Positions 1 to 64,000 of a DNA stretch of 64,000 nucleotides are shown one piece after another. Positions within the stretch are counted from its first letter, which is position 1; each line of letters opens with the position of its first letter. The stretch is from an uncultured Lachnospiraceae bacterium (GTDB lineage Bacteria; Bacillota; Clostridia; Lachnospirales; Lachnospiraceae). Below the pieces are notes generated by a model, which worked only from the letters and a program-made list of their open reading frames with translations, searched no databases and was not told the origin of the DNA. Made by a program: the position numbers and the translations under genes. The stretch is taken from assembly GCA_902781655.1 (NCBI GenBank), contig CACZJZ010000008.1:1-64000 (forward strand), read 5' to 3'.

Positions 1-239
1 CCCCATATTCAGTTTTCCCTGTCCTTTCGAAACAAAGCCATCAGCTGCGTCAGACATGGCCATGTCGATGGAATCATCATACGGGATCAGAGCACAGAAT
101 GCCAGCACAAAATTTGTATTTCCTGCCTATTTTTTGTTGTGACACTCTGTGCTATCCCACGACTTTGCCACTTGTTAATCCAAAAATGATGCGGACAATT
201 TAAGAATACCCTTTAAAAGCAACGATTTCGCTGCTTTTT
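1..239. other. Left flank beyond the old end of the CRISPR array
   Basis: No gene is recognised here. On the minus strand, bases 108 to 1 form an open stretch of 36 codons running off the window, starting at a GTG preceded by AGGAAA. Its residues include LAFCALIPYDD and MAMSDAADGF, which I cannot assign. An in-frame stop lies just upstream, so this could be the start of a gene or a remnant. Bases 109-239 show no gene; they are the trailer into which the array transcript would run. Confidence 0.3.
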
Positions 240-3200
240 AATTCAATCCGCAGGTTCCTTGCGGGACCCGACGTTGTTCGCGTTGCCATTGTTGTTGACA
301 TTGGCATTTCAATCCACAGGTCCCTTGCGGGACCCGACATATTTCCGGAGGCGCGATTCCTGCTCTCCGAGGATTTCAATCCACAGGTCCCTTGCGGGAC
401 CCGACCCAGGGTCAGCCATTTCGCCATTTGGTTCTTGCCATTTCAATCCACAGGTCCCTTGCGGGACCCGACCGGAGAAGCTGAACATGCTGGTCTCCCT
501 TCTGCAATTTCAATCCATAGGTCCCTTGCGGGACCCGACTGCCCATCCCGAATTGCCTTGTACAACCTTACACATTTCAATCCACAGGTCCCTTGCGGGA
601 CCCGACTTAACGTTTAGGTATCAGTCCATGCCAGATGGGATTTCAATCCACAGCTCCCTTGCGGGACCCGACGTTGGACCTGGCCGCCTCGATAAAGGTG
701 TTGTAATTTCAATCCACAGGTCCCTTGCGGGACCCGACGTCGCCTGATCCGGCAGGTTCATTCGCTTCGTCATATTTCAATCCACAGCTCCCTTGCGGGA
801 CCCGACGAATTTCTCTGGAAACAGTAGTGTCAAGCCGCTATTTCAATCCACAGCTCCCTTGCGGGACCCGACGGGAGCTTGTCCCATGATTTAATCGGTC
901 GTTTTATTTCAATCCACAGGTCCCTTGCGGGACCCGACCCTCTGCACTGTCCAGCATTTCAAATTTGTCCAATTTCAATCCACAGGTCCCTTGCGGGACC
1001 CGACGCTGCTTGATAACCGTTTTCAATGCCATAGCGTTATTTCAATCCACAGGTCCCTTGCGGGACCCGACCTGACCTTTGCCCCAGACTTTTTCGTCCC
1101 TTTCCATTTCAATCCACAGGTCCCTTGCGGGACCCGACCCTCCAGCGCGGAGAGTTCTTCGTCAGACAGCGAATTTCAATCCACAGGTCCCTTGCGGGAC
1201 CCGACAGAAGAGCTGGTCTCCGGTGTCCGCAACGTACATATTTCAATCCACAGGTCCCTTGCGGGACCCGTCTCCGGTGTCCGCAACGTACATATTTCAA
1301 TCCACAGGTCCCTTGCGGGACCCGACCAGACCTGGTAAACCGACTCCCAAAACTGGAGCAATTTCAATCCACAGGTCCCTTGCGGGACCCGACGATTTTC
1401 GGCCAGATCACCGAGATCGTTGATCCCGATTTCAATCCACCGGTCCCTTGCGGGACCCGACGTGCCCATCACCTCACAGGAGGCGGCGCCACGGTATTTC
1501 AATCCACAGGTCCCTTGCGGGACCCGACTCAGATGTGAGATACTTGCTCCCTGTGAGTACCTATTTCAATCCACAGGTCCCTTGCGGGACCCGACCGAGG
1601 GTAGCGCCTGAGTACGTCGTCCGGATCCAATTTCAATCCACAGGTCCCTTGCGGGACCCGACTCAATGCCCGGAACCTTGCCGCCGTCGGATTCTTATTT
1701 CAATCCACAGGTCCCTTGCGGGACCCGACGATATGGTCCATCACAAAGTCCGGCACCGGAACATTTCAATCCACAGGTCCCTTGCGGGACCCGACGGACT
1801 TGTTCGACGATTCCAGCCAGATTTACACGATTTCAATCCACAGGTCCCTTGCGGGACCCGACGCCCCCGCGTGGTGCCTTTTCTTGTGAGGTAAAAAATT
1901 TCAATCCACAGGTCCCTTGCGGGACCCGACTATCGGGATACCGGCAGCAACATAGCCGAGGACAGATTTCAATCCACAGGTCCCTTGCGGGACCCGACAG
2001 CGGTCCGTGATGCGGCAGAGGCAGACATCAGATTTCAATCCACAGGTCCCTTGCGGGACCCGACTAGTCACCGGCTTTTCCTGCACTTCCTCATTCGTAT
2101 TTCAATCCACAGGTCCCTTGCGGGACCCGACGATTAAGTCACCATGTCTAATCGTCCACGTGCTGATTTCAATCCACAGGTCCCTTGCGGGACCCGACGT
2201 TTTTCCACCAGATACATAATGTCGGCCATAGAGATTTCAATCCACAGGTCCCTTGCGGGACCCGACCGATGTTCCGGTATGCGCGTTCAAGGCCGCGGAT
2301 ATTTCAATCCACAGGTCCCTTGCGGGACCCGACCAGCGACCAGCGCGCCGTCCTTCATCATATAGCCATTTCAATCCACAGGTCCCTTGCGGGACCCGAC
2401 CTTGTTGATGAGCCTGCCGGCGACGTCCTCATCCAATTTCAATCCACAGGTCCCTTGCGGGACCCGACTCAGGTTGTCCAGCATGGTGTAGTTCTGTTTT
2501 GCATTTCAATCCACAGGTCCCTTGCGGGACCCGACTCAGGCATTCCGCCAGCTTGAATCCGGCATCATTATTTCAATCCACAGGTCCCTTGCGGGACCCG
2601 ACATTCACTTCACGGCGGACGATATGGCGGGACTTAATTTCAATCCACAGGTCCCTTGCGGGACCCGACTAATATGTTACCGGGTAAGGAGGGCATACCT
2701 ATATTTCAATCCACAGGTCCCTTGCGGGACCCGACAAACCTAGAAATAAGTCATTCCATCGCTCACTACATTTCAATCCACAGGTCCCTTGCGGGACCCG
2801 ACCGATGTGGTTGTTATTATCATCTGCCAGTTCGTATTTCAATCCACAGGTCCCTTGCGGGACCCGACGGTATGACGCCGTGCCGGTCTGCTCAAAACCC
2901 GATTTCAATCCACAGGTCCCTTGCGGGACCCGACTTTCAAATTCCATTCTCAGCTGTGCGGCCTTGCATTTCAATCCACAGGTCCCTTGCGGGACCCGAC
3001 ATAATATGTTACCGGGTAAGGAGGGCATAGCTATATTTCAATCCACAGGTCCCTTGCGGGACCCGACGCCGTATGGGCAACACGCGCATCCTGTTCTCTT
3101 ATTTCAATCCACAGGTCCCTTGCGGGACCCGACGTTCCTTCCTTTTGATATAAATATATTAACACGTAATTTCAATCCACAGGTCCCTTGCGGGACCCGA

Positions 3201-4266
3201 CACCACCTGCTGATCTTCCCTGTCACCCATTCCGATTTCAATCCACAGGTCCCTTGCGGGACCCGACTCTGCGCGCCGCACGAGCCACAATACCTCTGAT
3301 AATTTCAATCCACAGGTCCCTTGCGGGACCCGACTTCTGGACGTGATGAAGGACCGGTATTCTAGGATATTTCAATCCACAGGTCCCTTGCGGGACCCGA
3401 CCGACGCACCAGGGACACATCGTAAACGGCATCGAATTTCAATCCACAGGTCCCTTGCGGGACCCGACCGATCAGCTGCGGGAGGCGGAGAGCCGGATGC
3501 AGATTTCAATCCACAGGTCCCTTGCGGGACCCGACGACCGCGGCAGACACCTGCGTCTACTACAGCAAATTTCAATCCACAGGTCCCTTGCGGGACCCGA
3601 CGACAAGATCAAGTACAGCCGCGTCAGCCTGGAATTTCAATCCACAGGTCCCTTGCGGGACCCGACGATCACCATGTTATCGTCCTCATCGTAACGATAA
3701 TTTCAATCCACAGGTCCCTTGCGGGACCCGACATAAGGCCGGGACAGGTTCTTCCAAAGCGATGGAATTTCAATCCACAGGTCCCTTGCGGGACCCGACC
3801 AGATCGGGTGATCCGGCACTACGACGTAAATGATTTCAATCCACAGGTCCCTTGCGGGACCCGACGAGCAACCCGATGCTCTCGCACTTCAAGTTATCAT
3901 TTCAATCCACAGGTCCCTTGCGGGACCCGACCAGACCTTCTATCGGAGGTAACAGTCGCGATCAGATTTCAATCCACAGGTCCCTTGCGGGACCCGACGT
4001 TTCCCTGAGCCAGTCCTCCGGCAGCTTTTTCTATTTCAATCCACAGGTCCCTTGCGGGACCCGACTGGGATATCGACGCTGATCCGACCAGTGACAGGAT
4101 TTCAATCCACAGGTCCCTTGCGGGACCCGACGAGGACCTTATAAACAGCAGCCAGCGGAAATTCAAATTTCAATCCACAGGTCCCTTGCGGGACCCGACT
4201 ATAGTCGTTCTCATTCATCTGGTTGGTGAGCGAATTTCAATCCACAGGTCCCTTGCGGGACCCGAC
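240..4266 (-). CRISPR. Type I-C CRISPR array, 61 repeats and 60 spacers
   Basis: I count 61 copies of a 33-base repeat at 66-67 base intervals, with spacers mostly 33-35 bases. On the plus strand the repeat begins ATTTCAATCCACAGG and ends GCGGGACCCGAC. The functional RNA strand is the minus strand: it ends in ATTGAAAT, the typical type I-C 5' handle. That strand folds as GGTCCC, a GCAA tetraloop, then GGGACC, the hairpin expected to be cut by Cas5. The array reads right to left, away from cas2. Most repeats are identical. Variants lie toward the left end: the first repeat (240-272) has three changes; those at 640, 774 and 840 have CAGCTCCC in place of CAGGTCCC; 507 has CCATAG; 1429 has CCACCGG. 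This pattern fits an old trailer end on the left and a leader on the right. Spacer targets were not identified. Confidence 0.98.
1206..1293 (-). repeat. Truncated repeat-spacer duplication inside the array
   Basis: The repeat that starts at 1240 stops at 1270, two bases short. It is followed by only 23 bases (1271-1293) before the next repeat. Those 23 bases, TCTCCGGTGTCCGC and onward, are identical to the right-hand part of the preceding spacer (1206-1239). The unit is therefore a partial tandem duplication of repeat plus spacer with its left edge lost, probably from slippage or unequal recombination. The resulting crRNA would have a guide about 10 bases short. Confidence 0.9.
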
Positions 4267-4541
4267 GACAGCAATATTGCACATTATTGATGTATTGATT
4301 ATTGATTTTATTGTGCATTATTGTCTTTATTATTATTCTATGATTCCTTACCTTCCCAAATCATCGAAAAAATAATGTCTTATTTTAGCGATTCTTGCCA
4401 AAGTAAAGCGTGCGAACACTCTGGGAATCTGATGAGAGCATCCACTTCGCACTCACCGAGGATACTGAGAATACTATTGAAATATAATCCATCAGTATAT
4501 ATATGACCTGTAGCTCTTACACACAAAGATACAGATAGCGC
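4267..4541 (-). promoter_or_regulatory. CRISPR leader
   Basis: This AT-rich stretch of about 275 bases lies between cas2 and the array, where a type I-C leader is expected for an array read right to left. It carries two imperfect 14-base direct repeats, ATTGCACATTATTG (4276-4289) and ATTGTGCATTATTG (4310-4323), 34 bases apart start to start; their cores TGCACA and TGTGCA are also mutual reverse complements. ATTGATT runs lie between them. These may bind integration or host factors. No clear minus-10/minus-35 pair stands out. A 61-codon plus-strand reading frame here (4321-4506) has no coding character. Confidence 0.75.
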
Positions 4542-4832
4542 CTATATAGAAAGCAGATCATTCTCAGCATCATAAGTGTGCTTCGTTCCAAGTTCCTCAA
4601 CTCTGGCTGTTCCCCTGTTTCCAAGATTATAAAGCCGAATGCTATCCTCCTTTCCGATGAGAGATGCCAGAATTCCTTTCAAATTTCTGTACTGTGCGGC
4701 ATCCAGAGAACACTCGAAAACCGAATTTTGAACCCTCTGTCCATAATTAACGCATTCTTTAGCAATTTTTCGGAGCCTCTTCCGTCCCGCCTTATCCTCT
4801 GTATTTACATCATAAGTAATCAGAACCAGCAT
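4542..4832 (-). CDS. cas2: CRISPR-associated endonuclease Cas2
   Basis: The product (96 residues) is the Cas2 subunit of the Cas1-Cas2 spacer integrase. It starts MLVLITYDVN, the ferredoxin-like first strand with the conserved acidic residue Asp8, and has the compact length typical of type I-C Cas2. Its ATG follows the cas1 stop codon after one base, so translation is probably coupled. It is the last gene of the cas operon and directly precedes the leader. In most Cas2 proteins the role is structural, bridging two Cas1 dimers; nuclease activity cannot be judged from sequence. Confidence 0.97.
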   Translation of the reverse strand: MLVLITYDVNTEDKAGRKRLRKIAKECVNYGQRVQNSVFECSLDAAQYRNLKGILASLIGKEDSIRLYNLGNRGTARVEELGTKHTYDAENDLLSI

Positions 4833-4833
4833 T

Positions 4834-5865
4834 TTATTTCCAGATGAACGGAGGATATCCGTCCAAATCTCCTCGAATCAGTCTTGCCAGCAGCATCGCC
4901 TGTACATAGGGAATTAGCCCCCATTCCACTTTTTCCCTGATATACGGATGAATTATCTGTTCCTGCTTTCTCTGTTGCCAGGCTTTATGGACTTTCTTCT
5001 TGCCGTCTGCATTCAGATAAACAGCGCCGGAATCCTGATATTCAAAATCCGATCTGCTGATCATTCCATTATTGATCAAAGAAAGCACAAAGCGATCAGC
5101 CAGGCAGGGTCGCAGCTCCTCAACCAGATCAAGCGCCATGGAAGCCCGTCCCGGACGATCCGTATGTAAAAACCCCACATATGGATCAAGGCCAACCGTT
5201 TCCAGTGCCGCACTGCACATACCTGTAACCATCATGTAGACGTAAGAAAGCAAGGCATTGACCGGGTCCAACGGTGGACGGCGGTTTCTGTTATTAAAAT
5301 AGAAAACCTCTCTTTCACGCAGAATCATAGAATCAAAGAGTGCAAAATATTCTGTCGCGGCCGTCCCCTCAAGTCCTCGCAGGCTGTTTGTATTTTCCGT
5401 CAAAAGGAGCAGCTCTGCCCTGCTCCTCAGCGCTTTTGAAGCCTCCAGAAATCGAGTCCTATCGATTCTGTCCGCATGGTCTCGCATACATCGGTCGAGT
5501 ACATGCTTTTCGTTCATTACCTTGCCTAAAATCATGTTTCTGGCAATCCCGCATCTTCGCGTCTCGGAATCCGCTATTCGATACTGTTCCCGTCGCAACA
5601 ATACGTTTCCGCTGCTTCTTCCTGACGGATGTGAAAGAAACTGTCCGGCAGGAGTGCAGAAAACAATGTCAACCCCTCTTTCCGCGCACTTTCCGATCAG
5701 GGCTGGAGAGGCTCCTGCATAAGAAAACAGGTAGATGCTCTCCAGAATATGCAGTGGAAATCTTCCTTTTTCCTCCTGATCCACGCGAACTACCACATTC
5801 TCCCCGTCAAGAGAAGCATATGCGTTTTCGGAAGTAATATATAATGTATTCAGCAGCTTTCTCAT
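4834..5865 (-). CDS. cas1: CRISPR-associated endonuclease/integrase Cas1, type I-C
   Basis: Cas1 (343 residues) is the catalytic integrase that inserts new spacers at the leader end. The metal-binding triad lies around residues 217-245: a Glu in ALETVGLDP, His in GFLHTDRPGR and Asp in ALDLVEELRP, all in the usual spacing. Length is normal and there is no frameshift, so adaptation looks functional. The start MRKLLNTLYI is the only plausible one; its ribosome site is weak, with GAGGT about 17 bases away, which may mean coupling to cas4, whose stop lies 31 bases upstream. Confidence 0.97.
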   Translation of the reverse strand: MRKLLNTLYITSENAYASLDGENVVVRVDQEEKGRFPLHILESIYLFSYAGASPALIGKCAERGVDIVFCTPAGQFLSHPSGRSSGNVLLRREQYRIADSETRRCGIARNMILGKVMNEKHVLDRCMRDHADRIDRTRFLEASKALRSRAELLLLTENTNSLRGLEGTAATEYFALFDSMILREREVFYFNNRNRRPPLDPVNALLSYVYMMVTGMCSAALETVGLDPYVGFLHTDRPGRASMALDLVEELRPCLADRFVLSLINNGMISRSDFEYQDSGAVYLNADGKKKVHKAWQQRKQEQIIHPYIREKVEWGLIPYVQAMLLARLIRGDLDGYPPFIWK

Positions 5866-5896
5866 ATAATATCTGCTTTGTGACCTCAGCGTCTCC

Positions 5897-6559
5897 CTAT
5901 GAATCTGTCTCCATCATTCTATGCAGATACTGCTCCGTGGGTTCTCCATCCGACAGCGTGGGAGCACATATTTCATGAAGGGAGCAGGAATCACAGCGTT
6001 TCTGATATTTTGCCTTAGGCGTGTGTCCATGTCTGAATAAATCATGCATTTCACGGCATGTTTCCCTAACCGTTCCGCGAAGCTCTTCCGAAAAAGAGAC
6101 TATCTGACGGTGTCTCTTTTCTCCATAAAACAACGCGCCGCTATCAATATCACAGCAATACATTTCCTCGAGACACATTGCCTGTGCACACAGCTGGGCG
6201 GCATCGCAATTGTCCGGCTTTTCGTGTCCACGCTTATACTCTACCGGATAAATCTTCCAGCGGCCGGTTTCTCCCGCAAGCTGAATCCCCTCTTCCGATC
6301 GGTGAAATTCAACAACATCACACTGCCCCGACAGACCAAGTGATGAAGAATGAACAGATAATGCATGTCTGATCAGGGTATCCCCCCGTCGTTCATCTTT
6401 GTTCTGGTCATGGGCATTCTGGTGAAAAAACATGCCATCGATTGTCTTTTCGTTTTCCGCCCATTGCTGCTCGATATGAATAATGGCCCATTGCCGTCTG
6501 CAGAAAAGATAATGCTGAATTCCAGCGAGCTGAAGGTAATCTTCTTCGTCAAATTCCAT
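5897..6559 (-). CDS. cas4: CRISPR-associated exonuclease Cas4
   Basis: Cas4 is an iron-sulfur nuclease of the RecB family that trims pre-spacers and helps choose PAM-correct fragments. From the start MEFDEEDYLQ the protein has 220 residues. It carries the cluster cysteines Cys20 (in LFCRRQW) and Cys189, Cys192 and Cys198 near the C terminus, and the nuclease residues Asp81, Glu107 and Lys109 (VEYKR). I chose this start because it overlaps the cas7 stop by 11 bases, as in coupled cas operons, and because the 14 extra residues of an upstream start at 6601 match nothing in the family. Confidence 0.95.
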   Translation of the reverse strand: MEFDEEDYLQLAGIQHYLFCRRQWAIIHIEQQWAENEKTIDGMFFHQNAHDQNKDERRGDTLIRHALSVHSSSLGLSGQCDVVEFHRSEEGIQLAGETGRWKIYPVEYKRGHEKPDNCDAAQLCAQAMCLEEMYCCDIDSGALFYGEKRHRQIVSFSEELRGTVRETCREMHDLFRHGHTPKAKYQKRCDSCSLHEICAPTLSDGEPTEQYLHRMMETDS

Positions 6560-7400
6560 GGATGATTTCTGGCTCCAACCCCGGAAGGTTCTTGAGTTCA
6601 ATCTGATAATCGCTAAACTCTCGCGGCACTGTCACGCCATCTCGCAGGCTTACGTTTACCGTGTCGTGCACTCTCGCAGAAGAGTATTGACCGTCTCTGC
6701 AGTTGTGTCTCCACCAGTACAGACGCGAAATTTCCATCGATCCATCTGGTCGCGCGGAGGAAGCATCGTTCTGAAACAGCGTCCAAAGACACTCCTTCAC
6801 CACTTCTGCATCCTCCTCGGTAAAACCTGTTTTTTCCGCGAGCTGCACATTGATAGCTCCCTTGATCTCGTAGACGCCGAATTGAACAAAATGCTTCATT
6901 CCCATAGTATCTGAAGAACGTCCTCCCTTTGCAGGTTCTCCATTGACGCTCTTCGTAATCTGCTGTGACTCTACCTCAACCGGTGAAAGACTGGAGGCCA
7001 TCTGAATGGAAACTGGCCCGCGGACTCCTACAGATACCCCGTTCTTGTCTGTGGACTTGAAGGCAAATACCTGACCGAAGGAACGGACATCCAGCCATTT
7101 CTTGCAGGCCTCTGCTGCATACTTCTCACGGTCTTTGATCCCCTTTAGTTCGCCTGCGGCCCGCTCACTTAGGCTCTCATATCCGTCATCCACGCGGTCT
7201 GCACTCTGAACAAATATCGGATTACCGAGATCCTGCATACGATTACGGATTTTTCGCTTCAGACAGACATCAGATATTTCCCCGTACCCGTCATAGTTCA
7301 CTCTGGGACGGTTCCCATTTAGCGGATCTCCATTCGGGTTAGCATTTCTGACAATCGCAAAAGCCACAAAATCAATTTTGTTTTTCAGTAAATCAGCCAT
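6549..7400 (-). CDS. cas7: Type I-C Cascade backbone protein Cas7 (Csd2)
   Basis: Cas7 (283 residues) forms the helical backbone of the type I-C interference complex, several copies binding the crRNA spacer. The N terminus, MADLLKNKIDFVAFAIVRNA followed by NPNGDPLNGNRPRV, is the RRM-like start typical of Csd2, and a GMKHFVQFGVYEIKG strand follows in the middle. A strong ribosome site (GAGGAGGAAC) lies upstream of the ATG. It sits 39 bases after cas8c and overlaps cas4. Confidence 0.96.
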   Translation of the reverse strand: MADLLKNKIDFVAFAIVRNANPNGDPLNGNRPRVNYDGYGEISDVCLKRKIRNRMQDLGNPIFVQSADRVDDGYESLSERAAGELKGIKDREKYAAEACKKWLDVRSFGQVFAFKSTDKNGVSVGVRGPVSIQMASSLSPVEVESQQITKSVNGEPAKGGRSSDTMGMKHFVQFGVYEIKGAINVQLAEKTGFTEEDAEVVKECLWTLFQNDASSARPDGSMEISRLYWWRHNCRDGQYSSARVHDTVNVSLRDGVTVPREFSDYQIELKNLPGLEPEIIHGI

Positions 7401-7439
7401 GTCTCGTTCCTCCTCGTGATTAAAAAGATGTGCTACAGA

Positions 7440-9251
7440 CTACTCTTCCGCATCGGTCTGTGTCTGAGTCCTTCTTGTGTACAGTTGTTTTCTCTGGAGA
7501 TAATAGCCCATCAGATAGGTATCTGACAGCGGCTGGTTCCACATCGCTTCCGGTGTCTCGTGGATCAGTGCCAAAATATCTCCGATCAGATTTTTGTAAT
7601 AGATCCTTGCCCCTGGTTTCAAATGCGGCAGGTAGGCACGTTCCATCTGCTTTTCCAGTTCAAACGCATAATGCATTGGCTGGCTGCAGTAAACAGACTG
7701 AAGCCGAATGGCATTTGGTTCGCGTCCTTCATCAGATCCATATGTGTCGCGCTCCACCTTCTCAAGCACCGCCAGCAGTCTCCCAAAGAGATAGCTTCTG
7801 TCTTTGTTGTCCTCCTCCAGAACCATGCTCCATTCCTCCTTAAAATGATCATATCGAAACATTCTTACGACAGCACAGGCTGTATTCAGAACGCTGTCAT
7901 AATTACTGCTGTACCGCTGCGGATTCGAGGCCTTTTCCACAATCATCCGCTCAATATCGGTGGGAAATTTACCCTTCCCTGTCCTGCAGAAAAGAAGTCG
8001 TTCTGCCTGCTGACGCAGAACTCTGTCATCCAGTTCCAGTCTCGCCGCGCCATTTCCTTCTCTTTCTGTTCCGAATGCACAGGCACAGATCCTGTACACC
8101 GACGGCGCCTGAATGCTATCTCCTGCACGGCGGCTGAACCATGCGCACCACGTATCCCACCGCTCCAACCGTTTCAAATAATCCAGCGTCCTCTGTTCGC
8201 TGTAATATGTTACCGCGAGACGTCCCGTTGTCGCTGCGTCAAACGCTGCCGTGACGGTTGAGGATAGATCTGCGTTTCGGATACCGGATTGATATCCCTC
8301 GATCGCTCTCCTGAGCGCATCCCGATAGGAGACAAAATCCGGGGTAGCAGGACAACTCTCCTCTGGAAAGAATTGCGTAATCAGAGGATCTTCCGGTTCC
8401 GGGATTACAGTCATCTGCGGGCACCAGCACAGGAACGCTCTTCCTCCCTCCACGACCGCCTGATTGGAGATCAACCATTTCAGTGCATTGTGCGCTTTCT
8501 GTGAAGCTTCATAGCTCACCGTCAGAGCCTGTTCCGGTTTCTCAAATCTTCCCCTGTATGTAAAAAACTGATTATCATTCGCCGAAATTAGTTTTGCATT
8601 GCCGCAGTTGGGATATATTCCCTTTAGATGCTGAATTGCCGCCGGAGCATGATGTCCGGTCACCATGCAAACCGCATCGCCACGGGAACGTATATGATTT
8701 TGATAAAATCTCGTATAGGCATCAAACAAAGATCGGTCTTTCCATACGGCCGGCTGCGGGAATCCCATGATTTCCCAGATGATCATATCCTTTCTGTGCT
8801 TATCCGCATCCCTGCTGTCCGCTATTAGCCCCGCGCGAACCATGTCCTCCAGCAGTGTGCCAGATGACACATATCGATAAACTGCATCGAGCTTCGGATG
8901 CGTGTCTGCGGAGTCTTTCCATTCCTCAAGCTGCCTGAGATACATTTCCCGACCGGCTGAGGCTTTTTCATCAAAAGCGGCGAGATAGCCGATCTGATCA
9001 CAAAGAGGATGCGGTGCCAGAGCATTTGACCTTCCCACGGACTTTTCCGTGACCGGGATAATGACCTTTCCTTCCTTCGGGTTTACCGCCCTCGCGCGGA
9101 GAAAATCTCCCTTCTCCGTCAGAGTGATCACGAAGTCCGCTCTGGTTACCATGTGGCTGATCGGCGCGAGAGGATCCTTGCCCTCGCAGTACACCCCGAT
9201 CAGTTCCTGACAGTTATCGTAAGTTTCACAAGCACGCTGGAACAGTCCCAT
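7440..9251 (-). CDS. cas8c: Type I-C Cascade large subunit Cas8c (Csd1)
   Basis: Cas8c (603 residues) is the large subunit that reads the PAM and, in type I-C, also supplies an internally translated small subunit (Cas11c) from its 3' end. Features matching Csd1 are the YDNCQELIGVYCEGKDPLAP start, a GFLR-type middle, and the conserved LISNQAVVEGGRAFLCWCPQ region. I looked for an internal start for Cas11c: a Met at codon 464, in the residues EEWSMVLEEDN, would give about 140 residues and is a candidate only. The ribosome site GAGGT lies inside a possible hairpin (see 9258-9295). Confidence 0.95.
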   Translation of the reverse strand: MGLFQRACETYDNCQELIGVYCEGKDPLAPISHMVTRADFVITLTEKGDFLRARAVNPKEGKVIIPVTEKSVGRSNALAPHPLCDQIGYLAAFDEKASAGREMYLRQLEEWKDSADTHPKLDAVYRYVSSGTLLEDMVRAGLIADSRDADKHRKDMIIWEIMGFPQPAVWKDRSLFDAYTRFYQNHIRSRGDAVCMVTGHHAPAAIQHLKGIYPNCGNAKLISANDNQFFTYRGRFEKPEQALTVSYEASQKAHNALKWLISNQAVVEGGRAFLCWCPQMTVIPEPEDPLITQFFPEESCPATPDFVSYRDALRRAIEGYQSGIRNADLSSTVTAAFDAATTGRLAVTYYSEQRTLDYLKRLERWDTWCAWFSRRAGDSIQAPSVYRICACAFGTEREGNGAARLELDDRVLRQQAERLLFCRTGKGKFPTDIERMIVEKASNPQRYSSNYDSVLNTACAVVRMFRYDHFKEEWSMVLEEDNKDRSYLFGRLLAVLEKVERDTYGSDEGREPNAIRLQSVYCSQPMHYAFELEKQMERAYLPHLKPGARIYYKNLIGDILALIHETPEAMWNQPLSDTYLMGYYLQRKQLYTRRTQTQTDAEE

Positions 9252-9257
9252 CTTTCT

Positions 9258-9295
9258 ACCTCACACTGAGGTGAAATCGCATATACGGTTTCACC
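9258..9295 (-). promoter_or_regulatory. Possible RNA switch over the cas8c ribosome site
   Basis: On the mRNA strand the ribosome site of cas8c is the right arm of a perfect 6-base stem, ACCTCA-GTG-TGAGGT (9258-9272). The left arm shares three bases with a second, 7-base stem, GGTGAAA/TTTCACC (9270-9295). The two cannot form fully at once, so one fold hides and the other frees the ribosome site. This is inferred from base pairing only; the same palindromes could instead be a protein-binding site. Confidence 0.45.
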
Positions 9296-9335
9296 GAATG
9301 CAGCGCCATCGGTGCGACAGAATCTATAATGCAGT

Positions 9336-9365
9336 TTGAATGTCCTGCATCGACAGGACATTCAA
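9336..9365 (-). other. Perfect 12-base hairpin at the end of cas5
   Basis: TTGAATGTCCTG (9336-9347) and CAGGACATTCAA (9354-9365) form a perfect inverted repeat with a 6-base loop. Its outer edge overlaps the cas5 stop codon. No run of T follows on the transcribed strand, so a simple terminator is unlikely. An RNA-processing or 3'-end protection element between cas5 and cas8c is more likely. Confidence 0.6.
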
Positions 9366-10087
9366 GCCCTTTCCTCCGGCTCCATGATAAAATTACCGTA
9401 TTCTGCGCCAAATTTTTTCACTGCCCCCTCTCCTGTGGTTTTGTGGACCGGACATTCCTCAGGCCTCGGAAACAGTATCACTCCCCTTCGCATCACGGGA
9501 TTCCAGAAATTCACTGTAATTTTGCCCCTGGTAGATTCTGAGTACGCTTCATCCGCGTAGGTAATTCCATGGTACATCAATCCGAAGCCCACCTCAGCAA
9601 TCTGCTCGTACGCGGAGGTTCCTTCCCCAAAAACGCACGGTTTCACATACCCCTGACATTCTCTGGTTCCCAGGAAAATGTCTCGTCTTCCGCCCTTTTC
9701 CACCATTCTCCTGGCAATGCTGTGATGCTTATTCTCATTGCGGTCTTCCGACAGTTCCGGTCTATTGTCATTCCACTCAAAATGTGCGCGCACCTGATAT
9801 CGGACATCCTTTAGATACGTATAATAAGACAGATCATTCCCTCCGTTCATCTTGACAGGACGGATGCCCTTCGTCTCAGTCTGAATTGGATTCATGATCC
9901 GAACTGCGTCGATGTACCACAGAAATGTAGGTTTCCAATATATAGATGCGGTGATTCCCTTTAGAGCTTCATACGTTGGAATCTGATAACTGCATTTTTC
10001 CCCTCCCAATCGCATAATGGGATCAGAAAACAGGGCATAAGACCCCCAGACTTCATATTCCACCAGATTTGGATGAGTTGTTTTCAT
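9362..10087 (-). CDS. cas5: Type I-C Cas5 (Cas5d), crRNA-processing endoribonuclease
   Basis: In type I-C systems, which lack Cas6, Cas5 cuts the repeat RNA at the base of its hairpin and stays on the 5' handle. The protein (241 residues) starts MKTTHPNLVEYEVWGSYALF, with the RRM fold and the YEVWG-A-F motif of Cas5d. Its RHHSIA-like middle (NENKHHSIARRMV) contains the His and Lys candidates for catalysis. The C terminus has the TVNFWNPVMRRGVILFPRP block seen in Csd5 proteins. Its ATG lies 3 bases after the cas3 stop. Confidence 0.95.
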   Translation of the reverse strand: MKTTHPNLVEYEVWGSYALFSDPIMRLGGEKCSYQIPTYEALKGITASIYWKPTFLWYIDAVRIMNPIQTETKGIRPVKMNGGNDLSYYTYLKDVRYQVRAHFEWNDNRPELSEDRNENKHHSIARRMVEKGGRRDIFLGTRECQGYVKPCVFGEGTSAYEQIAEVGFGLMYHGITYADEAYSESTRGKITVNFWNPVMRRGVILFPRPEECPVHKTTGEGAVKKFGAEYGNFIMEPEERA

Positions 10088-10090
10088 TTC

Positions 10091-12511
10091 CTATACCTCC
10101 AGATTCATAAGTCCCGGTTCTGCTGTCACACCGGTATCCGGATCATAATATCCATTGGCAAGATACCATATACCGCTTCCGGGATATGTTTCATGCAGTG
10201 CCCCTGCCTCCAGAAGCACCTGCATCTGATACGGGTAAACTGTTACCGCGTATCCTCTGGCTTTCCTGAGCCAGCTCTCCCGGTATTCCAGACTATTCTC
10301 CGCTTCCAGACTACAGAGGGCGCCTATGATACTGTTACCTTCCTCATAGGGCACAATAGCATCAACAGTAGCGTTGTCAAAGACGTGGAACTCTCTTCCT
10401 GCTGTGCGGAATGCCTGCTGGAGAACATGGCCCCTTCCCCGATTTTCAGCATAAATTTTCCATCGGTTATTATCTGAAAGTAGTTCATAAAGTGAATCTT
10501 CTGTCCCCGGGATCATGTAATCCTGAAATCTCTGCGGCATGTCACGGTACAAATAGATGTAATATTCTCGAATTGCTTCTTCTGAGGAAAGGTCATTTCG
10601 AAATGAACCCGGATTCTCTTCAAATTCGTATAGCAATTCCTGAGAAGCAGTTTTCTCCCTCTGTATTTCGGACAGCATCCTCAAGTTTTCATTACTACAG
10701 TCAACCACATATACTTTTCCCAGCGTCTCACTTTCCCGGTTCCGATTGCACCGGCCAGCCGACTGCACAACGCTGTCCATTCCAGCCAGCAAGCGTATGA
10801 CCATCTGAAAAGAAATATCCACTCCAGCCTGAATGACCTGTGTCGCGATGCATACTACAGGTTTTCCGCTATCCTCCCTTAAGGCATCTCTGATCTGCTT
10901 AAGCACTTTTCTCCGGTGGTTCATGCACATTGATGCTGAAAGATGAAAAGTGCGAAACTGTTCCTTCATCTCCTGATACAATGTCTCCGCCTGATCTTTG
11001 CGGTTGCATATGACAAGAAGGCTCTTCACTTCCACTGCTATACCAGCAGCATATGTTGCGATCTGATCCAGGCGCATTGCCCCTGCATTACAGATTTCTG
11101 TACGATGAAACACTTCCCAGATTTTCTCCGAATAGGGGACAATATCATAGACAGGTCCACGAATCGGATGCTCCGTTCCCTCAAGATACGGCTGTGTCGC
11201 GGAGCACAGAACCACCGTGGTCCCACATAGTCTCGTAAGAAATAACATCATGAGATTGAATATTGTCAGCATATTGCCGGGGACGCTCTGCACTTCATCA
11301 ATGACGAGAACTGCATTACAAAGAGAATGGAATCGCCGTATGCATCTGGTTTCTCCTGAAAACATGGTATTCAGAAGCTGCACTAATGTGGTAATAATGA
11401 CCGGTGCATCCCAGGTTTCCACCAACAGTTCATTCAGATTCAATTCGTTCCCGTTATCCTCAGGCTGTACCACATTGGAGTGATGTTCCAGAATTTTCGT
11501 CTGATCCTGAAGGTAAGTATGAACCACTTCCGCGTTTTGCTCCAAAACGCTAAGTAACGGAGAGACAAAAAAGATATGTTTAAAGTTCCATTTTTTTGCA
11601 TGCGCCAGGGCAAAACGAAGCGAACTCAGCGTTTTCCCCGCTCCTGTTGGGACATTTAGTCGGAAAATTCCAGGTTCCAGTTCCGCTGCCTGCCTACAGT
11701 TTTCGGAAATACCCCTCCTGGCCTGATTGAGGACAGACCAATTGTCAAAATCGGCGAGTTTTCCCTCCATGTAAGTTAATTCCTGACCCCAGGCCTCCCT
11801 CATATCCTGCAACGGGAGAGGAAATGTGCGGTTGCCCATAAACTCAGATGTATTCCGTCGGTCTCCATCGATCACGGCGGATAAAACCAGCCTGCCGAGA
11901 CAGCCATAATAGTATTGTAGTTCTGACATCCCGCCTGCGGAACTATTAGAATTCATCAGATTATCGCGTTGCTCGACCATTTTCCTAACAAACAACTGTA
12001 TCTCATTTTCCGCTTCTTCAAAAAGACACTGCAACCTCTCCCTGCTGCAGCAAAGCCTCAGATAATTGGAAACTGCTTCCTCGTAGAAAATCCCTTGCCG
12101 CGTCTCGCGCTCCTGAAAACCTTCCTTTCCATTTTCATCAATACAATCGAACGTTCCGTGATGAGCACCAACAGCATAGGCTAAAATATCCTTCGTCAGT
12201 GTTTCTGCTGAACATCCATTGGGATCTCGAAACTCTTCAAGAATATATCGAACTCCTGTGAATGTATGATTTACCGATCCACGTGCTAATTTTTCCCCTT
12301 GAAATACTCTGGTGATGTATGATTGAAAGGCTGCTGTATACTTCCCGGCATCATGGATCAGACCACATAAACTGCCAACCTTCTCAAAATGAATTGGCTG
12401 TAGCAGTACCGATGCAATCGCTGCTGTACCTTTGCAATGCTCCGATACCGTCTGTATTTCCACAGTACCATCCCGAGTTCTACGAATATGTGCAGGATAT
12501 GTATCATTCAT
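10091..12511 (-). CDS. cas3: CRISPR-associated nuclease/helicase Cas3 (HD-DExH)
   Basis: Cas3 (806 residues) is recruited by target-bound Cascade to nick, unwind and degrade foreign DNA. The N-terminal HD nuclease has His25 (SEHC) and the His53-Asp54 pair (IHDAGK), with AVGAHHG further on. The helicase follows: Walker A PTGAGKT near residue 290, box II DEVQ near 403, SATQP, and motif VI QSAGRCNRN near 588. All key residues are present, so interference looks functional. It is first in the cas operon. The ribosome site (GGGTAG) is weak and the 5' leader is about 95 bases and AT-rich. Confidence 0.97.
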   Translation of the reverse strand: MNDTYPAHIRRTRDGTVEIQTVSEHCKGTAAIASVLLQPIHFEKVGSLCGLIHDAGKYTAAFQSYITRVFQGEKLARGSVNHTFTGVRYILEEFRDPNGCSAETLTKDILAYAVGAHHGTFDCIDENGKEGFQERETRQGIFYEEAVSNYLRLCCSRERLQCLFEEAENEIQLFVRKMVEQRDNLMNSNSSAGGMSELQYYYGCLGRLVLSAVIDGDRRNTSEFMGNRTFPLPLQDMREAWGQELTYMEGKLADFDNWSVLNQARRGISENCRQAAELEPGIFRLNVPTGAGKTLSSLRFALAHAKKWNFKHIFFVSPLLSVLEQNAEVVHTYLQDQTKILEHHSNVVQPEDNGNELNLNELLVETWDAPVIITTLVQLLNTMFSGETRCIRRFHSLCNAVLVIDEVQSVPGNMLTIFNLMMLFLTRLCGTTVVLCSATQPYLEGTEHPIRGPVYDIVPYSEKIWEVFHRTEICNAGAMRLDQIATYAAGIAVEVKSLLVICNRKDQAETLYQEMKEQFRTFHLSASMCMNHRRKVLKQIRDALREDSGKPVVCIATQVIQAGVDISFQMVIRLLAGMDSVVQSAGRCNRNRESETLGKVYVVDCSNENLRMLSEIQREKTASQELLYEFEENPGSFRNDLSSEEAIREYYIYLYRDMPQRFQDYMIPGTEDSLYELLSDNNRWKIYAENRGRGHVLQQAFRTAGREFHVFDNATVDAIVPYEEGNSIIGALCSLEAENSLEYRESWLRKARGYAVTVYPYQMQVLLEAGALHETYPGSGIWYLANGYYDPDTGVTAEPGLMNLEV

Positions 12512-12605
12512 AACAAAGTCTACCCAAACAAATACCTGCCGATTTTCAGCATTGTTTGTAAATGACCGTCCAAATAGACATAAATTTTGTGTTTATATTT
12601 ATTTA

Positions 12606-12621
12606 TTTGTGTATTATATCA
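12606..12621 (-). promoter_or_regulatory. Likely promoter of the cas operon (extended minus-10)
   Basis: On the minus strand TGATATAAT is a perfect minus-10 hexamer with the extended TG, at 12613-12621. No good minus-35 lies 16-18 bases upstream, as is usual for extended minus-10 promoters. Transcription would start near 12606, about 95 bases before cas3. The whole 12512-12755 interval is AT-rich and contains no gene. Confidence 0.5.
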
Positions 12622-12754
12622 CATTCGATTTCATATAACGTCTCTATTTCTGACAAAATGATCAAAATCCAAATGCAAATCAAACACCCGTATAATATTT
12701 GCGGTGTCAATCTTATCTCCTTTTGACCAACTACTACTTCTTTAAAGAATCTCT

Positions 12755-12800
12755 GAATAAAAATAGCGGGAGTAGGTAAAATCTTTTTACCCGCTCCCGC
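12755..12800 (-). terminator. Terminator after the eda-kdgK operon
   Basis: On the minus strand GCGGGAG plus GGTAAAA pairs with TTTTACC plus CTCCCGC, with a small internal mismatch, and is followed by TATTTTTATT. It lies 18 bases beyond the kdgK stop and separates this operon from the cas operon. Confidence 0.85.
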
Positions 12801-12818
12801 CTTTTTGATGAGCCTTTC

Positions 12819-13916
12819 TTACCTCTTCACTCTTGCGCCGGCGCCGTTCATGACAGCCTCAACCTCTGCCCTGTCCGCCATCGTCGTGTCACCCGGCGTC
12901 GTCATGGCGAGCGCTCCATGCGCCGCCCCATAGTTCACCGCAAGCTCCGGATCGCCAGTCGTCATCAGCCCGTAAATGAGTCCTGAAGCGAAGGAATCTC
13001 CGCCGCCGACACGATCCATAATCTCAAGGTTCTGATAATCATGTGCCTTGTAGATCGCACCGTCCGCCCAGCACAGCGCAGACCAGTCATTGATCGTCGC
13101 GGTCTTCACCGTGCGCAGCGTGGTCGCAACTACCTTGAAGTTCGGGTACGTCTCCGCCGCCTCGCTGATCATCTTTCGATAGCCCTCCAGATTCAGCGTC
13201 TTGAGATTCTTGTCGTTGCCCTCGATAGAGAAGCCGAGGCACGCTGTGAAATCCTCCTCATTGCCGATCATGACGTCCACATATCTGGCGATCTCCCGGT
13301 TGACCTCCTGGCACTTTTCGATACCCCCGATCGCGCTCCACATGGACGGCCGGTAATTGAGGTCATAAGAAACCACGGTGCCATATTTTTTGGCTGTCCG
13401 GATAGCCTCCAGTACCGTTTTGCAGGACTGTTCGGACAGTGCCGCATAGACTCCGCCGGTATGCAGCCACCGCACTCCCAGCTTTCCGAAAATATAGTCA
13501 AAATCAAAATCCTCCGGTTTTGCCTGAGAAATTGCCGTGTTGGCGCGGTCAGAGCAGCCCACCGCGCCGCGGATGCCGAAGCCCCGCTCCGTGAAATTGA
13601 GTCCATTGCGGCAGATACGCCCGATTCCATCTGTCTTTGCCCAGTGAATAAGCGAGGTGTCCACGCCTCCCTGACAGATGAAATCCTCCATGAGCTTGCC
13701 GACCTCATTGTCCGCGAACGCCGTGATAACCGCGGTCTTCATGCCAAAGCATTTGCGAAGTCCCCGGATTACATTGTATTCTCCGCCGCCTTCCCAGGCG
13801 CGGAACTGGCGTGCTGTCCGGATCCGTCCTTCTCCCGGATCGAGACGGAGCATGACTTCTCCGAGAGAGACAGCGTCGTAAGTGCATTCCTCTTTTGCCC
13901 TCAGCTTCAGGTCCAT
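12819..13916 (-). CDS. kdgK: 2-keto-3-deoxygluconate kinase (PfkB family)
   Basis: This sugar kinase (365 residues) phosphorylates 2-keto-3-deoxygluconate to KDPG, the substrate of the aldolase encoded just upstream. The PfkB C-terminal signature is clear: DRVGGGDSFASGLIYGL with its catalytic Asp. The N terminus reads YDAVSLGEVMLRLDPGEGRI, as in KdgK-like kinases. I chose the start MDLKLRAKEE because GGAG lies at the right distance; an in-frame start 12 codons earlier lacks a ribosome site. The assignment to KDG rather than another keto sugar is inferred from its pairing with eda and an IclR regulator. Confidence 0.88.
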   Translation of the reverse strand: MDLKLRAKEECTYDAVSLGEVMLRLDPGEGRIRTARQFRAWEGGGEYNVIRGLRKCFGMKTAVITAFADNEVGKLMEDFICQGGVDTSLIHWAKTDGIGRICRNGLNFTERGFGIRGAVGCSDRANTAISQAKPEDFDFDYIFGKLGVRWLHTGGVYAALSEQSCKTVLEAIRTAKKYGTVVSYDLNYRPSMWSAIGGIEKCQEVNREIARYVDVMIGNEEDFTACLGFSIEGNDKNLKTLNLEGYRKMISEAAETYPNFKVVATTLRTVKTATINDWSALCWADGAIYKAHDYQNLEIMDRVGGGDSFASGLIYGLMTTGDPELAVNYGAAHGALAMTTPGDTTMADRAEVEAVMNGAGARVKR

Positions 13917-13963
13917 AAAATCTCCATTCTGCCGCCCTGTTCCGGACAGCACAGATCAATTCG

Positions 13964-14599
13964 TCATCCTCTGACTTTCTTCACAATATCTGCCGCCTGA
14001 CGGACCATTTCCTCGATCTTGTCGAACTCCCCTGCCTTCACCAGATCCTTCTTAACCATCCAGCTGCCGCCGCAGGCCAGAATCCGGTCATACGCCAGAT
14101 ACTCACTCACGTTGTTCTCGTTGATGCCGCCCGTCGGCATAAAACGGAGTCCGACATACGGTGCTGCGACCGCCTTGATCATGCGCAGCCCGCCGGCCGG
14201 CTCCGCGGGGAAGAATTTGACGACATGAAGTCCCAGTTCCATAGCTTGTTCCATCTCGCTCGGTGTCTGCGTGCCGGGCGTCACCGGAATTCCCTTGTCA
14301 ATGCAATACTTTACCACCTTCGGATTCAGCCCCGGACTGACGATGAATTTCGCTCCTGCTGCCACCGCGCGGTCGACCTGCTCCGTGGTGAGCACAGTAC
14401 CCGCACCGACGATCATGTCCGGAAACTTCTCCGCCATGATACGGATGGATTCCTCTGCGGCATCCGTCCGGAATGTCACTTCTGCGCACGGCAGTCCGCC
14501 GCGGCATAGCGCCTCCCCCAGACTCTCTGCATCCTTCGCGTCATCCAATACGACCACGGGAATGATTCCGATCTTTTCAAACTGCTCCAGTACTTCCAT
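13964..14599 (-). CDS. eda: KDPG / 2-keto-4-hydroxyglutarate aldolase
   Basis: This class I aldolase (211 residues) splits KDPG into pyruvate and glyceraldehyde 3-phosphate. The active site matches the E. coli enzyme in order and spacing: Glu40 in AEVTFRT, Arg44, and the Schiff-base Lys128 in HVVKFFPAEP, with GAGTVLT and a phosphate-binding TGGI loop. It is the first gene of a two-gene operon with kdgK (47-base gap) and is divergent from an IclR regulator, a layout typical of hexuronate or pectin breakdown. Confidence 0.94.
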   Translation of the reverse strand: MEVLEQFEKIGIIPVVVLDDAKDAESLGEALCRGGLPCAEVTFRTDAAEESIRIMAEKFPDMIVGAGTVLTTEQVDRAVAAGAKFIVSPGLNPKVVKYCIDKGIPVTPGTQTPSEMEQAMELGLHVVKFFPAEPAGGLRMIKAVAAPYVGLRFMPTGGINENNVSEYLAYDRILACGGSWMVKKDLVKAGEFDKIEEMVRQAADIVKKVRG

Positions 14600-14684
14600 C
14601 GTTTCTCCTCCTCCACAGGTCTTGTGCTGGTACAGATCACCTGACAGCCAGTCATGGATCTGTTCTTTCCAGTCCGTCCTCTTA

Positions 14685-14721
14685 GTTTCATATTATGAAA
14701 CTTTATTTCGTATTATGACAC
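14685..14721. promoter_or_regulatory. Two tandem palindromic operators at the eda promoter
   Basis: GTTTCATA-T-TATGAAAC (14685-14701) is a perfect palindrome. A second, weaker copy, ATTTCGTATTATGACAC (14705-14721), lies exactly 20 bases away, on the same face of the helix. They sit over and just downstream of the predicted eda start of transcription, so binding would block the operon. The likely binder is the divergent IclR-family protein. Confidence 0.75.
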
Positions 14722-14726
14722 TTATG

Positions 14727-14755
14727 AATATAGCACAGGTCCGCTCTATTGAAAA
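14727..14755 (-). promoter_or_regulatory. Promoter of eda-kdgK
   Basis: On the minus strand TTTTCA (14750-14755) and TATATT (14727-14732) are separated by exactly 17 bases. The start of transcription would fall near 14720, inside the second operator. Confidence 0.6.
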
Positions 14756-14791
14756 CACTTCCTTGCTGAATTTTTCATCATGCGCTAGACT

Positions 14792-14808
14792 GTTTCGTAT
14801 TATGAAAC
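14792..14808. promoter_or_regulatory. Third operator, upstream of the IclR gene
   Basis: GTTTCGTA-T-TATGAAAC is a near-perfect copy of the 14685 palindrome, with one mismatch. It lies 47 bases before the regulator start codon, which suggests autoregulation. Confidence 0.7.
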
Positions 14809-14855
14809 AACCGTCGGCCTCCTCAGAGATTCTTACGTCTGGAAAGGCATATCAC

Positions 14856-15671
14856 ATGGAACAAATCGAAAATACAAAGAACCCAATTCAGGTCGCGGAC
14901 CGTCTGTTCGGTGCCCTGGAATATCTCTCCGTGCGGCCCTCCGCGGGCCTTTCCGAAATTGCAGCGCATCTGCGCCTCAATAAAAGCACAGCGCACCGCG
15001 TCCTGGCGTCCCTGGAATATCTGGGATATGTGCAGCAGGATCCGGTCGAAGGCAGATATGAACTGACGTTGAAGGTGCTGTCCCTGTCAGAACAGATTTT
15101 GCAGAGAATGGATATCAGAGATGTGGTGCATCCGTATCTGCGCAGGCTTATGGAGCAGACCGGAGAAACGGTTCATTTTGTGCGGCAGGACGGCGTGGAC
15201 GCCGTGTACCTTGATAATGTGGAAACGACCCGGAGTTCCGTGCGGATGATCTCCAGAGTCGGAAGCCGCATACCGCTCTACCGGTCCGGCGTCGGAAAGG
15301 CGATGATGGCGGATATGCCGGAGGAGGAGCTGCGGGAGGTGTGGAATGCCAGTGCTGTTGTCCGGACAACGCCGAATACCATCACAACCTATCCGGCCCT
15401 CGTGAAAGCACTGCGGACGGTCCGGGAGACAGGATATGCCCTGGACAACGAGGAAAACGAAATCGGCATACGCTGTATCGCCTCTGCGATCCGCATTCCC
15501 GGGGATGGACACCGCTACGCCTTCAGCATCTCCGCACCTGTCACACGCATGGACGACGACCGGGTACAGCAGCTCTCCCATATTATTCTGGAGGTGAAAG
15601 AAAATTTAGACGCGACCCCGATTCGTCACCTCTCCCCCGCATCCACAAGATCCGCAGGAAACCAGACCTGA
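14856..15671 (+). CDS. IclR-family transcriptional regulator (KdgR-like)
   Basis: This regulator (271 residues) has an N-terminal winged helix (about residues 10-70: GLSEIAAHLRLNKSTAHRVL) and a C-terminal IclR effector domain with RVGSRIPLYRSGVGKAMMA and the NEENEIGIRCIASAIR block. The start ATG is preceded by GGAAAGG. It is divergent from eda-kdgK and probably represses that operon until 2-keto-3-deoxygluconate or a related acid appears; that is inferred from layout and family. Its last 46 bases overlap the end of the opposing membrane-protein gene. Confidence 0.9.
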   Translation: MEQIENTKNPIQVADRLFGALEYLSVRPSAGLSEIAAHLRLNKSTAHRVLASLEYLGYVQQDPVEGRYELTLKVLSLSEQILQRMDIRDVVHPYLRRLMEQTGETVHFVRQDGVDAVYLDNVETTRSSVRMISRVGSRIPLYRSGVGKAMMADMPEEELREVWNASAVVRTTPNTITTYPALVKALRTVRETGYALDNEENEIGIRCIASAIRIPGDGHRYAFSISAPVTRMDDDRVQQLSHIILEVKENLDATPIRHLSPASTRSAGNQT

Positions 15672-17545
15672 TACTCTGCCGTCCCTTCCGTCAGGCGTTC
15701 TGGTACCCCATATGGATTTTCCGTAAGAAACTGCCGCACCAGCTCATCCTTCACCGCCGTTCCCTGCGCCTCTCCGTCATCCAGCCGCCAGACAACCACC
15801 GGAAGACTCTGCGCCGGAACACCATGCAGACTGTCAAGCGCTGCCCGGAAATTATCCGCCGGATAGCTGTCGAGATCCGGCCAGGTCGTGTCGATCGCCG
15901 GCTTCATCGACAAAATCAGATTGAGCCCCGGTGCATTGCCATAAGCAAGCAGCGTTCTCCCGGCACAATTTCTGTCCTGCATCAGAAGGTACAGCGCTGT
16001 CAGCTGCGCCGCATGATCCGGCGTCGTATGCATGCCCCTGAGATATGGTATTTCTGTCACCGCCGTCCGCGGCGTCCCATCCGTACCATCCCCGAAGGCA
16101 AAATTCAAATGAAACAGTGCTCCGGTCCCCAGGGTCATGCAGACAATCATGCATGCCAGTGCATGCCAGGAAAACTGCGCCGCCTTCGCCCGCGTCGCCT
16201 GCCAGTACCGCCGCAGGAACCAAAGGGTCACCGGTGCCAGGAAGAACAGGCAGCCAAGAATCGGGAATGTGTAATTATTGCTGCCAAGCGGCAGGATCAG
16301 AATAAGCAGGATCGAAAGAACCGCGAGGAAACGCTCATCCTCATTGGCCGAGGCAAGACCTGCCGCCATACAGACATCACATACCAGCGAAAGAATCACA
16401 AAAAACATGCCCCACTGATACATGCACCAGTAGTCTGAGAAAACCGTCGTGAACATCCCGCGTCCCCAGTAGAACCGGAGAAGCACCAGCATCCCGAGAA
16501 AATATACCACTCTGCCGATCCAGGGATAACGGCGGATCAGGGGCAGATGAAACAGCAGAAACCCTGCCAATACACAGGGAATCAGAATAAGAAACCAGCG
16601 GAGCGAGGTGCCGTAAGCCCTCAGAATATCCGCCAGCATCCCGCCCGCCGTGTAGTCCTGCGCGGAATCCGTCATTCCAAGCAGCTGCGGAATCATACGA
16701 AAGTAGGCTGACGGCCCGTACTGCGCCGCGGAGAGCAGCCACCCTGCGAAAAAACCGATCCCATATCCAAGAAGACAGTCGAGTGTCCGGTGCACTGCCT
16801 CCCCGAACAATGCATGGCGTGCGGCACGGCCAGCCGGGTCTTCAGCGTGTTCACGCGGCATCCTGCTGCCACCTCTCAACACAGCCCGGCTGGCCCTGCC
16901 ACGCCTGTTCCTGCGCAGGGCAAAAGAAAACCACACTGCCACGATCAGAACCGCCTGTGTGAGATTGGAAAGACGGACAAGGACGTTAAGGCCAAGGCAT
17001 ATCCCTGCGAAGATATACCAGCCCGGACCCTGAAGCGTGGCATTTACAGCAAGAAACAGGAAGACGCATGCCAGCGTGAGCAGCAGATAGGTGAGCGTAT
17101 TATACAGAATCACCGACGGACACCAGCACAGCGACTCCGCGAGAAACTCCCCCAGAAACAGCATCCATCCCGGGAAAATCCTGCGGCAGCCAAAGTACAC
17201 AGCCAGCGCGGTGAATGATATGAGCAGCCCCGTGGCGAGATTCATTCCGATCATCGTGCTGCCGACCGGAAGCGAGGACAACAGCCGCCCCACCTCATTG
17301 GCAAGAAAAGTTGCGAAAAACCAGGTACTCTCTACCCCATCCCCCAGGAAACGGAAATTGCCGAGACTATAGGTCGTATCCTGTATGTTGATGCCCTGAT
17401 TGGCTGTGGTAAGCGGCCAGAGCAGCAGAACGAGCGGAAAGACAAACCGCTCGAAGGGGTCCTGGAATCGTTTCAGTTTCTTCGCCGTATATGTGATGAT
17501 AGAAGCCGTCATAACATCCCCCATGCCGCTTTTTCCCGCGGACAT
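15626..17545 (-). CDS. Large polytopic membrane protein, possibly a glycosyltransferase
   Basis: The protein (639 residues) has about 11-13 hydrophobic helices, then a soluble C-terminal part of roughly 140 residues. The early segment GINIQDTTYSLGNFRFL, before a long membrane domain, resembles GT-C type sugar transferases, but I cannot name a family with confidence. Upstream in the same direction lie an acyltransferase and a flippase-like ABC exporter, so a role in cell-surface glycan assembly is likely. The first start is preceded by GGGAG, which is part of a 41-base tandem duplication. Its 3' end overlaps the IclR gene tail to tail. Confidence 0.6.
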   Translation of the reverse strand: MSAGKSGMGDVMTASIITYTAKKLKRFQDPFERFVFPLVLLLWPLTTANQGINIQDTTYSLGNFRFLGDGVESTWFFATFLANEVGRLLSSLPVGSTMIGMNLATGLLISFTALAVYFGCRRIFPGWMLFLGEFLAESLCWCPSVILYNTLTYLLLTLACVFLFLAVNATLQGPGWYIFAGICLGLNVLVRLSNLTQAVLIVAVWFSFALRRNRRGRASRAVLRGGSRMPREHAEDPAGRAARHALFGEAVHRTLDCLLGYGIGFFAGWLLSAAQYGPSAYFRMIPQLLGMTDSAQDYTAGGMLADILRAYGTSLRWFLILIPCVLAGFLLFHLPLIRRYPWIGRVVYFLGMLVLLRFYWGRGMFTTVFSDYWCMYQWGMFFVILSLVCDVCMAAGLASANEDERFLAVLSILLILILPLGSNNYTFPILGCLFFLAPVTLWFLRRYWQATRAKAAQFSWHALACMIVCMTLGTGALFHLNFAFGDGTDGTPRTAVTEIPYLRGMHTTPDHAAQLTALYLLMQDRNCAGRTLLAYGNAPGLNLILSMKPAIDTTWPDLDSYPADNFRAALDSLHGVPAQSLPVVVWRLDDGEAQGTAVKDELVRQFLTENPYGVPERLTEGTAEYQVWFPADLVDAGER

Positions 17546-17548
17546 CCG

Positions 17549-17630
17549 AATTGTTTTCTCCCGGATATGGACAATAACGCCGGAGGTGTAATTGTTTTCT
17601 CCCGGATATGGACAATAACGCCGGAGGTGT
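17549..17630. repeat. 41-base perfect tandem duplication
   Basis: The 41 bases at 17549-17589 are repeated exactly at 17590-17630, each copy starting AATTGTTTTCTCCC and ending CCGGAGGTGT. The repeat fills the gap between the acyltransferase and the membrane-protein gene. Each copy includes the GGGAG ribosome site used by the downstream gene, so copy number could change the leader length. Confidence 0.95.
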
Positions 17631-17639
17631 CATTGCTCC

Positions 17640-18845
17640 TTATCTCCCGCGCCGCCGGTCAGACAGCGCATACAGCCCCTGTCCGCACCGGGAAAACAGA
17701 ATCCGCCGCACCACATCAATAAGTGTGCAGCAGATATAAAGCAGCGCCGCACAGATAAGCATATGCAGTACCAGCAATCCCCCCTGCGGAACCGGTCCAA
17801 GAAAACGTTCCATCAAAGGAAGCCAACGGTCCCGGATATCTATGTTCTCATGGATCAGATAGACGCCCAGCGTCGAAGGGGCTGCGCGCCGGATGAACTC
17901 CGCTGCTTTTCCCTCCGGCACATGAAAGCCGCGGAACCAGTAGAACAGTCCAAGCGACGCCGTCAGCGTCAGCAGGAAATTATAATGATAAGGCACATTC
18001 GCATAATAAAGCAGCGCTCCCCGCATGGAAACGAGATGAAGCATCACCGTATATACCCAGAGCAACAGGGAGGAACCCAAATAGAGTCCAGCTGCGGCAG
18101 TGCGCTTCTCCAGCCTGGGGCAGCCATACCGCCGCAGATATCCTGCAATCAGATATATCACCGCAAACCAGACAAAATCATACCCGGCGCGGTCGATTGT
18201 CAGTTTTACCGGAGAAACACTCGGCAAGACACAGAAGAAAAAGAGAAGGACCAGAATCAGTCTCCCCGCCTGCTTCCTGGGAAGCGCCCGCAGCCCCGCA
18301 TTCAGAAACGGCGAGAAGAGATAGAGAATGACATAGGCCGTAATAAACCAGTACGCCTCCATCGAGACCGGGAAAAACCAGAACCAGCGGTCCCATACGG
18401 ATTTTGCAGCCGGTGCGGTTCCAAGGATCGACAGCCCAGCAGGAATCAGCAGCGTATAGAACAGAATTTCCGCCATCAGGCGGATAAGCTTTCTGCCGTG
18501 AAACTCAGTCTGCGACTGAAACCATCCCGTGATGAGGACATAAACATTCACCGCCACAATGCACAGCGCTTCCAGAAAATCTCCCAGGATCTGTGTCCCG
18601 CCGGCGCTCTCTCCCGGAACAGTCAGCGCGCCGGCATGGGACAGGTAATGCAGGCAGACCACCATGAACATCGCCGTGATCCGCAGCAGCTCATAATTTG
18701 TCTCGCGCTTCCGTCCCGTCTTCATCCGGGCCGCCGTCGTTGATTTGTCCTCTGTCGATGCTGCCATGAATTTCCCTGCCCTGTCTCCGCCAAACGCATA
18801 CCCCGTGCCGCGGCCCCTGCACAACAGAGACCGCGCGTTTTTCAC
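17640..18845 (-). CDS. Acyltransferase family 3 membrane protein (OafA/NodX type)
   Basis: This integral membrane acyltransferase (401 residues) probably transfers acetyl or a similar group to a surface sugar. About ten membrane helices are visible, and the family's first helix reads ETNYELLRITAMFMVVCLHYLSH, carrying the catalytic-type His. Further blocks are AYWFITAYVILYLFSPF and PSTLGVYLIHEN. The GTG at 18845 follows GGGGGCGGG; a start at Met41 (MKTGRKRETNY) would fit the family length better, so the true start is uncertain. It follows the ABC exporter by 20 bases. Confidence 0.85.
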   Translation of the reverse strand: MKNARSLLCRGRGTGYAFGGDRAGKFMAASTEDKSTTAARMKTGRKRETNYELLRITAMFMVVCLHYLSHAGALTVPGESAGGTQILGDFLEALCIVAVNVYVLITGWFQSQTEFHGRKLIRLMAEILFYTLLIPAGLSILGTAPAAKSVWDRWFWFFPVSMEAYWFITAYVILYLFSPFLNAGLRALPRKQAGRLILVLLFFFCVLPSVSPVKLTIDRAGYDFVWFAVIYLIAGYLRRYGCPRLEKRTAAAGLYLGSSLLLWVYTVMLHLVSMRGALLYYANVPYHYNFLLTLTASLGLFYWFRGFHVPEGKAAEFIRRAAPSTLGVYLIHENIDIRDRWLPLMERFLGPVPQGGLLVLHMLICAALLYICCTLIDVVRRILFSRCGQGLYALSDRRRGR

Positions 18846-18865
18846 TAATGAATTCCCGCCCCCAC

Positions 18866-20641
18866 TCAGGACTTTGGCGGCATCTCCCGCTCCGGCACAA
18901 CTTTTTCATCCTGCACGCGGAATACAAGGTCACATTTTTCGATTGTGGTCAGACGGTGCGCAATGATGATGAGCGTCTTTCTGCCGTGCAGGCGGTTGAT
19001 GGAATCCATGATGGCGGCCTCTGTCTCTCCGTCGAGGGCGCTGGTTGCCTCGTCGAGTACCAGAACCTCCGGGTCCTCAAACAGTGCCCGCGCGATGCCG
19101 ATTCTCTGGCGCTGCCCGCCGGACAGACGAATTCCCCGCTCTCCGATCTCTGTGTCGAGGCCGTCCGGCAGCGAGCGGACATGCTCGTCGAGCTGCGCTT
19201 CCCGCAGCGCTGCCCAGACCTTCTCGTCGTCGATGTCCTCATCCGCATAACCGAACGCGACATTCCTCCGGATCGTCGTGTCAAGCATGAAGATTGTCTG
19301 AGGAATATACCCGATGTTCTTCAGCCAGCCGCGGTAATTCTGCCGGATATCAACGCCGTCCGCAAGCACCCTGCCGTTTTCCGGCTTCAGCAGCCCCAGC
19401 ATGATATCGATGATGGTCGTCTTCCCGGCACCGGATGTGCCGACAATACCGATGGACTTGCCAACCGGAAAGGTGACATTAGCCCGGTTGAAAATGAGGA
19501 TATCCGAATCCGGATACCGGTAGGTGATATCCCGCATCTCAATTGCCTTCGTGACCGGGAGTTTGGTCACCTCCGTCTTCTTCTGATAGTCCGCGGCATT
19601 ATAGGAAATACTGCTGTCGTGAATCTCCGCCTGCAGATTCTCGCTCACATTATCCAGAAAAGGCTGAAAATACGCGATACTTGTCGTGTAATTATTGATG
19701 CGGTTGGCCGAGGGGAGCAGTCTGCCTGCTGCCACAACCATGACTGAGACCTGGGAAACCATGTCGGACAGCTGTGTCTGCCCGCCGAGGATCTCCGCAA
19801 TCATATACAGTACCAGCGTGGCGATGCAGACCGTCTCAATCAGAAGCCGCGGCGTCGAATTGAACAGATTATAGCGCTGCACAGCGCTGACGTAGCCCGC
19901 GCCGCATTTTGCATATTCATTGATGAAATAACTCTCCTTATTCGCGACCTTGATCTCTTTGATCCCCATAACAGACTGATCGATCCACTTGTACAGGCCG
20001 CTGTAATAATCCTGGTTATCCTTGCCCGCCTTCAGCATGACCGGCTTGATCAGATATCGGATCACCAGCAGTGTCACAATCAGCACAGCCGAAATAATCA
20101 GCGTCATCTTCGGGTTTATTGCAAGCAGCACCGCCACCAGAAACACAAAAACGATCAGCTCCGAGGTCATCTGCAGCAGTGTCAGAATCAATGCATAGAC
20201 GTTGTTGATGTCTGACGTGATATTGCGCTGAATGATCGATGTATCCGCGTTCAGATAATACTCATATGGCCGCATCATGAAATTGATCATCATCCGGTTG
20301 CTCGTCTCAAACTGATTCGTATAAATAAAATTCAGAAGCAGTTTATTGGAGAGAAACAGAAAGATATCCTTCAGCACAAAAATCACGATAATGGCGCCCA
20401 TCAGAAACACCACCATCTGTGTGGAGGAGGTCATACGGAACAGACGGTAAATATCTCCCATGTGATACTTGTTCGCCGAAATGGCCTCCGGATCGACCAC
20501 GGCCTTCATCACCGGCACGATCATCGCGATACCCATCGTCTCCAGAATGGCGCCGATCAGCATGATAAACACCAGTCCAACCATCCTGATCTTCTGCCTC
20601 CGGTCAAGGAGCAGATTGATCTTCTTCAGCATCTTCCGCAT
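18866..20641 (-). CDS. ABC exporter, lipid-linked sugar flippase type (PglK-like)
   Basis: This fused exporter (591 residues from the chosen start) has six N-terminal membrane helices and a C-terminal ATPase: Walker A VGTSGAGKTT, Q-loop IPQT, signature LSGGQRQRIG, Walker B VLVLDEATSA and an H-loop His. The helix part, with ETMGIAMIVPVMK, and the overall layout resemble PglK-type flippases. Neighbouring acyltransferase and membrane-glycan genes support a role in moving lipid-linked sugars. I chose MRKMLKKINL because GGAGAAG lies 8 bases upstream; the track-long form adds 27 residues unlike the family. Confidence 0.88.
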   Translation of the reverse strand: MRKMLKKINLLLDRRQKIRMVGLVFIMLIGAILETMGIAMIVPVMKAVVDPEAISANKYHMGDIYRLFRMTSSTQMVVFLMGAIIVIFVLKDIFLFLSNKLLLNFIYTNQFETSNRMMINFMMRPYEYYLNADTSIIQRNITSDINNVYALILTLLQMTSELIVFVFLVAVLLAINPKMTLIISAVLIVTLLVIRYLIKPVMLKAGKDNQDYYSGLYKWIDQSVMGIKEIKVANKESYFINEYAKCGAGYVSAVQRYNLFNSTPRLLIETVCIATLVLYMIAEILGGQTQLSDMVSQVSVMVVAAGRLLPSANRINNYTTSIAYFQPFLDNVSENLQAEIHDSSISYNAADYQKKTEVTKLPVTKAIEMRDITYRYPDSDILIFNRANVTFPVGKSIGIVGTSGAGKTTIIDIMLGLLKPENGRVLADGVDIRQNYRGWLKNIGYIPQTIFMLDTTIRRNVAFGYADEDIDDEKVWAALREAQLDEHVRSLPDGLDTEIGERGIRLSGGQRQRIGIARALFEDPEVLVLDEATSALDGETEAAIMDSINRLHGRKTLIIIAHRLTTIEKCDLVFRVQDEKVVPEREMPPKS

Positions 20642-20795
20642 ACAATTCTTCTCCGGCGCGCCTGCTGCGCGCTTCTTTTCTTCGTTTCCACCCACCGCAT
20701 TTCCCGGGTCCGGTCCCCTCATTATAGCAAACCGGAGGGCATTTGACTTCCTTCGTTCACATTAAGGCGCGGGATGATATGATATATATAATCAA

Positions 20796-20880
20796 GTAGG
20801 GCAAGTGAAATCTGCCCTACCCGATAAGGCGACTCCGCCATGATCTCGTGCTCCGCACTCGATGATGAGCGATCGCCTTC
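20796..20880. repeat. Structured repeat element, copy A
   Basis: About 85 bases with a perfect 8-base stem GTAGGGCA/TGCCCTAC, hairpins GGCG-ACTC-CGCC and GTGC-TCC-GCAC, and a longer-range pair AAGGCGA/TCGCCTT. A second copy lies at 23614-23697. Both are in divergent gaps, and this one ends 30 bases before the SGNH hydrolase start. It may be a structured RNA or a REP-like element. Confidence 0.65.
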
Positions 20881-20910
20881 ACAAACAGTAACCAGAAGGG
20901 GGTCATATCT

Positions 20911-21636
20911 ATGAATTTACAGGAATGGATGAACAGTGAGGAAGGCCGTGAGCTGGCCGCGCAGATCGGTAAGAGTATGCAGGATCGCATGCGCCGGGAG
21001 CAGGACATCAAGCGGAAGAACTTTGAAATTCTGAATCAGTATGCCAGAGAGGGCGCCATCGTTTTCACCGGCTCCTCCCTGATGGAGCTGTTCCCGATCG
21101 TCGAGATCGCGGCCTCTGCCGGTATTGAGAAGACCATCTACAACCGCGGGATCGGCGGCACCACCACAGACGACTTCCTCGCCGCCATTGACACCGTGAC
21201 CCTGATCCGGAAGCACCCATCCCGCCTTTTTCTCAACATCGGCACTAACGATATGACAGACCGCGTCTACGGAGACGCCTGGATGGAACATCTGACATCC
21301 AACTACGACAAAATCCTCGCTTATCTTCGCAGTCAGTCCCCGGAGACAGAGATCTTTTGCATGGCCTTCTATCCTGCCAATCAGAATCTCCCCGGAGCGC
21401 ACGATGACCCCGGGCGCTGGGGCATGCTGAAAGACCGCACAGTATCAAATATCCGGGAATGCAGCCGGCGTGTGAAGGTTCTGGCGGAAAAACATGGCTG
21501 CCGCTTCATCGACGTAAATGAGGGACTGGCAATGGACAACGGCGAACAGAAGCCGGAGTTTGCCATTGACGGCGTCCACATGTATGCCAGTGCCTATGAA
21601 ATCATATTTCAGAATCTCCGGCAGTATTTATCATGA
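20911..21636 (+). CDS. SGNH/GDSL-type hydrolase
   Basis: This hydrolase (241 residues) probably acts on an ester such as an acetylated sugar or lipid. It shows the four SGNH blocks: the nucleophile Ser in VFTGSSLMELF (near residue 55), Gly in NRGIGGTTTDD, Asn in NIGTNDM, and the Asp-His pair in IDGVHMYA. No signal peptide is present, so it is cytoplasmic. The ribosome site AGAAGGGGG precedes the ATG. Confidence 0.9.
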   Translation: MNLQEWMNSEEGRELAAQIGKSMQDRMRREQDIKRKNFEILNQYAREGAIVFTGSSLMELFPIVEIAASAGIEKTIYNRGIGGTTTDDFLAAIDTVTLIRKHPSRLFLNIGTNDMTDRVYGDAWMEHLTSNYDKILAYLRSQSPETEIFCMAFYPANQNLPGAHDDPGRWGMLKDRTVSNIRECSRRVKVLAEKHGCRFIDVNEGLAMDNGEQKPEFAIDGVHMYASAYEIIFQNLRQYLS

Positions 21637-21639
21637 TCT

Positions 21640-21762
21640 TCACACAAAGATCTCCGTCTCTCCGCTCTGAAACTGGCGCCGCAGCTCCACCCGCATCGCC
21701 TGCGGAACCGCCTCCGCAAAGGAATTCGAGTCGCTCGACCAGATCTGATTCTTTGTCTCCAC
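21640..21762 (-). CDS. Possible 40-residue small protein or gene remnant
   Basis: A GTG-started frame of 40 codons reads VETKNQIWSSDSNSF and ends GETEIFV, with protein-like composition and a G-rich stretch upstream that could act as a ribosome site. The frame stays open upstream into the end of aspA in another phase. I recognise no family. The 205-base gap between the SGNH gene and aspA holds nothing else. Confidence 0.25.
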   Translation of the reverse strand: METKNQIWSSDSNSFAEAVPQAMRVELRRQFQSGETEIFV

Positions 21763-21841
21763 CGGAAATCCCCGCCGCCTCTCTGTATGCTCACCATCGC
21801 AGCTTCTCTGCGCGTACGGACCGTCTCCGGCCGCACTTTCT

Positions 21842-23224
21842 TTACGCCGTCCTGACCGAGTCCTTCTCCTCCCCGGCCTCCAGAATCTGATCCAGCCTGT
21901 CCTCCTTCATGATCTTCCAGTCGAGCGCAATCTCCCGCACCGACCTGCCGGTCCGAAGCGCCGCCTTCGCAATCTCCGCAGATTTTGCATAGCCGATGTA
22001 CGGGCAGAGCGCTGTCGCGATGCCAACGCTGTTTTGTTCGAGATCAAGGCAGTGCCTGCTGTTTGCGGTGATGCCTGTAATACAGTTCCTCACCAGTGTG
22101 CGGACCGCGCCGGTCAGCGCGGTCAGACTCTCAAACAGGGTGTAGAAGCAGACCGGCTCGAATGCGTTCAGTTCCATCTGTCCCGCCTCGGCAGCCGCCG
22201 TGATCGTCGCGTCATGGCCGATTACGAGGAAAGCCGCCTGTGTCACCACTTCCGGGATGACAGGATTTACTTTCCCGGGCATGATGGATGAACCATTCTG
22301 CATCGCCGGCAGATTGATCTCGTGGAGTCCGCACCTGGGGCCGGACGAGAGCAGCCGGAGATCATTGCACATCTTGGACAGGCTGACAGCAAGCGCTTTG
22401 AGTGCACCGGAGACCGCCACAAATCCATCCAGGTTCTCCGTCGCGTCATAAAGATCAGGCGCCTGCTCCAGGAATTTTCCATACAGACCGGACAGCGTCG
22501 GCGCGATGTGCGCCTCATAGTATGCAGAGGCATTGATGCCGGAGCCGATGGCCGTTCCGCCGAGATTGATCTGATGCATCTCAAGGCAGGTCTTGTCGAG
22601 ACGTTCACGGCAGCGGCCGACCATCGACGCATAACCTCCAAAGGTATCGCCGAGCGTCATCGGCACCGCATCCTGCAGCTGCGTGCGGCCCATTTTGCGG
22701 ACTTTCATGAATTCCAGCGCTTTCTGATAGAGTGCAGATTCCAGCTCCCGGAGCGCGCTGCCAAGTTCCTCCTCCAGGTCAATCACTGTCATCTTTCCCG
22801 CTGTCGGAATCACATCATTCGTGGACTGGCACATATTGACATGATCATTCGGATGCACTGCCGTGTAGCTTCCGAGTCTGGCGCCGAGGAGCTCCCCCGC
22901 GCGGTTTGCGATCACCTCGTTCATATTCATGTTGGCTGACGTGCCGGCACCGCCCTGTACCGGGTCCACCAGAAAGCTGTCCTCAAACCGCCCGGTCATT
23001 ACCTCGTCCGCAGCCTGTACAATCGCATCCTTCTGCGCCGCAGATAGTGCGCCAGCGCCGCAGTTCACGATGGCCGCCGCCTTCTTGATCAGAGCGAGAT
23101 TCTTCAGAAATGTCAGGTTCATCCGACGGCCTGTGACGGCAAAATTTCTCGCGGCCCGGAGACTCTGAACGCCGTAATACGCATCCGCCGGCACTGCCAT
23201 CGTGCCGATGGAGTCCTTCTCCAT
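21842..23224 (-). CDS. aspA: Aspartate ammonia-lyase (aspartase)
   Basis: The enzyme (460 residues from the chosen start) converts aspartate to fumarate and ammonia. It starts MEKDSIGTMAVPADAYYG, has the substrate-binding region GTSANMNMNEVI, and carries the superfamily signature GSSIMPGKVNP on the flexible loop with its catalytic Ser. Fumarase C is the closest alternative, but the start and the MEKD-G-VPADAYYG form favour aspartase. An upstream frame adds 81 low-complexity, Arg/Lys/Glu-rich residues; I chose Met at 23224 because it gives the family length and has GGAAGG upstream. Confidence 0.9.
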   Translation of the reverse strand: MEKDSIGTMAVPADAYYGVQSLRAARNFAVTGRRMNLTFLKNLALIKKAAAIVNCGAGALSAAQKDAIVQAADEVMTGRFEDSFLVDPVQGGAGTSANMNMNEVIANRAGELLGARLGSYTAVHPNDHVNMCQSTNDVIPTAGKMTVIDLEEELGSALRELESALYQKALEFMKVRKMGRTQLQDAVPMTLGDTFGGYASMVGRCRERLDKTCLEMHQINLGGTAIGSGINASAYYEAHIAPTLSGLYGKFLEQAPDLYDATENLDGFVAVSGALKALAVSLSKMCNDLRLLSSGPRCGLHEINLPAMQNGSSIMPGKVNPVIPEVVTQAAFLVIGHDATITAAAEAGQMELNAFEPVCFYTLFESLTALTGAVRTLVRNCITGITANSRHCLDLEQNSVGIATALCPYIGYAKSAEIAKAALRTGRSVREIALDWKIMKEDRLDQILEAGEEKDSVRTA

Positions 23225-23613
23225 CCGCTCGGCCTTCCCTGTTCCCGTCTTCTGCCTTTCCCTGGCGATGCCGCACCCGGCTGCTTTTTTCTCCACTGTC
23301 CTCTCCTGGACTGCCGGATGCTTCCATGCCGCTGTCACCGATGCTCTCTCCGTATCCGCTTCCCGTGCCGCCTGCTCAGCCATTCTGCCTGCCTCCATCT
23401 GCTGTCTTTGCTGATTTCCCGGACCTGGTTTTCCAGATCTCTCTCCGGGTAATCTTTTCTGAAGCACTCTGGATTTATCCTTTTCTGAAACAGCCGTTAT
23501 CGTAGACCCGCTGCGGCATGAAGTAAATATATTGAAGCCACAATGCTATAATTTATTAAATTTTGGTGTATGCACTTTACTAATTAAAGTTTTCGCGGTA
23601 TTTTTCTGAATCA

Positions 23614-23697
23614 GGCAGGACAGACCATACCGCCCTGCCCGATACGGCGGCTCCGCCGTCATCTCGTGCTCCGCACCAGGTGATGAGCAGTCGCTTT
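23614..23697. repeat. Structured repeat element, copy B
   Basis: This matches copy A (20796-20880): stem GGCAGG/CCTGCC replaces GTAGGG/CCCTAC, with a compensatory T-A to C-G change. The hairpin CGGCG-GCTC-CGCCG is one pair longer than in A, and the block ATCTCGTGCTCCGCAC is identical. It lies in the aspA/AsnC divergent gap, 78 bases before the AsnC start. Confidence 0.65.
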
Positions 23698-23710
23698 CCC
23701 ATATAAAAAC

Positions 23711-23729
23711 ACCTCCCATATGAGGGAGG
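23711..23729 (+). other. Hairpin in the AsnC leader
   Basis: CCTCCC and GGGAGG pair around ATATGA, about 45 bases before the chosen AsnC start. No T run follows, so it is not a terminator. The CCTCCC arm is complementary to ribosome-site sequence and could affect translation. Confidence 0.35.
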
Positions 23730-23775
23730 CGCAGGTTTGGACGCAGCACTGGATATCAGGAAGGAGTATTCCTAC

Positions 23776-24225
23776 ATGCATGCAGATCAGCTCGATGAAA
23801 TTGATCAGAAAATCATTCACCTCCTCGCAGAAAACGCCAGAATGAGTGACAAGGAGATCGCGGCGCAGGTCTTTCTTTCCTCCCCCGCCGTCGCCAATCG
23901 CATCCGCCGCCTGGAGGAGGCCGGCATCCTGCTCGGCTACCACGCGGAAATCAACCCGACCAGATTCGGGTATACCATCAAGGCCTTCATCAATCTCGAG
24001 GTGGACCCCCGGGACAAAAAGGATTTCTACCCCTTCATCCAGAAATGTCCGGGCGTAGTGGAATGCAGCTGCGTGACCGGCGACTACTCCATGCTGATTG
24101 AGTGTATGTTTCACTACACCGAGGAGCTCGATCATCTCGTCAATGAACTCCAGCGCTTCGGCCGGACCAAAACTCTCATCACCTTTTCCACCGCTGTCCG
24201 CCATCAGCCGCTCCCGCGGTCATAG
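23776..24225 (+). CDS. Lrp/AsnC-family transcriptional regulator
   Basis: This regulator (149 residues) has an N-terminal helix-turn-helix (LDEIDQKIIHLLAENARMSD, then KEIAAQVFLSSPAVANRIRR) and a C-terminal RAM domain with CPGVVECSCVTGDYSML. Such proteins sense amino acids as octamers. It is divergent from aspA, so aspartate or nitrogen control is a reasonable guess. I chose the ATG at 23776, with AAGGAG 9 bases upstream; a longer frame from 23737 has no ribosome site. Confidence 0.9.
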   Translation: MHADQLDEIDQKIIHLLAENARMSDKEIAAQVFLSSPAVANRIRRLEEAGILLGYHAEINPTRFGYTIKAFINLEVDPRDKKDFYPFIQKCPGVVECSCVTGDYSMLIECMFHYTEELDHLVNELQRFGRTKTLITFSTAVRHQPLPRS

Positions 24226-24235
24226 GGATATTGCC

Positions 24236-25297
24236 TCACCGCTGCCGGCTCCTGGTTGACTGCCGAAGCTGAATGTTATACGGAACCTGTACTTTCTTCT
24301 CTTTCTGTGCACCCTGCAGGATATTGATCATGGTCTCGCCCGCGACGATACCCTCCGCGTGCGCGTCGATGTCAATCGCCGTGACCGGCGGCGTATGATT
24401 GTCGAGGTACACATTGTTGTAGCACGACGCCACCGCCAGCTCATCCGGAATGGATATTCCCTTCATTGTCAGCACATCCAGCGCCCAGTGACACTGCACA
24501 TCGTCCCCGCAGACGACTGCGTCCACGCCGCGCAGCAGAATGCTCTCCAGTGCCTGACGGCAGGTCTCCGGACTGATCACATTTCCATAGAACAGGGACT
24601 GGTCGAACGATCCCTGATACGAGACCACCGCCTCCTCAAATCCAACGAACCGCTGCCGGTTCACCTCAAAGCTCTCCCTTCCCCCGATGAACGCCAGTTT
24701 CCGGTATCCCGAAATCAAAATATGGGACGTGAGTTCCCGCACTGCCATTCTGGTATTGACATCCACCTGATACGCGTCATTTCCGCTGCTGCCGATCTCC
24801 ACGAACGGAACGCCACGGCGCTGCAGCATAGTTACATTCTTGTCGTTCTGCACGACGCGCATCAGAATCACGCCGTCCGCCTTTCCCTCCTCCAGAATCT
24901 TCTGCAGGCGATCCACGCCGTACAGCGTTGTTACGGCTGTGATCACGTCAAAATCCGCGCGGGAGACCGACTCCGCGATACCCAGGAGACACTGGGAAAA
25001 ATAGGCGGATTCCTGCAGCATATCATCCGGCACGATCACCGCGATATTCCGGCTGAGCTGCCCGCCAGCAGTCTCCATGCTATTCTTCCTTGCCTTCGGA
25101 CTCTGATACCCGTTTTCCTCTGCATACCGGCAAATCTCGTCGGTCGTTTTCTCAGAGATCCGTCCCTTCCCGGATAGCGCCCGGGATACTGTTGCCTTGG
25201 AAAGACCGAAATGCTCCGCGATATCCTCAATGGTCAGTCTTCCTCTCGCTCCCACGCTCCATGCCTCCCTGTGCAGCAGTTCCTGTTCTGCCGTCAA
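24236..25297 (-). CDS. LacI-family regulator of the galactan operon
   Basis: This repressor (353 residues) has the N-terminal LacI helix-turn-helix (LTIEDIAEHFGLSKATVSRA) and a periplasmic-binding-protein-like sugar domain ending in QLRQSTR. It is the last gene downstream of GH53, GH2 and a sugar ABC transporter, all on the same strand, so it probably controls them in response to galactose or galacto-oligosaccharides. It ends 10 bases from the opposing AsnC gene. Confidence 0.92.
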   Translation of the reverse strand: MTAEQELLHREAWSVGARGRLTIEDIAEHFGLSKATVSRALSGKGRISEKTTDEICRYAEENGYQSPKARKNSMETAGGQLSRNIAVIVPDDMLQESAYFSQCLLGIAESVSRADFDVITAVTTLYGVDRLQKILEEGKADGVILMRVVQNDKNVTMLQRRGVPFVEIGSSGNDAYQVDVNTRMAVRELTSHILISGYRKLAFIGGRESFEVNRQRFVGFEEAVVSYQGSFDQSLFYGNVISPETCRQALESILLRGVDAVVCGDDVQCHWALDVLTMKGISIPDELAVASCYNNVYLDNHTPPVTAIDIDAHAEGIVAGETMINILQGAQKEKKVQVPYNIQLRQSTRSRQR

Positions 25298-25405
25298 TCA
25301 ATACCGCTCTGTATCGGAACCTTCTTCTGTATTTTAAAAAGCACAAATACAAATTGCTCCGACAGCCTTGTCATCCAGATTGCTGAAAATGGCAGCAATC
25401 CTCTT

Positions 25406-26428
25406 TTACTCTGTTTTCTCCCTCTCCCGATAATCATGATATGCCGAGAGTGCCCTGGTGTACTGCAGGGTGTGATCCTCCACCAGCTCCGACGCGCCCA
25501 GAGGATACCGATCAGGCAGGACCTCCATCGCAGCCTCCGGTTCCCAATAAAACACGCCTAAACCCTTGTTTTCCGGAACCTGATGTACCGCGTCCAGCGT
25601 CTCCATCAGGAGTTCGTAGGTTCCTTCCGGATCTTTCTGCTCCCCTCCTACTTCAACGATCATGACCGGCTTTCCAAACCGATCCTGATACCGTTCAAGA
25701 TAATAGACAAGCGGCTTCTCATAGTTCCTTTTCCCATACCAGTAGGGGTAATGGGAAAGTCCGATGATATCCGTCTTTCCCCCTTTTCCGAAAAAGGTAT
25801 CCAGGAAGCCTTCGCACAATTCAATGTTGTTGAGCATTGCCAGATGCGTGATCACCTTGCAGGCTGGAAATACTTCCCTGACTGCGTCATACCCGCGATT
25901 CAGAAACCGTACCAGGTTATCCGGCGCCTCTTTCATACTGCCCATTGGCAGCAGGATTCCCGGATTGATCTCATTTCCAACCTGAATCCATTCCGGCTCC
26001 AGCCCGTTTTGCTTAAATTGTTCCAGTGTATCTCTGGTATAGAAGAAAACGCTGTCCGCCATCTGATCAGCATTCTCCTCTTTCCATCCGTCAGGAATGT
26101 CCTGATACTGCGGATCTGCGAAGTGATCACTGTAGTGAAAATCCAGCATCAGCCGCATACCGTTTTCTGACACACGCCTGGAAAGTGCAATTACGCTATC
26201 CGTGTCACAGTACCCAAGCATGCAGGTCTCACCCATCTTTTTCTCCCAATAGGATACTTTGGGAGGATTCACAAATAACCGGAGGCGCACCGAATCTGCG
26301 CCTGATTTCCTGGCTTCTGCAATCGGATCAGTCTTGTTTTTGCTCCTGTCCACCCAGTGATAGCCCTCTTTTTCCAATTGAGAGACCCATCCCAGGTCCA
26401 CTCCATATGCAAAACCGCCTGATGTCAT
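25406..26428 (-). CDS. ganB: Endo-beta-1,4-galactanase (GH53)
   Basis: The enzyme (340 residues) cuts beta-1,4-galactan, the side chain of pectin (arabinogalactan I). Family GH53 blocks are present: VRLRLFVNPP, LDFHYSDHFADP, the acid/base Glu in WIQVGNEINPG (near 153), and the nucleophile Glu in MIVEVGG (near 258). No signal peptide is seen, so it acts on imported oligomers in the cytoplasm. I chose the ATG at 26428 with GGGGAGG 6 bases upstream; a start at 26533 is possible but poorly spaced. Confidence 0.9.
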   Translation of the reverse strand: MTSGGFAYGVDLGWVSQLEKEGYHWVDRSKNKTDPIAEARKSGADSVRLRLFVNPPKVSYWEKKMGETCMLGYCDTDSVIALSRRVSENGMRLMLDFHYSDHFADPQYQDIPDGWKEENADQMADSVFFYTRDTLEQFKQNGLEPEWIQVGNEINPGILLPMGSMKEAPDNLVRFLNRGYDAVREVFPACKVITHLAMLNNIELCEGFLDTFFGKGGKTDIIGLSHYPYWYGKRNYEKPLVYYLERYQDRFGKPVMIVEVGGEQKDPEGTYELLMETLDAVHQVPENKGLGVFYWEPEAAMEVLPDRYPLGASELVEDHTLQYTRALSAYHDYREREKTE

Positions 26429-26557
26429 TGATGTCCTCCCCTTCCCTTTTGGGTATGCTTCTGATAGGACTGTATTCTCCGTTCTGAAAAGCAATGACAC
26501 CATGTCACGAAAAAGAATACCCTCCTGCTTCATTCCCCCTCTGCCGATTCATCCGGA

Positions 26558-29014
26558 CTACGGGCGAATCGCCAGCCGGACCACGGCATCCGCGGCCCTT
26601 TCCTCCATATCATGAAACGTCACGACGGCCTCGCCAGGGGCATCGGCCATCACCACCGCCAGAAGCTTTCCGGCCATCATGCTTCGTTCCGGGCTGCCGT
26701 ATAGCGTGCGATCCAGCAAGTCTCCCGCATCCATCCCGACCAGATGCGCCGGACCGCTCACCGTGCAGCGGATGCGCGGCGATGCGTCCGGCACCTCATT
26801 TCCATCCGCATCCACGGCAGAGACTTCAATCTGCGCGATATGCGGCAGGACAGGCAAAGGACATACCGACGAATCCGTCTGCGCTTCTGTCCCAAGTTTC
26901 GTCACATCCGCTCTCGCGCGGAGGGCAGCGCAGGGTCCTGTCGTGCGGAGCACCTCCACCGCGACGCGCTCCTCCCCGATGTAGCCCTCCGCCCTGAGCT
27001 CTCCCGGCTCATACGGAACATCCCAGGCGAGATGCAGATCATTCGTCGTCGGAGCGTAGAGCGGCCTGTCATTCCAGGCCCTGGACGCGCCGAATCTGGG
27101 ACAGCGCGCCGCGCGCGTTCCCACATATCGGCCATTCAGATACAGCTTCACCGCGTCGCAGTTGGTGTAACAGATCACCTCGCAAAATTCTCCCTCGTGT
27201 CCCTGTCTGTTCCAATGCGGCAGAAGATGCAGCGTCACCGCCTTCTCATTCCAGATCGAACGGAAGAAGTAATAGGTATCCTTTTCGAATCCCGCTGTGT
27301 CGAGCGGACCTGTCGCTGCCCCCCTGTGCGGCCACTCAGCCTCGCCCAGATAGTCAATCCCGGTCCACAGATAATCTCCGGCGACAAAATCATGCGTCTT
27401 TTCATACCGCCATAATGCCTCGTAGTGCATGGTCGCCGTGCGGTAATCGAAGAACTCTCCCTCTTTGCCTCCGTATTCTCCGCGCCGTCCTCCGGCGGAC
27501 GGATTTTCCGTCCCGAGGAAGCACCGGTCAGGAAAGAGACTGCGGTCCTCCTCATAAAAGTTCTCCGCCCGCAGGCCCCAGCGGCCGACATAATTATACC
27601 CGGTCACATCGAGCGCGTTCTCAAAGGCGCGGTGCGTCCGGATCGGCGCCGGCGCGCTGATATTATCGCAGGCCGAGGTCACCATGCGGGTCGTGTCCTC
27701 CCTGTGGCATATATCCTGAAGCCACTTAAGAAGCTTCACTCCGTCAGCGGCCGACTGCTCCGGGATCTCATTGCCGATGCTCCAGACGATGACACTGGGA
27801 TGATTGTAATCCCTTCGGAGCATGGAGATCAGATCCTCCTCCGCGTGCTGATCAAAGAACAGGCTGGAACCATAGGCGGCGCGCTGCGAATAATAATTGC
27901 TGATTTTATTTTTTGTGAGCTTCCATTCGTCGAAGATCTCATCCATGACGAGGAATCCCATCTCATCGCAGAGATCGAGCAGCACCGGTTCCGGCGGGTT
28001 ATGTGCGCATCGTATGCCGTTGCATCCCATCTCCCTGAGCTTCTCCAGCCTGCGCTTCCAACTTTCGCGAAAGCCCACTGCTCCGGTGAGCCCGCAGTCA
28101 TGATGCACACACATCCCTTTGATTTTGACGGGTGTTCCATTCAGCAGGAAGCCGCGGTCCCTGTCAAACACAGCCGTCCGGATTCCGACGCGGCTGGTCA
28201 GCTGATCCACCACTTTTCCCTCCACCGTCACCGTGCTCTCGAGGGTATAAAGATATGGATCATCCACAGTCCATAAATGGGGATGCTGCACGGCGGGCCG
28301 CACGAGAGCATCGCTGCATGAGTCTGCTGCAAGGAACAGGCTGGTTCCCGCGCTCATCGCCTCATTGCCGTCACTGTCCAGCAGCCGGTAGTGTATTCCG
28401 ACATGCTCTGCTCTGTCAGAATCATTCCGGACGCGTGCCTGAATCTGCAGATCCGCCGCATCCTCTTCCGTATAAATACCGTTTGCCGCGCAGCGCACGC
28501 CGAAGAGATCGATCGCCACATTTTCCGTCCGGATGAGCCAGACAGTGCGGAAGATCCCCGATCCGCTGTACCACCGCGAATTGGGCATGTGACTGTTGTC
28601 GACCCGGACGGCCAGCACGTTCCTGCCAGGCCTCCACGCGTCCCCGCAGTCCAGGCGGAAGCTGGTATACCCATACCCGTGCCATCCGATCTTCACCCCG
28701 TTGAGCCAGAATGTGGCGTCCATATAGACGCCTTCAAAATACAAATAATGCTGCGTCAGAGAGGCTTCTTCCTGCATGGCAAAGGAGAGCCGGTACCATC
28801 CGATTCCTCCCGCCGCGTAGCCTCCGCCGGAACCGGACGCGGCATCCTCCCGCAGCGGCATTTCGACATCCCAGTCGTGCGGCACCCGGACTTCCTGCCA
28901 GCTGCTGTCATCAAAATCCGTCTTCTCAAACTCTCTGCCATCTCCGGGATGAAAGCGCCATCCCCGGTCAAGCTGCTCTGTCGTTCTCACCGTTCTGTCC
29001 TCTGTGTCTGTCAA
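26558..29014 (-). CDS. Beta-galactosidase (GH2)
   Basis: This cytoplasmic enzyme (818 residues) removes terminal beta-linked galactose. GH2 domains run in order: a sugar-binding jelly roll (RGWRFHPGD, RVPHDWDVEMPL), immunoglobulin-like domain, then the TIM barrel with the acid/base Glu in VIVWSIGNEIPEQS (near 414) and a nucleophile candidate in FLGTENPS (near 503), then extra C-terminal domains. It lies between the binding protein and GH53 in one operon, which gives a complete galactan route from uptake to galactose. Confidence 0.93.
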   Translation of the reverse strand: MTDTEDRTVRTTEQLDRGWRFHPGDGREFEKTDFDDSSWQEVRVPHDWDVEMPLREDAASGSGGGYAAGGIGWYRLSFAMQEEASLTQHYLYFEGVYMDATFWLNGVKIGWHGYGYTSFRLDCGDAWRPGRNVLAVRVDNSHMPNSRWYSGSGIFRTVWLIRTENVAIDLFGVRCAANGIYTEEDAADLQIQARVRNDSDRAEHVGIHYRLLDSDGNEAMSAGTSLFLAADSCSDALVRPAVQHPHLWTVDDPYLYTLESTVTVEGKVVDQLTSRVGIRTAVFDRDRGFLLNGTPVKIKGMCVHHDCGLTGAVGFRESWKRRLEKLREMGCNGIRCAHNPPEPVLLDLCDEMGFLVMDEIFDEWKLTKNKISNYYSQRAAYGSSLFFDQHAEEDLISMLRRDYNHPSVIVWSIGNEIPEQSAADGVKLLKWLQDICHREDTTRMVTSACDNISAPAPIRTHRAFENALDVTGYNYVGRWGLRAENFYEEDRSLFPDRCFLGTENPSAGGRRGEYGGKEGEFFDYRTATMHYEALWRYEKTHDFVAGDYLWTGIDYLGEAEWPHRGAATGPLDTAGFEKDTYYFFRSIWNEKAVTLHLLPHWNRQGHEGEFCEVICYTNCDAVKLYLNGRYVGTRAARCPRFGASRAWNDRPLYAPTTNDLHLAWDVPYEPGELRAEGYIGEERVAVEVLRTTGPCAALRARADVTKLGTEAQTDSSVCPLPVLPHIAQIEVSAVDADGNEVPDASPRIRCTVSGPAHLVGMDAGDLLDRTLYGSPERSMMAGKLLAVVMADAPGEAVVTFHDMEERAADAVVRLAIRP

Positions 29015-29054
29015 TGGTCTGCTTTAGATTCCTGTAAGAGCGCGCCCCATGGCG

Positions 29055-29086
29055 CGAAAATCAAGAAAGGGCAGCCGAAGCTGCCC
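29055..29086 (-). terminator. Partial terminator between binding protein and GH2 genes
   Basis: On the minus strand GGGCAGC-TTCG-GCTGCCC is followed by TTTCTTGATTTT, a classic stable hairpin with a weak T run. A second hairpin, CGCGCC-ATGG-GGCGCG, follows. This probably lowers expression of the enzymes relative to the binding protein. Confidence 0.7.
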
Positions 29087-29103
29087 TCCACACTGCCCCG
29101 TTC

Positions 29104-30765
29104 TCACTTTCTGGTCTCAAGCCATGCGCTGTACTGCTTCTTCACTTCGTCTGTGATGGTGTTGAGTCCGGCGTCCTCGCACTTCTGCTGCAGCTCGTCG
29201 ATCGAGGCGTCCACATCGTCCACCAGGCCCAGCTCCAGGCTCGGATAATAATCCTTCACGATGGAATCCACCGCATCCATGTAGGAACGGACCGTGGAAT
29301 CGTCGAAGACAAATGCGACACAGGGATTAGCCACAACACGTTCCTTCTCATAATCAATCATGGCCGTCTTTCTCGGATCAGCGCCAGCCTCGGTCAGGTT
29401 GCCGTTCTTGATGGCCCATGAGGCAGAGATCGAAAACGCCGCGTAATTGGAGGCGTCATCCAGCTCCGTATAATTGCCCTGATCATCGATGCTGTAGTGC
29501 TTACCCTCCTCGCCGAGGAGCAGCAGCCGGTTGAGATACGTGTCATTCTTGATCAGATCGAGGAACATCGCTGTGCGCTGCGGATTTGCAGAAGCGGCTG
29601 TCACCGCCATATCGTTGTTCGAATACGCCTCGCCGGGCACCGCCTCGCCGGGTGTGATGTAATATGCGGCGCATTTCACGCCCTCCGTCTGTTCCGCCTG
29701 CTTCATGTAAGTAAAGACCGAGGTGTTCCACGCGATGGACGCGCCCTGCAGATTGCCGAAGGCATCGTCGTCCGTGACGGTCTCGTTCAAAGCGCTGCGG
29801 CTCCACGCACCCGCATCCGCCAGCTTCTTCATGTCCTTTGCAAAGGCGCGGAAGGTATCGCTCGTCCACTGGAACGTCAGGTCGTCCGGCTGCGGAAGGC
29901 CCTTGGATACATCAAAGTTATAAACGATATTTCCATTGCTCAGCGCGTCATACAGATTGAACTGCTGCCGGTAGACATTCCAGAGCTCTGCATTGTCCGC
30001 AGAAGCCGCTTCCGCATAGATACCGCTGGACGGCGTCTCCTTCTCCGCGATTGTCTGGGCAAAATTCATATAGTCGTCCCAGCTCTTCAGTTCTCCGATT
30101 CCATACTTATCCGCCAGATCCTGCCGGATGGCGACGAGCTTTCCATTGGACTCGGAGACATTGGACGGCACCGCGACAATTTTGCCGCCGATCGTCACCT
30201 CATCCCAGCTCTCCGGCGCCTGATACTTCTCGGTGAGCGGCATATTGGTGTGAATAAAGTCCTGATCGAGTGTGTAAAAGGACCCCTTGGCTGCCTCGGT
30301 ATACATATAGCACCAGGGTGCCGTAAAGATCAGGTCGACATCGGATCCGCCCGCCAGCGTGAGAGAATACATCGTCTGATAGTCTGACCAGCTCATGAAG
30401 GTCGTCTCGACAGAGGTATTGAACGGCTTGAGATAGTCATTTGCCTTTGCCTGCACCTCATCCCAGTCGTTCGGCGTATCGCCGATGAGATACATCTTCA
30501 CGGTATAAGGATCGCTCATATCGACGCCGGGATACATCTCCGGCGTCGCCTTTACAGTCCCGTCCATCTGTGTGGCCGGAAGCGCATCCAGAGACGCCGT
30601 GGCGGTCTCCGCGGTCGAAGCAGTCTCCGCTGCGGATACCTGTGTGTCGGACGCCTGCGACGCTGCTGTGGATGTGGCGGCGGTTCCCGTGGAATTCCCG
30701 CATCCGGCGAGCAGCGTTCCCGCCGCTGCCGCTGCCATGACGACTGATACTATCTGTTTCTTCAT
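29104..30765 (-). CDS. Sugar-binding lipoprotein of an ABC transporter (LplA type)
   Basis: This extracellular lipoprotein (553 residues) captures oligosaccharides for import. The signal peptide is MKKQIVSVVMAAAAAGTLLAGC with lipobox LLAGC; a Thr/Ser/Ala-rich linker follows. The long body with YPGVDMSDPYTVKMYLIGD and tryptophan-rich segments matches LplA/DUF3502-type proteins that pair with LplB and YtcP permeases. The two permeases lie directly upstream; no ATPase is present, so a shared MsmX-like ATPase elsewhere would be needed. Confidence 0.92.
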   Translation of the reverse strand: MKKQIVSVVMAAAAAGTLLAGCGNSTGTAATSTAASQASDTQVSAAETASTAETATASLDALPATQMDGTVKATPEMYPGVDMSDPYTVKMYLIGDTPNDWDEVQAKANDYLKPFNTSVETTFMSWSDYQTMYSLTLAGGSDVDLIFTAPWCYMYTEAAKGSFYTLDQDFIHTNMPLTEKYQAPESWDEVTIGGKIVAVPSNVSESNGKLVAIRQDLADKYGIGELKSWDDYMNFAQTIAEKETPSSGIYAEAASADNAELWNVYRQQFNLYDALSNGNIVYNFDVSKGLPQPDDLTFQWTSDTFRAFAKDMKKLADAGAWSRSALNETVTDDDAFGNLQGASIAWNTSVFTYMKQAEQTEGVKCAAYYITPGEAVPGEAYSNNDMAVTAASANPQRTAMFLDLIKNDTYLNRLLLLGEEGKHYSIDDQGNYTELDDASNYAAFSISASWAIKNGNLTEAGADPRKTAMIDYEKERVVANPCVAFVFDDSTVRSYMDAVDSIVKDYYPSLELGLVDDVDASIDELQQKCEDAGLNTITDEVKKQYSAWLETRK

Positions 30766-30882
30766 AACTTTCCCTCCTGCCGCTTTTTCATCGGCTTTCT
30801 ATGGTTTCGATGACGCCGGCTGACCTTCCGGTGCCGCCGCATCTTTTTCACAGGCGTTTCCGCCCGGAGTACGCTTTTCTCC

Positions 30883-31827
30883 TCATCCCTTGACCGCGCC
30901 GATCGTCAGACCCTTGACGAAATAGCGCTGCACGAAGGGATACAGCAGGACAATCGGCCCTGTCGCAATCACCGTCATGGCCATCTTCATGCCCTCGATC
31001 GGAATGGACGGAATCGCGATGCCCGACTTCTCGGCGACGATTCTCATCGCCTCCGCGGAACCCAGGATCCGCTGCAGATAATATTGAAGCGTAAACATCT
31101 TGTCATTGGTGATGTAGAGCATGCAGTTGTACCAGTCGTTCCAGTAAGCCAGCGCCGAAAACAGCGAGAGCGTGGCGACCAGAGGCTTGGAAAGCGGCAT
31201 GATCAGGCGAAGGAAAATGGTGAAATCATTCGCGCCGTCGAGCTTCGCCGATTCCGTGATTTCTGCCGGAAGGCCGATCATGAAGGATTTCGCGATGATC
31301 ATGTTCCAGACCGAGAACATCAGCGGAAACAGAAGTCCCGCAAAGCTGTTCTTAAAATTCAGATAACGGACGCAGAGCAGATACCACGGAACAAGGCCGC
31401 CATTGAACAGCGTTGTGAAAAAGTAGAAGAATGCGAACTTGTTCCTCCATGGGAAGTCTCTGCGGCTGAGCACATAGCCTGTCATGCAGGCCATCATGAC
31501 AGCACAGAACGTTCCCGTCACCGTCACAAAAATCGTGATGCCGTAAGACTGGAGAATCGCGACCGGATTTTTCAGGCACAGCTGATAGGACTGCAGACTC
31601 AGTGCGTTTGCTGTGAGTGTCAGCGGATACCCGTTCTGGATGATCGACTGGTTGCTGGTGAACGACGCAATGATGATAAGATAAAACGGCACCACGCAGA
31701 GGAAGGCGAAAATTCCGATGAGAATACACCCCACAATGTTCACCGCGATCATATCCTTTCCCAGGGGGCGTTTCCGATTCGTCTTCGCTGTCTGCGCCGT
31801 GTTCATACTTTTTGCTTGTTCTTCCAT
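30883..31827 (-). CDS. ABC sugar permease, YtcP/LplC type
   Basis: This permease (314 residues) has six membrane helices and the CUT1 EAA loop SAKLDGANDFTIFLRLIMPLSKP. The C terminus VQRYFVKGLTIGAVKG is typical of LplC/YtcP proteins. It pairs with the LplB-type permease upstream and the lipoprotein downstream to import galacto-oligosaccharides or a related sugar. Confidence 0.93.
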   Translation of the reverse strand: MEEQAKSMNTAQTAKTNRKRPLGKDMIAVNIVGCILIGIFAFLCVVPFYLIIIASFTSNQSIIQNGYPLTLTANALSLQSYQLCLKNPVAILQSYGITIFVTVTGTFCAVMMACMTGYVLSRRDFPWRNKFAFFYFFTTLFNGGLVPWYLLCVRYLNFKNSFAGLLFPLMFSVWNMIIAKSFMIGLPAEITESAKLDGANDFTIFLRLIMPLSKPLVATLSLFSALAYWNDWYNCMLYITNDKMFTLQYYLQRILGSAEAMRIVAEKSGIAIPSIPIEGMKMAMTVIATGPIVLLYPFVQRYFVKGLTIGAVKG

Positions 31828-31962
31828 AATGATTTACCCCTGTGCCGTGTCCTCTGCGGCACCCGCGGAGGAAATGTCTGACGGACACTTCCTCCGGATC
31901 GGCTATCGGTGTAAGCGGCACCGATGCCTGCTTGAATGGAACGGTTCAACACCGGCCAGCCG

Positions 31963-32940
31963 TCAGTAAAGTGCGTAATCCGGATTGGCCTTCTTCACCA
32001 GATGATTGCAGATCATGATGGTGATAAAGCACAGCACCGACTGATACAGACCCGATGCCGAGGAGACGCCGACATTTCCGCTGTTGATGAGAAGACGGAA
32101 GATGTAGGTATCGATGACATCGGTATACGGCTGGAGCACCGCGCTGCTCTTGACGGTCTGATAAAACATGCCGAAGTCTCCGCGGAAGATATTGCCGATT
32201 GCCAGCAGCACCAGCGTGATCATAGTCGGCTTGAGGCACGGGATCGTCAGATAGCGGATTTTCTGCCATTCACTCGCGCCGTCAATGGACGCGGCCTCAA
32301 ACATTTCCTGATCCAGCCCGGTGATGGCGGCGAGATAAACCACGGAGCCGTACCCTGTCTGTTTCCAGAGCCGCAGGAATATCAGGACAAACGGCCATGC
32401 CTTCGGCGAGTTGTACAGGTCCACCGGCGTGCTGCCGAGCATGATCAGGACATGATTGAAAACACCCTTCTCATAGTTGAAGATGTTGTACATGATGGCC
32501 GAGACCACAACCCAGGAGATGAAGTACGGCAGGAACATCAGAGACTGTGAAATCTTCCTGAAATGCTTGCTCAGAATTTCATTCAGCAGGATGGCGCTGC
32601 CCATTTCAAAAACAACGCCCAGAAAGATGAAGGCCAGATTATAGAGAAATGTGTTTCTCGTGACCATGCCGATCTTGCCGTCGATCATCATCGCCTTGAA
32701 GTTGGCAAGCCCGCACCAGGGCGACCCATAGATGCCGCCGGCCTGATTGTATCGTTTGAACGCCAGCACCAGCCCCGTCATCGGGATGTAGCTGAACACG
32801 ATGACATACAGCAGGCTTGGCGCCAGCATGAGCAACAGCATCCAGTGTTTGCGCAGCGTGTGAAGAAAACTATTTTGTTTTTTCCCCGTGCTGCCCGGGA
32901 CAACTTCCGCCCCCGCGGGTTCAATCCGCCTGACCTTCAT
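31963..32940 (-). CDS. ABC sugar permease, LplB type
   Basis: This permease (325 residues) shows six helices, an N-terminal WMLLLMLAPSLLYVIVFSYI segment, and the EAA loop EAASIDGASEWQKIRYLTIP. It is first in the galactan operon. I chose MKVRRIEPAG at 32940, because GGGAGGG lies immediately upstream; the longer frame from 32955 overlaps that ribosome site. Confidence 0.93.
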   Translation of the reverse strand: MKVRRIEPAGAEVVPGSTGKKQNSFLHTLRKHWMLLLMLAPSLLYVIVFSYIPMTGLVLAFKRYNQAGGIYGSPWCGLANFKAMMIDGKIGMVTRNTFLYNLAFIFLGVVFEMGSAILLNEILSKHFRKISQSLMFLPYFISWVVVSAIMYNIFNYEKGVFNHVLIMLGSTPVDLYNSPKAWPFVLIFLRLWKQTGYGSVVYLAAITGLDQEMFEAASIDGASEWQKIRYLTIPCLKPTMITLVLLAIGNIFRGDFGMFYQTVKSSAVLQPYTDVIDTYIFRLLINSGNVGVSSASGLYQSVLCFITIMICNHLVKKANPDYALY

Positions 32941-33082
32941 GCTTTTCCCTCCCAACTTTTTAGGCGCTATGACTCATAATCAGCCATCACTTTATATTTT
33001 CCCGTCATACTGCCTCTGTAACACCAATTATTTTAGGAGATATGGCAAATGCTGACCATGTCCATCGTTTCTGAAATTTGCA

Positions 33083-33117
33083 TAAGAAAAACGGCAAACT
33101 CACAAAGAATTTGCCGT
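33083..33117 (-). terminator. Terminator after the glycosyltransferase-like gene
   Basis: On the minus strand ACGGCAAA and TTTGCCGT form a perfect 8-base stem with an 11-base loop, followed by TTTTCTTATG. It lies about 50 bases past the stop of the gene at 33164. The rest of 32941-33163 carries the promoter region of the galactan operon, where no clear promoter or operator was found. Confidence 0.8.
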
Positions 33118-33163
33118 AAATCGTTATTTGTTGCTCTATTGTTGCTCTAATGTTGCAAGATTG

Positions 33164-34279
33164 TTAAGCTTTACGTCTTTCCGCCTGTCTCACCACTTCA
33201 TTCTGCCGGTGGATCTCCGGCGCCTCGTAGCGGTCCATGAAATCATCCCCGAGATAGATCTTTTCCCGCACACAGTGCAGCGAATCCGGCACGGTGTATA
33301 CCGTGACCACGCGGTCAAACATCAGCCCGTCGATAAAATTCAGCACCTCCATCGGGAAAAACGGGTCGAGGATGATGTACTCCGGGAACTCCCTCCGGTA
33401 GTCCAGCCGGTCCCGCGGATGCGGTTTGATGACGATGGTGCCCTGCCGCCCATCCACCGTGCCATTCTCCCGGATGAGATCCCGGAAAAGCCGCTTCCGG
33501 TCCTGAAGGTCTGGCAGCAGCGGCTCTGACAGGACAAGAATGGTCGGCTTTCCGGTATTCGCCGCCTCCCGAAGTTTCCTGGTAAGCTCGTCCAGATTGG
33601 CGATAAACAGGCGCGTGAGAATCTGTCTGCCTTCCTTTGTGAGTCCCTGGCATAATTTTTCGCGCGGAACCTCCACATATTTTCCCTTCGGCCCGGGGAA
33701 CTGCAGCCTGCCGATGCTGTTTACCTCCATATCGAGGCAGTAGCGGCTGTAGCCGTTCTGCATGAACAGGAAGCCGTGCCGCGCAAGCCACGCCTTGAGG
33801 CGGAAATTGCCCCGGTTGTCATACCTTGCCGCGTCATAGTATACGAGACAGTCAAGCCCGTCCTCCAGCGCATGATACCGGATTTTGTTTCCGGCGAGAT
33901 AATACCCGATCGGATCTGAGTCGCAGAACACATAGATGTCGCGGTACTGCCGGAAATCAACGGGAACGTAAGGCGCCTCCAGGGCGGCGAGCCTCCGGTC
34001 AAACCGGCGCCGCTGCCATAAATTTCGCACCGGATTCCCGCGGTCCTTCTTGAGTTCTGAAAGCTCCGGAAAGTCCGAGGCCGGCTTCTCCGCAAACGTC
34101 CACACTGCCGCAAACAATCCGGAGGCCTCCGCCCGCTGCCCGAGATCCCGGAAATCGTTGGACAGAGATGACAGCATCAGCTCCGCGCCGCCCCGTTTCT
34201 CTGCCGGAAGATTCAGTTCCTTCAGACAGGCGATATAGACATGATAGTACGTGTGACAGACATAAATGCGATCATGCAT
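33164..34279 (-). CDS. Glycosyltransferase-like protein (GT52/sialyltransferase-like)
   Basis: This cytoplasmic protein (371 residues) starts MHDRIYVCHTYYHVYIACLK, like the N terminus of GT52-type enzymes. It has YHALEDGLDCLVYY in the middle and KPHPRDRLDY, the HPRD motif of CMP-sugar/CDP-glycerol-type transferases. A role in surface glycan synthesis is likely; donor and acceptor are unknown. I chose the start at 34279 because the 24 residues of the longer frame overlap the upstream gene and look unlike the family. Confidence 0.55.
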   Translation of the reverse strand: MHDRIYVCHTYYHVYIACLKELNLPAEKRGGAELMLSSLSNDFRDLGQRAEASGLFAAVWTFAEKPASDFPELSELKKDRGNPVRNLWQRRRFDRRLAALEAPYVPVDFRQYRDIYVFCDSDPIGYYLAGNKIRYHALEDGLDCLVYYDAARYDNRGNFRLKAWLARHGFLFMQNGYSRYCLDMEVNSIGRLQFPGPKGKYVEVPREKLCQGLTKEGRQILTRLFIANLDELTRKLREAANTGKPTILVLSEPLLPDLQDRKRLFRDLIRENGTVDGRQGTIVIKPHPRDRLDYRREFPEYIILDPFFPMEVLNFIDGLMFDRVVTVYTVPDSLHCVREKIYLGDDFMDRYEAPEIHRQNEVVRQAERRKA

Positions 34280-34334
34280 ACTGTATTCTGATCCGGCATG
34301 GCTGCAATTCGTCCTCCGCCCTGCAGCCCGCGGA

Positions 34335-35666
34335 TCACTCCTCAGTGTCAAAATTCTCGATCCCCTTCCGCATCTCCGGTTTCACATCGCCGTGCTTCAC
34401 CTGCGTCATGGTCAGAAACGCGATGCAGGAGAAGACGACGGCGTAGGGAAACAGAGTGCGGTAGGACACGTGCTCCAGCAGAAAGCCGGAGAAAATCGGT
34501 GTGAAGATCTGCGCCGCCATGGAAAAGGTGTAATATGTCCCGGTGAACTTGCCTATATCAGAGCCGCGGCTCATCTCCACAACCATCGGATAGGAATTGA
34601 CATTGATGGAGGCCCAGCCGATTCCGATGATGGCAAACATGACGTTGAGCCAGAACGCGAAGCCGGTCACAAAAGACGCCACCGCATAGCAGAAAATCAA
34701 CAGCGCGATTCCGAAAAAGATTACCTTTTTCCGGCCAAGCCTTGAGGAAAGATGCCCGATCGGGACATAGGCCGCGACAGCCGCGAGTGTCGCCACCAGC
34801 AGGCAGGAGGCATATCCCCCGTTCTGCATGTTCCAGACCTTCACGGCATAGCGGGAGAAGGCCGTGGTCACCGCATTGTAAGCCGTGAACCAGAAGAAAA
34901 TGGAAAGCAGGAGGAATGTCATGCTCCGCTTTACCTCAGGCGCCATGGGCTTCCTCTCGCTGTCAGCCGCCTCGCCCGGCGCGTCCAAAGGCTGCACCGC
35001 ATCCGCATCCGGTGCCCCCGATGCCTTGTACGCCGCGATCTCCCGGTTTACCTGCGCGCTCACCTTTTTCTCATGAATGGTGAGTGCCAGCACTGCCACC
35101 GCCGCAGCCATCAGAACCGCGACACTGCCAAACAGCGGAAAATAATCCGTCCTGCCGGTCGCCGCATCTGTCCTGCCGGAAAGAAGCCGGATCATCACCA
35201 GCGCATATACGGCACCGACCGTCCCCATCAGATTGATGATGGCATTTGCCCGTGAGCGGTAGATATTCGGCGTGAGATCCGGCATCAGTGCCACCGCCGG
35301 CGAGCGGTAGAGCCCCATAGAGATCAGTGCGCCGAACAGCGCGATGAGAAACAGCGCCAGGCTTCCCTTCCTGTCCGCCGCCGCAATCAGCAGATAGAAT
35401 GCCACGGCGCAGGCTGTGCCGACCGCGATAAACGGCATCCGTCTCCCGAACCGTGTGTTCGTCCGATCGGAAAGCGCACCGAAGAACGGCAACAGAAAGA
35501 CCGCGAGCACGTTGTCCATTGCCATCAGCACCCCGGTGACCGTTTCCCTCATGCCGAACGTATTTTGCAGCATCAGCGGAATGATATTGTCATACGTCTG
35601 CCAGAACGCACAGATCGAAAGAAACGCAAGCCCGATCAGCATCGTCCGCTTTGTATTCAGTTTCAT
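34335..35666 (-). CDS. MFS transporter, SLC45/sugar-cation type
   Basis: This transporter (443 residues) has 12 predicted membrane helices. The A-motif-like loop GALSDRTNTRFGRRMPFIAVG after helix 2 is typical of the SLC45 and glycoside-cation families, and a second, GHLSSRLGRKKVIFF, lies after helix 8. A long loop rich in Ala, Asp and Pro separates the halves. The substrate is probably a di- or oligosaccharide. It ends 55 bases before the glycosyltransferase-like gene and may share its operon. Confidence 0.85.
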   Translation of the reverse strand: MKLNTKRTMLIGLAFLSICAFWQTYDNIIPLMLQNTFGMRETVTGVLMAMDNVLAVFLLPFFGALSDRTNTRFGRRMPFIAVGTACAVAFYLLIAAADRKGSLALFLIALFGALISMGLYRSPAVALMPDLTPNIYRSRANAIINLMGTVGAVYALVMIRLLSGRTDAATGRTDYFPLFGSVAVLMAAAVAVLALTIHEKKVSAQVNREIAAYKASGAPDADAVQPLDAPGEAADSERKPMAPEVKRSMTFLLLSIFFWFTAYNAVTTAFSRYAVKVWNMQNGGYASCLLVATLAAVAAYVPIGHLSSRLGRKKVIFFGIALLIFCYAVASFVTGFAFWLNVMFAIIGIGWASINVNSYPMVVEMSRGSDIGKFTGTYYTFSMAAQIFTPIFSGFLLEHVSYRTLFPYAVVFSCIAFLTMTQVKHGDVKPEMRKGIENFDTEE

Positions 35667-35711
35667 AAAGCCCCCCTTCTCCGGCTCCCCCCACGTGCGC
35701 CGCCGGGCGCA

Positions 35712-35743
35712 CCAAAAACCCGTCGGAAAACAATTCCGGCGGG
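35712..35743 (-). terminator. Terminator after the CPBP gene
   Basis: On the minus strand CCCGCCGGAA pairs with TTCCGACGGG around TTGTT, with one mismatch, followed by TTTTTGG. It ends the CPBP transcript before the MFS gene. Confidence 0.8.
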
Positions 35744-35755
35744 CAAAACAACCTT

Positions 35756-36406
35756 CTATGCCAGCATCCCACGCATCAGCTCATAGATGAGTTCGGGCAC
35801 ATTGATCAGGATAGCATAAATCAGATGCATCAGAATGGTGGTGTAAACATCCCCTGTCCAGCAATAGACAATCACCAGCGGCAGCGCGCTGATCACCGTC
35901 TCCAGGATGCCGATCGGGCCAAAATACGATGTCATGGCAGCCAGAAGCATCCCGATCGCCGCGGTCAAAATCATTTTCCGCCGGTCGTCAAACACAATCA
36001 TGCCCCTGCGGAAAAACAGCTCGATGGCGACCGGCTCCAGCACGATGCGGAGCACATACAGCAGTGTGGTTTCCAGACCTCCCTTATACCAGACCTGAAT
36101 CATGCCGGCATCAATACCCGAAAACACGCTGCTTGTCAGTACGTCCCGGATCAGATAACAGACGAGCATTCCACCGAGTCCTGCAGTAAACGGGACCCAG
36201 AAATCCCGCCCGTACCGATAGCTGACAAACAGTTCATGCAAAGAGAAATCTCTCCGGAACCAGATGATCAGCACCACACAGAACGCAATTTTTGTATACA
36301 GCGCCTGCCTTGGGATCAGAATGGTGCTCAGCAGGAACAAGGCAAGCACGATCAGCGGTACAGAGAGCTTTTTCCAATAGTTTACAGTCATATCATCGTT
36401 CTGCAT
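35756..36406 (-). CDS. CPBP-family intramembrane protein (protease-like)
   Basis: The protein (216 residues) has six to seven membrane helices. The conserved CPBP blocks are weak but visible: EPVAIELFFRRGMI in place of the usual EE-x-FR motif, and the late HLIYAILIN with its His and Asn. One of the paired glutamates is replaced (AIEL), so activity is uncertain. Such proteins mature peptides or aid in bacteriocin self-immunity; no bacteriocin gene is seen nearby. Confidence 0.65.
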   Translation of the reverse strand: MQNDDMTVNYWKKLSVPLIVLALFLLSTILIPRQALYTKIAFCVVLIIWFRRDFSLHELFVSYRYGRDFWVPFTAGLGGMLVCYLIRDVLTSSVFSGIDAGMIQVWYKGGLETTLLYVLRIVLEPVAIELFFRRGMIVFDDRRKMILTAAIGMLLAAMTSYFGPIGILETVISALPLVIVYCWTGDVYTTILMHLIYAILINVPELIYELMRGMLA

Positions 36407-36541
36407 TTCGGCTGCAGCGGGCCCTGATTCCTCCCGTCATCCTCTCAGGCATCTTTGTTCTATTCAGTGAGCAGGCCGTCTGATGTCACTCTTGCGGCAG
36501 GTGCGGAAGCGAAGCTGTGAAACATGCAGGTCAGTTCATTC

Positions 36542-37267
36542 TCAGGCCTGTGTCTTCATGAGCTGGTCAAAATTCCTGTCGATGTTGGCATTGGTCTGCA
36601 GGAAATCACCGACATGCTGCATCCGCATCACTTCCTTGATAATGTTACTGGTCCCGAGCCGGCTCGCGCCAAGATCGAGGAATTTTTCTGCATCTTCCAG
36701 GGTATGAATGCCGCCGGCCGCCTTGACCCGCACAGTCGGCCCCACATTTGCCCGGAGCAGCTTCACATCGGCGAACGTGGCGCCGTGTGTGGAGAACCCG
36801 GTGCTCGTCTTAATGAAATCACACCCGGTGTCTGTCACGATTTTGCACAGACGGATTTTCTCTTCGTCCGTCAGAAGACAGCACTCAATGATCACTTTGA
36901 GAATATGTCCCCCGGTGGCCTCTCGGACCGCCGCGATGTCTTTCTCGACGTCATCCCACAGACCGCTCTTCACGTATCCCACGTTGATGACCATATCGAT
37001 CTCAGACGCGCCCTCTCCGATCGCATTCTCCGCCTCAAAGACCTTGGCTGCCGTCGTCATGTACCCGTTCGGAAATCCGATGACATTTGTGATCGGCATC
37101 CGCCCATGCAGATACTCTGCCGCCATTCTCGTATATGCCGGCGGAATACAGATGCTGGCTGCATGATACTGAATTGCCTCATCCGCCAGCTCGCGGATCT
37201 GATCGAAGGTGCAGTCCACCTTCAGTAATGTATGGTCGCATGCTGCACAGATTCTCGCAATATCCAT
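36542..37267 (-). CDS. deoC: Deoxyribose-phosphate aldolase
   Basis: This class I aldolase (241 residues) splits 2-deoxyribose 5-phosphate into glyceraldehyde 3-phosphate and acetaldehyde in nucleoside breakdown. Active-site residues are Asp92 (EIDMVINVG), the Schiff-base Lys153 (DFIKTSTGF) and Lys182 (VKAAGGI). I chose MDIARICAAC because GGGAGGTGACC lies just upstream; the longer frame adds 19 residues. No other nucleoside genes are adjacent. The 135 bases downstream to the CPBP gene show nothing. Confidence 0.95.
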   Translation of the reverse strand: MDIARICAACDHTLLKVDCTFDQIRELADEAIQYHAASICIPPAYTRMAAEYLHGRMPITNVIGFPNGYMTTAAKVFEAENAIGEGASEIDMVINVGYVKSGLWDDVEKDIAAVREATGGHILKVIIECCLLTDEEKIRLCKIVTDTGCDFIKTSTGFSTHGATFADVKLLRANVGPTVRVKAAGGIHTLEDAEKFLDLGASRLGTSNIIKEVMRMQHVGDFLQTNANIDRNFDQLMKTQA

Positions 37268-37365
37268 GGTCACCTCCCGTGCCGTCTCTGGCACATCCTT
37301 TCCCCAGAATACCTGCCGCGGCATGGAAAACGCCGCGGCTCCTCCTGACCATCATAGCACATTGC

Positions 37366-38769
37366 TCACATATTGCGCTCCGCCGCCTTGATCATCAGCG
37401 CACATTCGATCCGCTTGCGGAACACCTCACAGCCATCCCTGTAGACGCCGTGAATGTCGCCCGCGGCGTGATATGCGTTCGCCGCACAGCCGCCCGAGCA
37501 ATAGAGTTTTGCCCAGCAGTCCCTGCAGTCCGGACGGGCATATACGTTGCACAGCTTAAACTCATCCCGCAGAGCAGTATTGGTGACGCCGTGCCAGATA
37601 TCGCCCAGCCTGTAGCTCTCATCGCCCACGAACTGATGGCAGGGATAGAGATCTCCCCAGGGCGTGACCGCCATGTACTCCGTGCCGGACCCGCAGCCGG
37701 AGATGCGCTTGTATACACAGGGTCCGCCGGTCAGATCAATCATATAATGATAGAAGGTGATGGGATGCCCCTCCTTCTCGCGGCGGATCATATCCTTTGC
37801 AAGGATCTCATACTGCTGAAAGACGACCTCCAGATCCTCCTTTGTCAGCGCGGCCGGGTCGCCCGGTTTTGCGACGACCGGCTCCATCGAAAGCTGCGTG
37901 AAGCCGAGATCGTCCGCCATATGAAAGAGATCCTTCGTAAAATCAGGATTATAGTGCGTGAAGGTGCCGCGCATGTAATAGTTCTTCCCGCCGCGCGCCT
38001 TCACAAGCTTCTGGAATTTTGGCACGATGGTGTCATAGCTCCCTTTCCCGTTGATATCCTTGCGGAAACGGTCGTTGACCTCCTTACGTCCGTCCAGCGA
38101 CAGCACCACGTTATAGCACTCGCGGTTCGCCCACTCAATGACCTCGTCGGTGATACCGATCCCGTTCGTCGTCAGCGTGAAGCGGAAATGCTTGTCGTGC
38201 TCCTTCTCGATGGAACGGGCATACGCCACGAGCTGTTTGCACACGTCAAAATTCATCAGCGGCTCGCCGCCGAAGAAGTCCACCTCCAGGTTGTGACGCG
38301 TCCCGGAATTCTCGACAAGGAAGTCCAGCGCCCGCTTCCCTGTCTCAAAGCTCATCAGTCCCGCCTTGCCATGGAATTTTCCCTGGGCGGCAAAGCAGTA
38401 CGAGCAGTTCAGGTTGCAGGTATGGGCGACATGCAGGCACAGCGCCTTCACGACCGTGCTCCGCTTCTTGAAGTCAAACGCTTTCGGCTCGTAGATATCC
38501 TTCGAGAACAGCTTCCCGGCCTTCGTCAGTTCTTCAATCTCCCGGAGAATCTGCTCCGGATCCCCCTCGGTATAACGCTCCTCCCCGGCAGGAATCAATG
38601 AATTATACCGGTCGATATTGGCCGAAAGAGTTCGTCTGACCTCTTCCCGCGGCTTGCCCGCGTCAAGAAGAGCAATCGCGTCATAACTCATGTCGTCCAC
38701 GACATGGACGCTGCCGGAAAACGTGTCAAGAACGATATTGTAGCCATTCAGGCGGTACTGATGTATCAT
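37366..38769 (-). CDS. scfB: SCIFF peptide maturase (radical SAM, thioether-forming)
   Basis: This enzyme (467 residues) installs thioether bridges in the SCIFF precursor. An N-terminal peptide-recognition (RRE-like) domain is followed by the radical SAM core with Cys118, Cys122 and Cys125 (HTCNLNCSYC). A SPASM domain with two extra clusters comes next: cysteines in GGPCVYKRISGCGSG, LYPCHQF and the CNVYARPDCRDCWAKLYC, SGGC block. The whole architecture matches CteB-type SCIFF maturases. The precursor lies upstream at 38981-39130. Confidence 0.97.
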   Translation of the reverse strand: MIHQYRLNGYNIVLDTFSGSVHVVDDMSYDAIALLDAGKPREEVRRTLSANIDRYNSLIPAGEERYTEGDPEQILREIEELTKAGKLFSKDIYEPKAFDFKKRSTVVKALCLHVAHTCNLNCSYCFAAQGKFHGKAGLMSFETGKRALDFLVENSGTRHNLEVDFFGGEPLMNFDVCKQLVAYARSIEKEHDKHFRFTLTTNGIGITDEVIEWANRECYNVVLSLDGRKEVNDRFRKDINGKGSYDTIVPKFQKLVKARGGKNYYMRGTFTHYNPDFTKDLFHMADDLGFTQLSMEPVVAKPGDPAALTKEDLEVVFQQYEILAKDMIRREKEGHPITFYHYMIDLTGGPCVYKRISGCGSGTEYMAVTPWGDLYPCHQFVGDESYRLGDIWHGVTNTALRDEFKLCNVYARPDCRDCWAKLYCSGGCAANAYHAAGDIHGVYRDGCEVFRKRIECALMIKAAERNM

Positions 38770-38919
38770 CCGGAAAACCTCTCAAAAAAAATCGTGCGCG
38801 ATAATTTTCGATAGTGCGCCCGCTGTTCGATGTCGCGTTGCCCATCGAGTGCCCGCCCACGCCCTCGTGCAAGCATGGGCGCGGCCGGGCGTTCGATTGG
38901 GTTTATCGCGCACAGTAAA

Positions 38920-38946
38920 GCCGGGGCGCTTTCAGGGCGTCCCGGC
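38920..38946 (-). terminator. GC-rich hairpin between SCIFF precursor and maturase
   Basis: On the minus strand GCCGGGACGC and GCGCCCCGGC pair with one mismatch around a 7-base loop, followed only by TTTACT. It could act as a leaky terminator giving much more precursor than enzyme. The remaining 38770-38980 gap contains no gene. Confidence 0.5.
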
Positions 38947-38980
38947 CGCCAGTCCGCATCACTGCATTCAGAAAACTGGT

Positions 38981-39130
38981 TTAGTCTCTCCCGGCCTTCT
39001 CGCACTGCTGATTTGCAATGCCGCAGCTCGTCTTGCAGGCACTCTGGCAGGAGGTCTGGCACTCGCCGCATCCGCCGTTCTCAAGAGACTCAACCATATC
39101 GCGTGTATTCAGAGTATCAATGTGCTTCAT
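38981..39130 (-). CDS. scfA: SCIFF peptide precursor (six cysteines)
   Basis: A 49-residue peptide starting MKHIDTLNTRDMVESLENGG, with six cysteines at 21, 24, 28, 32, 36 and 43 in the short C-terminal half. This is the conserved 'six cysteines in forty-five residues' ribosomal peptide of Clostridia. The N-terminal half would be the leader read by the maturase and the Cys-rich half the core where thioethers form. GAGGATAAAGAT precedes the ATG. Function in the cell is unknown. Its place directly before the maturase gene is diagnostic. Confidence 0.96.
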   Translation of the reverse strand: MKHIDTLNTRDMVESLENGGCGECQTSCQSACKTSCGIANQQCEKAGRD

Positions 39131-39234
39131 ATCTTTATCCTCACTTTATAAAATAAATGATGGTAACTGTTCAGAACCCCTTATCTCGCGAAGCGCCTCT
39201 TCGCTCGATGCGGACCGTTCCGCAAAATCCTGTT

Positions 39235-40095
39235 TCAGTTTACACTTGCGCTTTTACGTTTGTCAATGGTGCCCGGTCTGTCCGTCCGCTCCAGCTTCCG
39301 GGCCGCGCGATCTGCGAGCCGGTCTGTCAGCCCCGCCCGGTCAATCGCGAAGATCTCGAGAATCAGGATGAGATGCGCGATCCAGAGACTCACAACCACA
39401 CCGTTCGATTTCAGCAGATATCCGCTTCCGAATCCGAACCATGCCAGCAGGGCGGTGGAGAGCAGTACCAGCGCCAGGATCGGCAGCACCGCGCCCAACT
39501 GCCTCATTGCCTTCCGAAAGTCCGCAAGCGAGGCGTCAAAATACACAAAGCGTCCGATGATCATCGTCAGGAAATACAGGATGATGGTGTCGTAATTGTT
39601 GTCTTCGTAGATAAACTTGATATAGGCAAAGACAACCATCATATACAGCATCCCGGCCATTCGCAGCGACGCCCGTGTATCATCTCCCAGCCTGCGAAGC
39701 GGCACAAACAGACGGTCCAGTACGTTATTGAACAGCATGCTCACAATCAGGAAGCCGAGGAGCAGAAAATCATTGTATCTCTTCCAGAACGCAACCCCTG
39801 CGCTGCTCAGGTGGAAGTAGTTCCAGTCAATCAGAAAATACAGTCCTGTGAAAAAGAGCACTGACGCGGCCGAAAAAACGAGTTCATCGTATTCCTCCGC
39901 GAGACGCCGGGCATGGAGCCTGAGCGCCGCCGCCTGATCCTCCTCCACATATTCCCCCGCGACAGATTTTGCGCGGAGCAGCAGAACGACATGGATCAGC
40001 AGAACCACGCCAAAGGAAACCGCCAGAAAGAAGACAAAATCCATCCCGGTGACATAATGTCTCACATATTCCGCAAACGTCAGCGTCTGCCCCAT
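39235..40095 (-). CDS. Membrane protein of unknown function
   Basis: The protein (286 residues) has about seven to eight hydrophobic helices and a charged tail (RLADRAARKLERTDRP). I recognise no family. A clean ribosome site (AGGAGACTGG) precedes the start, and it follows the C69 dipeptidase gene by 40 bases, so they are probably cotranscribed. Two short GC hairpins, GCGGAACGGTCCGC and GCGAAGAGGCGCTTCGC, lie after its stop without a T run. Confidence 0.75.
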   Translation of the reverse strand: MGQTLTFAEYVRHYVTGMDFVFFLAVSFGVVLLIHVVLLLRAKSVAGEYVEEDQAAALRLHARRLAEEYDELVFSAASVLFFTGLYFLIDWNYFHLSSAGVAFWKRYNDFLLLGFLIVSMLFNNVLDRLFVPLRRLGDDTRASLRMAGMLYMMVVFAYIKFIYEDNNYDTIILYFLTMIIGRFVYFDASLADFRKAMRQLGAVLPILALVLLSTALLAWFGFGSGYLLKSNGVVVSLWIAHLILILEIFAIDRAGLTDRLADRAARKLERTDRPGTIDKRKSASVN

Positions 40096-40135
40096 TTCCA
40101 GTCTCCTATGCGGCCGCCTCTCCCGCTTTGGCCAG

Positions 40136-41692
40136 TCAGTGATCCGATCTGGAATAGCTGTTCTTCATCCCGTTGGAGGTTTCGAACAGAACCTGATCCA
40201 GCGTGTGATCCGCTGCCCTTTTCAGTATTTCCGCCATCTCCTCATTTCCCTTTGCGCAGAGCGCCCGGAGCGCAGGCTCATCCGCCCCGTCCGCTGCCGC
40301 CCGCTGCAGAGCACGGTCATATTTTGCAATCGTCTCGTGGCCCTTCGCCAGAACCGTCATCTCATAATGCTCGATGTGATTGAGGCTCTTTCCGTAGGAG
40401 GCGTCCGTCAGCGCAGCAATCAGGCGGCTCGCCCAATAGAAGCTGTCCGTGGAGACACGGAGCGTGGTGTCCTTCATATACGAGGGCGTATCCTCCACGT
40501 TCGTATAGAACGGTGCGAGGGCGTTGAACGCATTCGAAGCAAACGCAATCCACTCCACCGAACGGAACCGCGCGTCCACATCCGGGCGGATCTGCAGCAG
40601 CGCAAGGAAATCATTGCGGTTGATGCCGATGGAACGGTAAGCGCCGCGCATCGAAGCATCGCCGTAGGATCCATACGGATCATAGGGTGTTCCCTGATAA
40701 TGAGACGAGAGGACATATTTCACGTCCTCCACCGTCACCTTTCTCTCCGGAATCATGCACCACGGAAGGTCGTCTGACTGCGGTGTATACTCCGCGTTCG
40801 GCCCGTCCCAGACCGCTGTGCCCGGATTGAGCGTTCTCAGCATGAACCAGGCGCGCGGCGTGTTGTAGACATGATCTGCGTCATCATGGCTGCCGAAGGC
40901 ATCGCGCGGGTTGAACACGCCCTCCGGCTCCTCCCCGCTCCGGTCCGCGTCGCTTGTCACCCGGGCATTCCCGCCGCGCAGCGTGAGATCAAGATGATTT
41001 TCCTTCATCCATGCCGCAAGGTCCGGACTGCACATGAAGTCCTTCTGCTCTCCGCATGCGTCCCGCAGATCAAAATAATCGATGCCCAGCTGATTAGGCA
41101 TGACTACATAGGCCTCGTCCGGAACGCGGCGTGCAATCCAGTGATGTCCGCCCACGGACTCAAACCACCAGATCTCATTTCCATCCGCGAAGCCGACGCC
41201 GTTTGTCTCGTACGTTCCATACTGTTCATGCAGCGCGCCAAGACGCTGCACACCTTCCCTGGCACTGTGAATATAGGGAAGCGTGAGCACAATAAGATCC
41301 TCCTCGCCGATGCCGCCCGCCTTCTCCGGCCTTCCGGATGCCTCGTCGGCTTCCTCCAGCTCCACCAGCGGATCCGCTCCGAGAACGCGCGCATTCGTCG
41401 TGATCGTCTCCGTCGCGGTCATCGCCACATTCGAGGCATTGATGCCGCTCGCCGCCCAGATCCCCTTCGATGGGTCAACATTTGGACATGCAGTATAACG
41501 CTGCGGATGATCCGGGAGATCCATCTCCACGTGTGAAATGACAGACCGGTAATGGCGCGGCTGCTCCTCCGGCTTCACGACGACGAAACGTTTCGCTGTA
41601 AAATGTCCCGAGCCGGAATCATCGTTCCTGGCGATCATGGTCGAACCGTCAAAGGACGCCTTCTTTCCGACCAGAATTGTTGTGCACGGCAT
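40136..41692 (-). CDS. pepD: Family C69 dipeptidase
   Basis: This cytoplasmic dipeptidase (518 residues) is an N-terminal nucleophile enzyme. The start MPCTTILVGKKASFDGSTMI places the nucleophile Cys at residue 3, and TMIARNDDSGSG follows, as in lactobacillus PepD. I chose 41692 with GGAGGAAAG just upstream; the longer frame adds 12 residues. It is divergent from pepF, forming a peptide-use pair. Confidence 0.93.
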   Translation of the reverse strand: MPCTTILVGKKASFDGSTMIARNDDSGSGHFTAKRFVVVKPEEQPRHYRSVISHVEMDLPDHPQRYTACPNVDPSKGIWAASGINASNVAMTATETITTNARVLGADPLVELEEADEASGRPEKAGGIGEEDLIVLTLPYIHSAREGVQRLGALHEQYGTYETNGVGFADGNEIWWFESVGGHHWIARRVPDEAYVVMPNQLGIDYFDLRDACGEQKDFMCSPDLAAWMKENHLDLTLRGGNARVTSDADRSGEEPEGVFNPRDAFGSHDDADHVYNTPRAWFMLRTLNPGTAVWDGPNAEYTPQSDDLPWCMIPERKVTVEDVKYVLSSHYQGTPYDPYGSYGDASMRGAYRSIGINRNDFLALLQIRPDVDARFRSVEWIAFASNAFNALAPFYTNVEDTPSYMKDTTLRVSTDSFYWASRLIAALTDASYGKSLNHIEHYEMTVLAKGHETIAKYDRALQRAAADGADEPALRALCAKGNEEMAEILKRAADHTLDQVLFETSNGMKNSYSRSDH

Positions 41693-41867
41693 ACTCTTTC
41701 CTCCTCCTGATACAGAGTTTTCGATCATACAAATCGTCTTGTTTTCTGTCTCTGTTCTGCTGTCAGCATCATAGTACTTCTGTCAGAACGGTTCAAGGTA
41801 TGGTAAAATCAGAAATCTGCAGGAACACTTACAGACAGATACTTGTTCCGCAAAATATGCGGTATCA

Positions 41868-41943
41868 ATGTCCCGATCCAGAGAAAGTTCATTCGGGCAT
41901 TTTTTCCGCGGATGCCGCGCAGAACGCGGCACGGAGGTATGTT
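41868..41943 (+). promoter_or_regulatory. Structured leader of pepF
   Basis: The leader has a bulged hairpin, TGTCCCGA pairing with TTCGGGCA, followed by TTTTTT, which looks like an intrinsic terminator. It is followed by TGCCGCG-CAGAA-CGCGGCA just before the ribosome site CGGAGGT. CCGCAAAATATGCGG lies just upstream. This may be an attenuator. The rest of the 251-base divergent gap has only a weak minus-10 candidate (TAAAAT near 41808). Confidence 0.4.
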
Positions 41944-43743
41944 ATGGAATTACAGGAACGAAACCAGATGGATCCGCAGTATCAGTGGGATCTCTCTTCT
42001 CTTTACGAAAATGATGCCGCGTGGGAAACAGATTTTGCCTCGGTCCCCACGCTCATGGAAAAGGCCGCTGCCTTTCAGGGAAAACTGACCGACGCGGCAC
42101 AGATCCGCGCCTGCCTTGACGCGTCAACCGAACTGACCCGCCGCCTCGACAATCTTCTGACCTACGCGCAGCTTCGCCAGTCGGAAGATACCCGCAGCAC
42201 GAAGGCACAGGAACTCTGGGCGCGCGGCATGGCGCTCGCAGTCCAGGCCGAAAGCCGCACCTCTTTTGTGAACCCGGAGATTTTGTCTCTGCCGGAGAAA
42301 ACCCTCCGGGAAATTGCAGCATCGCAGGAATGCGCTCCGTACCGTTTCCTTCTGCAGCAGCTCCTCGACGAGAAGCCGCACGTCCTGTCCGCCGAAAGCG
42401 AGCAGCTCATAGCCGGCTTCGGCGAGGTACTGAATGCACCGAAGGAGATTGCAAATGCGCTGCAGGACGCAGACCTCACTTTCGCGCCCGCAGAGGACAG
42501 CGATGGAACAGAACACGAGGTCACACAGGCAAACTACATTCTCCTTCAGCAGTCGTCTGACCGCGCCCTCCGAAAGAATGCCTTCCACAGCTTCTATCAG
42601 GGATTCTCCGCGCATAACAACACCTTTGCCCAGACCTACTCCGGCATCGTAAAAAGCTGGACGGCGCAGGCTGCTGCGCGTCACTACGACTCCTCCCGGT
42701 CCATGAGTCTTGCGGAGGAGCACATCCCGGCATCCGTCTACGACGGCCTCGTCGCTTCTGTCCGGAGACATCTTCCCGACATGTACCGCTATCTCGCCCT
42801 GCGCAAGACGATTCTCGGTCTCGATGAGCTGCACTATTACGATGTATATGTCCCGCTCACCGGCGGCGACAGCCATGTCTATTCCTATGATAAGGCGAAG
42901 GAGATGGTCCTCCGCGCCGTGGCGCCGCTTGGAGAGACCTATCAGAACACGGTGCGGGATGCGTTTCAGAGCCGCTGGATCGATGTCTATCCGAACAAAG
43001 GGAAGCGCGGCGGCGCCTTCTCCTCCGGCACCTACGACTCCATTCCTTACATTCTCATGAGCTACACCGGTGACTACGAGAGCGTCTCCACCGTCGCCCA
43101 CGAAATGGGGCATTCCATGCATACCTGGTTCACAAAGCACCACCAGCCGGTTCAGTATGGAAACTACACTCTCTTCGTCGCCGAGGTCGCCTCGACCGTC
43201 AATGAAAATCTCCTGATCGACAGCCTGTTGCAGCAAACCGACGATCCATCGGAACGCCTCTTCCTTCTCAATCAATACCTCGAGGGCTTCAAGGGCACCG
43301 TGTTCCGCCAGACTATGTTCGCTGAATTTGAGCGGGACGCCCACGCCATGGCCGGGCAGGGACAGGCTCTCACCCCGCAGGCGCTGAACGATCTGTACCG
43401 CAGACTCATCGTGGACTACTTCGGTCCGGAGCTTGTGGTGGATGACGAGGTCCAGTATGAGTGGTCCCGCATTCCTCATTTCTACCGCCCGTTCTATGTC
43501 TACAAATACGCGACAAGCTACTCAGCCGCGGTTGCTCTCTCCGGCCAGATTCTCCGCGAGGGCGAACCGGCTGTGAAGAAGTATCTTGAATTTCTCTCCA
43601 TGGGCAGCAGCGCCTACCCGCTCGACGAACTCGCCCACGCCGGCGTCGACATGACCACCGGGGCGCCGATCGACGCCGCGCTCGACAAATTCAGCCAGAT
43701 ACTGGACGAAGCAGAGCAATGTGTAAGACAGCTGAACCGGTGA
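41944..43743 (+). CDS. pepF: Oligoendopeptidase F (M3B)
   Basis: This zinc peptidase (599 residues) hydrolyses oligopeptides of about 7-17 residues in the cytoplasm. The zinc motif HEMGH is at 386-390 (VAHEMGHSMHTWF), and the third ligand Glu lies in FVAEVASTVNEN. The end reads YKYATSYSAAVALS, as in the family. I chose ATG 41944 with GGAGGT upstream; the open frame extends further back but without family similarity. Confidence 0.96.
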   Translation: MELQERNQMDPQYQWDLSSLYENDAAWETDFASVPTLMEKAAAFQGKLTDAAQIRACLDASTELTRRLDNLLTYAQLRQSEDTRSTKAQELWARGMALAVQAESRTSFVNPEILSLPEKTLREIAASQECAPYRFLLQQLLDEKPHVLSAESEQLIAGFGEVLNAPKEIANALQDADLTFAPAEDSDGTEHEVTQANYILLQQSSDRALRKNAFHSFYQGFSAHNNTFAQTYSGIVKSWTAQAAARHYDSSRSMSLAEEHIPASVYDGLVASVRRHLPDMYRYLALRKTILGLDELHYYDVYVPLTGGDSHVYSYDKAKEMVLRAVAPLGETYQNTVRDAFQSRWIDVYPNKGKRGGAFSSGTYDSIPYILMSYTGDYESVSTVAHEMGHSMHTWFTKHHQPVQYGNYTLFVAEVASTVNENLLIDSLLQQTDDPSERLFLLNQYLEGFKGTVFRQTMFAEFERDAHAMAGQGQALTPQALNDLYRRLIVDYFGPELVVDDEVQYEWSRIPHFYRPFYVYKYATSYSAAVALSGQILREGEPAVKKYLEFLSMGSSAYPLDELAHAGVDMTTGAPIDAALDKFSQILDEAEQCVRQLNR

Positions 43744-43768
43744 TGCACGAAGGAGGAGGAACGCACGC

Positions 43769-44383
43769 ATGGCAGATTTTGCAAAAAGAACGGATTATCC
43801 CGGCAGCCCGGACCGCGGCGGCGGAGAGGAAATGCTCCTGCGCATGAACGCAGGTCATGCCTACCTCCGCAACTGGGCATACCCTCTCCTCGACTGGAAA
43901 CCAGGAATGCGCATCCTCGATGTCGGCTGCGGCGGCGGTGCGGCCATCATGCAGATGCTCTCCCTCTCCGAGGGATCCCATATCGACGGCGTCGACTATG
44001 CGCAGACCAGTGTCCGCACCGCCTCCGAAACCTGTGCCAGGGAACTTGGCCACCGCGTCACCATTCGTCCCGGCAGCGTCTCCGCCCTGCCTTTCGGGGA
44101 CGATACCTACGACCTCGTCACTGCCATCGAAACCACTTACTTCTGGCCGAACATGAAAAAGGCCCTCTCGGAACTCTATCGCGTACTCAAAAAGGGCGGC
44201 ACCGCCGCCCTCATCAACGAAGGCTCTGATCCCGCCCTTCATACCGACTGGCCCAACCCCGACGGCACATTGACCATCTACCGGCCGGAAGAACTGACCG
44301 GCTTCCTCAGAGACGCCGGCTTCCGCGATATCACAGTCCACCACGGCAGTGCCGACATCATCCTCGTCACCGCCCGGAAATAA
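43769..44383 (+). CDS. Class I SAM-dependent methyltransferase
   Basis: This methyltransferase (204 residues) has motif I ILDVGCGGGAAIMQM, an acidic residue after strand 2 (HIDGVDYAQTS), and motif IV-like YDLVTAIETTYFWP. The substrate is unknown. It follows pepF by 25 bases with GGAGGAGG as ribosome site and is likely cotranscribed. Confidence 0.9.
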   Translation: MADFAKRTDYPGSPDRGGGEEMLLRMNAGHAYLRNWAYPLLDWKPGMRILDVGCGGGAAIMQMLSLSEGSHIDGVDYAQTSVRTASETCARELGHRVTIRPGSVSALPFGDDTYDLVTAIETTYFWPNMKKALSELYRVLKKGGTAALINEGSDPALHTDWPNPDGTLTIYRPEELTGFLRDAGFRDITVHHGSADIILVTARK

Positions 44384-44399
44384 TTGTCCCGCCCGCTGC

Positions 44400-44945
44400 T
44401 CAGACATCTACCTTCAGCACGTCATTCACATAGTTGTTCGCGACCATCATGGCACCCATGGCAGTGAGCACCACCATGATCTCCTCGGCCTTTTCCTCGT
44501 CGACAGGTTCTCCGTCACGCCCGCCGTGCTGAAGGAATTCCTGCTTCAGTTCCTCGAATTCCTCATCCGTGATCTCCTTCGGCGTGTGCCCGACCTTTTT
44601 GCCAAAATTCATCAGCAATTCCTGTCTGTGCGTCAGCACAAAGTGATTCGGGTCGAGGTGATGCTCCTCGCGAAGCAATTTGCTGAAATAGGTGGTGCAC
44701 ACCAGGCAGTCGTTCGATACCGACACCGCATACTCAAAGAGATCCCCATCCAACTTGCCGATCAGACGCTGCAGGTCATCATCCAGTGCGTAGGAAGCCT
44801 CCTCCACCGCCCGGAACGCGTGTATATTATGAAGAAGCGTTCGCTTTTCATTGGTGATCTTGTGGCCCTCGGCTGTATGCCGCGCAATCTCCGCCTTCAC
44901 CTCCGGCGAAGCGGTCTCCGGATCAATCATCGAAATTCTTCCCAT
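44400..44945 (-). CDS. AhpD-like carboxymuconolactone decarboxylase family protein
   Basis: The protein (181 residues) has the redox motif NDCLVCTTYFSKLL (CxxC with nearby His-rich LREEHHLD), as in AhpD-like peroxidase or disulfide reductases. The all-helical layout fits. It may take part in thiol redox defence. It ends 16 bases from the opposing methyltransferase gene and follows cysK by 31 bases, a possible thiol-related pair. Confidence 0.82.
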   Translation of the reverse strand: MGRISMIDPETASPEVKAEIARHTAEGHKITNEKRTLLHNIHAFRAVEEASYALDDDLQRLIGKLDGDLFEYAVSVSNDCLVCTTYFSKLLREEHHLDPNHFVLTHRQELLMNFGKKVGHTPKEITDEEFEELKQEFLQHGGRDGEPVDEEKAEEIMVVLTAMGAMMVANNYVNDVLKVDV

Positions 44946-44976
44946 TTTCTTACCTCTTTCGTGCTGTGTCTTCCGT

Positions 44977-45981
44977 TCATTCCGTCCTGTGAAAGCATGG
45001 CGTGGAGAGATATTTCATGCCGTTATCCGGCATGATGACCACGACATTCTGATCATCGAATCCGCCGCGCTCACAGACGCGCCTTGCGGCGAGCAGCGCC
45101 GCTGCCGACGACGTGCCGATCAGCAGTCCCTCTGTTCCTGCCAGCTCTCTCGCGGTGGCAAACGCCTCCGCCGCACTGATGTCCACTGCCTCATCATAGT
45201 GGCTGTCCCGGACAAAATCCGCTATGTCGCCATCCGGCACCCCCTCCACCGGCAGCACACCGTCAATAATCTGACAGTGCGGATTCTCTGCGCTCAGCCT
45301 CGACTCCTCCGCCGGCTGCGCCACAATTACCCGGAGAGCAGGATTTTTCTTCCGCAGGTACATCGACAGCCCCAGTACCGTACCGCCCGTGCCCGCCATA
45401 CACACCAGCGCGTCCACTTTTCCGCCGGTCTGCTCCCACAGTTCCGGCCCCGTCGTCAAACTATGTGCTCTCGGGTTGTCGCGGTTCTCCGCCTGATTCA
45501 GAAAGAAATGCGGTTTTTTCTGTCGCCTGCAGTAAGCCTCGATTTCGGCAAGCGTCGCCTCCCGCTCAGGCTCCTGCCAGCCGGATTCCCGCTCAGCATC
45601 CGTCCGGATGCCCAGCGCGTCCCGATATGTCAGAAGTCTCACGCCGAAGGCCTCCAGCATCTCCCGTCGTTCGAGCGATGCCCCCCGTTCGAGGAAAATC
45701 TCCACCTGATAACCCATCGGTATGGCAAGCGCCGCGATCGCGATCCCGGTGTTCCCGCTCGTCTGCTCCACAATCGTATCTCCGGGCAGGATGTCTCCCC
45801 GCCTCTCGGCCTCCCGGATCATCTGCAGCGCGGCGCGGTCCTTGATACTCCCGCTCGGATTATAACTCTCCAGCTTTGCCAGCAGATGTGCCGTGATGCC
45901 ATGGACCGCTTCATAGTTGACCAGTTCCATCAACGGCGTGTGGCCGACAAGCTGCGCGGTAGAATACACAATCTCACTCAT
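44977..45981 (-). CDS. cysK: Cysteine synthase (PLP-dependent)
   Basis: This enzyme (334 residues) makes cysteine from O-acetylserine and sulfide. The PLP Lys47 lies in NPSGSIKDRAA, followed by EQTSGNTG and the phosphate-cradle GTGGT. A stretch of about 25 residues near 115-140 (TDAERESGWQEPERE) is longer and more charged than usual. Cystathionine beta-synthase-like activity is an alternative. A strong promoter lies 100 bases upstream. Confidence 0.92.
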   Translation of the reverse strand: MSEIVYSTAQLVGHTPLMELVNYEAVHGITAHLLAKLESYNPSGSIKDRAALQMIREAERRGDILPGDTIVEQTSGNTGIAIAALAIPMGYQVEIFLERGASLERREMLEAFGVRLLTYRDALGIRTDAERESGWQEPEREATLAEIEAYCRRQKKPHFFLNQAENRDNPRAHSLTTGPELWEQTGGKVDALVCMAGTGGTVLGLSMYLRKKNPALRVIVAQPAEESRLSAENPHCQIIDGVLPVEGVPDGDIADFVRDSHYDEAVDISAAEAFATARELAGTEGLLIGTSSAAALLAARRVCERGGFDDQNVVVIMPDNGMKYLSTPCFHRTE

Positions 45982-46082
45982 ACGCCAACCCTTTTCTACA
46001 TTTCTGATGCGGAACGAATCATCGCCTTCTCCTCGTTAGTCCGGCTTATATCATAGTATTTATATATGATTTATAATGAATG

Positions 46083-46111
46083 ACTATACGTCCGTCTTCC
46101 CTGTCTGTCAA
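46083..46111 (-). promoter_or_regulatory. Strong promoter of cysK
   Basis: On the minus strand TTGACA (46106-46111) and TATAGT (46083-46088) are separated by 17 bases. An AT-rich inverted repeat, ATCATA/TATGAT, lies just downstream of the start of transcription, a possible operator for a cysteine-responsive repressor. Confidence 0.8.
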
Positions 46112-46114
46112 GCC

Positions 46115-46157
46115 AGAAAAAATTCCGGCAGGCGTGCTGAGCATCACGTCCTGCCGG
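46115..46157 (-). terminator. Terminator upstream of the cysK promoter
   Basis: On the minus strand CCGGCAGG-A-CGTG pairs with CACG-CCTGCCGG around an 8-base loop, followed by AATTTTTTC. It ends the HD-protein transcript. The rest of the 46158-46315 gap is AT-rich and holds no gene that I can support. Confidence 0.88.
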
Positions 46158-46315
46158 TTAAAAAGAAGGAGAAATATTGGTTTGCGTTAGAGCAATATTT
46201 GATTAGTTATCTCTAACTGTTGATAGGGTACCATACCTTGCAGAGAAATTCAACGCCAAAGTTAGATTATTTTAACTCTGCTTTTCATTCAGATGCACTC
46301 CGAAGTGCTGTTCCT

Positions 46316-46795
46316 TCAGCGATGCCCCGCGCCGCTTCCGCGCTCGAACAACGTCTCCCGGGCAGAACAGATTTTATCCGCCAGAGTCACCAGCCACGCT
46401 TCCCGCGAGGTCGGCACATGAAAGAGAGTCAGCGGCCACATATGGGACCGAATGATTTTCTGAGTCCGCGCACTGACCCGGAAGTCCCGTCCCGCGTTCT
46501 CCGCCGCAATGCGGGGATGATGATACCCATGCAGACGATCCCCGTGTGTGTGCCAGTCATAGAGAAAATAGTCATGCAGGAACGCAGCGGTGATCAGCCG
46601 CCTCTCATCGGCACCCGCATGCCATTCCCGGTTCAGGCGGAACGCCTCCCGCGCCACATTCATGCTGTGCTCATACGTGGTGATCCGACCATGCTGAATA
46701 AAACGCTTCATGCGCTGGCAGCGCGGATCCGCGGCCAGCGGCCGGATCTCCCTGTCAAAATCCCGTTCCTCATCCTTCGATAATGATATCGTCAT
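46316..46795 (-). CDS. HD-domain phosphohydrolase-like protein
   Basis: This small protein (159 residues) carries HSMNVAREA and the HD pair in AAFLHDYFLYDWH, with HHPRIAAENA and RSHMWPL following, so the HD metal site looks complete. It probably hydrolyses a nucleotide or phosphoester. I chose MTISLSKDEE; a longer frame overlaps the upstream gene. It follows the CmpB-like gene and may share its transcript. Confidence 0.85.
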   Translation of the reverse strand: MTISLSKDEERDFDREIRPLAADPRCQRMKRFIQHGRITTYEHSMNVAREAFRLNREWHAGADERRLITAAFLHDYFLYDWHTHGDRLHGYHHPRIAAENAGRDFRVSARTQKIIRSHMWPLTLFHVPTSREAWLVTLADKICSARETLFERGSGAGHR

Positions 46796-46851
46796 GCACA
46801 AACGCCTCTTCAGAACCAGAATTGCACCGTTGCCATGCGGCCGGCCTGTCT

Positions 46852-47769
46852 CTATCCTTTTCTCTCCACATGCCGGTCCTCCGGCGTGGATGCCCATTTC
46901 TGCAGTGCGGCAAAGAGACGTCCGGAGCGCTCTGATGCCGCCTTTGTCATGGGATGACCCGGCCGGTAGCCGCGGATATTCCGCAGATGGTAGCGTTCCC
47001 GGTCCGACAGGCCGTCCATGACAGATTTTGCGGCCTCCTGAATACTCTGACCCGCCTGAGATGCCTTCTCCTTAGCGGCATCCCCCGCCAGCATAGCGGC
47101 AATTGCGGCGCTCTCCCCAGCGCTCTGCGCCGCTCTGCCGGCCGCGTCGAGCGCTGCCGCCGGCCCCTGCTGCAGCACGCGATACCCGCTCTCTACCCGC
47201 GCGTTGAACTGCTGCTCCGCGGCGTCCATTCTCTCCACAATTCTGGTCAGACTGGCCACTGTGAGCGCCAGATCCACACCGAGTCCGAACGCAAGCAGCA
47301 GGCTCACCGCCTCTGTGGCGAGCGGATTGCGCGGCGAGGCCGCCTCAAGCATCTCCATCCAGGGGAACACCCAGCCGACGATCACCACCCCGGCTGCACC
47401 GAATCCCAGCGATGCCGGCAGACAGATCCGCCCCTGAATATTGAACGGGATATTGCTGTAATCCCACCACACGGCATGAAAGCATTTTTCGAGAATCACC
47501 GATGTTACAAATTCCAGCACCGCGCTTCCCGCCATACTGATCAGAAACACCTGCCACAGCGGGAAACGAACGTCTCCCGTCGCCGCCGGAACCAGCTGAA
47601 ACAAAATCAGTGCACCCACCACAGCGATTCCGTAAATCGGGCAGATCGGACCGAATAAAAATCCCCGGTTCTGCCACCGCTTCTCCCGAACCGTGCAGTA
47701 GGTGCACTCATAGATCCAGCCGATAAAGCTGAACACAATAAACAGATTAAAATAATGGGAAACAATCAT
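46852..47769 (-). CDS. Membrane protein of the ABC_trans_CmpB family
   Basis: The protein (305 residues) has five to six helices in its first 200 residues, with FSFIGWIYECTYCTVREKRW and FLFGPICPIYGIA, hallmarks of the CmpB/DUF1113 family. A long Ala-rich, probably coiled-coil tail follows (GRAAQSAGESAAIAA). Function is unknown. I chose MIVSHYFNLF with CGGAGCAGG upstream. A large inverted repeat lies in its leader. Confidence 0.78.
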   Translation of the reverse strand: MIVSHYFNLFIVFSFIGWIYECTYCTVREKRWQNRGFLFGPICPIYGIAVVGALILFQLVPAATGDVRFPLWQVFLISMAGSAVLEFVTSVILEKCFHAVWWDYSNIPFNIQGRICLPASLGFGAAGVVIVGWVFPWMEMLEAASPRNPLATEAVSLLLAFGLGVDLALTVASLTRIVERMDAAEQQFNARVESGYRVLQQGPAAALDAAGRAAQSAGESAAIAAMLAGDAAKEKASQAGQSIQEAAKSVMDGLSDRERYHLRNIRGYRPGHPMTKAASERSGRLFAALQKWASTPEDRHVERKG

Positions 47770-47792
47770 CGCCTGCTCCGTCCTCATCCATG

Positions 47793-47833
47793 CCGCAGAG
47801 GCAAAACCGCACTCACGAATTTTGCCTCTGCGG
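47793..47833. other. 14-base perfect inverted repeat in the CmpB-like leader
   Basis: CCGCAGAGGCAAAA and TTTTGCCTCTGCGG pair perfectly around 13 bases, ending 24 bases before the chosen start codon. There is no T run on either side. It could be an operator or a leader RNA structure. Confidence 0.6.
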
Positions 47834-47884
47834 AGTTTCAGAACCGGAATTATCATACCACATCAGACAGGCGGCCCGCCTTAC

Positions 47885-49183
47885 TCATTTCACCTCCGCG
47901 TTCCCATACGGATATCCCTCGTTGAAATTGCGCGCGTTTTCCATCGTGACCGCAGCGATGGCCTGCAGCGCCTCTCTGGTGAAGAAAGCCTGATGAGAGG
48001 TCAGAATCAGCTGTGGGAAGCTGAGCAGTCTCGCCGTGATGTCATTGGTCAGCGGCTCATCAGAGCGATCCGTATAGACATTATCATCCTCTCCCTCGTA
48101 GACATCGAGCGCCACCGCATGGAACTTGCCCTGCTTCATGGCCGCGATCAGCGCCTCCGTGTCGATAAGGCCGCCGCGCGAGGTGTTCACCAGCATGCAC
48201 GAATCCTTCATCAGAGAGATCGCCTTCCCGTCGATCAGGTGGTAGGTTCCGTTCTCTCCCATGATAAGCGGCGCATGCAGCGAGATCAGATCCGCCTTCC
48301 GGAGCAGTTCCTCCTTTGAGACATATGTCAGCAGTCCTTCCTCCTCCAGCGCCTTGTTCGGATAGGCGTCCCAGCCGAGCACGGTCATGCCATACCCCTT
48401 GCAGATGCGCGCCATGCACTGCCCGATCCGGCCCGTCCCGACGATACCGGCGACCTTGTTGTGCAGGTCCAGCCCCAGCAGCCCGCTGAGGGCAAAATTA
48501 TTGTCCTTGACCTTGAAATATGCCTTGTGAATCCGGCGGTTCGCCGCCTGAAGGATCGTCATCGCGTGTTCCGCCACCGCATACGGAGAATAAGCCGGTA
48601 CGCGCAGCACAGTGATGCCATATTCCTCCGCCGCCTTCAGATCCACATTGTTAAAGCCCGCGCAGCGCAGCAAAATCAGTTTCACGCCGCCGTTGTGCAG
48701 TGTCTCAATGACTTCCCGCGGCGCCTCGTCGTTCACAAAGATACATACCGCGTCGAATCCGTTTGCGAGATGCGCCGTCTCGGGCGTCAGCCGGCTCGTA
48801 AAATACCGGATATCTGTATTGTAGGTACCCTCTCCCTTGTCCTTGGACAGCTCGCTGAAGAACAGTCTGTCGTAATCCTTCGTGCCGAAGAACGCCACCT
48901 TCAGAACGGACACCTTCCGATCCTTCGGCGCGATCTCCTTCAGGACCTCCTGCAGCTTTGCCGCCGCAGTTTCCTCGTCCGGACCCTCCACGGTAAACTT
49001 CAGAAGGGTGCCCTTCACAGCCTGAAGCTTCAGAATCTGCAGAACATTGCTTCCGCCTGCCGTCTCTCCATTCGCCTCCAGCGTCACGGCACTTTTGAAT
49101 TCCGTGCATGCCTGCGCAATCAGCGCAGCCGGGCGTGCATGAATGCCGAGTGCATTCTTGACATGATATTCAAAGGTTTTCAT
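47885..49183 (-). CDS. HPr phosphocarrier domain fused to D-lactate dehydrogenase
   Basis: A 432-residue fusion. Residues 1-90 are a complete HPr domain: His15 lies in GIHARPAALIAQ, the site phosphorylated by PTS enzyme I. Position 46, Ser in Gram-positive HPr, is Asn here (GGSNVLQIL), with Ser at 45. From about residue 95 (KVAFFGTKDYDRLFF) a full D-lactate dehydrogenase follows: NAD motif GIVGTGRIGQ (G249, G251, G254), Asp272 for NAD, and catalytic Arg336, Glu365 and His397 with the exact 29 and 32 residue spacing of known enzymes. It should reduce pyruvate to D-lactate. The start has GGAGGAGC upstream; a longer frame to 49345 has none. It follows the DUF438 gene by 37 bases. That the HPr domain controls the enzyme is inferred. 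Confidence 0.93.
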   Translation of the reverse strand: MKTFEYHVKNALGIHARPAALIAQACTEFKSAVTLEANGETAGGSNVLQILKLQAVKGTLLKFTVEGPDEETAAAKLQEVLKEIAPKDRKVSVLKVAFFGTKDYDRLFFSELSKDKGEGTYNTDIRYFTSRLTPETAHLANGFDAVCIFVNDEAPREVIETLHNGGVKLILLRCAGFNNVDLKAAEEYGITVLRVPAYSPYAVAEHAMTILQAANRRIHKAYFKVKDNNFALSGLLGLDLHNKVAGIVGTGRIGQCMARICKGYGMTVLGWDAYPNKALEEEGLLTYVSKEELLRKADLISLHAPLIMGENGTYHLIDGKAISLMKDSCMLVNTSRGGLIDTEALIAAMKQGKFHAVALDVYEGEDDNVYTDRSDEPLTNDITARLLSFPQLILTSHQAFFTREALQAIAAVTMENARNFNEGYPYGNAEVK

Positions 49184-49220
49184 GATAAAGCTCCTCCTCT
49201 CCTTCTGCGGTTTAACACCA

Positions 49221-50618
49221 TCAATCTTCGAAGCTCTGCGGCGCGGTTTTTGCAAAATGCTCCTTCGCCGCGTCCATATTCTGGACGTACTCCATCGAAC
49301 CGACGAAAGCGCCCTGTTTGTCCCGAACCGCCATGTAGCGGACAAGATAAGTATGCCCGTTTTTCTCAGTCCAGACGTCCACGCTGTCCCGTTTCCCTTC
49401 CTTGAACGAGGTAAGGATCATCCGGACCATCTCCTCCACCTTGGGCGGATGGCAATAGTATACCTCACGGTCGAGCGCCTGCAGCGGGCGTTTGAACGCC
49501 TTTGGCCCCTCCCCGCGGTTGAAATAACGGTTGATATCGTCCGCGTCGATGAACGAAATCTCGCCTGGAATCGTATCAAGCATCGCCGTCAGCTGCGATT
49601 TTGTCAGATGTCCGGACGGAAATACCACCTCATCGTCCCCCGCTGCGCCGCCGTCCGCCTGTGTCTGCGCCCCCGGCTTCCGCTCCTTCCGCGGCGCGGC
49701 GGCCTGTCCGGGCTGCTCCATGTCCCGGTCAGTCTGACCAGACTGCGTTCCCTTCCATTCCGGCGAATCCTTCCAGACCGGCGCATTCTCCGCAAGCTTC
49801 CACAGGGGCTGTCTCCCGATCAGGCACGGCTCATAATCCTGCAGGTCCATCGCCATCTGCACCCACTCCGCACGAGTCAGATTCTGAATGCAGATCGGAT
49901 ACAGGATGTTTCTCTCCTTGTAGATCATCTCCTGAACCCGGGTGATCAGCTTCAGCGCCCGGTCCTTCCACTGCTCATCTGTCAGGACAGTTCCTGTACC
50001 GCCGCTGAGATTGCGGATTTCCGCCCGGATCTCGTCATCGACGCCCCACATCACATCCGACGGACCGGATACATCATGCTTCGATTTGAGAAGCGGATAG
50101 ATCAGATCTCCCTTTGCGGCATAGTGGAGACTGACCGCACGCAGGACACGGAACTCCTTTTTGGCCGCATCCATCGAAGCCTCCCCCGGCACCGCGTTCT
50201 CCAGCAGTTCCTTTACTCTGCCTGCCTCCTCCTCAATGGCGTCGTCCTCCTTCATGAAGACACTGAGCGGATGCCCCGGGATCGCAGCCAGCTTCTGCAG
50301 CTGGCTTTTCGCCAGCTCACGCATATTTCTTCCCATCCCCGGCGCCTGCCGCTCCGCAGCTGTGGATACCGCGATCTTCTCCTCGTTCGTCGCTCCATGG
50401 AAGAGAGCCGAGTGCACATCGCACAGCTTCTGCACCTTCTGATAGGACACTCCGGCCTGCATCAGCGCCTGCTCCGCTTTCATGATCTCCGATGCATCCA
50501 CATCCTTGAAATGTGCGACAAAATCCTTCCTGACCTGCTCCAGGTCCTCTCCTGCCGACAGCCGCTCCACATAACTTCTGAGCAGCTCCTGCCTCTCCTC
50601 ATCTCTGTTCTGAATCAT
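49221..50618 (-). CDS. DUF438, hemerythrin-like and PAS sensor protein
   Basis: A soluble protein of 465 residues. Residues 8-75 are a DUF438 domain (SYVERLSAGEDLEQVRKDF). Residues 85-240 resemble a hemerythrin HHE helical bundle with His/Glu metal-ligand candidates (GHPLSVFMKEDD, LHYAAKGDLIYPLL, KERNILYPI). A Gln/Ala/Pro-rich linker leads to a C-terminal PAS-like domain (ISFIDADDINRYFNRGEG and VRYMAVRDKQGAF). Such proteins sense oxygen, nitric oxide or redox state; no output domain is visible. It is first in an operon with the HPr-LDH fusion. Confidence 0.88.
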   Translation of the reverse strand: MIQNRDEERQELLRSYVERLSAGEDLEQVRKDFVAHFKDVDASEIMKAEQALMQAGVSYQKVQKLCDVHSALFHGATNEEKIAVSTAAERQAPGMGRNMRELAKSQLQKLAAIPGHPLSVFMKEDDAIEEEAGRVKELLENAVPGEASMDAAKKEFRVLRAVSLHYAAKGDLIYPLLKSKHDVSGPSDVMWGVDDEIRAEIRNLSGGTGTVLTDEQWKDRALKLITRVQEMIYKERNILYPICIQNLTRAEWVQMAMDLQDYEPCLIGRQPLWKLAENAPVWKDSPEWKGTQSGQTDRDMEQPGQAAAPRKERKPGAQTQADGGAAGDDEVVFPSGHLTKSQLTAMLDTIPGEISFIDADDINRYFNRGEGPKAFKRPLQALDREVYYCHPPKVEEMVRMILTSFKEGKRDSVDVWTEKNGHTYLVRYMAVRDKQGAFVGSMEYVQNMDAAKEHFAKTAPQSFED

Positions 50619-50699
50619 GGGACTTTCCTCCTGTGGACTCCTGCGCCAACCCGCGTCATTGTGTTAATTACAGCCAATCTCTTCTTTTCTTCCTTACGC

Positions 50700-51485
50700 T
50701 CATGATGATATCAGTCTGCCCGGAGAAAATGTGTTGCATTTGCAACGTATCTTGCTTCTATGCAGCGCCCGCACCGTTTTTCTCTCCTCGCCCTGAATCT
50801 GCCTTGATTCCAGAATTTTCCGGATTGCCCTGGCATAAGTATCATCATCCAACCGGCTGTGCGCCAGATATTCCTTCATTTGCCGCGGATGTCTGACATA
50901 CAGCTTCGATACCGCCCAGGCCACCGCCATGCTGGCGTAATACGGCTGATCAGACAGCTGATCCAGTTCCATCAGATCTCGTTCGAGATCATCTGTCTCC
51001 GTGTAATAATTCAGCAGCATCACGCAGGCAAAACGCACCGCATACTCTTCCCCGGAGTGAAAATACGTTTGAAGGAAGTGCCAGACACGTTCTTTATTCT
51101 GCGAGTTTTCCGCCGTGAACCGCAGCCCCGCGCAGAAGCTGTCGCAGACCGACCAGTTATGGATCAGCGGTATAAAATCGCGGATATAGGAGAACCTATC
51201 CCCGAGACCACACCGAAGATATCCGATCACCATACCGTGCAGCATGACCTCTTCAAAATACGGCTCCTCGCGTTCAGAGAAGATATCTTGCCAGTCTTTA
51301 TCCGCCGCAAGGCTCCTTGCAATCTTCCGGAGAACCGGCAGCCGCACGCCGAGCACATGCTCGTCCGGAGGAAGAAGATGCGCTGAAAACTTCTGATAAT
51401 CCGGTTCCGCCAGTTTTACCAGTTCCGCTCTCAGACTGCGCTGCGTCCAGCGGACGTTCTCCCTTTCATCACCGTTCCTGTCCAT
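50700..51485 (-). CDS. AlkD-like DNA alkylation repair protein
   Basis: This all-helical HEAT-like protein (261 residues) probably excises alkylated bases. It shows GVRLPVLRKIARSLA, the HNWSVCDSFC segment, and the RFACVMLLNYY and ASMAVAWAVSKLY helices of the AlkD family. The C terminus has a basic extension of about 25 residues. It lies between the DUF438 gene and hypF, 70 bases from the latter. Confidence 0.9.
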   Translation of the reverse strand: MDRNGDERENVRWTQRSLRAELVKLAEPDYQKFSAHLLPPDEHVLGVRLPVLRKIARSLAADKDWQDIFSEREEPYFEEVMLHGMVIGYLRCGLGDRFSYIRDFIPLIHNWSVCDSFCAGLRFTAENSQNKERVWHFLQTYFHSGEEYAVRFACVMLLNYYTETDDLERDLMELDQLSDQPYYASMAVAWAVSKLYVRHPRQMKEYLAHSRLDDDTYARAIRKILESRQIQGEERKTVRALHRSKIRCKCNTFSPGRLISS

Positions 51486-51554
51486 CCTGATCCCTCTGCT
51501 TCGTTCTCCGCACTACCCGCGGGAGTATCACCCGGACCTCAGCACCCGGCTCGC

Positions 51555-54005
51555 TCATAACCTCCGGCAGCTCCCGTACAACGCCTGCCCGAGGGCGATC
51601 CCTCCGTCATTTGGCGGCACAAGATGATGACGGAGCACGTTATATCCCGCCTTCTCCAGTTTCTCCGTCATGAGCTCCGTGAGCAGCGTGTTTTGAAAAC
51701 ATCCTCCGGAAAGCGCCACTGTTCCAGGCAGCGACGGATCCTCCGCTGCGCACAGGCGAATCAGCCTGACCGCCGATTCCGCCAGTGCTTCATGAAAATA
51801 AAGTGCCAGCCTTCCAGAATCCTCCCCGGCCAATCTGCGGAGAAGAATATCACGGACCAGCCGATCGGTCCGGAGGATATGCCGCGCACGGTCTCCTGCC
51901 TTTCCTCTTTCCTCTCCCAGGCTGCGATCCTTATATTCTCCCGCTTCCCACAGGCCGCGCTCCCCACCATTCCGCTTTTCCCGCAGACTGCAGCCCTCGC
52001 CATTCCAGAGCACTTCCTGTACCGGAATACCGCTCTGCCCGCATCGCCGATGGTACTCCATTGCCCGGAACATCAGGGCTGTGGAGGCCTCCCCTTCAAA
52101 GGTTGAGACGCGCCGCACTCCGAGAATCGCGCTGACCGCATCGAAGATTCGCCCGCAGCTGGTCGATTTGACCGCATAGATCCCGGCATCGTGCATACGG
52201 TGCAGCACATGTGCCTCCTGCGCGCCGCACAGCCCGAGCGCCGTCATCATGCGCTCGCAGGCCGGTGCCCCCTCATTCTGCTCCTGCGCGTAGAAATCGC
52301 AGAGCATGGAGGCGGCGATCCGCCAGCCCTCCCTCGCAGCCGCATCTCCGCCTACCTGCAGGAACGGCGCCACACTCCCCAGCCGTCGGAATCCCTGCGT
52401 ATCCGCGAGCAGAATTTCGCCGCCCCAGACCGTGCCGTCTTCCCCATATCCGGTCCCGTCAAAGGAAAGCCCGATCACCGGTTCCATCCGGTCATTTTCC
52501 GCCATACAGGACAAAATATGGGCATAGTGATGCTGCACAGGTACCACCGGAACGCCCGCCCTCGCCGCCAGCGCATGGGCAATCGCCGTGGAACGGTACC
52601 GCGGATGCAGATCGCAGACCACAAGTTCCGGCCTTGCCTCGAGCAGTGTCTCAAACCGGCGGATCGTCTCCTCCAGTGCCGCGCCGCTCCGCGCGTCCCC
52701 GAGATCTCCGATGTATGAGGACGGATAGAACAAATTCCCTCTGCCGATACAGAACGTATTCTTGAGTTCTCCGCCCACGGCAAGTACCGTGCGTCCCTCC
52801 GGGATTCTCCGCTCCGGATCAGACAGCAGATATGGAAGCGGCGCATATCCCCTCGACCGGCGGATCATGTACGGCTCCCCCTGACAGAAATCCATCACAG
52901 AATCGTCGCAGCGGGTCAGAATCTGCCGGTTGTTTGACAGGAAAATATCAGCCAGTCCGCTGAGTTCCGCCTGTGCCTCCCCGTCGTCCCGGCAGATCGG
53001 TGCGCCGCTCACGTTGCCGCTCGTCATAATCAGCATCGGCGGCACCGTTACCTCATCGTCATATTGAAACAGCAGCACCTGCACGGGCGCATACGGCAGC
53101 ATCACGCCGATCTTCGGATTGTCCGGCGCGGCGGCAGGCGATACTCTCCCGCCCGCCCGCCGTTCTAGCAGCAGGATGGGCTTCTGGTGCCCGGTCAGAA
53201 TTTTGCGCTGCGCCTCCGTCAGAATACATTCTTCCCGCACTGTCTGTTCATCCCGCATCATGACCGCAAACGGCTTGGCAGGCCGATGTTTTCTCTCCCG
53301 CAGCCGATTGACCGTCCCCGTGTCATCCGCCCGGCAGCACAGATGGAATCCGCCGATGCCCTTGACCGCCGCGATTCCACCCTCCGCGAGGACGCGCCTC
53401 ACCGCCCGGATCGCATCCCGCCCGTGCTCGGCTCTCCCGATGAGATAAACCTCCGGACCGCATGCGTTGCAGCACACCGGCTGCGCATCATAGCGCCGCG
53501 AGGACGGCGTCACATATTCCTCATGGCAGGCATGGCACATCGGAAACATCTTCATCGAAGTTCGCACCCGGTCGTAGGGGAGACCTTCGAGGATCGTCAG
53601 CCGCGGACCGCAAGATGTACAGTTGATGAACGGATGCAGATAGCGGCGGTTATCCGGATCAAGCAGCTCCCGCCGGCAGTCGTCGCAGAGCGCGATATCC
53701 GGCGGAATGAAAATTTCTCCCTCCTCCCGCGAACTCTCCACGATCGAGAATCCCGTGCAGACAGGAGCGCCAGATATCTCCTTACTATCCATTTTCAGAA
53801 TCACGGCGCGCGCCGGCGGCTCCTCCTCAAGAAGACGCAGAAAAGCCGCAATCTGCCTCTCCTCTCCCTGCGCCGTCACCTCGACAAACGAGCCCTTATT
53901 ACATACCGTGCCTGCGATTCCAGACCGTTCCGCCAGCCTCACCGCCGTCGGACGAAACCCGACTCCCTGCACAATTCCGTAAATCCGAATCCTCTTTGTG
54001 ATCAA
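51555..54005 (-). CDS. hypF: Carbamoyltransferase HypF
   Basis: HypF (816 residues) uses carbamoyl phosphate to make the cyanide ligands of NiFe hydrogenases. Domains run in order: acylphosphatase (YGIVQGVGFRPTAVRLAE), two zinc fingers with CDDCRRELL, CTSCGPR, CHACHEEY and CNACGPE, a YrdC-like ATP domain, and the Kae1-like carbamoyl transfer domain (HHYAHILSCMAEN, FDGTGYGEDGTVW). All parts are intact. No hydrogenase or other hyp genes are in the window, so its partners lie elsewhere. Confidence 0.96.
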   Translation of the reverse strand: MITKRIRIYGIVQGVGFRPTAVRLAERSGIAGTVCNKGSFVEVTAQGEERQIAAFLRLLEEEPPARAVILKMDSKEISGAPVCTGFSIVESSREEGEIFIPPDIALCDDCRRELLDPDNRRYLHPFINCTSCGPRLTILEGLPYDRVRTSMKMFPMCHACHEEYVTPSSRRYDAQPVCCNACGPEVYLIGRAEHGRDAIRAVRRVLAEGGIAAVKGIGGFHLCCRADDTGTVNRLRERKHRPAKPFAVMMRDEQTVREECILTEAQRKILTGHQKPILLLERRAGGRVSPAAAPDNPKIGVMLPYAPVQVLLFQYDDEVTVPPMLIMTSGNVSGAPICRDDGEAQAELSGLADIFLSNNRQILTRCDDSVMDFCQGEPYMIRRSRGYAPLPYLLSDPERRIPEGRTVLAVGGELKNTFCIGRGNLFYPSSYIGDLGDARSGAALEETIRRFETLLEARPELVVCDLHPRYRSTAIAHALAARAGVPVVPVQHHYAHILSCMAENDRMEPVIGLSFDGTGYGEDGTVWGGEILLADTQGFRRLGSVAPFLQVGGDAAAREGWRIAASMLCDFYAQEQNEGAPACERMMTALGLCGAQEAHVLHRMHDAGIYAVKSTSCGRIFDAVSAILGVRRVSTFEGEASTALMFRAMEYHRRCGQSGIPVQEVLWNGEGCSLREKRNGGERGLWEAGEYKDRSLGEERGKAGDRARHILRTDRLVRDILLRRLAGEDSGRLALYFHEALAESAVRLIRLCAAEDPSLPGTVALSGGCFQNTLLTELMTEKLEKAGYNVLRHHLVPPNDGGIALGQALYGSCRRL

Positions 54006-54038
54006 AGCTCCTCCAGCCCGTTCTCATGCCTGCGTGCG

Positions 54039-55007
54039 CTATTTCGAGGCTGCGCTGCGCGCACCTCCCGTCACTGCCCGGTAAGCCAGCGCCGCTGCAA
54101 AATACGCGCTCACTCCTGCCAGAATCTCCAGCGGATACAGCACCAGCGCCTGCTCCGGCGCAAGATACGCCAGCAGCATCGCCGCTCCGGCCGGCGGAAG
54201 AAACAGCCGCATCCGGAATAAAATAAAGAGAAATAGTAGTCCGGACATGGCCACACTCAGAGGGAGCAGCGAAAGCGCGATCCGAACCGCCACGATTTCG
54301 CGGACCCATGCGCCTGCTGCCGCGCTGAGAGACATCAGCAGAATGGCCTTCCCGGGATGCGCCAGCGCTCTGCTGCCGGGCGATGTCAATTCTGTGAAAA
54401 GGACCAGAATCGGAGGTGCAGCCATAAAGGTCCATCCCGTTGACAGTGCCGTCGCGATCATGATAGATGCAAACACCGCCCGGAAGATGGTGAGCGCCGG
54501 CGAAGCAGTCTCCGAAGATGCCGCCGGATGGAACGGCTCGCGCTGCAGCAGGCCGGCGTGCTCCAGCATTTTCCGCAGGCCGATGAGCAGCGCCGTGAAT
54601 GTCACCAGAGAAATCAGATACCACACGGATTTTGTCTGGAGCAGAATCGGAAGCACCAGGGCCGAAACCATCGGTGCAAACGTCGTACCTGATAACATCA
54701 GAATCAAGAGAGCGAGAAGATAGCCGAGGCTCATCTGCACCGCGACGTCTCCCGGCACAAACCGCACGATTCCCATGCCTAGCACACCACAGAGCAGGAG
54801 CAGCAAAAAAATGCGTCTGCAGTTCACCCGCCAGGACAGCCGCGGCGCGAGAAACAGTCCTGTGGCAATCGCCCCGATCTCCGGGAAAATGATCTCCTGT
54901 TCCCCTATCGCGGCCGCCGCGCCGACCATCAGGATGACAGGGACAAGAAACGTCACTGATTTCAGAATGATCTCCGATCGCTTTTCCATAAACCTCATCT
55001 CAGGCAT
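54039..55007 (-). CDS. Polytopic membrane protein, HPP-like
   Basis: The protein (322 residues) has about ten to eleven helices in two similar halves. PPILVLFTELTSPGSRALAHP and LPPAGAAMLLAYLAP resemble the paired motifs of HPP-family membrane proteins, and the first half has a diverged FPEIGAIATGLFLAP. Function is unknown. It precedes hypF by 33 bases and may be cotranscribed. The start could also be Met6 (54992), which has GAGATGAGG upstream. Confidence 0.6.
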   Translation of the reverse strand: MPEMRFMEKRSEIILKSVTFLVPVILMVGAAAAIGEQEIIFPEIGAIATGLFLAPRLSWRVNCRRIFLLLLLCGVLGMGIVRFVPGDVAVQMSLGYLLALLILMLSGTTFAPMVSALVLPILLQTKSVWYLISLVTFTALLIGLRKMLEHAGLLQREPFHPAASSETASPALTIFRAVFASIMIATALSTGWTFMAAPPILVLFTELTSPGSRALAHPGKAILLMSLSAAAGAWVREIVAVRIALSLLPLSVAMSGLLFLFILFRMRLFLPPAGAAMLLAYLAPEQALVLYPLEILAGVSAYFAAALAYRAVTGGARSAASK

Positions 55008-55089
55008 CTACTTTTCATACGAACCCGCTATCCACCCTCAGATTCGCCGCAAACGTTTACAGACCGTTCACATTTCCGTCAAGCATCGT

Positions 55090-55194
55090 TCAAGTTTGAT
55101 TTTTATGATAAGAAACATCAGAGACAGCGAAGCAACTGCTGCCAGAGTTCTCGCGCCGAACCCATTCGGAAACGTCTTTGATAAACTTTTTCAT
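55090..55194 (-). CDS. Possible 34-residue small protein in the HPP leader
   Basis: An ATG frame reads MKKFIKDVSEWVRRENSGSS and ends HKNQT, with a basic amphipathic start and one Cys. CAGGGAAACGTT precedes it. I recognise no family. It ends about 80 bases before the HPP-like gene and could be a leader peptide or chance. Confidence 0.3.
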   Translation of the reverse strand: MKKFIKDVSEWVRRENSGSSCFAVSDVSYHKNQT

Positions 55195-55243
55195 AACGTT
55201 TCCCTGACCGGTATGGCCGGGAAACACCTCCCTTTAGAAGAAA

Positions 55244-55267
55244 GTCTCCGGTCCGCGGAGGCTTTTT
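55244..55267. terminator. Terminator after the MATE gene
   Basis: GTCTCCG and CGGAGGC pair around GTCCG, with TTTTTCT on the plus-strand side and TTTCTTCT on the minus-strand side, so it can work both ways. It lies about 30 bases after the MATE stop. Confidence 0.7.
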
Positions 55268-55293
55268 CTATTTCTCCCCATTTCATTGATCAT

Positions 55294-56655
55294 TCATACC
55301 ATCTCTCTGGTCAGATTTTTCACCCATTTGTATTTCCGGAACCGGATCATCACCCACGGAATTTTGCCGACCTCGTCGAGACAGGTGCATGCATAAACCG
55401 CAAGCGGAGACCAGTGCCACAAAAACGCGCCGCAGAGAGCAAGCGGGATTGCGATACACCACATGCACACGATGAGACTGTACATATCAAAAATCGTATC
55501 TCCGCCGCCGTCCAGCACACCGTTGATCGTGACCGTATTGACGCAGCGGCCGATCATGTAGACCGCCATAATGATCATCATCCCTGTGAGGTAGCCTCGT
55601 GCTCTGTCGGTCAGAATCACGAAGCGGACGACGCCCGGAGTCAGCGCCAGAACCACGCCTGTGGAGAAAAATCCGATCACAAAGGAGAGATTCCGGAGCT
55701 TCCTTCCGATTGCCCTGCCCCGCTCCAGGCGGCCCGCTCCAAGCTCGTTGCCGATCATGATGGCTGCCGCGCTGCCAATACCATTGCAGACGCAGCAGAT
55801 CAGGTCACGGACCACCGCGGCGACGGAGCTCGCTGCCGCCGCGTCCGTACCCATGTGTCCCATGATCGCAGTGTAGGAGGTGAATCCAATCCCCCAGCAC
55901 AGCGATCCGCCGAGCAGCGGAAGACACTGCCGCATGAAATCCTTCACCAGAAGCCCAGGCGTCTTCAGAAACCGCCGGAACGCAGGGCGCACATAGGCTG
56001 CCCCCGCCGAAATCGAAATGCAGAGAATAAATTCTATGACACGCGAAATCGTGGTGGCGAGTGCAGCGCCGCGCACCTCCATGCGTGGCGCACCGAGCAG
56101 CCCGTAAATAAAGACCGCGTTGAATCCGATATTCATGAGAACGGCGCCGGAACTGATCAAGGCACATGGCTTCACATGATCCGTCACTTTCATGATTGTC
56201 TCATAGCACTGGGACAGTCCGGTGATCAGATACGACCACCCCGCGATGCGCAGATACGATACGCCGATGGCAATGATATCCGCGTCAGAGCTGAAAATGT
56301 GCATGAGCGGTCCCGGAATCAGTTCGCAGGCGAGAAAGAATACAATGGAGATGAGCCCGCAGTACCGCAGGATCAGATTGAAAATATCCTCCATGGTATG
56401 CCTGTCCCCCTTGCCCCAGTACTGTGCGCCGAGAATAGACCCCGCTCCGGTCGCCGCCGCCAGAAACATATTCTCGACAAACTGAATCTGCGTGGCCAGC
56501 GACACCGCCGTCATCTGATCCTGCGCGACCCGGCCCAGCATCAGCGCATCCGCGGCCGCCACTGACGCCAGCATCAGACTCTGCAGTGCGATCGGCCCCG
56601 CCAGACGAAGCAGAGACCTGTAAAACTCCTTCTTGTCCATTTCCTGTGTCGACAT
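55294..56655 (-). CDS. MATE-family efflux transporter
   Basis: This exporter (453 residues) has 12 helices in two halves. The N-terminal FYRSLLRLAGPIALQSLMLA and SLATQIQFVENMFLAAATGA segments and the second-half ASSVAAVVRDLICCV are typical of NorM/DinF-like MATE pumps. Substrate is unknown. I chose MSTQEMDKKE with GGGGAGTC upstream. Confidence 0.92.
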   Translation of the reverse strand: MSTQEMDKKEFYRSLLRLAGPIALQSLMLASVAAADALMLGRVAQDQMTAVSLATQIQFVENMFLAAATGAGSILGAQYWGKGDRHTMEDIFNLILRYCGLISIVFFLACELIPGPLMHIFSSDADIIAIGVSYLRIAGWSYLITGLSQCYETIMKVTDHVKPCALISSGAVLMNIGFNAVFIYGLLGAPRMEVRGAALATTISRVIEFILCISISAGAAYVRPAFRRFLKTPGLLVKDFMRQCLPLLGGSLCWGIGFTSYTAIMGHMGTDAAAASSVAAVVRDLICCVCNGIGSAAAIMIGNELGAGRLERGRAIGRKLRNLSFVIGFFSTGVVLALTPGVVRFVILTDRARGYLTGMMIIMAVYMIGRCVNTVTINGVLDGGGDTIFDMYSLIVCMWCIAIPLALCGAFLWHWSPLAVYACTCLDEVGKIPWVMIRFRKYKWVKNLTREMV

Positions 56656-56701
56656 ACTGACTCCCCTGCACTCCAATGATTACTTCTTCCCCCGGCTCAC
56701 T

Positions 56702-57901
56702 TCACTGCCTCTTTTCTCCGTCATCTTCCCCGTCACGACCCGTGCCGGGCCGGACATTTCCGTCCGCAGCCCCGGATTTTGCATGGCGCCTCTGCAGCCT
56801 CGTCAGAATATAATCATGATAAATAAAGTCAAGGATGGCGGCGAGCGGGATCGACAGCAGAATGCCTGCGACGCCCCACATCCGGCCGAACACGATGATA
56901 CAGATCAGAATCCACAGACCCGGCACTCCCAGCGTGCCGCCGAACAGCTTCGGCTTGAGAATATAGCCATCGACGGTCTGCAGACAAATCGTGAAGATCA
57001 GGAACGCCAGGGCATACCAGGGATTGACCAGCAGCAGAATGAAGGCTCCGATCACCGCGCCCACCAGCGGTCCGAAGGTCGGCGCGAGATTCGTCACACC
57101 TACCACCACGGAAATCAATGCATTGTACGGCATCCCGGCAATCATCATGAAGACGCAGTTTGCGAGACCGATGATCAGACCGTCGATGATATCGAACCCG
57201 ATGAAACGCGTGCAGATATCATTGCAGCGGCTCCAGAACACAAAGCCCTCGTTAAAATGCTTCTCTGACATAATCAGACGGTTAAATCGGCCCGCGCCCT
57301 TCATCAGCCGCTCCTTGTCCAGCAGAAAATAAATCGACAGAATGAAGCCGATGACGCCGTTCATGACGCCGCTGCCTACGACCTGGACCGTGCCGAGAAC
57401 ACCTCCGGAGTTCTTCGTCAGATACGTCGAAATTGTGTCAAGAATCTTCTGCCCGAAGGAAGTGATGCCAGACACGTCGATGTTGTGCTGCGACGCTGAG
57501 TGCGTCAGATTGTTCAGAAGACCGTCGAGCTGTTCGACATATAGTCCAATATTGCCCATGAACTCCCCGATGCTCTTGATCACCTGCGGAATCAGTGCCA
57601 CCAGCAGCAGAACCAGCAGAACAATGACCAGGATGATGGTCACCGCCACAGAGGCGCCCCACGCCGCCTTCGGCCGTTTCATCCCGCGCAGGAGCGATTT
57701 TCTGATCAGCCTGACCAGCGGATTCAGAATATAGGCGATCACCAGACCGATAAAAACCGGATAAGTCACCTTCCAGATCTGTCCGATTGCAATGAACAGC
57801 AGATTGATATGAGAAAGGCAGACATAAAACAAAACCGCTGCACATAGTGAAAGAGTGATCCTGACCCACTGACGGTCAAACAGCTCTTTGTGAATCTTCA
57901 T
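56702..57901 (-). CDS. AI-2E family transporter (PerM-like)
   Basis: This membrane protein (399 residues) has seven to eight helices and the family blocks GFILSIYFLLDKERL, GLANCVFMMIAGMPYN and VVVGVTNLAPTFGPLVG. Such proteins export small molecules or ions; a role in AI-2 export is known only for some. The C-terminal tail is hydrophilic. I chose MKIHKELFDR, with GGAGGAGC upstream. It follows the ACT gene by 28 bases. Confidence 0.9.
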   Translation of the reverse strand: MKIHKELFDRQWVRITLSLCAAVLFYVCLSHINLLFIAIGQIWKVTYPVFIGLVIAYILNPLVRLIRKSLLRGMKRPKAAWGASVAVTIILVIVLLVLLLVALIPQVIKSIGEFMGNIGLYVEQLDGLLNNLTHSASQHNIDVSGITSFGQKILDTISTYLTKNSGGVLGTVQVVGSGVMNGVIGFILSIYFLLDKERLMKGAGRFNRLIMSEKHFNEGFVFWSRCNDICTRFIGFDIIDGLIIGLANCVFMMIAGMPYNALISVVVGVTNLAPTFGPLVGAVIGAFILLLVNPWYALAFLIFTICLQTVDGYILKPKLFGGTLGVPGLWILICIIVFGRMWGVAGILLSIPLAAILDFIYHDYILTRLQRRHAKSGAADGNVRPGTGRDGEDDGEKRQ

Positions 57902-57929
57902 ATAATTACCATGCTCCTCCTGCTTTTTC

Positions 57930-58337
57930 CTATCGAAGGACCTGATACCCCTTTGCCTCGAGGCACTCCTCCACAATATCCTGCTCCGCGGTCTTCATGA
58001 CCGCGATCGGAGCCGCGCTGCTCCGGTCAAAGGAGATGTAAAGATACTCTATATTGATATTGCTCTGGTCAAGCGCCCCGAGAATATCATTCAGACAACC
58101 CGGCCTGTCCACCATATAGACCGCGATCACCTGCTCCTTGCGGCACATGTATCCGGCACGGTGAAATTCCTCCGCCGCCTTGTCCGGATCGTCCACGATC
58201 ATGCGGATCGTGCCGAACTCCGGACTGTCATTCGACAGCATGGATACAATATTCAGCTGATTGTCTGCCAGAATTCCCGTCAGCGCCCGCATCGCGCCCT
58301 TTTTATTTTCCGTAAAAATCGAAACCTGTGTGATCAT
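57930..58337 (-). CDS. Tandem ACT-domain regulatory protein
   Basis: A 135-residue protein with two ACT folds: MITQVSIFTENKKGAMRALT and then KEQVIAVYMVDRPGCLNDI. Such stand-alone ACT proteins bind amino acids. I chose the start at 58337 with AAGGGATG upstream; a frame from 58457 adds 40 Arg-rich residues unlike the family. Confidence 0.85.
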   Translation of the reverse strand: MITQVSIFTENKKGAMRALTGILADNQLNIVSMLSNDSPEFGTIRMIVDDPDKAAEEFHRAGYMCRKEQVIAVYMVDRPGCLNDILGALDQSNINIEYLYISFDRSSAAPIAVMKTAEQDIVEECLEAKGYQVLR

Positions 58338-58548
58338 CTCTGCATCCCTTCTTTCCCTCATCGGGTCTCCCGGGCTTCTTTCCCTCGCACTGGCCCGTAT
58401 CCCGTATCGCGCGCCCGCCGTCTGCTGCAGACCTTCCGCCAGGCGCCACTCCTCCATAATAACAGAAGTCCCCGGTCCGCTTCACAATAATCTGTATACC
58501 GGTTCTTCCTGAACGTATATTTGTAGCAAATTTCTCACCAACTTCCGG

Positions 58549-58577
58549 TTGACACCCCGGCCAGTCTTTGCTATTAT
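58549..58577 (+). promoter_or_regulatory. Promoter of tRNA-Gly
   Basis: TTGACA (58549-58554) and TATTAT (58572-58577) are 17 bases apart. Transcription would start near 58584, giving a 66-base leader. The remaining 58338-58548 gap has no gene. Confidence 0.88.
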
Positions 58578-58649
58578 ACTACTTGCGCACGGGGCAGCAC
58601 ACAGAGACAAATCTGATGCAGAACATGAAAGTGCGTACTATATGAGAAT

Positions 58650-58722
58650 GCGATAGTAGCTTAGCTGGTAAAGCGCCACCTTGCCAAGGTGGAGACCACG
58701 GGTTCGAATCCCGCCTGTCGCT
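58650..58722 (+). tRNA. tRNA-Gly (anticodon GCC)
   Basis: The 73 bases fold as a full cloverleaf: acceptor GCGATAG/CTGTCGC with one G-T pair, D arm AGCTTAGCTGGTAAAGC, anticodon stem CCACC/GGTGG with loop TTGCCAA, and T arm with GGTTCGAATCC. The anticodon GCC reads glycine codons. CCA is not encoded. Confidence 0.97.
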
Positions 58723-58726
58723 CTGG

Positions 58727-58758
58727 ACAGTCAGATGATTTCATCTGACTGTTTTTTT
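58727..58758 (+). terminator. Terminator of tRNA-Gly
   Basis: ACAGTCAGATGA and TCATCTGACTGT form a perfect 12-base stem with a 2-base centre, followed by seven T. It starts 5 bases after the tRNA. Confidence 0.95.
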
Positions 58759-58770
58759 GTGCCTGATAAG

Positions 58771-58809
58771 TTAGCCAGTGCGGGACAAAAATTGTCCCGC
58801 ACTGGCTAA
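58771..58809 (-). terminator. Long perfect hairpin after the GH2 gene
   Basis: TTAGCCAGTGCGGGACAA and its exact complement face each other across 3 bases, an 18-base perfect stem 8 bases past the GH2 stop. There is no T run, so it may end transcription with help of a factor or protect the 3' end. It also faces the tRNA terminator. Confidence 0.6.
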
Positions 58810-58816
58810 ACATGTT

Positions 58817-60625
58817 TTAACGATGCATGGCGGTCCGTCTCCCGTTGACCTCAGCAAACTGCTCCGGCGGCAGCTTGAATCTGCGGTCGCCGGTCATGAT
58901 TCCATTCACCTCCTGCTGTACATCCGACACCTGTGTATAACAATAGCCGACAATATAGGGGACGTCCTGGATTGCCTCCGTGATCTTCCGGAATCGCGCC
59001 AGATACTCCGCCTGATCCTTCACGCTGCCTCCGTATCCCCACTGTCCTTCCTGTTTCTGTGAAAATGCGATGCCACCATACTCGCTGATGATCACAGGCT
59101 GTCCGTGGTACGCGAATCCGTCCGCGAACGCCGGCCGGTCGAGACACGGGAAGACATCCCCGGACACAATCTGTGCCAGGTCGGCATACCGTTCCGCAAA
59201 GTGTTCTCCGAATTCCTCATAATCGTGCAGCGTCAGAATATCCGACACCGTGTGCTCCCATCCGTCATTGCAGATCACCGGGCGCATCGGATCCACTGCC
59301 TTTGTCAGATGATAGATTGCCTCCGTGAACGCCTGCTGCTCTCTGGAGGTCCGGATCTCCGGAACACCCCAGGATTCATTGAACGGCGTCCAGGTGACGA
59401 TGCAGGGATGGCTGTAGTTTTGCTTTACCACCTGCATCCACTCCTCCGTGAACTGACGCACCGCGCTGTCCGTGAACTCATACGCCGCCGCCATCTCGCT
59501 CCAGACAAGCATTCCCTTCCTGTCGCACCAGTACAGAAACCGCTCGTCCTCCACCTTCATGTGCTTGCGCAGTCCGTTGAAGCCGGCGGCATGAATTTTG
59601 TCGATGTCCTCTACAAGAGCATCCGCCGACGGCGGTGTCAGACCGGACTGCGGCCAATATCCCTGGTCCAGAATCAGCTTCTGATAAATCGGTCTCCCGT
59701 TCAGCAGAACTTTTCCATTCCGGATGCCAATCTCCCGCATGCCAAAATACGACTGCACTTCATCGATCGCCGCAGCATTCTGACCGTCTTTTTTCACCAG
59801 TACCAGCCGCAGGTCATACAGCGCCGGATTCTCCGGGCTCCAGCAGATCGGCCCGAATGCAAACCGCACGTCTCCTTCCCGCACCGTTCCGGCCTCGAGT
59901 ACCGCCCTGCCGCCGCGCACCGACCCTTCAGCAGTGCTCACGCAGGTGCCGTCATAGCTCACCTCCGCCTGCAGCATCCACTCCGTCAGCTCTTCAGAAG
60001 GAATCGTGAGGTCAGCTTCGATCCGGATCACGCCGTGTCCCAGATCCGGCGTCAGCTTCAGCCCGTCAATATAGCCCTCAGGAACCGTCTCCATCCAGAC
60101 TGTTTTCCATATTCCGGTCGTCTGGACATACCAGCATGCAAAATTTTCCGGCACCCAGCGCTGCTTCCCGCGCGGCTGGCTTAGACTATTCGAGTCAATC
60201 ACGCGGACTGCGACCTGGTTTTCCCCTTCCCTGGCCGCGTCCGTGATGTCGAATGTAAACCGCTCATACGCGCCCTTGTGACTTCCAACAAAACAGCCGT
60301 TTACCCAGACCTCCGTCTCAAAATCGCTCCCCTCGAAATGGAGCAGGAGATGCCCCGCAAGGTCAGATTTTGACAGTTCCACCTGACGGCTGTATACGAC
60401 ACACGGATGAAATGCTTCCTCATGGATGCCGCTCATCTCCGTCTCATATGTGAACGGCACCTCAATCACGCGGTTCATCCTGCTTTCCTCCGGGCACCCC
60501 GCTTTGGCGCCGTTCCATGCGTCGTCAAAGGCGAACTTCCATTTTCCGTCCAGATTCTTCCACGTTTTCCGGACCATCTGCGGTCTTGGATACGCTTTCT
60601 CAACCGTGCTGTACATTGCCCCCAT
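58817..60625 (-). CDS. Glycoside hydrolase family 2 enzyme
   Basis: A cytoplasmic enzyme of 602 residues with the GH2 layout: sugar-binding domain (VYSRQVELSKSDLAGHLLL), Ig-like domain, and TIM barrel with acid/base Glu in WTPFNESWGV (near 419) and nucleophile Glu in PVIISEYGG (near 515). It resembles beta-glucuronidase/beta-galactosidase types; the exact sugar is unknown. GGAGG precedes the start. Its 5' end overlaps the DNA glycosylase gene by 26 bases. Confidence 0.9.
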   Translation of the reverse strand: MGAMYSTVEKAYPRPQMVRKTWKNLDGKWKFAFDDAWNGAKAGCPEESRMNRVIEVPFTYETEMSGIHEEAFHPCVVYSRQVELSKSDLAGHLLLHFEGSDFETEVWVNGCFVGSHKGAYERFTFDITDAAREGENQVAVRVIDSNSLSQPRGKQRWVPENFACWYVQTTGIWKTVWMETVPEGYIDGLKLTPDLGHGVIRIEADLTIPSEELTEWMLQAEVSYDGTCVSTAEGSVRGGRAVLEAGTVREGDVRFAFGPICWSPENPALYDLRLVLVKKDGQNAAAIDEVQSYFGMREIGIRNGKVLLNGRPIYQKLILDQGYWPQSGLTPPSADALVEDIDKIHAAGFNGLRKHMKVEDERFLYWCDRKGMLVWSEMAAAYEFTDSAVRQFTEEWMQVVKQNYSHPCIVTWTPFNESWGVPEIRTSREQQAFTEAIYHLTKAVDPMRPVICNDGWEHTVSDILTLHDYEEFGEHFAERYADLAQIVSGDVFPCLDRPAFADGFAYHGQPVIISEYGGIAFSQKQEGQWGYGGSVKDQAEYLARFRKITEAIQDVPYIVGYCYTQVSDVQQEVNGIMTGDRRFKLPPEQFAEVNGRRTAMHR

Positions 60626-61583
60626 TGCCTTTTCCTCCTTCTCTTGCCGCCATAAACAGATACTGCTGCATCAGTCCGGCGCACGGACTGTATCTCTTTG
60701 GATCAAATCCCTCCGGATAGTGCTCCGCCAGGGTTCGCTGCATCCAGACATCGATCGGGAACGCATCCATGCGATGATACCCGAACAGCATTGTGCAGGA
60801 GGCGACCTTGATTCCCACTCCCCGAATCCGGCGCAGCTCCTCCTGCAGCGCCTCATCGGACAGGGAAGCTTCGAACGCGCCGCCGTCCCTTCCAAGCAGC
60901 TCCGGATGGTTCAGCGCCCACTGCGCCGCCGCGTAGAGATATGGCAGCCGATATCCAAGACTGCAGGTATCCATCCCCCGGAGATGATAGGCGCAGTCCG
61001 GCGAATCGCCCGGATCCATCTCCGTACAGCCAATCTGCATCACCTGCTCCGGAGAGGGAAAGGCATAAAATTCTGTCCCATCCTCTTCGGATATTTTGTT
61101 TCCCACCGCCGCGCAGAGCTTTTCCACGCACTGCCGGATCGCTGGAATATTCTTTCGCTGCGACAAAATAAACGTAGCCAGCGTCTCCCATGGATCCTGA
61201 CGCAAAATCCGTACGCCCGCCTCTGTCTCTGCTGCCCGCCGGAGATACCTGTCCCCCGCCGGAATGCCGGCCCGAAGCTGACGATAATCTTCATCCAGAT
61301 CAAAATAAGAATGCCAAAACTCGTGGAATTCCTTCTCCGTGCAGGACAGCCCGAATACACCTCCGTGCGTTCCGCTGGATCCCGTCCGCCTGGAACTATC
61401 CCCTTCCTTCCGGATGTGCAGAATTCTCCCTGAAGCGATGATCCGATAGCCGCCGTCCGCCTCCTTCTTCCAGCGGAAGCACTGACCGCTGCCGGCTATT
61501 TTGTCGAGGTCGAAATCATCCTCCGTCTCGAAGCGCATTCCTCCAAATCTCCCGTCCGCACGGTCAATGCAGGGCTGTGCCAT
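60600..61583 (-). CDS. OGG1/AlkA-like DNA glycosylase
   Basis: This base-excision enzyme (327 residues) has an N-terminal domain with IAGSGQCFRWKK and a HhH-GPD domain: DPWETLATFILSQRKNI, hairpin LRRIRGVGIKVASC with the catalytic Lys, and the catalytic Asp in AFPIDVWMQR. This is the layout of 8-oxoguanine glycosylase. I chose the ATG overlapping the nagB stop (TGATG), which implies coupled translation. Confidence 0.92.
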   Translation of the reverse strand: MAQPCIDRADGRFGGMRFETEDDFDLDKIAGSGQCFRWKKEADGGYRIIASGRILHIRKEGDSSRRTGSSGTHGGVFGLSCTEKEFHEFWHSYFDLDEDYRQLRAGIPAGDRYLRRAAETEAGVRILRQDPWETLATFILSQRKNIPAIRQCVEKLCAAVGNKISEEDGTEFYAFPSPEQVMQIGCTEMDPGDSPDCAYHLRGMDTCSLGYRLPYLYAAAQWALNHPELLGRDGGAFEASLSDEALQEELRRIRGVGIKVASCTMLFGYHRMDAFPIDVWMQRTLAEHYPEGFDPKRYSPCAGLMQQYLFMAAREGGKGNGGNVQHG

Positions 61584-62317
61584 CAGCAAAGATCTCCCAT
61601 CGCCGCCTCATCTCCCACGACGTATACACAGGGATGGAGCTGCAGTGCAGAGGCCGGCACCTGCGGTGTAATCGGACCGTGGAACGCCTTTGTGATGATC
61701 TCACGCTTGTCCGCCCCACACGCCATGATAAGAATTCTCCGTGCGCTCATCACGGTTGCGATGCCCATCGTGACAGCCTGCTTCGGAACCTTACTCTCAT
61801 CGCCGTCCCAGAACCTGGAGTTGGCACGGATTGTTGACTCCTGCAGGTCTGCCAGATGCGTGCCCCTGTCAAAGCTGTCCCCTGGTTCATTGAACCCGAT
61901 GTGGCCGTCATGTCCGATTCCGAGAAGCTGCAGGTCCGCACCCCCGACCGATGCCACAATCTCATCATATTCCCTGCACGCCGCCTGGATGTCATCCGCA
62001 AGCCCGTTCGGCACATGTGTCCTTGTCTTATCAATATTGACATGATCAAACAATTGATGATTCATGAAATAGCGATAGCTCTGCTCATCATTGCCGCCAA
62101 GGCCGACATACTCGTCCAGATTGCAGGTTGAGACCTCCGAGAAATCGATCAGTCCAGCCTGATTCATCCGGATCAGCTCCTGATATGCGCCGATCGGAGT
62201 AGACCCTGTCGCCAGTCCCAGTACACAATCCGGCTTCAGAATCATCTGCGCCGCAATGATGTCTGCCGCGATCTTGCTCGCGCTGTCATAGTTTTTCCCT
62301 TTGTAAAAACGAATCAC
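61583..62317 (-). CDS. nagB: Glucosamine-6-phosphate deaminase
   Basis: The enzyme (244 residues) converts glucosamine 6-phosphate to fructose 6-phosphate and ammonia. The active site matches E. coli NagB: Asp68 (CNLDEYVGL), Asp137 and His139 (GIGHDGHIGF) and Glu144 (NEPG). The start is GTG with GAGGAGG upstream. It leads an overlapping operon with the DNA glycosylase and GH2 genes. Confidence 0.97.
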   Translation of the reverse strand: MIRFYKGKNYDSASKIAADIIAAQMILKPDCVLGLATGSTPIGAYQELIRMNQAGLIDFSEVSTCNLDEYVGLGGNDEQSYRYFMNHQLFDHVNIDKTRTHVPNGLADDIQAACREYDEIVASVGGADLQLLGIGHDGHIGFNEPGDSFDRGTHLADLQESTIRANSRFWDGDESKVPKQAVTMGIATVMSARRILIMACGADKREIITKAFHGPITPQVPASALQLHPCVYVVGDEAAMGDLC

Positions 62318-62407
62318 TGCAAACCTCCTCTTATTTCCCCTCTTATTGCTTCCATACTACCATGGAAACGACCCGCGAAATAGACGTTTTCTACTCTCTT
62401 CCTTCGC

Positions 62408-62446
62408 AAAAAAAGCACCCGCAGTCCCTTGCAAGACTGCAGATGC
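62408..62446 (-). terminator. Terminator of metQ transcript
   Basis: On the minus strand GCATCTGCAGTC pairs with GACTGCGGGTGC around 8 bases, followed by seven T. It lies about 90 bases past the metQ stop. Confidence 0.9.
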
Positions 62447-62505
62447 TCCCTCTGCTGCGTTTTTCGTTATTAATACCCTGCAGGTTTCGCACCGCGAAAC
62501 TTGCG

Positions 62506-62532
62506 TTTTTCGGCGGCCCCGCCGCCGAAAAA
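62506..62532 (-). terminator. Hairpin immediately after metQ
   Basis: TTTTTCGGCGGC and GCCGCCGAAAAA pair perfectly around 3 bases, 3 bases past the metQ stop. It forms a first, A/T-flanked termination hairpin ahead of the main one at 62408. Confidence 0.7.
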
Positions 62533-62535
62533 CCA

Positions 62536-63492
62536 TTACTGGGCTCCGTCGTACGGAACAACTGCTCCGTCATACGTGTCATTGATGTACTTCACAATCG
62601 TATCGCTGTGCAGCGCATCGGTCAGAGCCTTGATCTTCGGAAGATCTTCATTTCCCTCCTTGACGGCAATGATATTGACATACTGCTGAATCGCGTCGCC
62701 ATCAGCAGCCTCTGTCACAAGGGCATCATCCTTGACGCTCAGGCCGTTCTCCAGCGCATAGTTGCCATTGATCACGCCGAACGCAACGGACGGAAGCTGC
62801 TTCGGAACCTGCGCAGCCTCAACCTCAACCAGCTTCAGATTGTGCGGATTGTCCTTGACATCATTCACGGTTGCCGTGACGCCCACGCCGTCGTTCAGCG
62901 TGATCAAACCAGCCTGCTGAAGCAGAAGCAGCGCTCTTGCCTCGTTGGTAGTGTCATTCGGAATTGCGATCGCGTCGCCGTCAGCGATTTCGTCGAGGCT
63001 CTTCTTCGTGCCGCCGTAGATGCCAAACGGCTCGTAATGGATTTTGCCGTTGGTGGCAACGACAAGATGCGTGCCGTTCTCTTCATTGAAGGAATTGAGA
63101 TAGTTGACATGCTGGAAATAGTTCGCGTCAAAATCTCCGGACTCGACGACGTTGTTCGGCTGGACATAATCCTCGAACACCGTGTACTCAAGATCGTAGC
63201 CCTGTGCCTCCAGAACCGCCTTTGCCTGCTCCAGGATCTCGGAGTGCGGGGTCTGCGAGCAAGCGACCGTGATCTTGTTGTCGCCATCTGCCGGCGCTGC
63301 TGCAGATGCCTGTGTATCTGCTGCGGTGGAAGCTGCGGCTGCCGTCTGCGTGGATGCATCCTGCGCCGCCTCTGTCTGGGCAGAAGCTGCTGCGCTCGTC
63401 CCGGCCGTGCTGGCGGTACTGCTGCCGCATCCTGCGAGGACACCCGCCGCAAGTACTGCTGCCGATGCTGCTGCTACAAACTGTTTTTTCAT
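62536..63492 (-). CDS. metQ: Methionine-binding lipoprotein MetQ (NlpA family)
   Basis: This lipoprotein (318 residues) delivers methionine to the MetNI importer. The signal peptide ends in the lipobox LAGC (after MKKQFVAAASAAVLAAGV), followed by an Ala/Ser/Thr-rich linker of about 50 residues. The body has KITVACSQTPHSEILEQAK, DANYFQHVNYL and EPFGIYGG, all NlpA-family. I chose MKKQ with AGGAGCATT upstream. The permease gene ends 250 bases upstream. Confidence 0.93.
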   Translation of the reverse strand: MKKQFVAAASAAVLAAGVLAGCGSSTASTAGTSAAASAQTEAAQDASTQTAAAASTAADTQASAAAPADGDNKITVACSQTPHSEILEQAKAVLEAQGYDLEYTVFEDYVQPNNVVESGDFDANYFQHVNYLNSFNEENGTHLVVATNGKIHYEPFGIYGGTKKSLDEIADGDAIAIPNDTTNEARALLLLQQAGLITLNDGVGVTATVNDVKDNPHNLKLVEVEAAQVPKQLPSVAFGVINGNYALENGLSVKDDALVTEAADGDAIQQYVNIIAVKEGNEDLPKIKALTDALHSDTIVKYINDTYDGAVVPYDGAQ

Positions 63493-63621
63493 AATAATGC
63501 TCCTCTCTTGCTGCGCTGACCGCGCTCCTTGGAAAGTTACCCTGACTGGTCCGCGGCGCATGCTGCGAAGGTGGAATCAGGGTCTCTTTCACAACTTCGG
63601 GGAAGTTCCCCATCTTTTTAT

Positions 63622-63651
63622 TTACAACAGCGGCTCTGCCGCTGATTGTAA
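63622..63651. other. Hairpin between metI and metQ
   Basis: TTACAACAGCGGC pairs with GCCGCTG-A-TTGTAA around TCT, a 13-base stem with one bulged A. No T run follows. GGGGAA-G-TTCCCC lies nearby. It may stabilise the metQ message. The rest of the 63493-63742 gap holds no gene. Confidence 0.55.
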
Positions 63652-63742
63652 CAACTGCCGCCCGCCTGTCGTCCTGTCCCGGACCGCCGGGTCATTACAT
63701 CAGGCCGATTTCCTGCCGATTTCCGGAAAAACACCCGGAATA

Positions 63743-64000
63743 TCAGTTGTGCCGCTTATCCATCTTCACAGAAATCATGGTGCCGATGAACTGGAAGAGC
63801 TGGACCAGAAGAACCAGCAGAATGACGGTCGTCCAGAGAATGTTCGCCTGGTAACGGTAGTATCCATATCGGATGGCAATGTCGCCCAGTCCGCCTCCGC
63901 CGATCGTGCCGGCCATTGCGGAATAACCCAGAATCGTCCCCACCGTGATCGTCGCTCCGGAAATCAGAGAAACCCTGGCCTCACCCAGCAGCACACGAAA
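63743..64000 (-). CDS. metI: Methionine ABC permease MetI, C-terminal part
   Basis: The last 85 residues of a permease that runs off the right edge. SGATITVGTILGYSAMAGTI followed by GGGGLGDIAIRYGYYRYQ is the conserved C-terminal region of MetI, with one last membrane helix. It precedes metQ; metN is expected just outside the window. Confidence 0.93.
   Translation of the reverse strand, partial: FRVLLGEARVSLISGATITVGTILGYSAMAGTIGGGGLGDIAIRYGYYRYQANILWTTVILLVLLVQLFQFIGTMISVKMDKRHN

Follow-up and report, generated by a model that had tools for sequence, protein, structure and literature searches.

On the reverse strand of the window, by which we mean the whole stretch of 64,000 nucleotides that was analysed, an open reading frame of 432 amino acids runs from an ATG at 49183 to a stop at 47885 in a single frame with zero internal stops, and AGGAGAGGAGG lies directly upstream of the ATG. 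Its product consists, in order, of an HPr domain (PF00381), a short linker and an LdhA-type D-2-hydroxyacid dehydrogenase, and the features used below are these:

47885..49183, reverse strand: HPr-D-lactate dehydrogenase fusion gene, 432 amino acids, ATG start; 88 distinct full-length copies including the window's
48932..49183, reverse strand: HPr domain, residues 1-84, placed by PF00381, solved HPr proteins (best E 3.2e-12) and the predicted fold
49130..49147, reverse strand: HPr active-site loop G13-I14-H15-A16-R17-P18, with G13, H15, A16, R17 and P18 invariant in 88 of 88
49046..49048, reverse strand: Asn46 codon, at the position of the HprK target Ser46 in the alignment with HPr
48905..48931, reverse strand: linker, residues 85-93, the most variable of the three stretches (mean entropy 2.12 bits)
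47888..48904, reverse strand: LdhA-type D-lactate dehydrogenase half, residues 94-432, placed by Pfam and relatives
48422..48439, reverse strand: NAD-binding motif GTGRIG, residues 249-254, read from the sequence
48176..48178, reverse strand: Arg336 codon, residue invariant in 88 of 88
48089..48091, reverse strand: Glu365 codon, residue invariant in 88 of 88
47993..47995, reverse strand: His397 codon, residue invariant in 88 of 88

The N-terminal part scored 74.9 bits against the Pfam PTS-HPr model (PF00381, cut-off 23) over residues 3-82 and 74.1 against NCBIfam TIGR01003 PTS_HPr_family, over the cut-off of 47.9. The rest scored 106.2 bits against 2-Hacid_dh (PF00389, cut-off 24.6) over residues 121-427 and 155.5 bits against 2-Hacid_dh_C (PF02826, cut-off 25.1) over residues 210-399, and it has the NAD motif and the catalytic Arg, Glu and His of LdhA-type enzymes, which we take to be Arg336, Glu365 and His397. 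Three NCBIfam D-lactate dehydrogenase models scored below their cut-offs (NF009127, 180.5 against 579; NF006374, 174.5 against 356; NF000492 VanH, 207.6 against 540), and we read these as models of other dehydrogenase subgroups. Leu94 of the fusion lies approximately where unfused dehydrogenases have their first Met. Hence the original prediction of an HPr fused in frame to a complete D-lactate dehydrogenase is borne out by the Pfam domains, the exact coordinates and the 88 copies, and His15, Arg17, Asn46, Arg336, Glu365, His397 and GTGRIG all lie where it had placed them. The AlphaFold2 model of the fusion (mean pLDDT 83.7, pTM 0.66, 77 sequences) has the HPr fold: at residues 2-83 strands and helices follow each other as in HPr (block pLDDT 85-94 over 1-80). 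The linker comes next and then, at 94-99, the first strand of the dehydrogenase, about 10 residues tying the HPr domain to this N-terminal strand. Because the model contains weak stretches (218-235 and 363-368) and superposes on the solved D-lactate dehydrogenases, its best fold matches, with an rmsd of 6-9 Å, we take it for the fold and not for the domain interface. None of the 50 listed fold matches is an HPr chain, the matches following the dehydrogenase half.

A contig scan gave 293 relatives from 320 candidate stretches, and the best 80 of the 293, which were kept, all match residues 1 to 431 or 432 with 72-98% identity in the best segment. Together with the window's copy and 12 fusions from a family search, and less 5 duplicates, they make 88 distinct full-length proteins of 430-436 amino acids. 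Their records are labelled Clostridia, Erysipelotrichia and Negativicutes, many come with a rumen or gut sample as label, and isolates such as Mitsuokella multacida are among them; strain records with the fusion belong to Mitsuokella, Selenomonas montiformis, Bilifractor, Lactimicrobium, Faecalibacillus and Floccifex. An assembly or sequencing artefact joining two genes was also considered, and its probability is practically negligible given 88 distinct copies in many assemblies, isolates included. The original prediction had suggested mapping the spread of the HPr plus 2-Hacid_dh architecture, and the 88 fusions in three classes by label now supply that map; the view that the fusion has no characterised counterpart holds in so far as we found none described, but the protein is no one-off, since it belongs to a widely kept family. 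Searches of an open-access library, judged by titles and the starts of abstracts, gave no HPr-dehydrogenase fusion, most subscription papers and the architecture databases lying outside this search, and the architecture may well be present in databases without a study.

Within the window's own family, 174 of 397 genomes drawn had a match at E ≤1e-60; among the matches listed 13 were full-length fusions, and the remaining ones begin no earlier than query residue 51. This draw included one further genome of the window's own genus, which gave no match at 1e-60. A draw of 391 genomes from the class gave a full-length match in the window's own genome only, with the other rows beginning at residue 73 or later, and a draw from the phylum gave full-length matches at E ≤1e-120 in 3 of 398 genomes. 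With so few full-length matches in the three draws and none in the congener, the distribution of the gene, judged from sequence matches, is patchy. A pattern search of viral contigs gave no match. Plasmid records matched at 1e-60 in 61 cases, and the 10 of these that were listed begin at query residue 80 or later and are therefore unfused enzymes.

A quick maximum-likelihood tree (LG+G4) was built from the dehydrogenase halves of 88 fused and 45 unfused proteins; the program warned of long end branches, mostly of unfused rows and also of L135 and L136. The fused and unfused states need one change on this tree, on a branch with SH-aLRT 100, and the sister rows of the fused clade (L137-L139) are unfused enzymes from the window's own family. 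All 45 unfused rows come from the window's own class, and on the tree so made a single fusion event is needed. If the classes are taken from the titles of the records (57 Clostridia, 12 Erysipelotrichia, 6 Negativicutes and one odd label), the tree needs at least 8 changes of class, and the class labels of MAGs may be wrong in places; with 14 isolate- or strain-named records, whose class was assigned by us, at least 3 changes are needed, where the minimum possible for three classes is 2. Because of these class changes, the strain records and the 77-78% identity between the window's fusion and that of Mitsuokella, the fusion has probably spread between classes by transfer, a reading that the data fit and do not prove.

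The surroundings of the gene are not conserved: each neighbour cluster was common to at most 8 of the 71 loci that could be parsed (10 of 81 were dropped, and the window was entered with a longer antisense frame in place of its DUF438 gene). By tblastn, the window's nearest neighbours (DUF438, CmpB-like and DNA alkylation repair) were each found at only one of the 80 loci, namely the near-identical L001, with at least 1500 bases upstream available in 73 of the 80. In the window itself a DUF438-hemerythrin-PAS gene occupies 49221-50618 on the reverse strand, 37 bases upstream of the fusion on the same strand, and is possibly co-transcribed with it. Upstream of the unfused dehydrogenases, no separate HPr was found in 45 loci with the pattern [GS].HARP within 1500 bases or up to the end of the locus. 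A Rex-like site (10 of 14 letters) occurred upstream of the 88 fusions at a frequency of 0.44, compared with 0.14 in mononucleotide shuffles, and a cre-like site (9 of 10 letters) at 0.07 compared with 0.00; a full Rex-like site was found upstream of none of the 88.

Seven of the 84 HPr positions are invariant in the 88 fusions (G13, H15, A16, R17, P18, A23 and G67), and five of the seven fall in the six-residue active-site loop 13-18, for which a hand calculation gives a random chance of approximately 4 in a million. All 88 thus have the active-site His15 and Arg17 of the HPr family. In the NAD motif G249, T250, G251, I253 and G254 are invariant in an alignment of 77 of the 81 fusions then collected. 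Median dN/dS was 0.056 for the HPr half and 0.029 for the dehydrogenase half over 81 close pairs with dS <2, the 81 being what remained of 98 close, non-independent pairs after 17 with dS of at least 2 were left out, and many of the HPr dS values are near saturation. Both halves are therefore under purifying selection, and the invariance of the active-site residues in 88 of 88 together with the low dN/dS in each half agrees with the earlier impression that both look functional. The HPr half is nevertheless the faster-evolving of the two (mean entropy over the 88 fusions 1.38 bits, against 0.60 bits for the dehydrogenase half), as might be seen if it were a structural or vestigial N-terminal extension without phosphate chemistry; this we consider very improbable, because His15-Ala-Arg-Pro is kept in every copy, because of the HPr-half dN/dS, and because the tree of fused and unfused enzymes needs no loss of the domain.

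In the window's own genome (2.76 Mb, 99.5% complete) there is a single match to Enzyme I, with ptsH adjoining and one PTS_EIIC match just upstream, giving three in a row, and by eye the C-terminal part of the PTS_EIIC frame resembles a glucose-type IIA domain. Enzyme I was also found in 46 of the 50 other fused genomes searched (50 of the 80), and the four without a match may be incomplete assemblies. In the family draw 13 of 13 fused genomes had Enzyme I compared with 348 of 394 overall, a difference that is not significant; among the matches listed, the enzyme is unfused and Enzyme I gave no match in genomes G427, G430, G484, G501, G520 and G559. Each of the 38 fused genomes searched for HPr frames (38 of the 50) has an HPr frame of 431-528 residues, which we took as the fusion, and at least one separate, shorter HPr frame.

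How the fused HPr differs from separate HPr proteins was compared in 26 genomes that have both the fusion and an HPr selected as adjoining Enzyme I; this set consists of 26 fetched regions less the unparsed L196, plus the ptsH of the window's own genome. A further comparison with standalone HPr covered the 26 of 33 loci that could be parsed. Within the 26 genomes the two HPr forms are similarly constrained: mean entropy was 1.19 bits for the fused HPr and 1.27 bits for the one linked to Enzyme I, and mean pairwise identity was 57% and 52%, respectively. Within one genome the two forms were on average 32% identical. The fusion shares the fold, His15, Arg17 and the loop with solved HPr (PtsH) proteins 1y4y, 3le1 and 1ptf. 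Unlike free-standing HPr, its domain is attached, has Asn for the HprK target Ser46, and has A20, Q24, C26, A42, N46 and A55 where the Enzyme I-linked proteins have mostly G, K, A, mixed residues, K or S, and V. At a set of presumed Enzyme I and IIA contact positions, conservation in fused HPr was not significantly in excess of that in Enzyme I-linked HPr (permutation p 0.25). From the similar constraint, the low identity and the shifted fixed residues, the fused domain seems to be functional and to make some contacts that are particular to it. The same comparison bears on the idea that the fused domain is an alternative PTS carrier which passes phosphate to IIA, the dehydrogenase being attached for co-expression or for regulation of the carrier, for example through NADH binding. 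An intact active site, and Enzyme I together with the IIA-like permease part (by eye) in the window's own genome, would allow this, but a separate HPr is present in all 38 fused genomes searched, and the low identity to the Enzyme I-linked HPr and the shifted fixed residues in the 26 genomes also speak against it, so we regard such a role as improbable.

Residue 46 is N in 79, D in 7, E in 1 and S in 1 of the 88 fusions, and the three phmmer alignments displayed place Asn46 on Ser46 of solved HPr chains. The fusion thus lacks the Ser46 of HprK/CcpA-regulated Gram-positive HPr, and the original prediction that it has no HprK site is upheld by this alignment and by the single Ser among the 88. 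Its further point about the Ser46/CcpA route is right in that Asn46 excludes the route, but the residue is little telling, as 20 of the 26 Enzyme I-linked HPr proteins of fused genomes also lack Ser46 and only 6 have it. In the window's own genome, which has HprK, the ptsH beside Enzyme I has Lys46 and other HPr-like proteins have Ser46, so in this genome the two phosphorylation sites are divided between different proteins. One of these proteins (L082, G000:C20:14700-14942) has Asp for His15, keeps Ser46 and lies about 4 kb from HprK (L118, G000:C20:10160-10666), like Crh; in another paralogue (L083, G000:C3:106937-107176) Ser46 is present and the loop with His15 is changed (HLGP).

For the dehydrogenase half, the best sequence and fold matches are solved D-lactate dehydrogenases of the LdhA type, namely 5z1z (E. 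coli), 4cuj (Salmonella), 5z20 (P. aeruginosa) and 5z21 (F. nucleatum), with 43-45% identity over this half. They share the fusion's catalytic residues and are chains of 329-358 residues in which HPr is absent, in contrast to the fusion. The fused enzymes also differ from their 45 unfused relatives by short insertions near residues 116-119 and 308-310. The three-residue insertion near 308-310 (48254-48262, reverse strand) is found in most fused dehydrogenases and in 0 of the 45 unfused ones, and Gly364 (48092-48094, reverse strand), which adjoins Glu365 in the fused enzymes, is Glu in 42 of the 45. Gly364 and the 308-310 insertion could be changes tied to regulation. Three D-lactate dehydrogenases among such relatives are tetrameric and allosteric, two of the three are enhanced by fructose 1,6-bisphosphate, and above pH 7.5 cooperativity is positive in two and negative in one, according to one report (PMC4230899). 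By analogy with the nearest solved relatives, the fused enzyme would use pyruvate as substrate and would be an allosteric tetramer. A search of the window's own genome for the L-lactate/malate dehydrogenase family (PF00056) gave no match, and the D-2-hydroxyacid dehydrogenase that comes next after that of the fusion is 35% identical to it; hence this genome may have the fusion as its main lactate dehydrogenase.

Besides the fusion, the locus might also yield a dehydrogenase on its own from an internal start at the junction, since the window has a GTG at codon 91 with AAGGA upstream. However, a start codon with a ribosome-site-like stretch is found at the junction in only 5 of the 88 fusions, so the locus most likely gives a single protein, and the chance of a second product is very slight indeed.

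We propose that the fusion is a PTS-linked D-lactate dehydrogenase whose activity would be altered when Enzyme I phosphorylates His15, a proposal that we consider evenly poised between right and wrong; the phosphorylation of His15 by Enzyme I, its coupling to catalysis and the direction of the effect are what we infer. In this model PEP would charge Enzyme I, from which phosphate would pass to His15 of the fused HPr domain, and the phosphorylation state of the domain would track the PEP:pyruvate ratio and the PTS sugar flux and would alter the activity of the attached LdhA-type enzyme. The unphosphorylated fusion, with sugar flowing and pyruvate plentiful, would be the likelier active form, because unphosphorylated HPr is what is expected while sugar flows. 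Moreover, an allosteric tetramer of the D-lactate dehydrogenase kind would be a built-in switch that an attached HPr domain could throw, as the nearest solved relatives include tetrameric, cooperative enzymes (PMC4230899). In its fullest form, as a covalent PTS switch in which Enzyme I would write the PEP:pyruvate state into the enzyme via His15, giving each subunit a sugar-flux sensor that would have spread between classes as one gene, the proposal is put forward tentatively and at a little under an even chance.

A serious rival to phosphorylation as a switch, although we judge it unlikely, is that the HPr domain would bring the dehydrogenase to Enzyme I and so capture the pyruvate that Enzyme I sets free whenever PEP charges it, with kinetics that may ignore the His15 phosphate. 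Docking of this kind would conserve the active-site loop all the same; the expected substrate of the dehydrogenase is pyruvate, the product of Enzyme I, and reducing it at once would pull the reversible Enzyme I reaction forward. One study (PMC5290146) describes the Enzyme I reaction as measurably reversible in E. coli, from pyruvate to PEP. Since this reversal takes place in cells, taking pyruvate away could make a difference, and docking is plausible. Docking alone, however, needs no invariant His15. It also counts against docking that free pyruvate diffuses fast and that pyruvate kinase supplies more of it. The sequence data favour neither the phosphorylation switch nor docking over the other.

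It is known that PTS proteins control metabolism through contacts with other proteins. Crh with methylglyoxal synthase, and HPr with pyruvate kinase or glycogen phosphorylase, are cases in which the HPr-type protein is separate, and they resemble the role proposed here in that an HPr-type protein tunes an enzyme of carbon metabolism. FruB-type PTS fusions (IIA-HPr, model NF008319), like the present fusion, have HPr as one domain in a larger protein, but there the partner is another PTS domain, whereas here it is a fermentation enzyme. As a variant of PTS control the fusion is real and widespread; we found no description of it, and its regulatory step is predicted. If the phosphorylation switch is true, one protein would link sugar uptake directly to lactate output via a carrier inside a central fermentation enzyme, and through it the sugar-uptake machinery could directly steer lactate production. 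Lactate output in the rumen and gut matters for cross-feeding and acidosis, and the carriers of the fusion include cultured isolates and many gut or rumen records; the window's own bacterium probably also lives in one of these habitats.

An HPr-like domain was also seen at the start of another kind of long frame. The genome to which the Mitsuokella jalaludinii fusion locus L058 belongs, G817, has such a domain (GIHARVA) at the beginning of a frame of 569 amino acids (L209, G817:C10:39000-42200, from 1153 on the forward strand) with, by eye, a PAS domain, a sigma-54 activator and a helix-turn-helix end, which lies a short way upstream of ptsH and Enzyme I; G791, G786 and G805 also have HPr matches, in frames of 567-583 amino acids.
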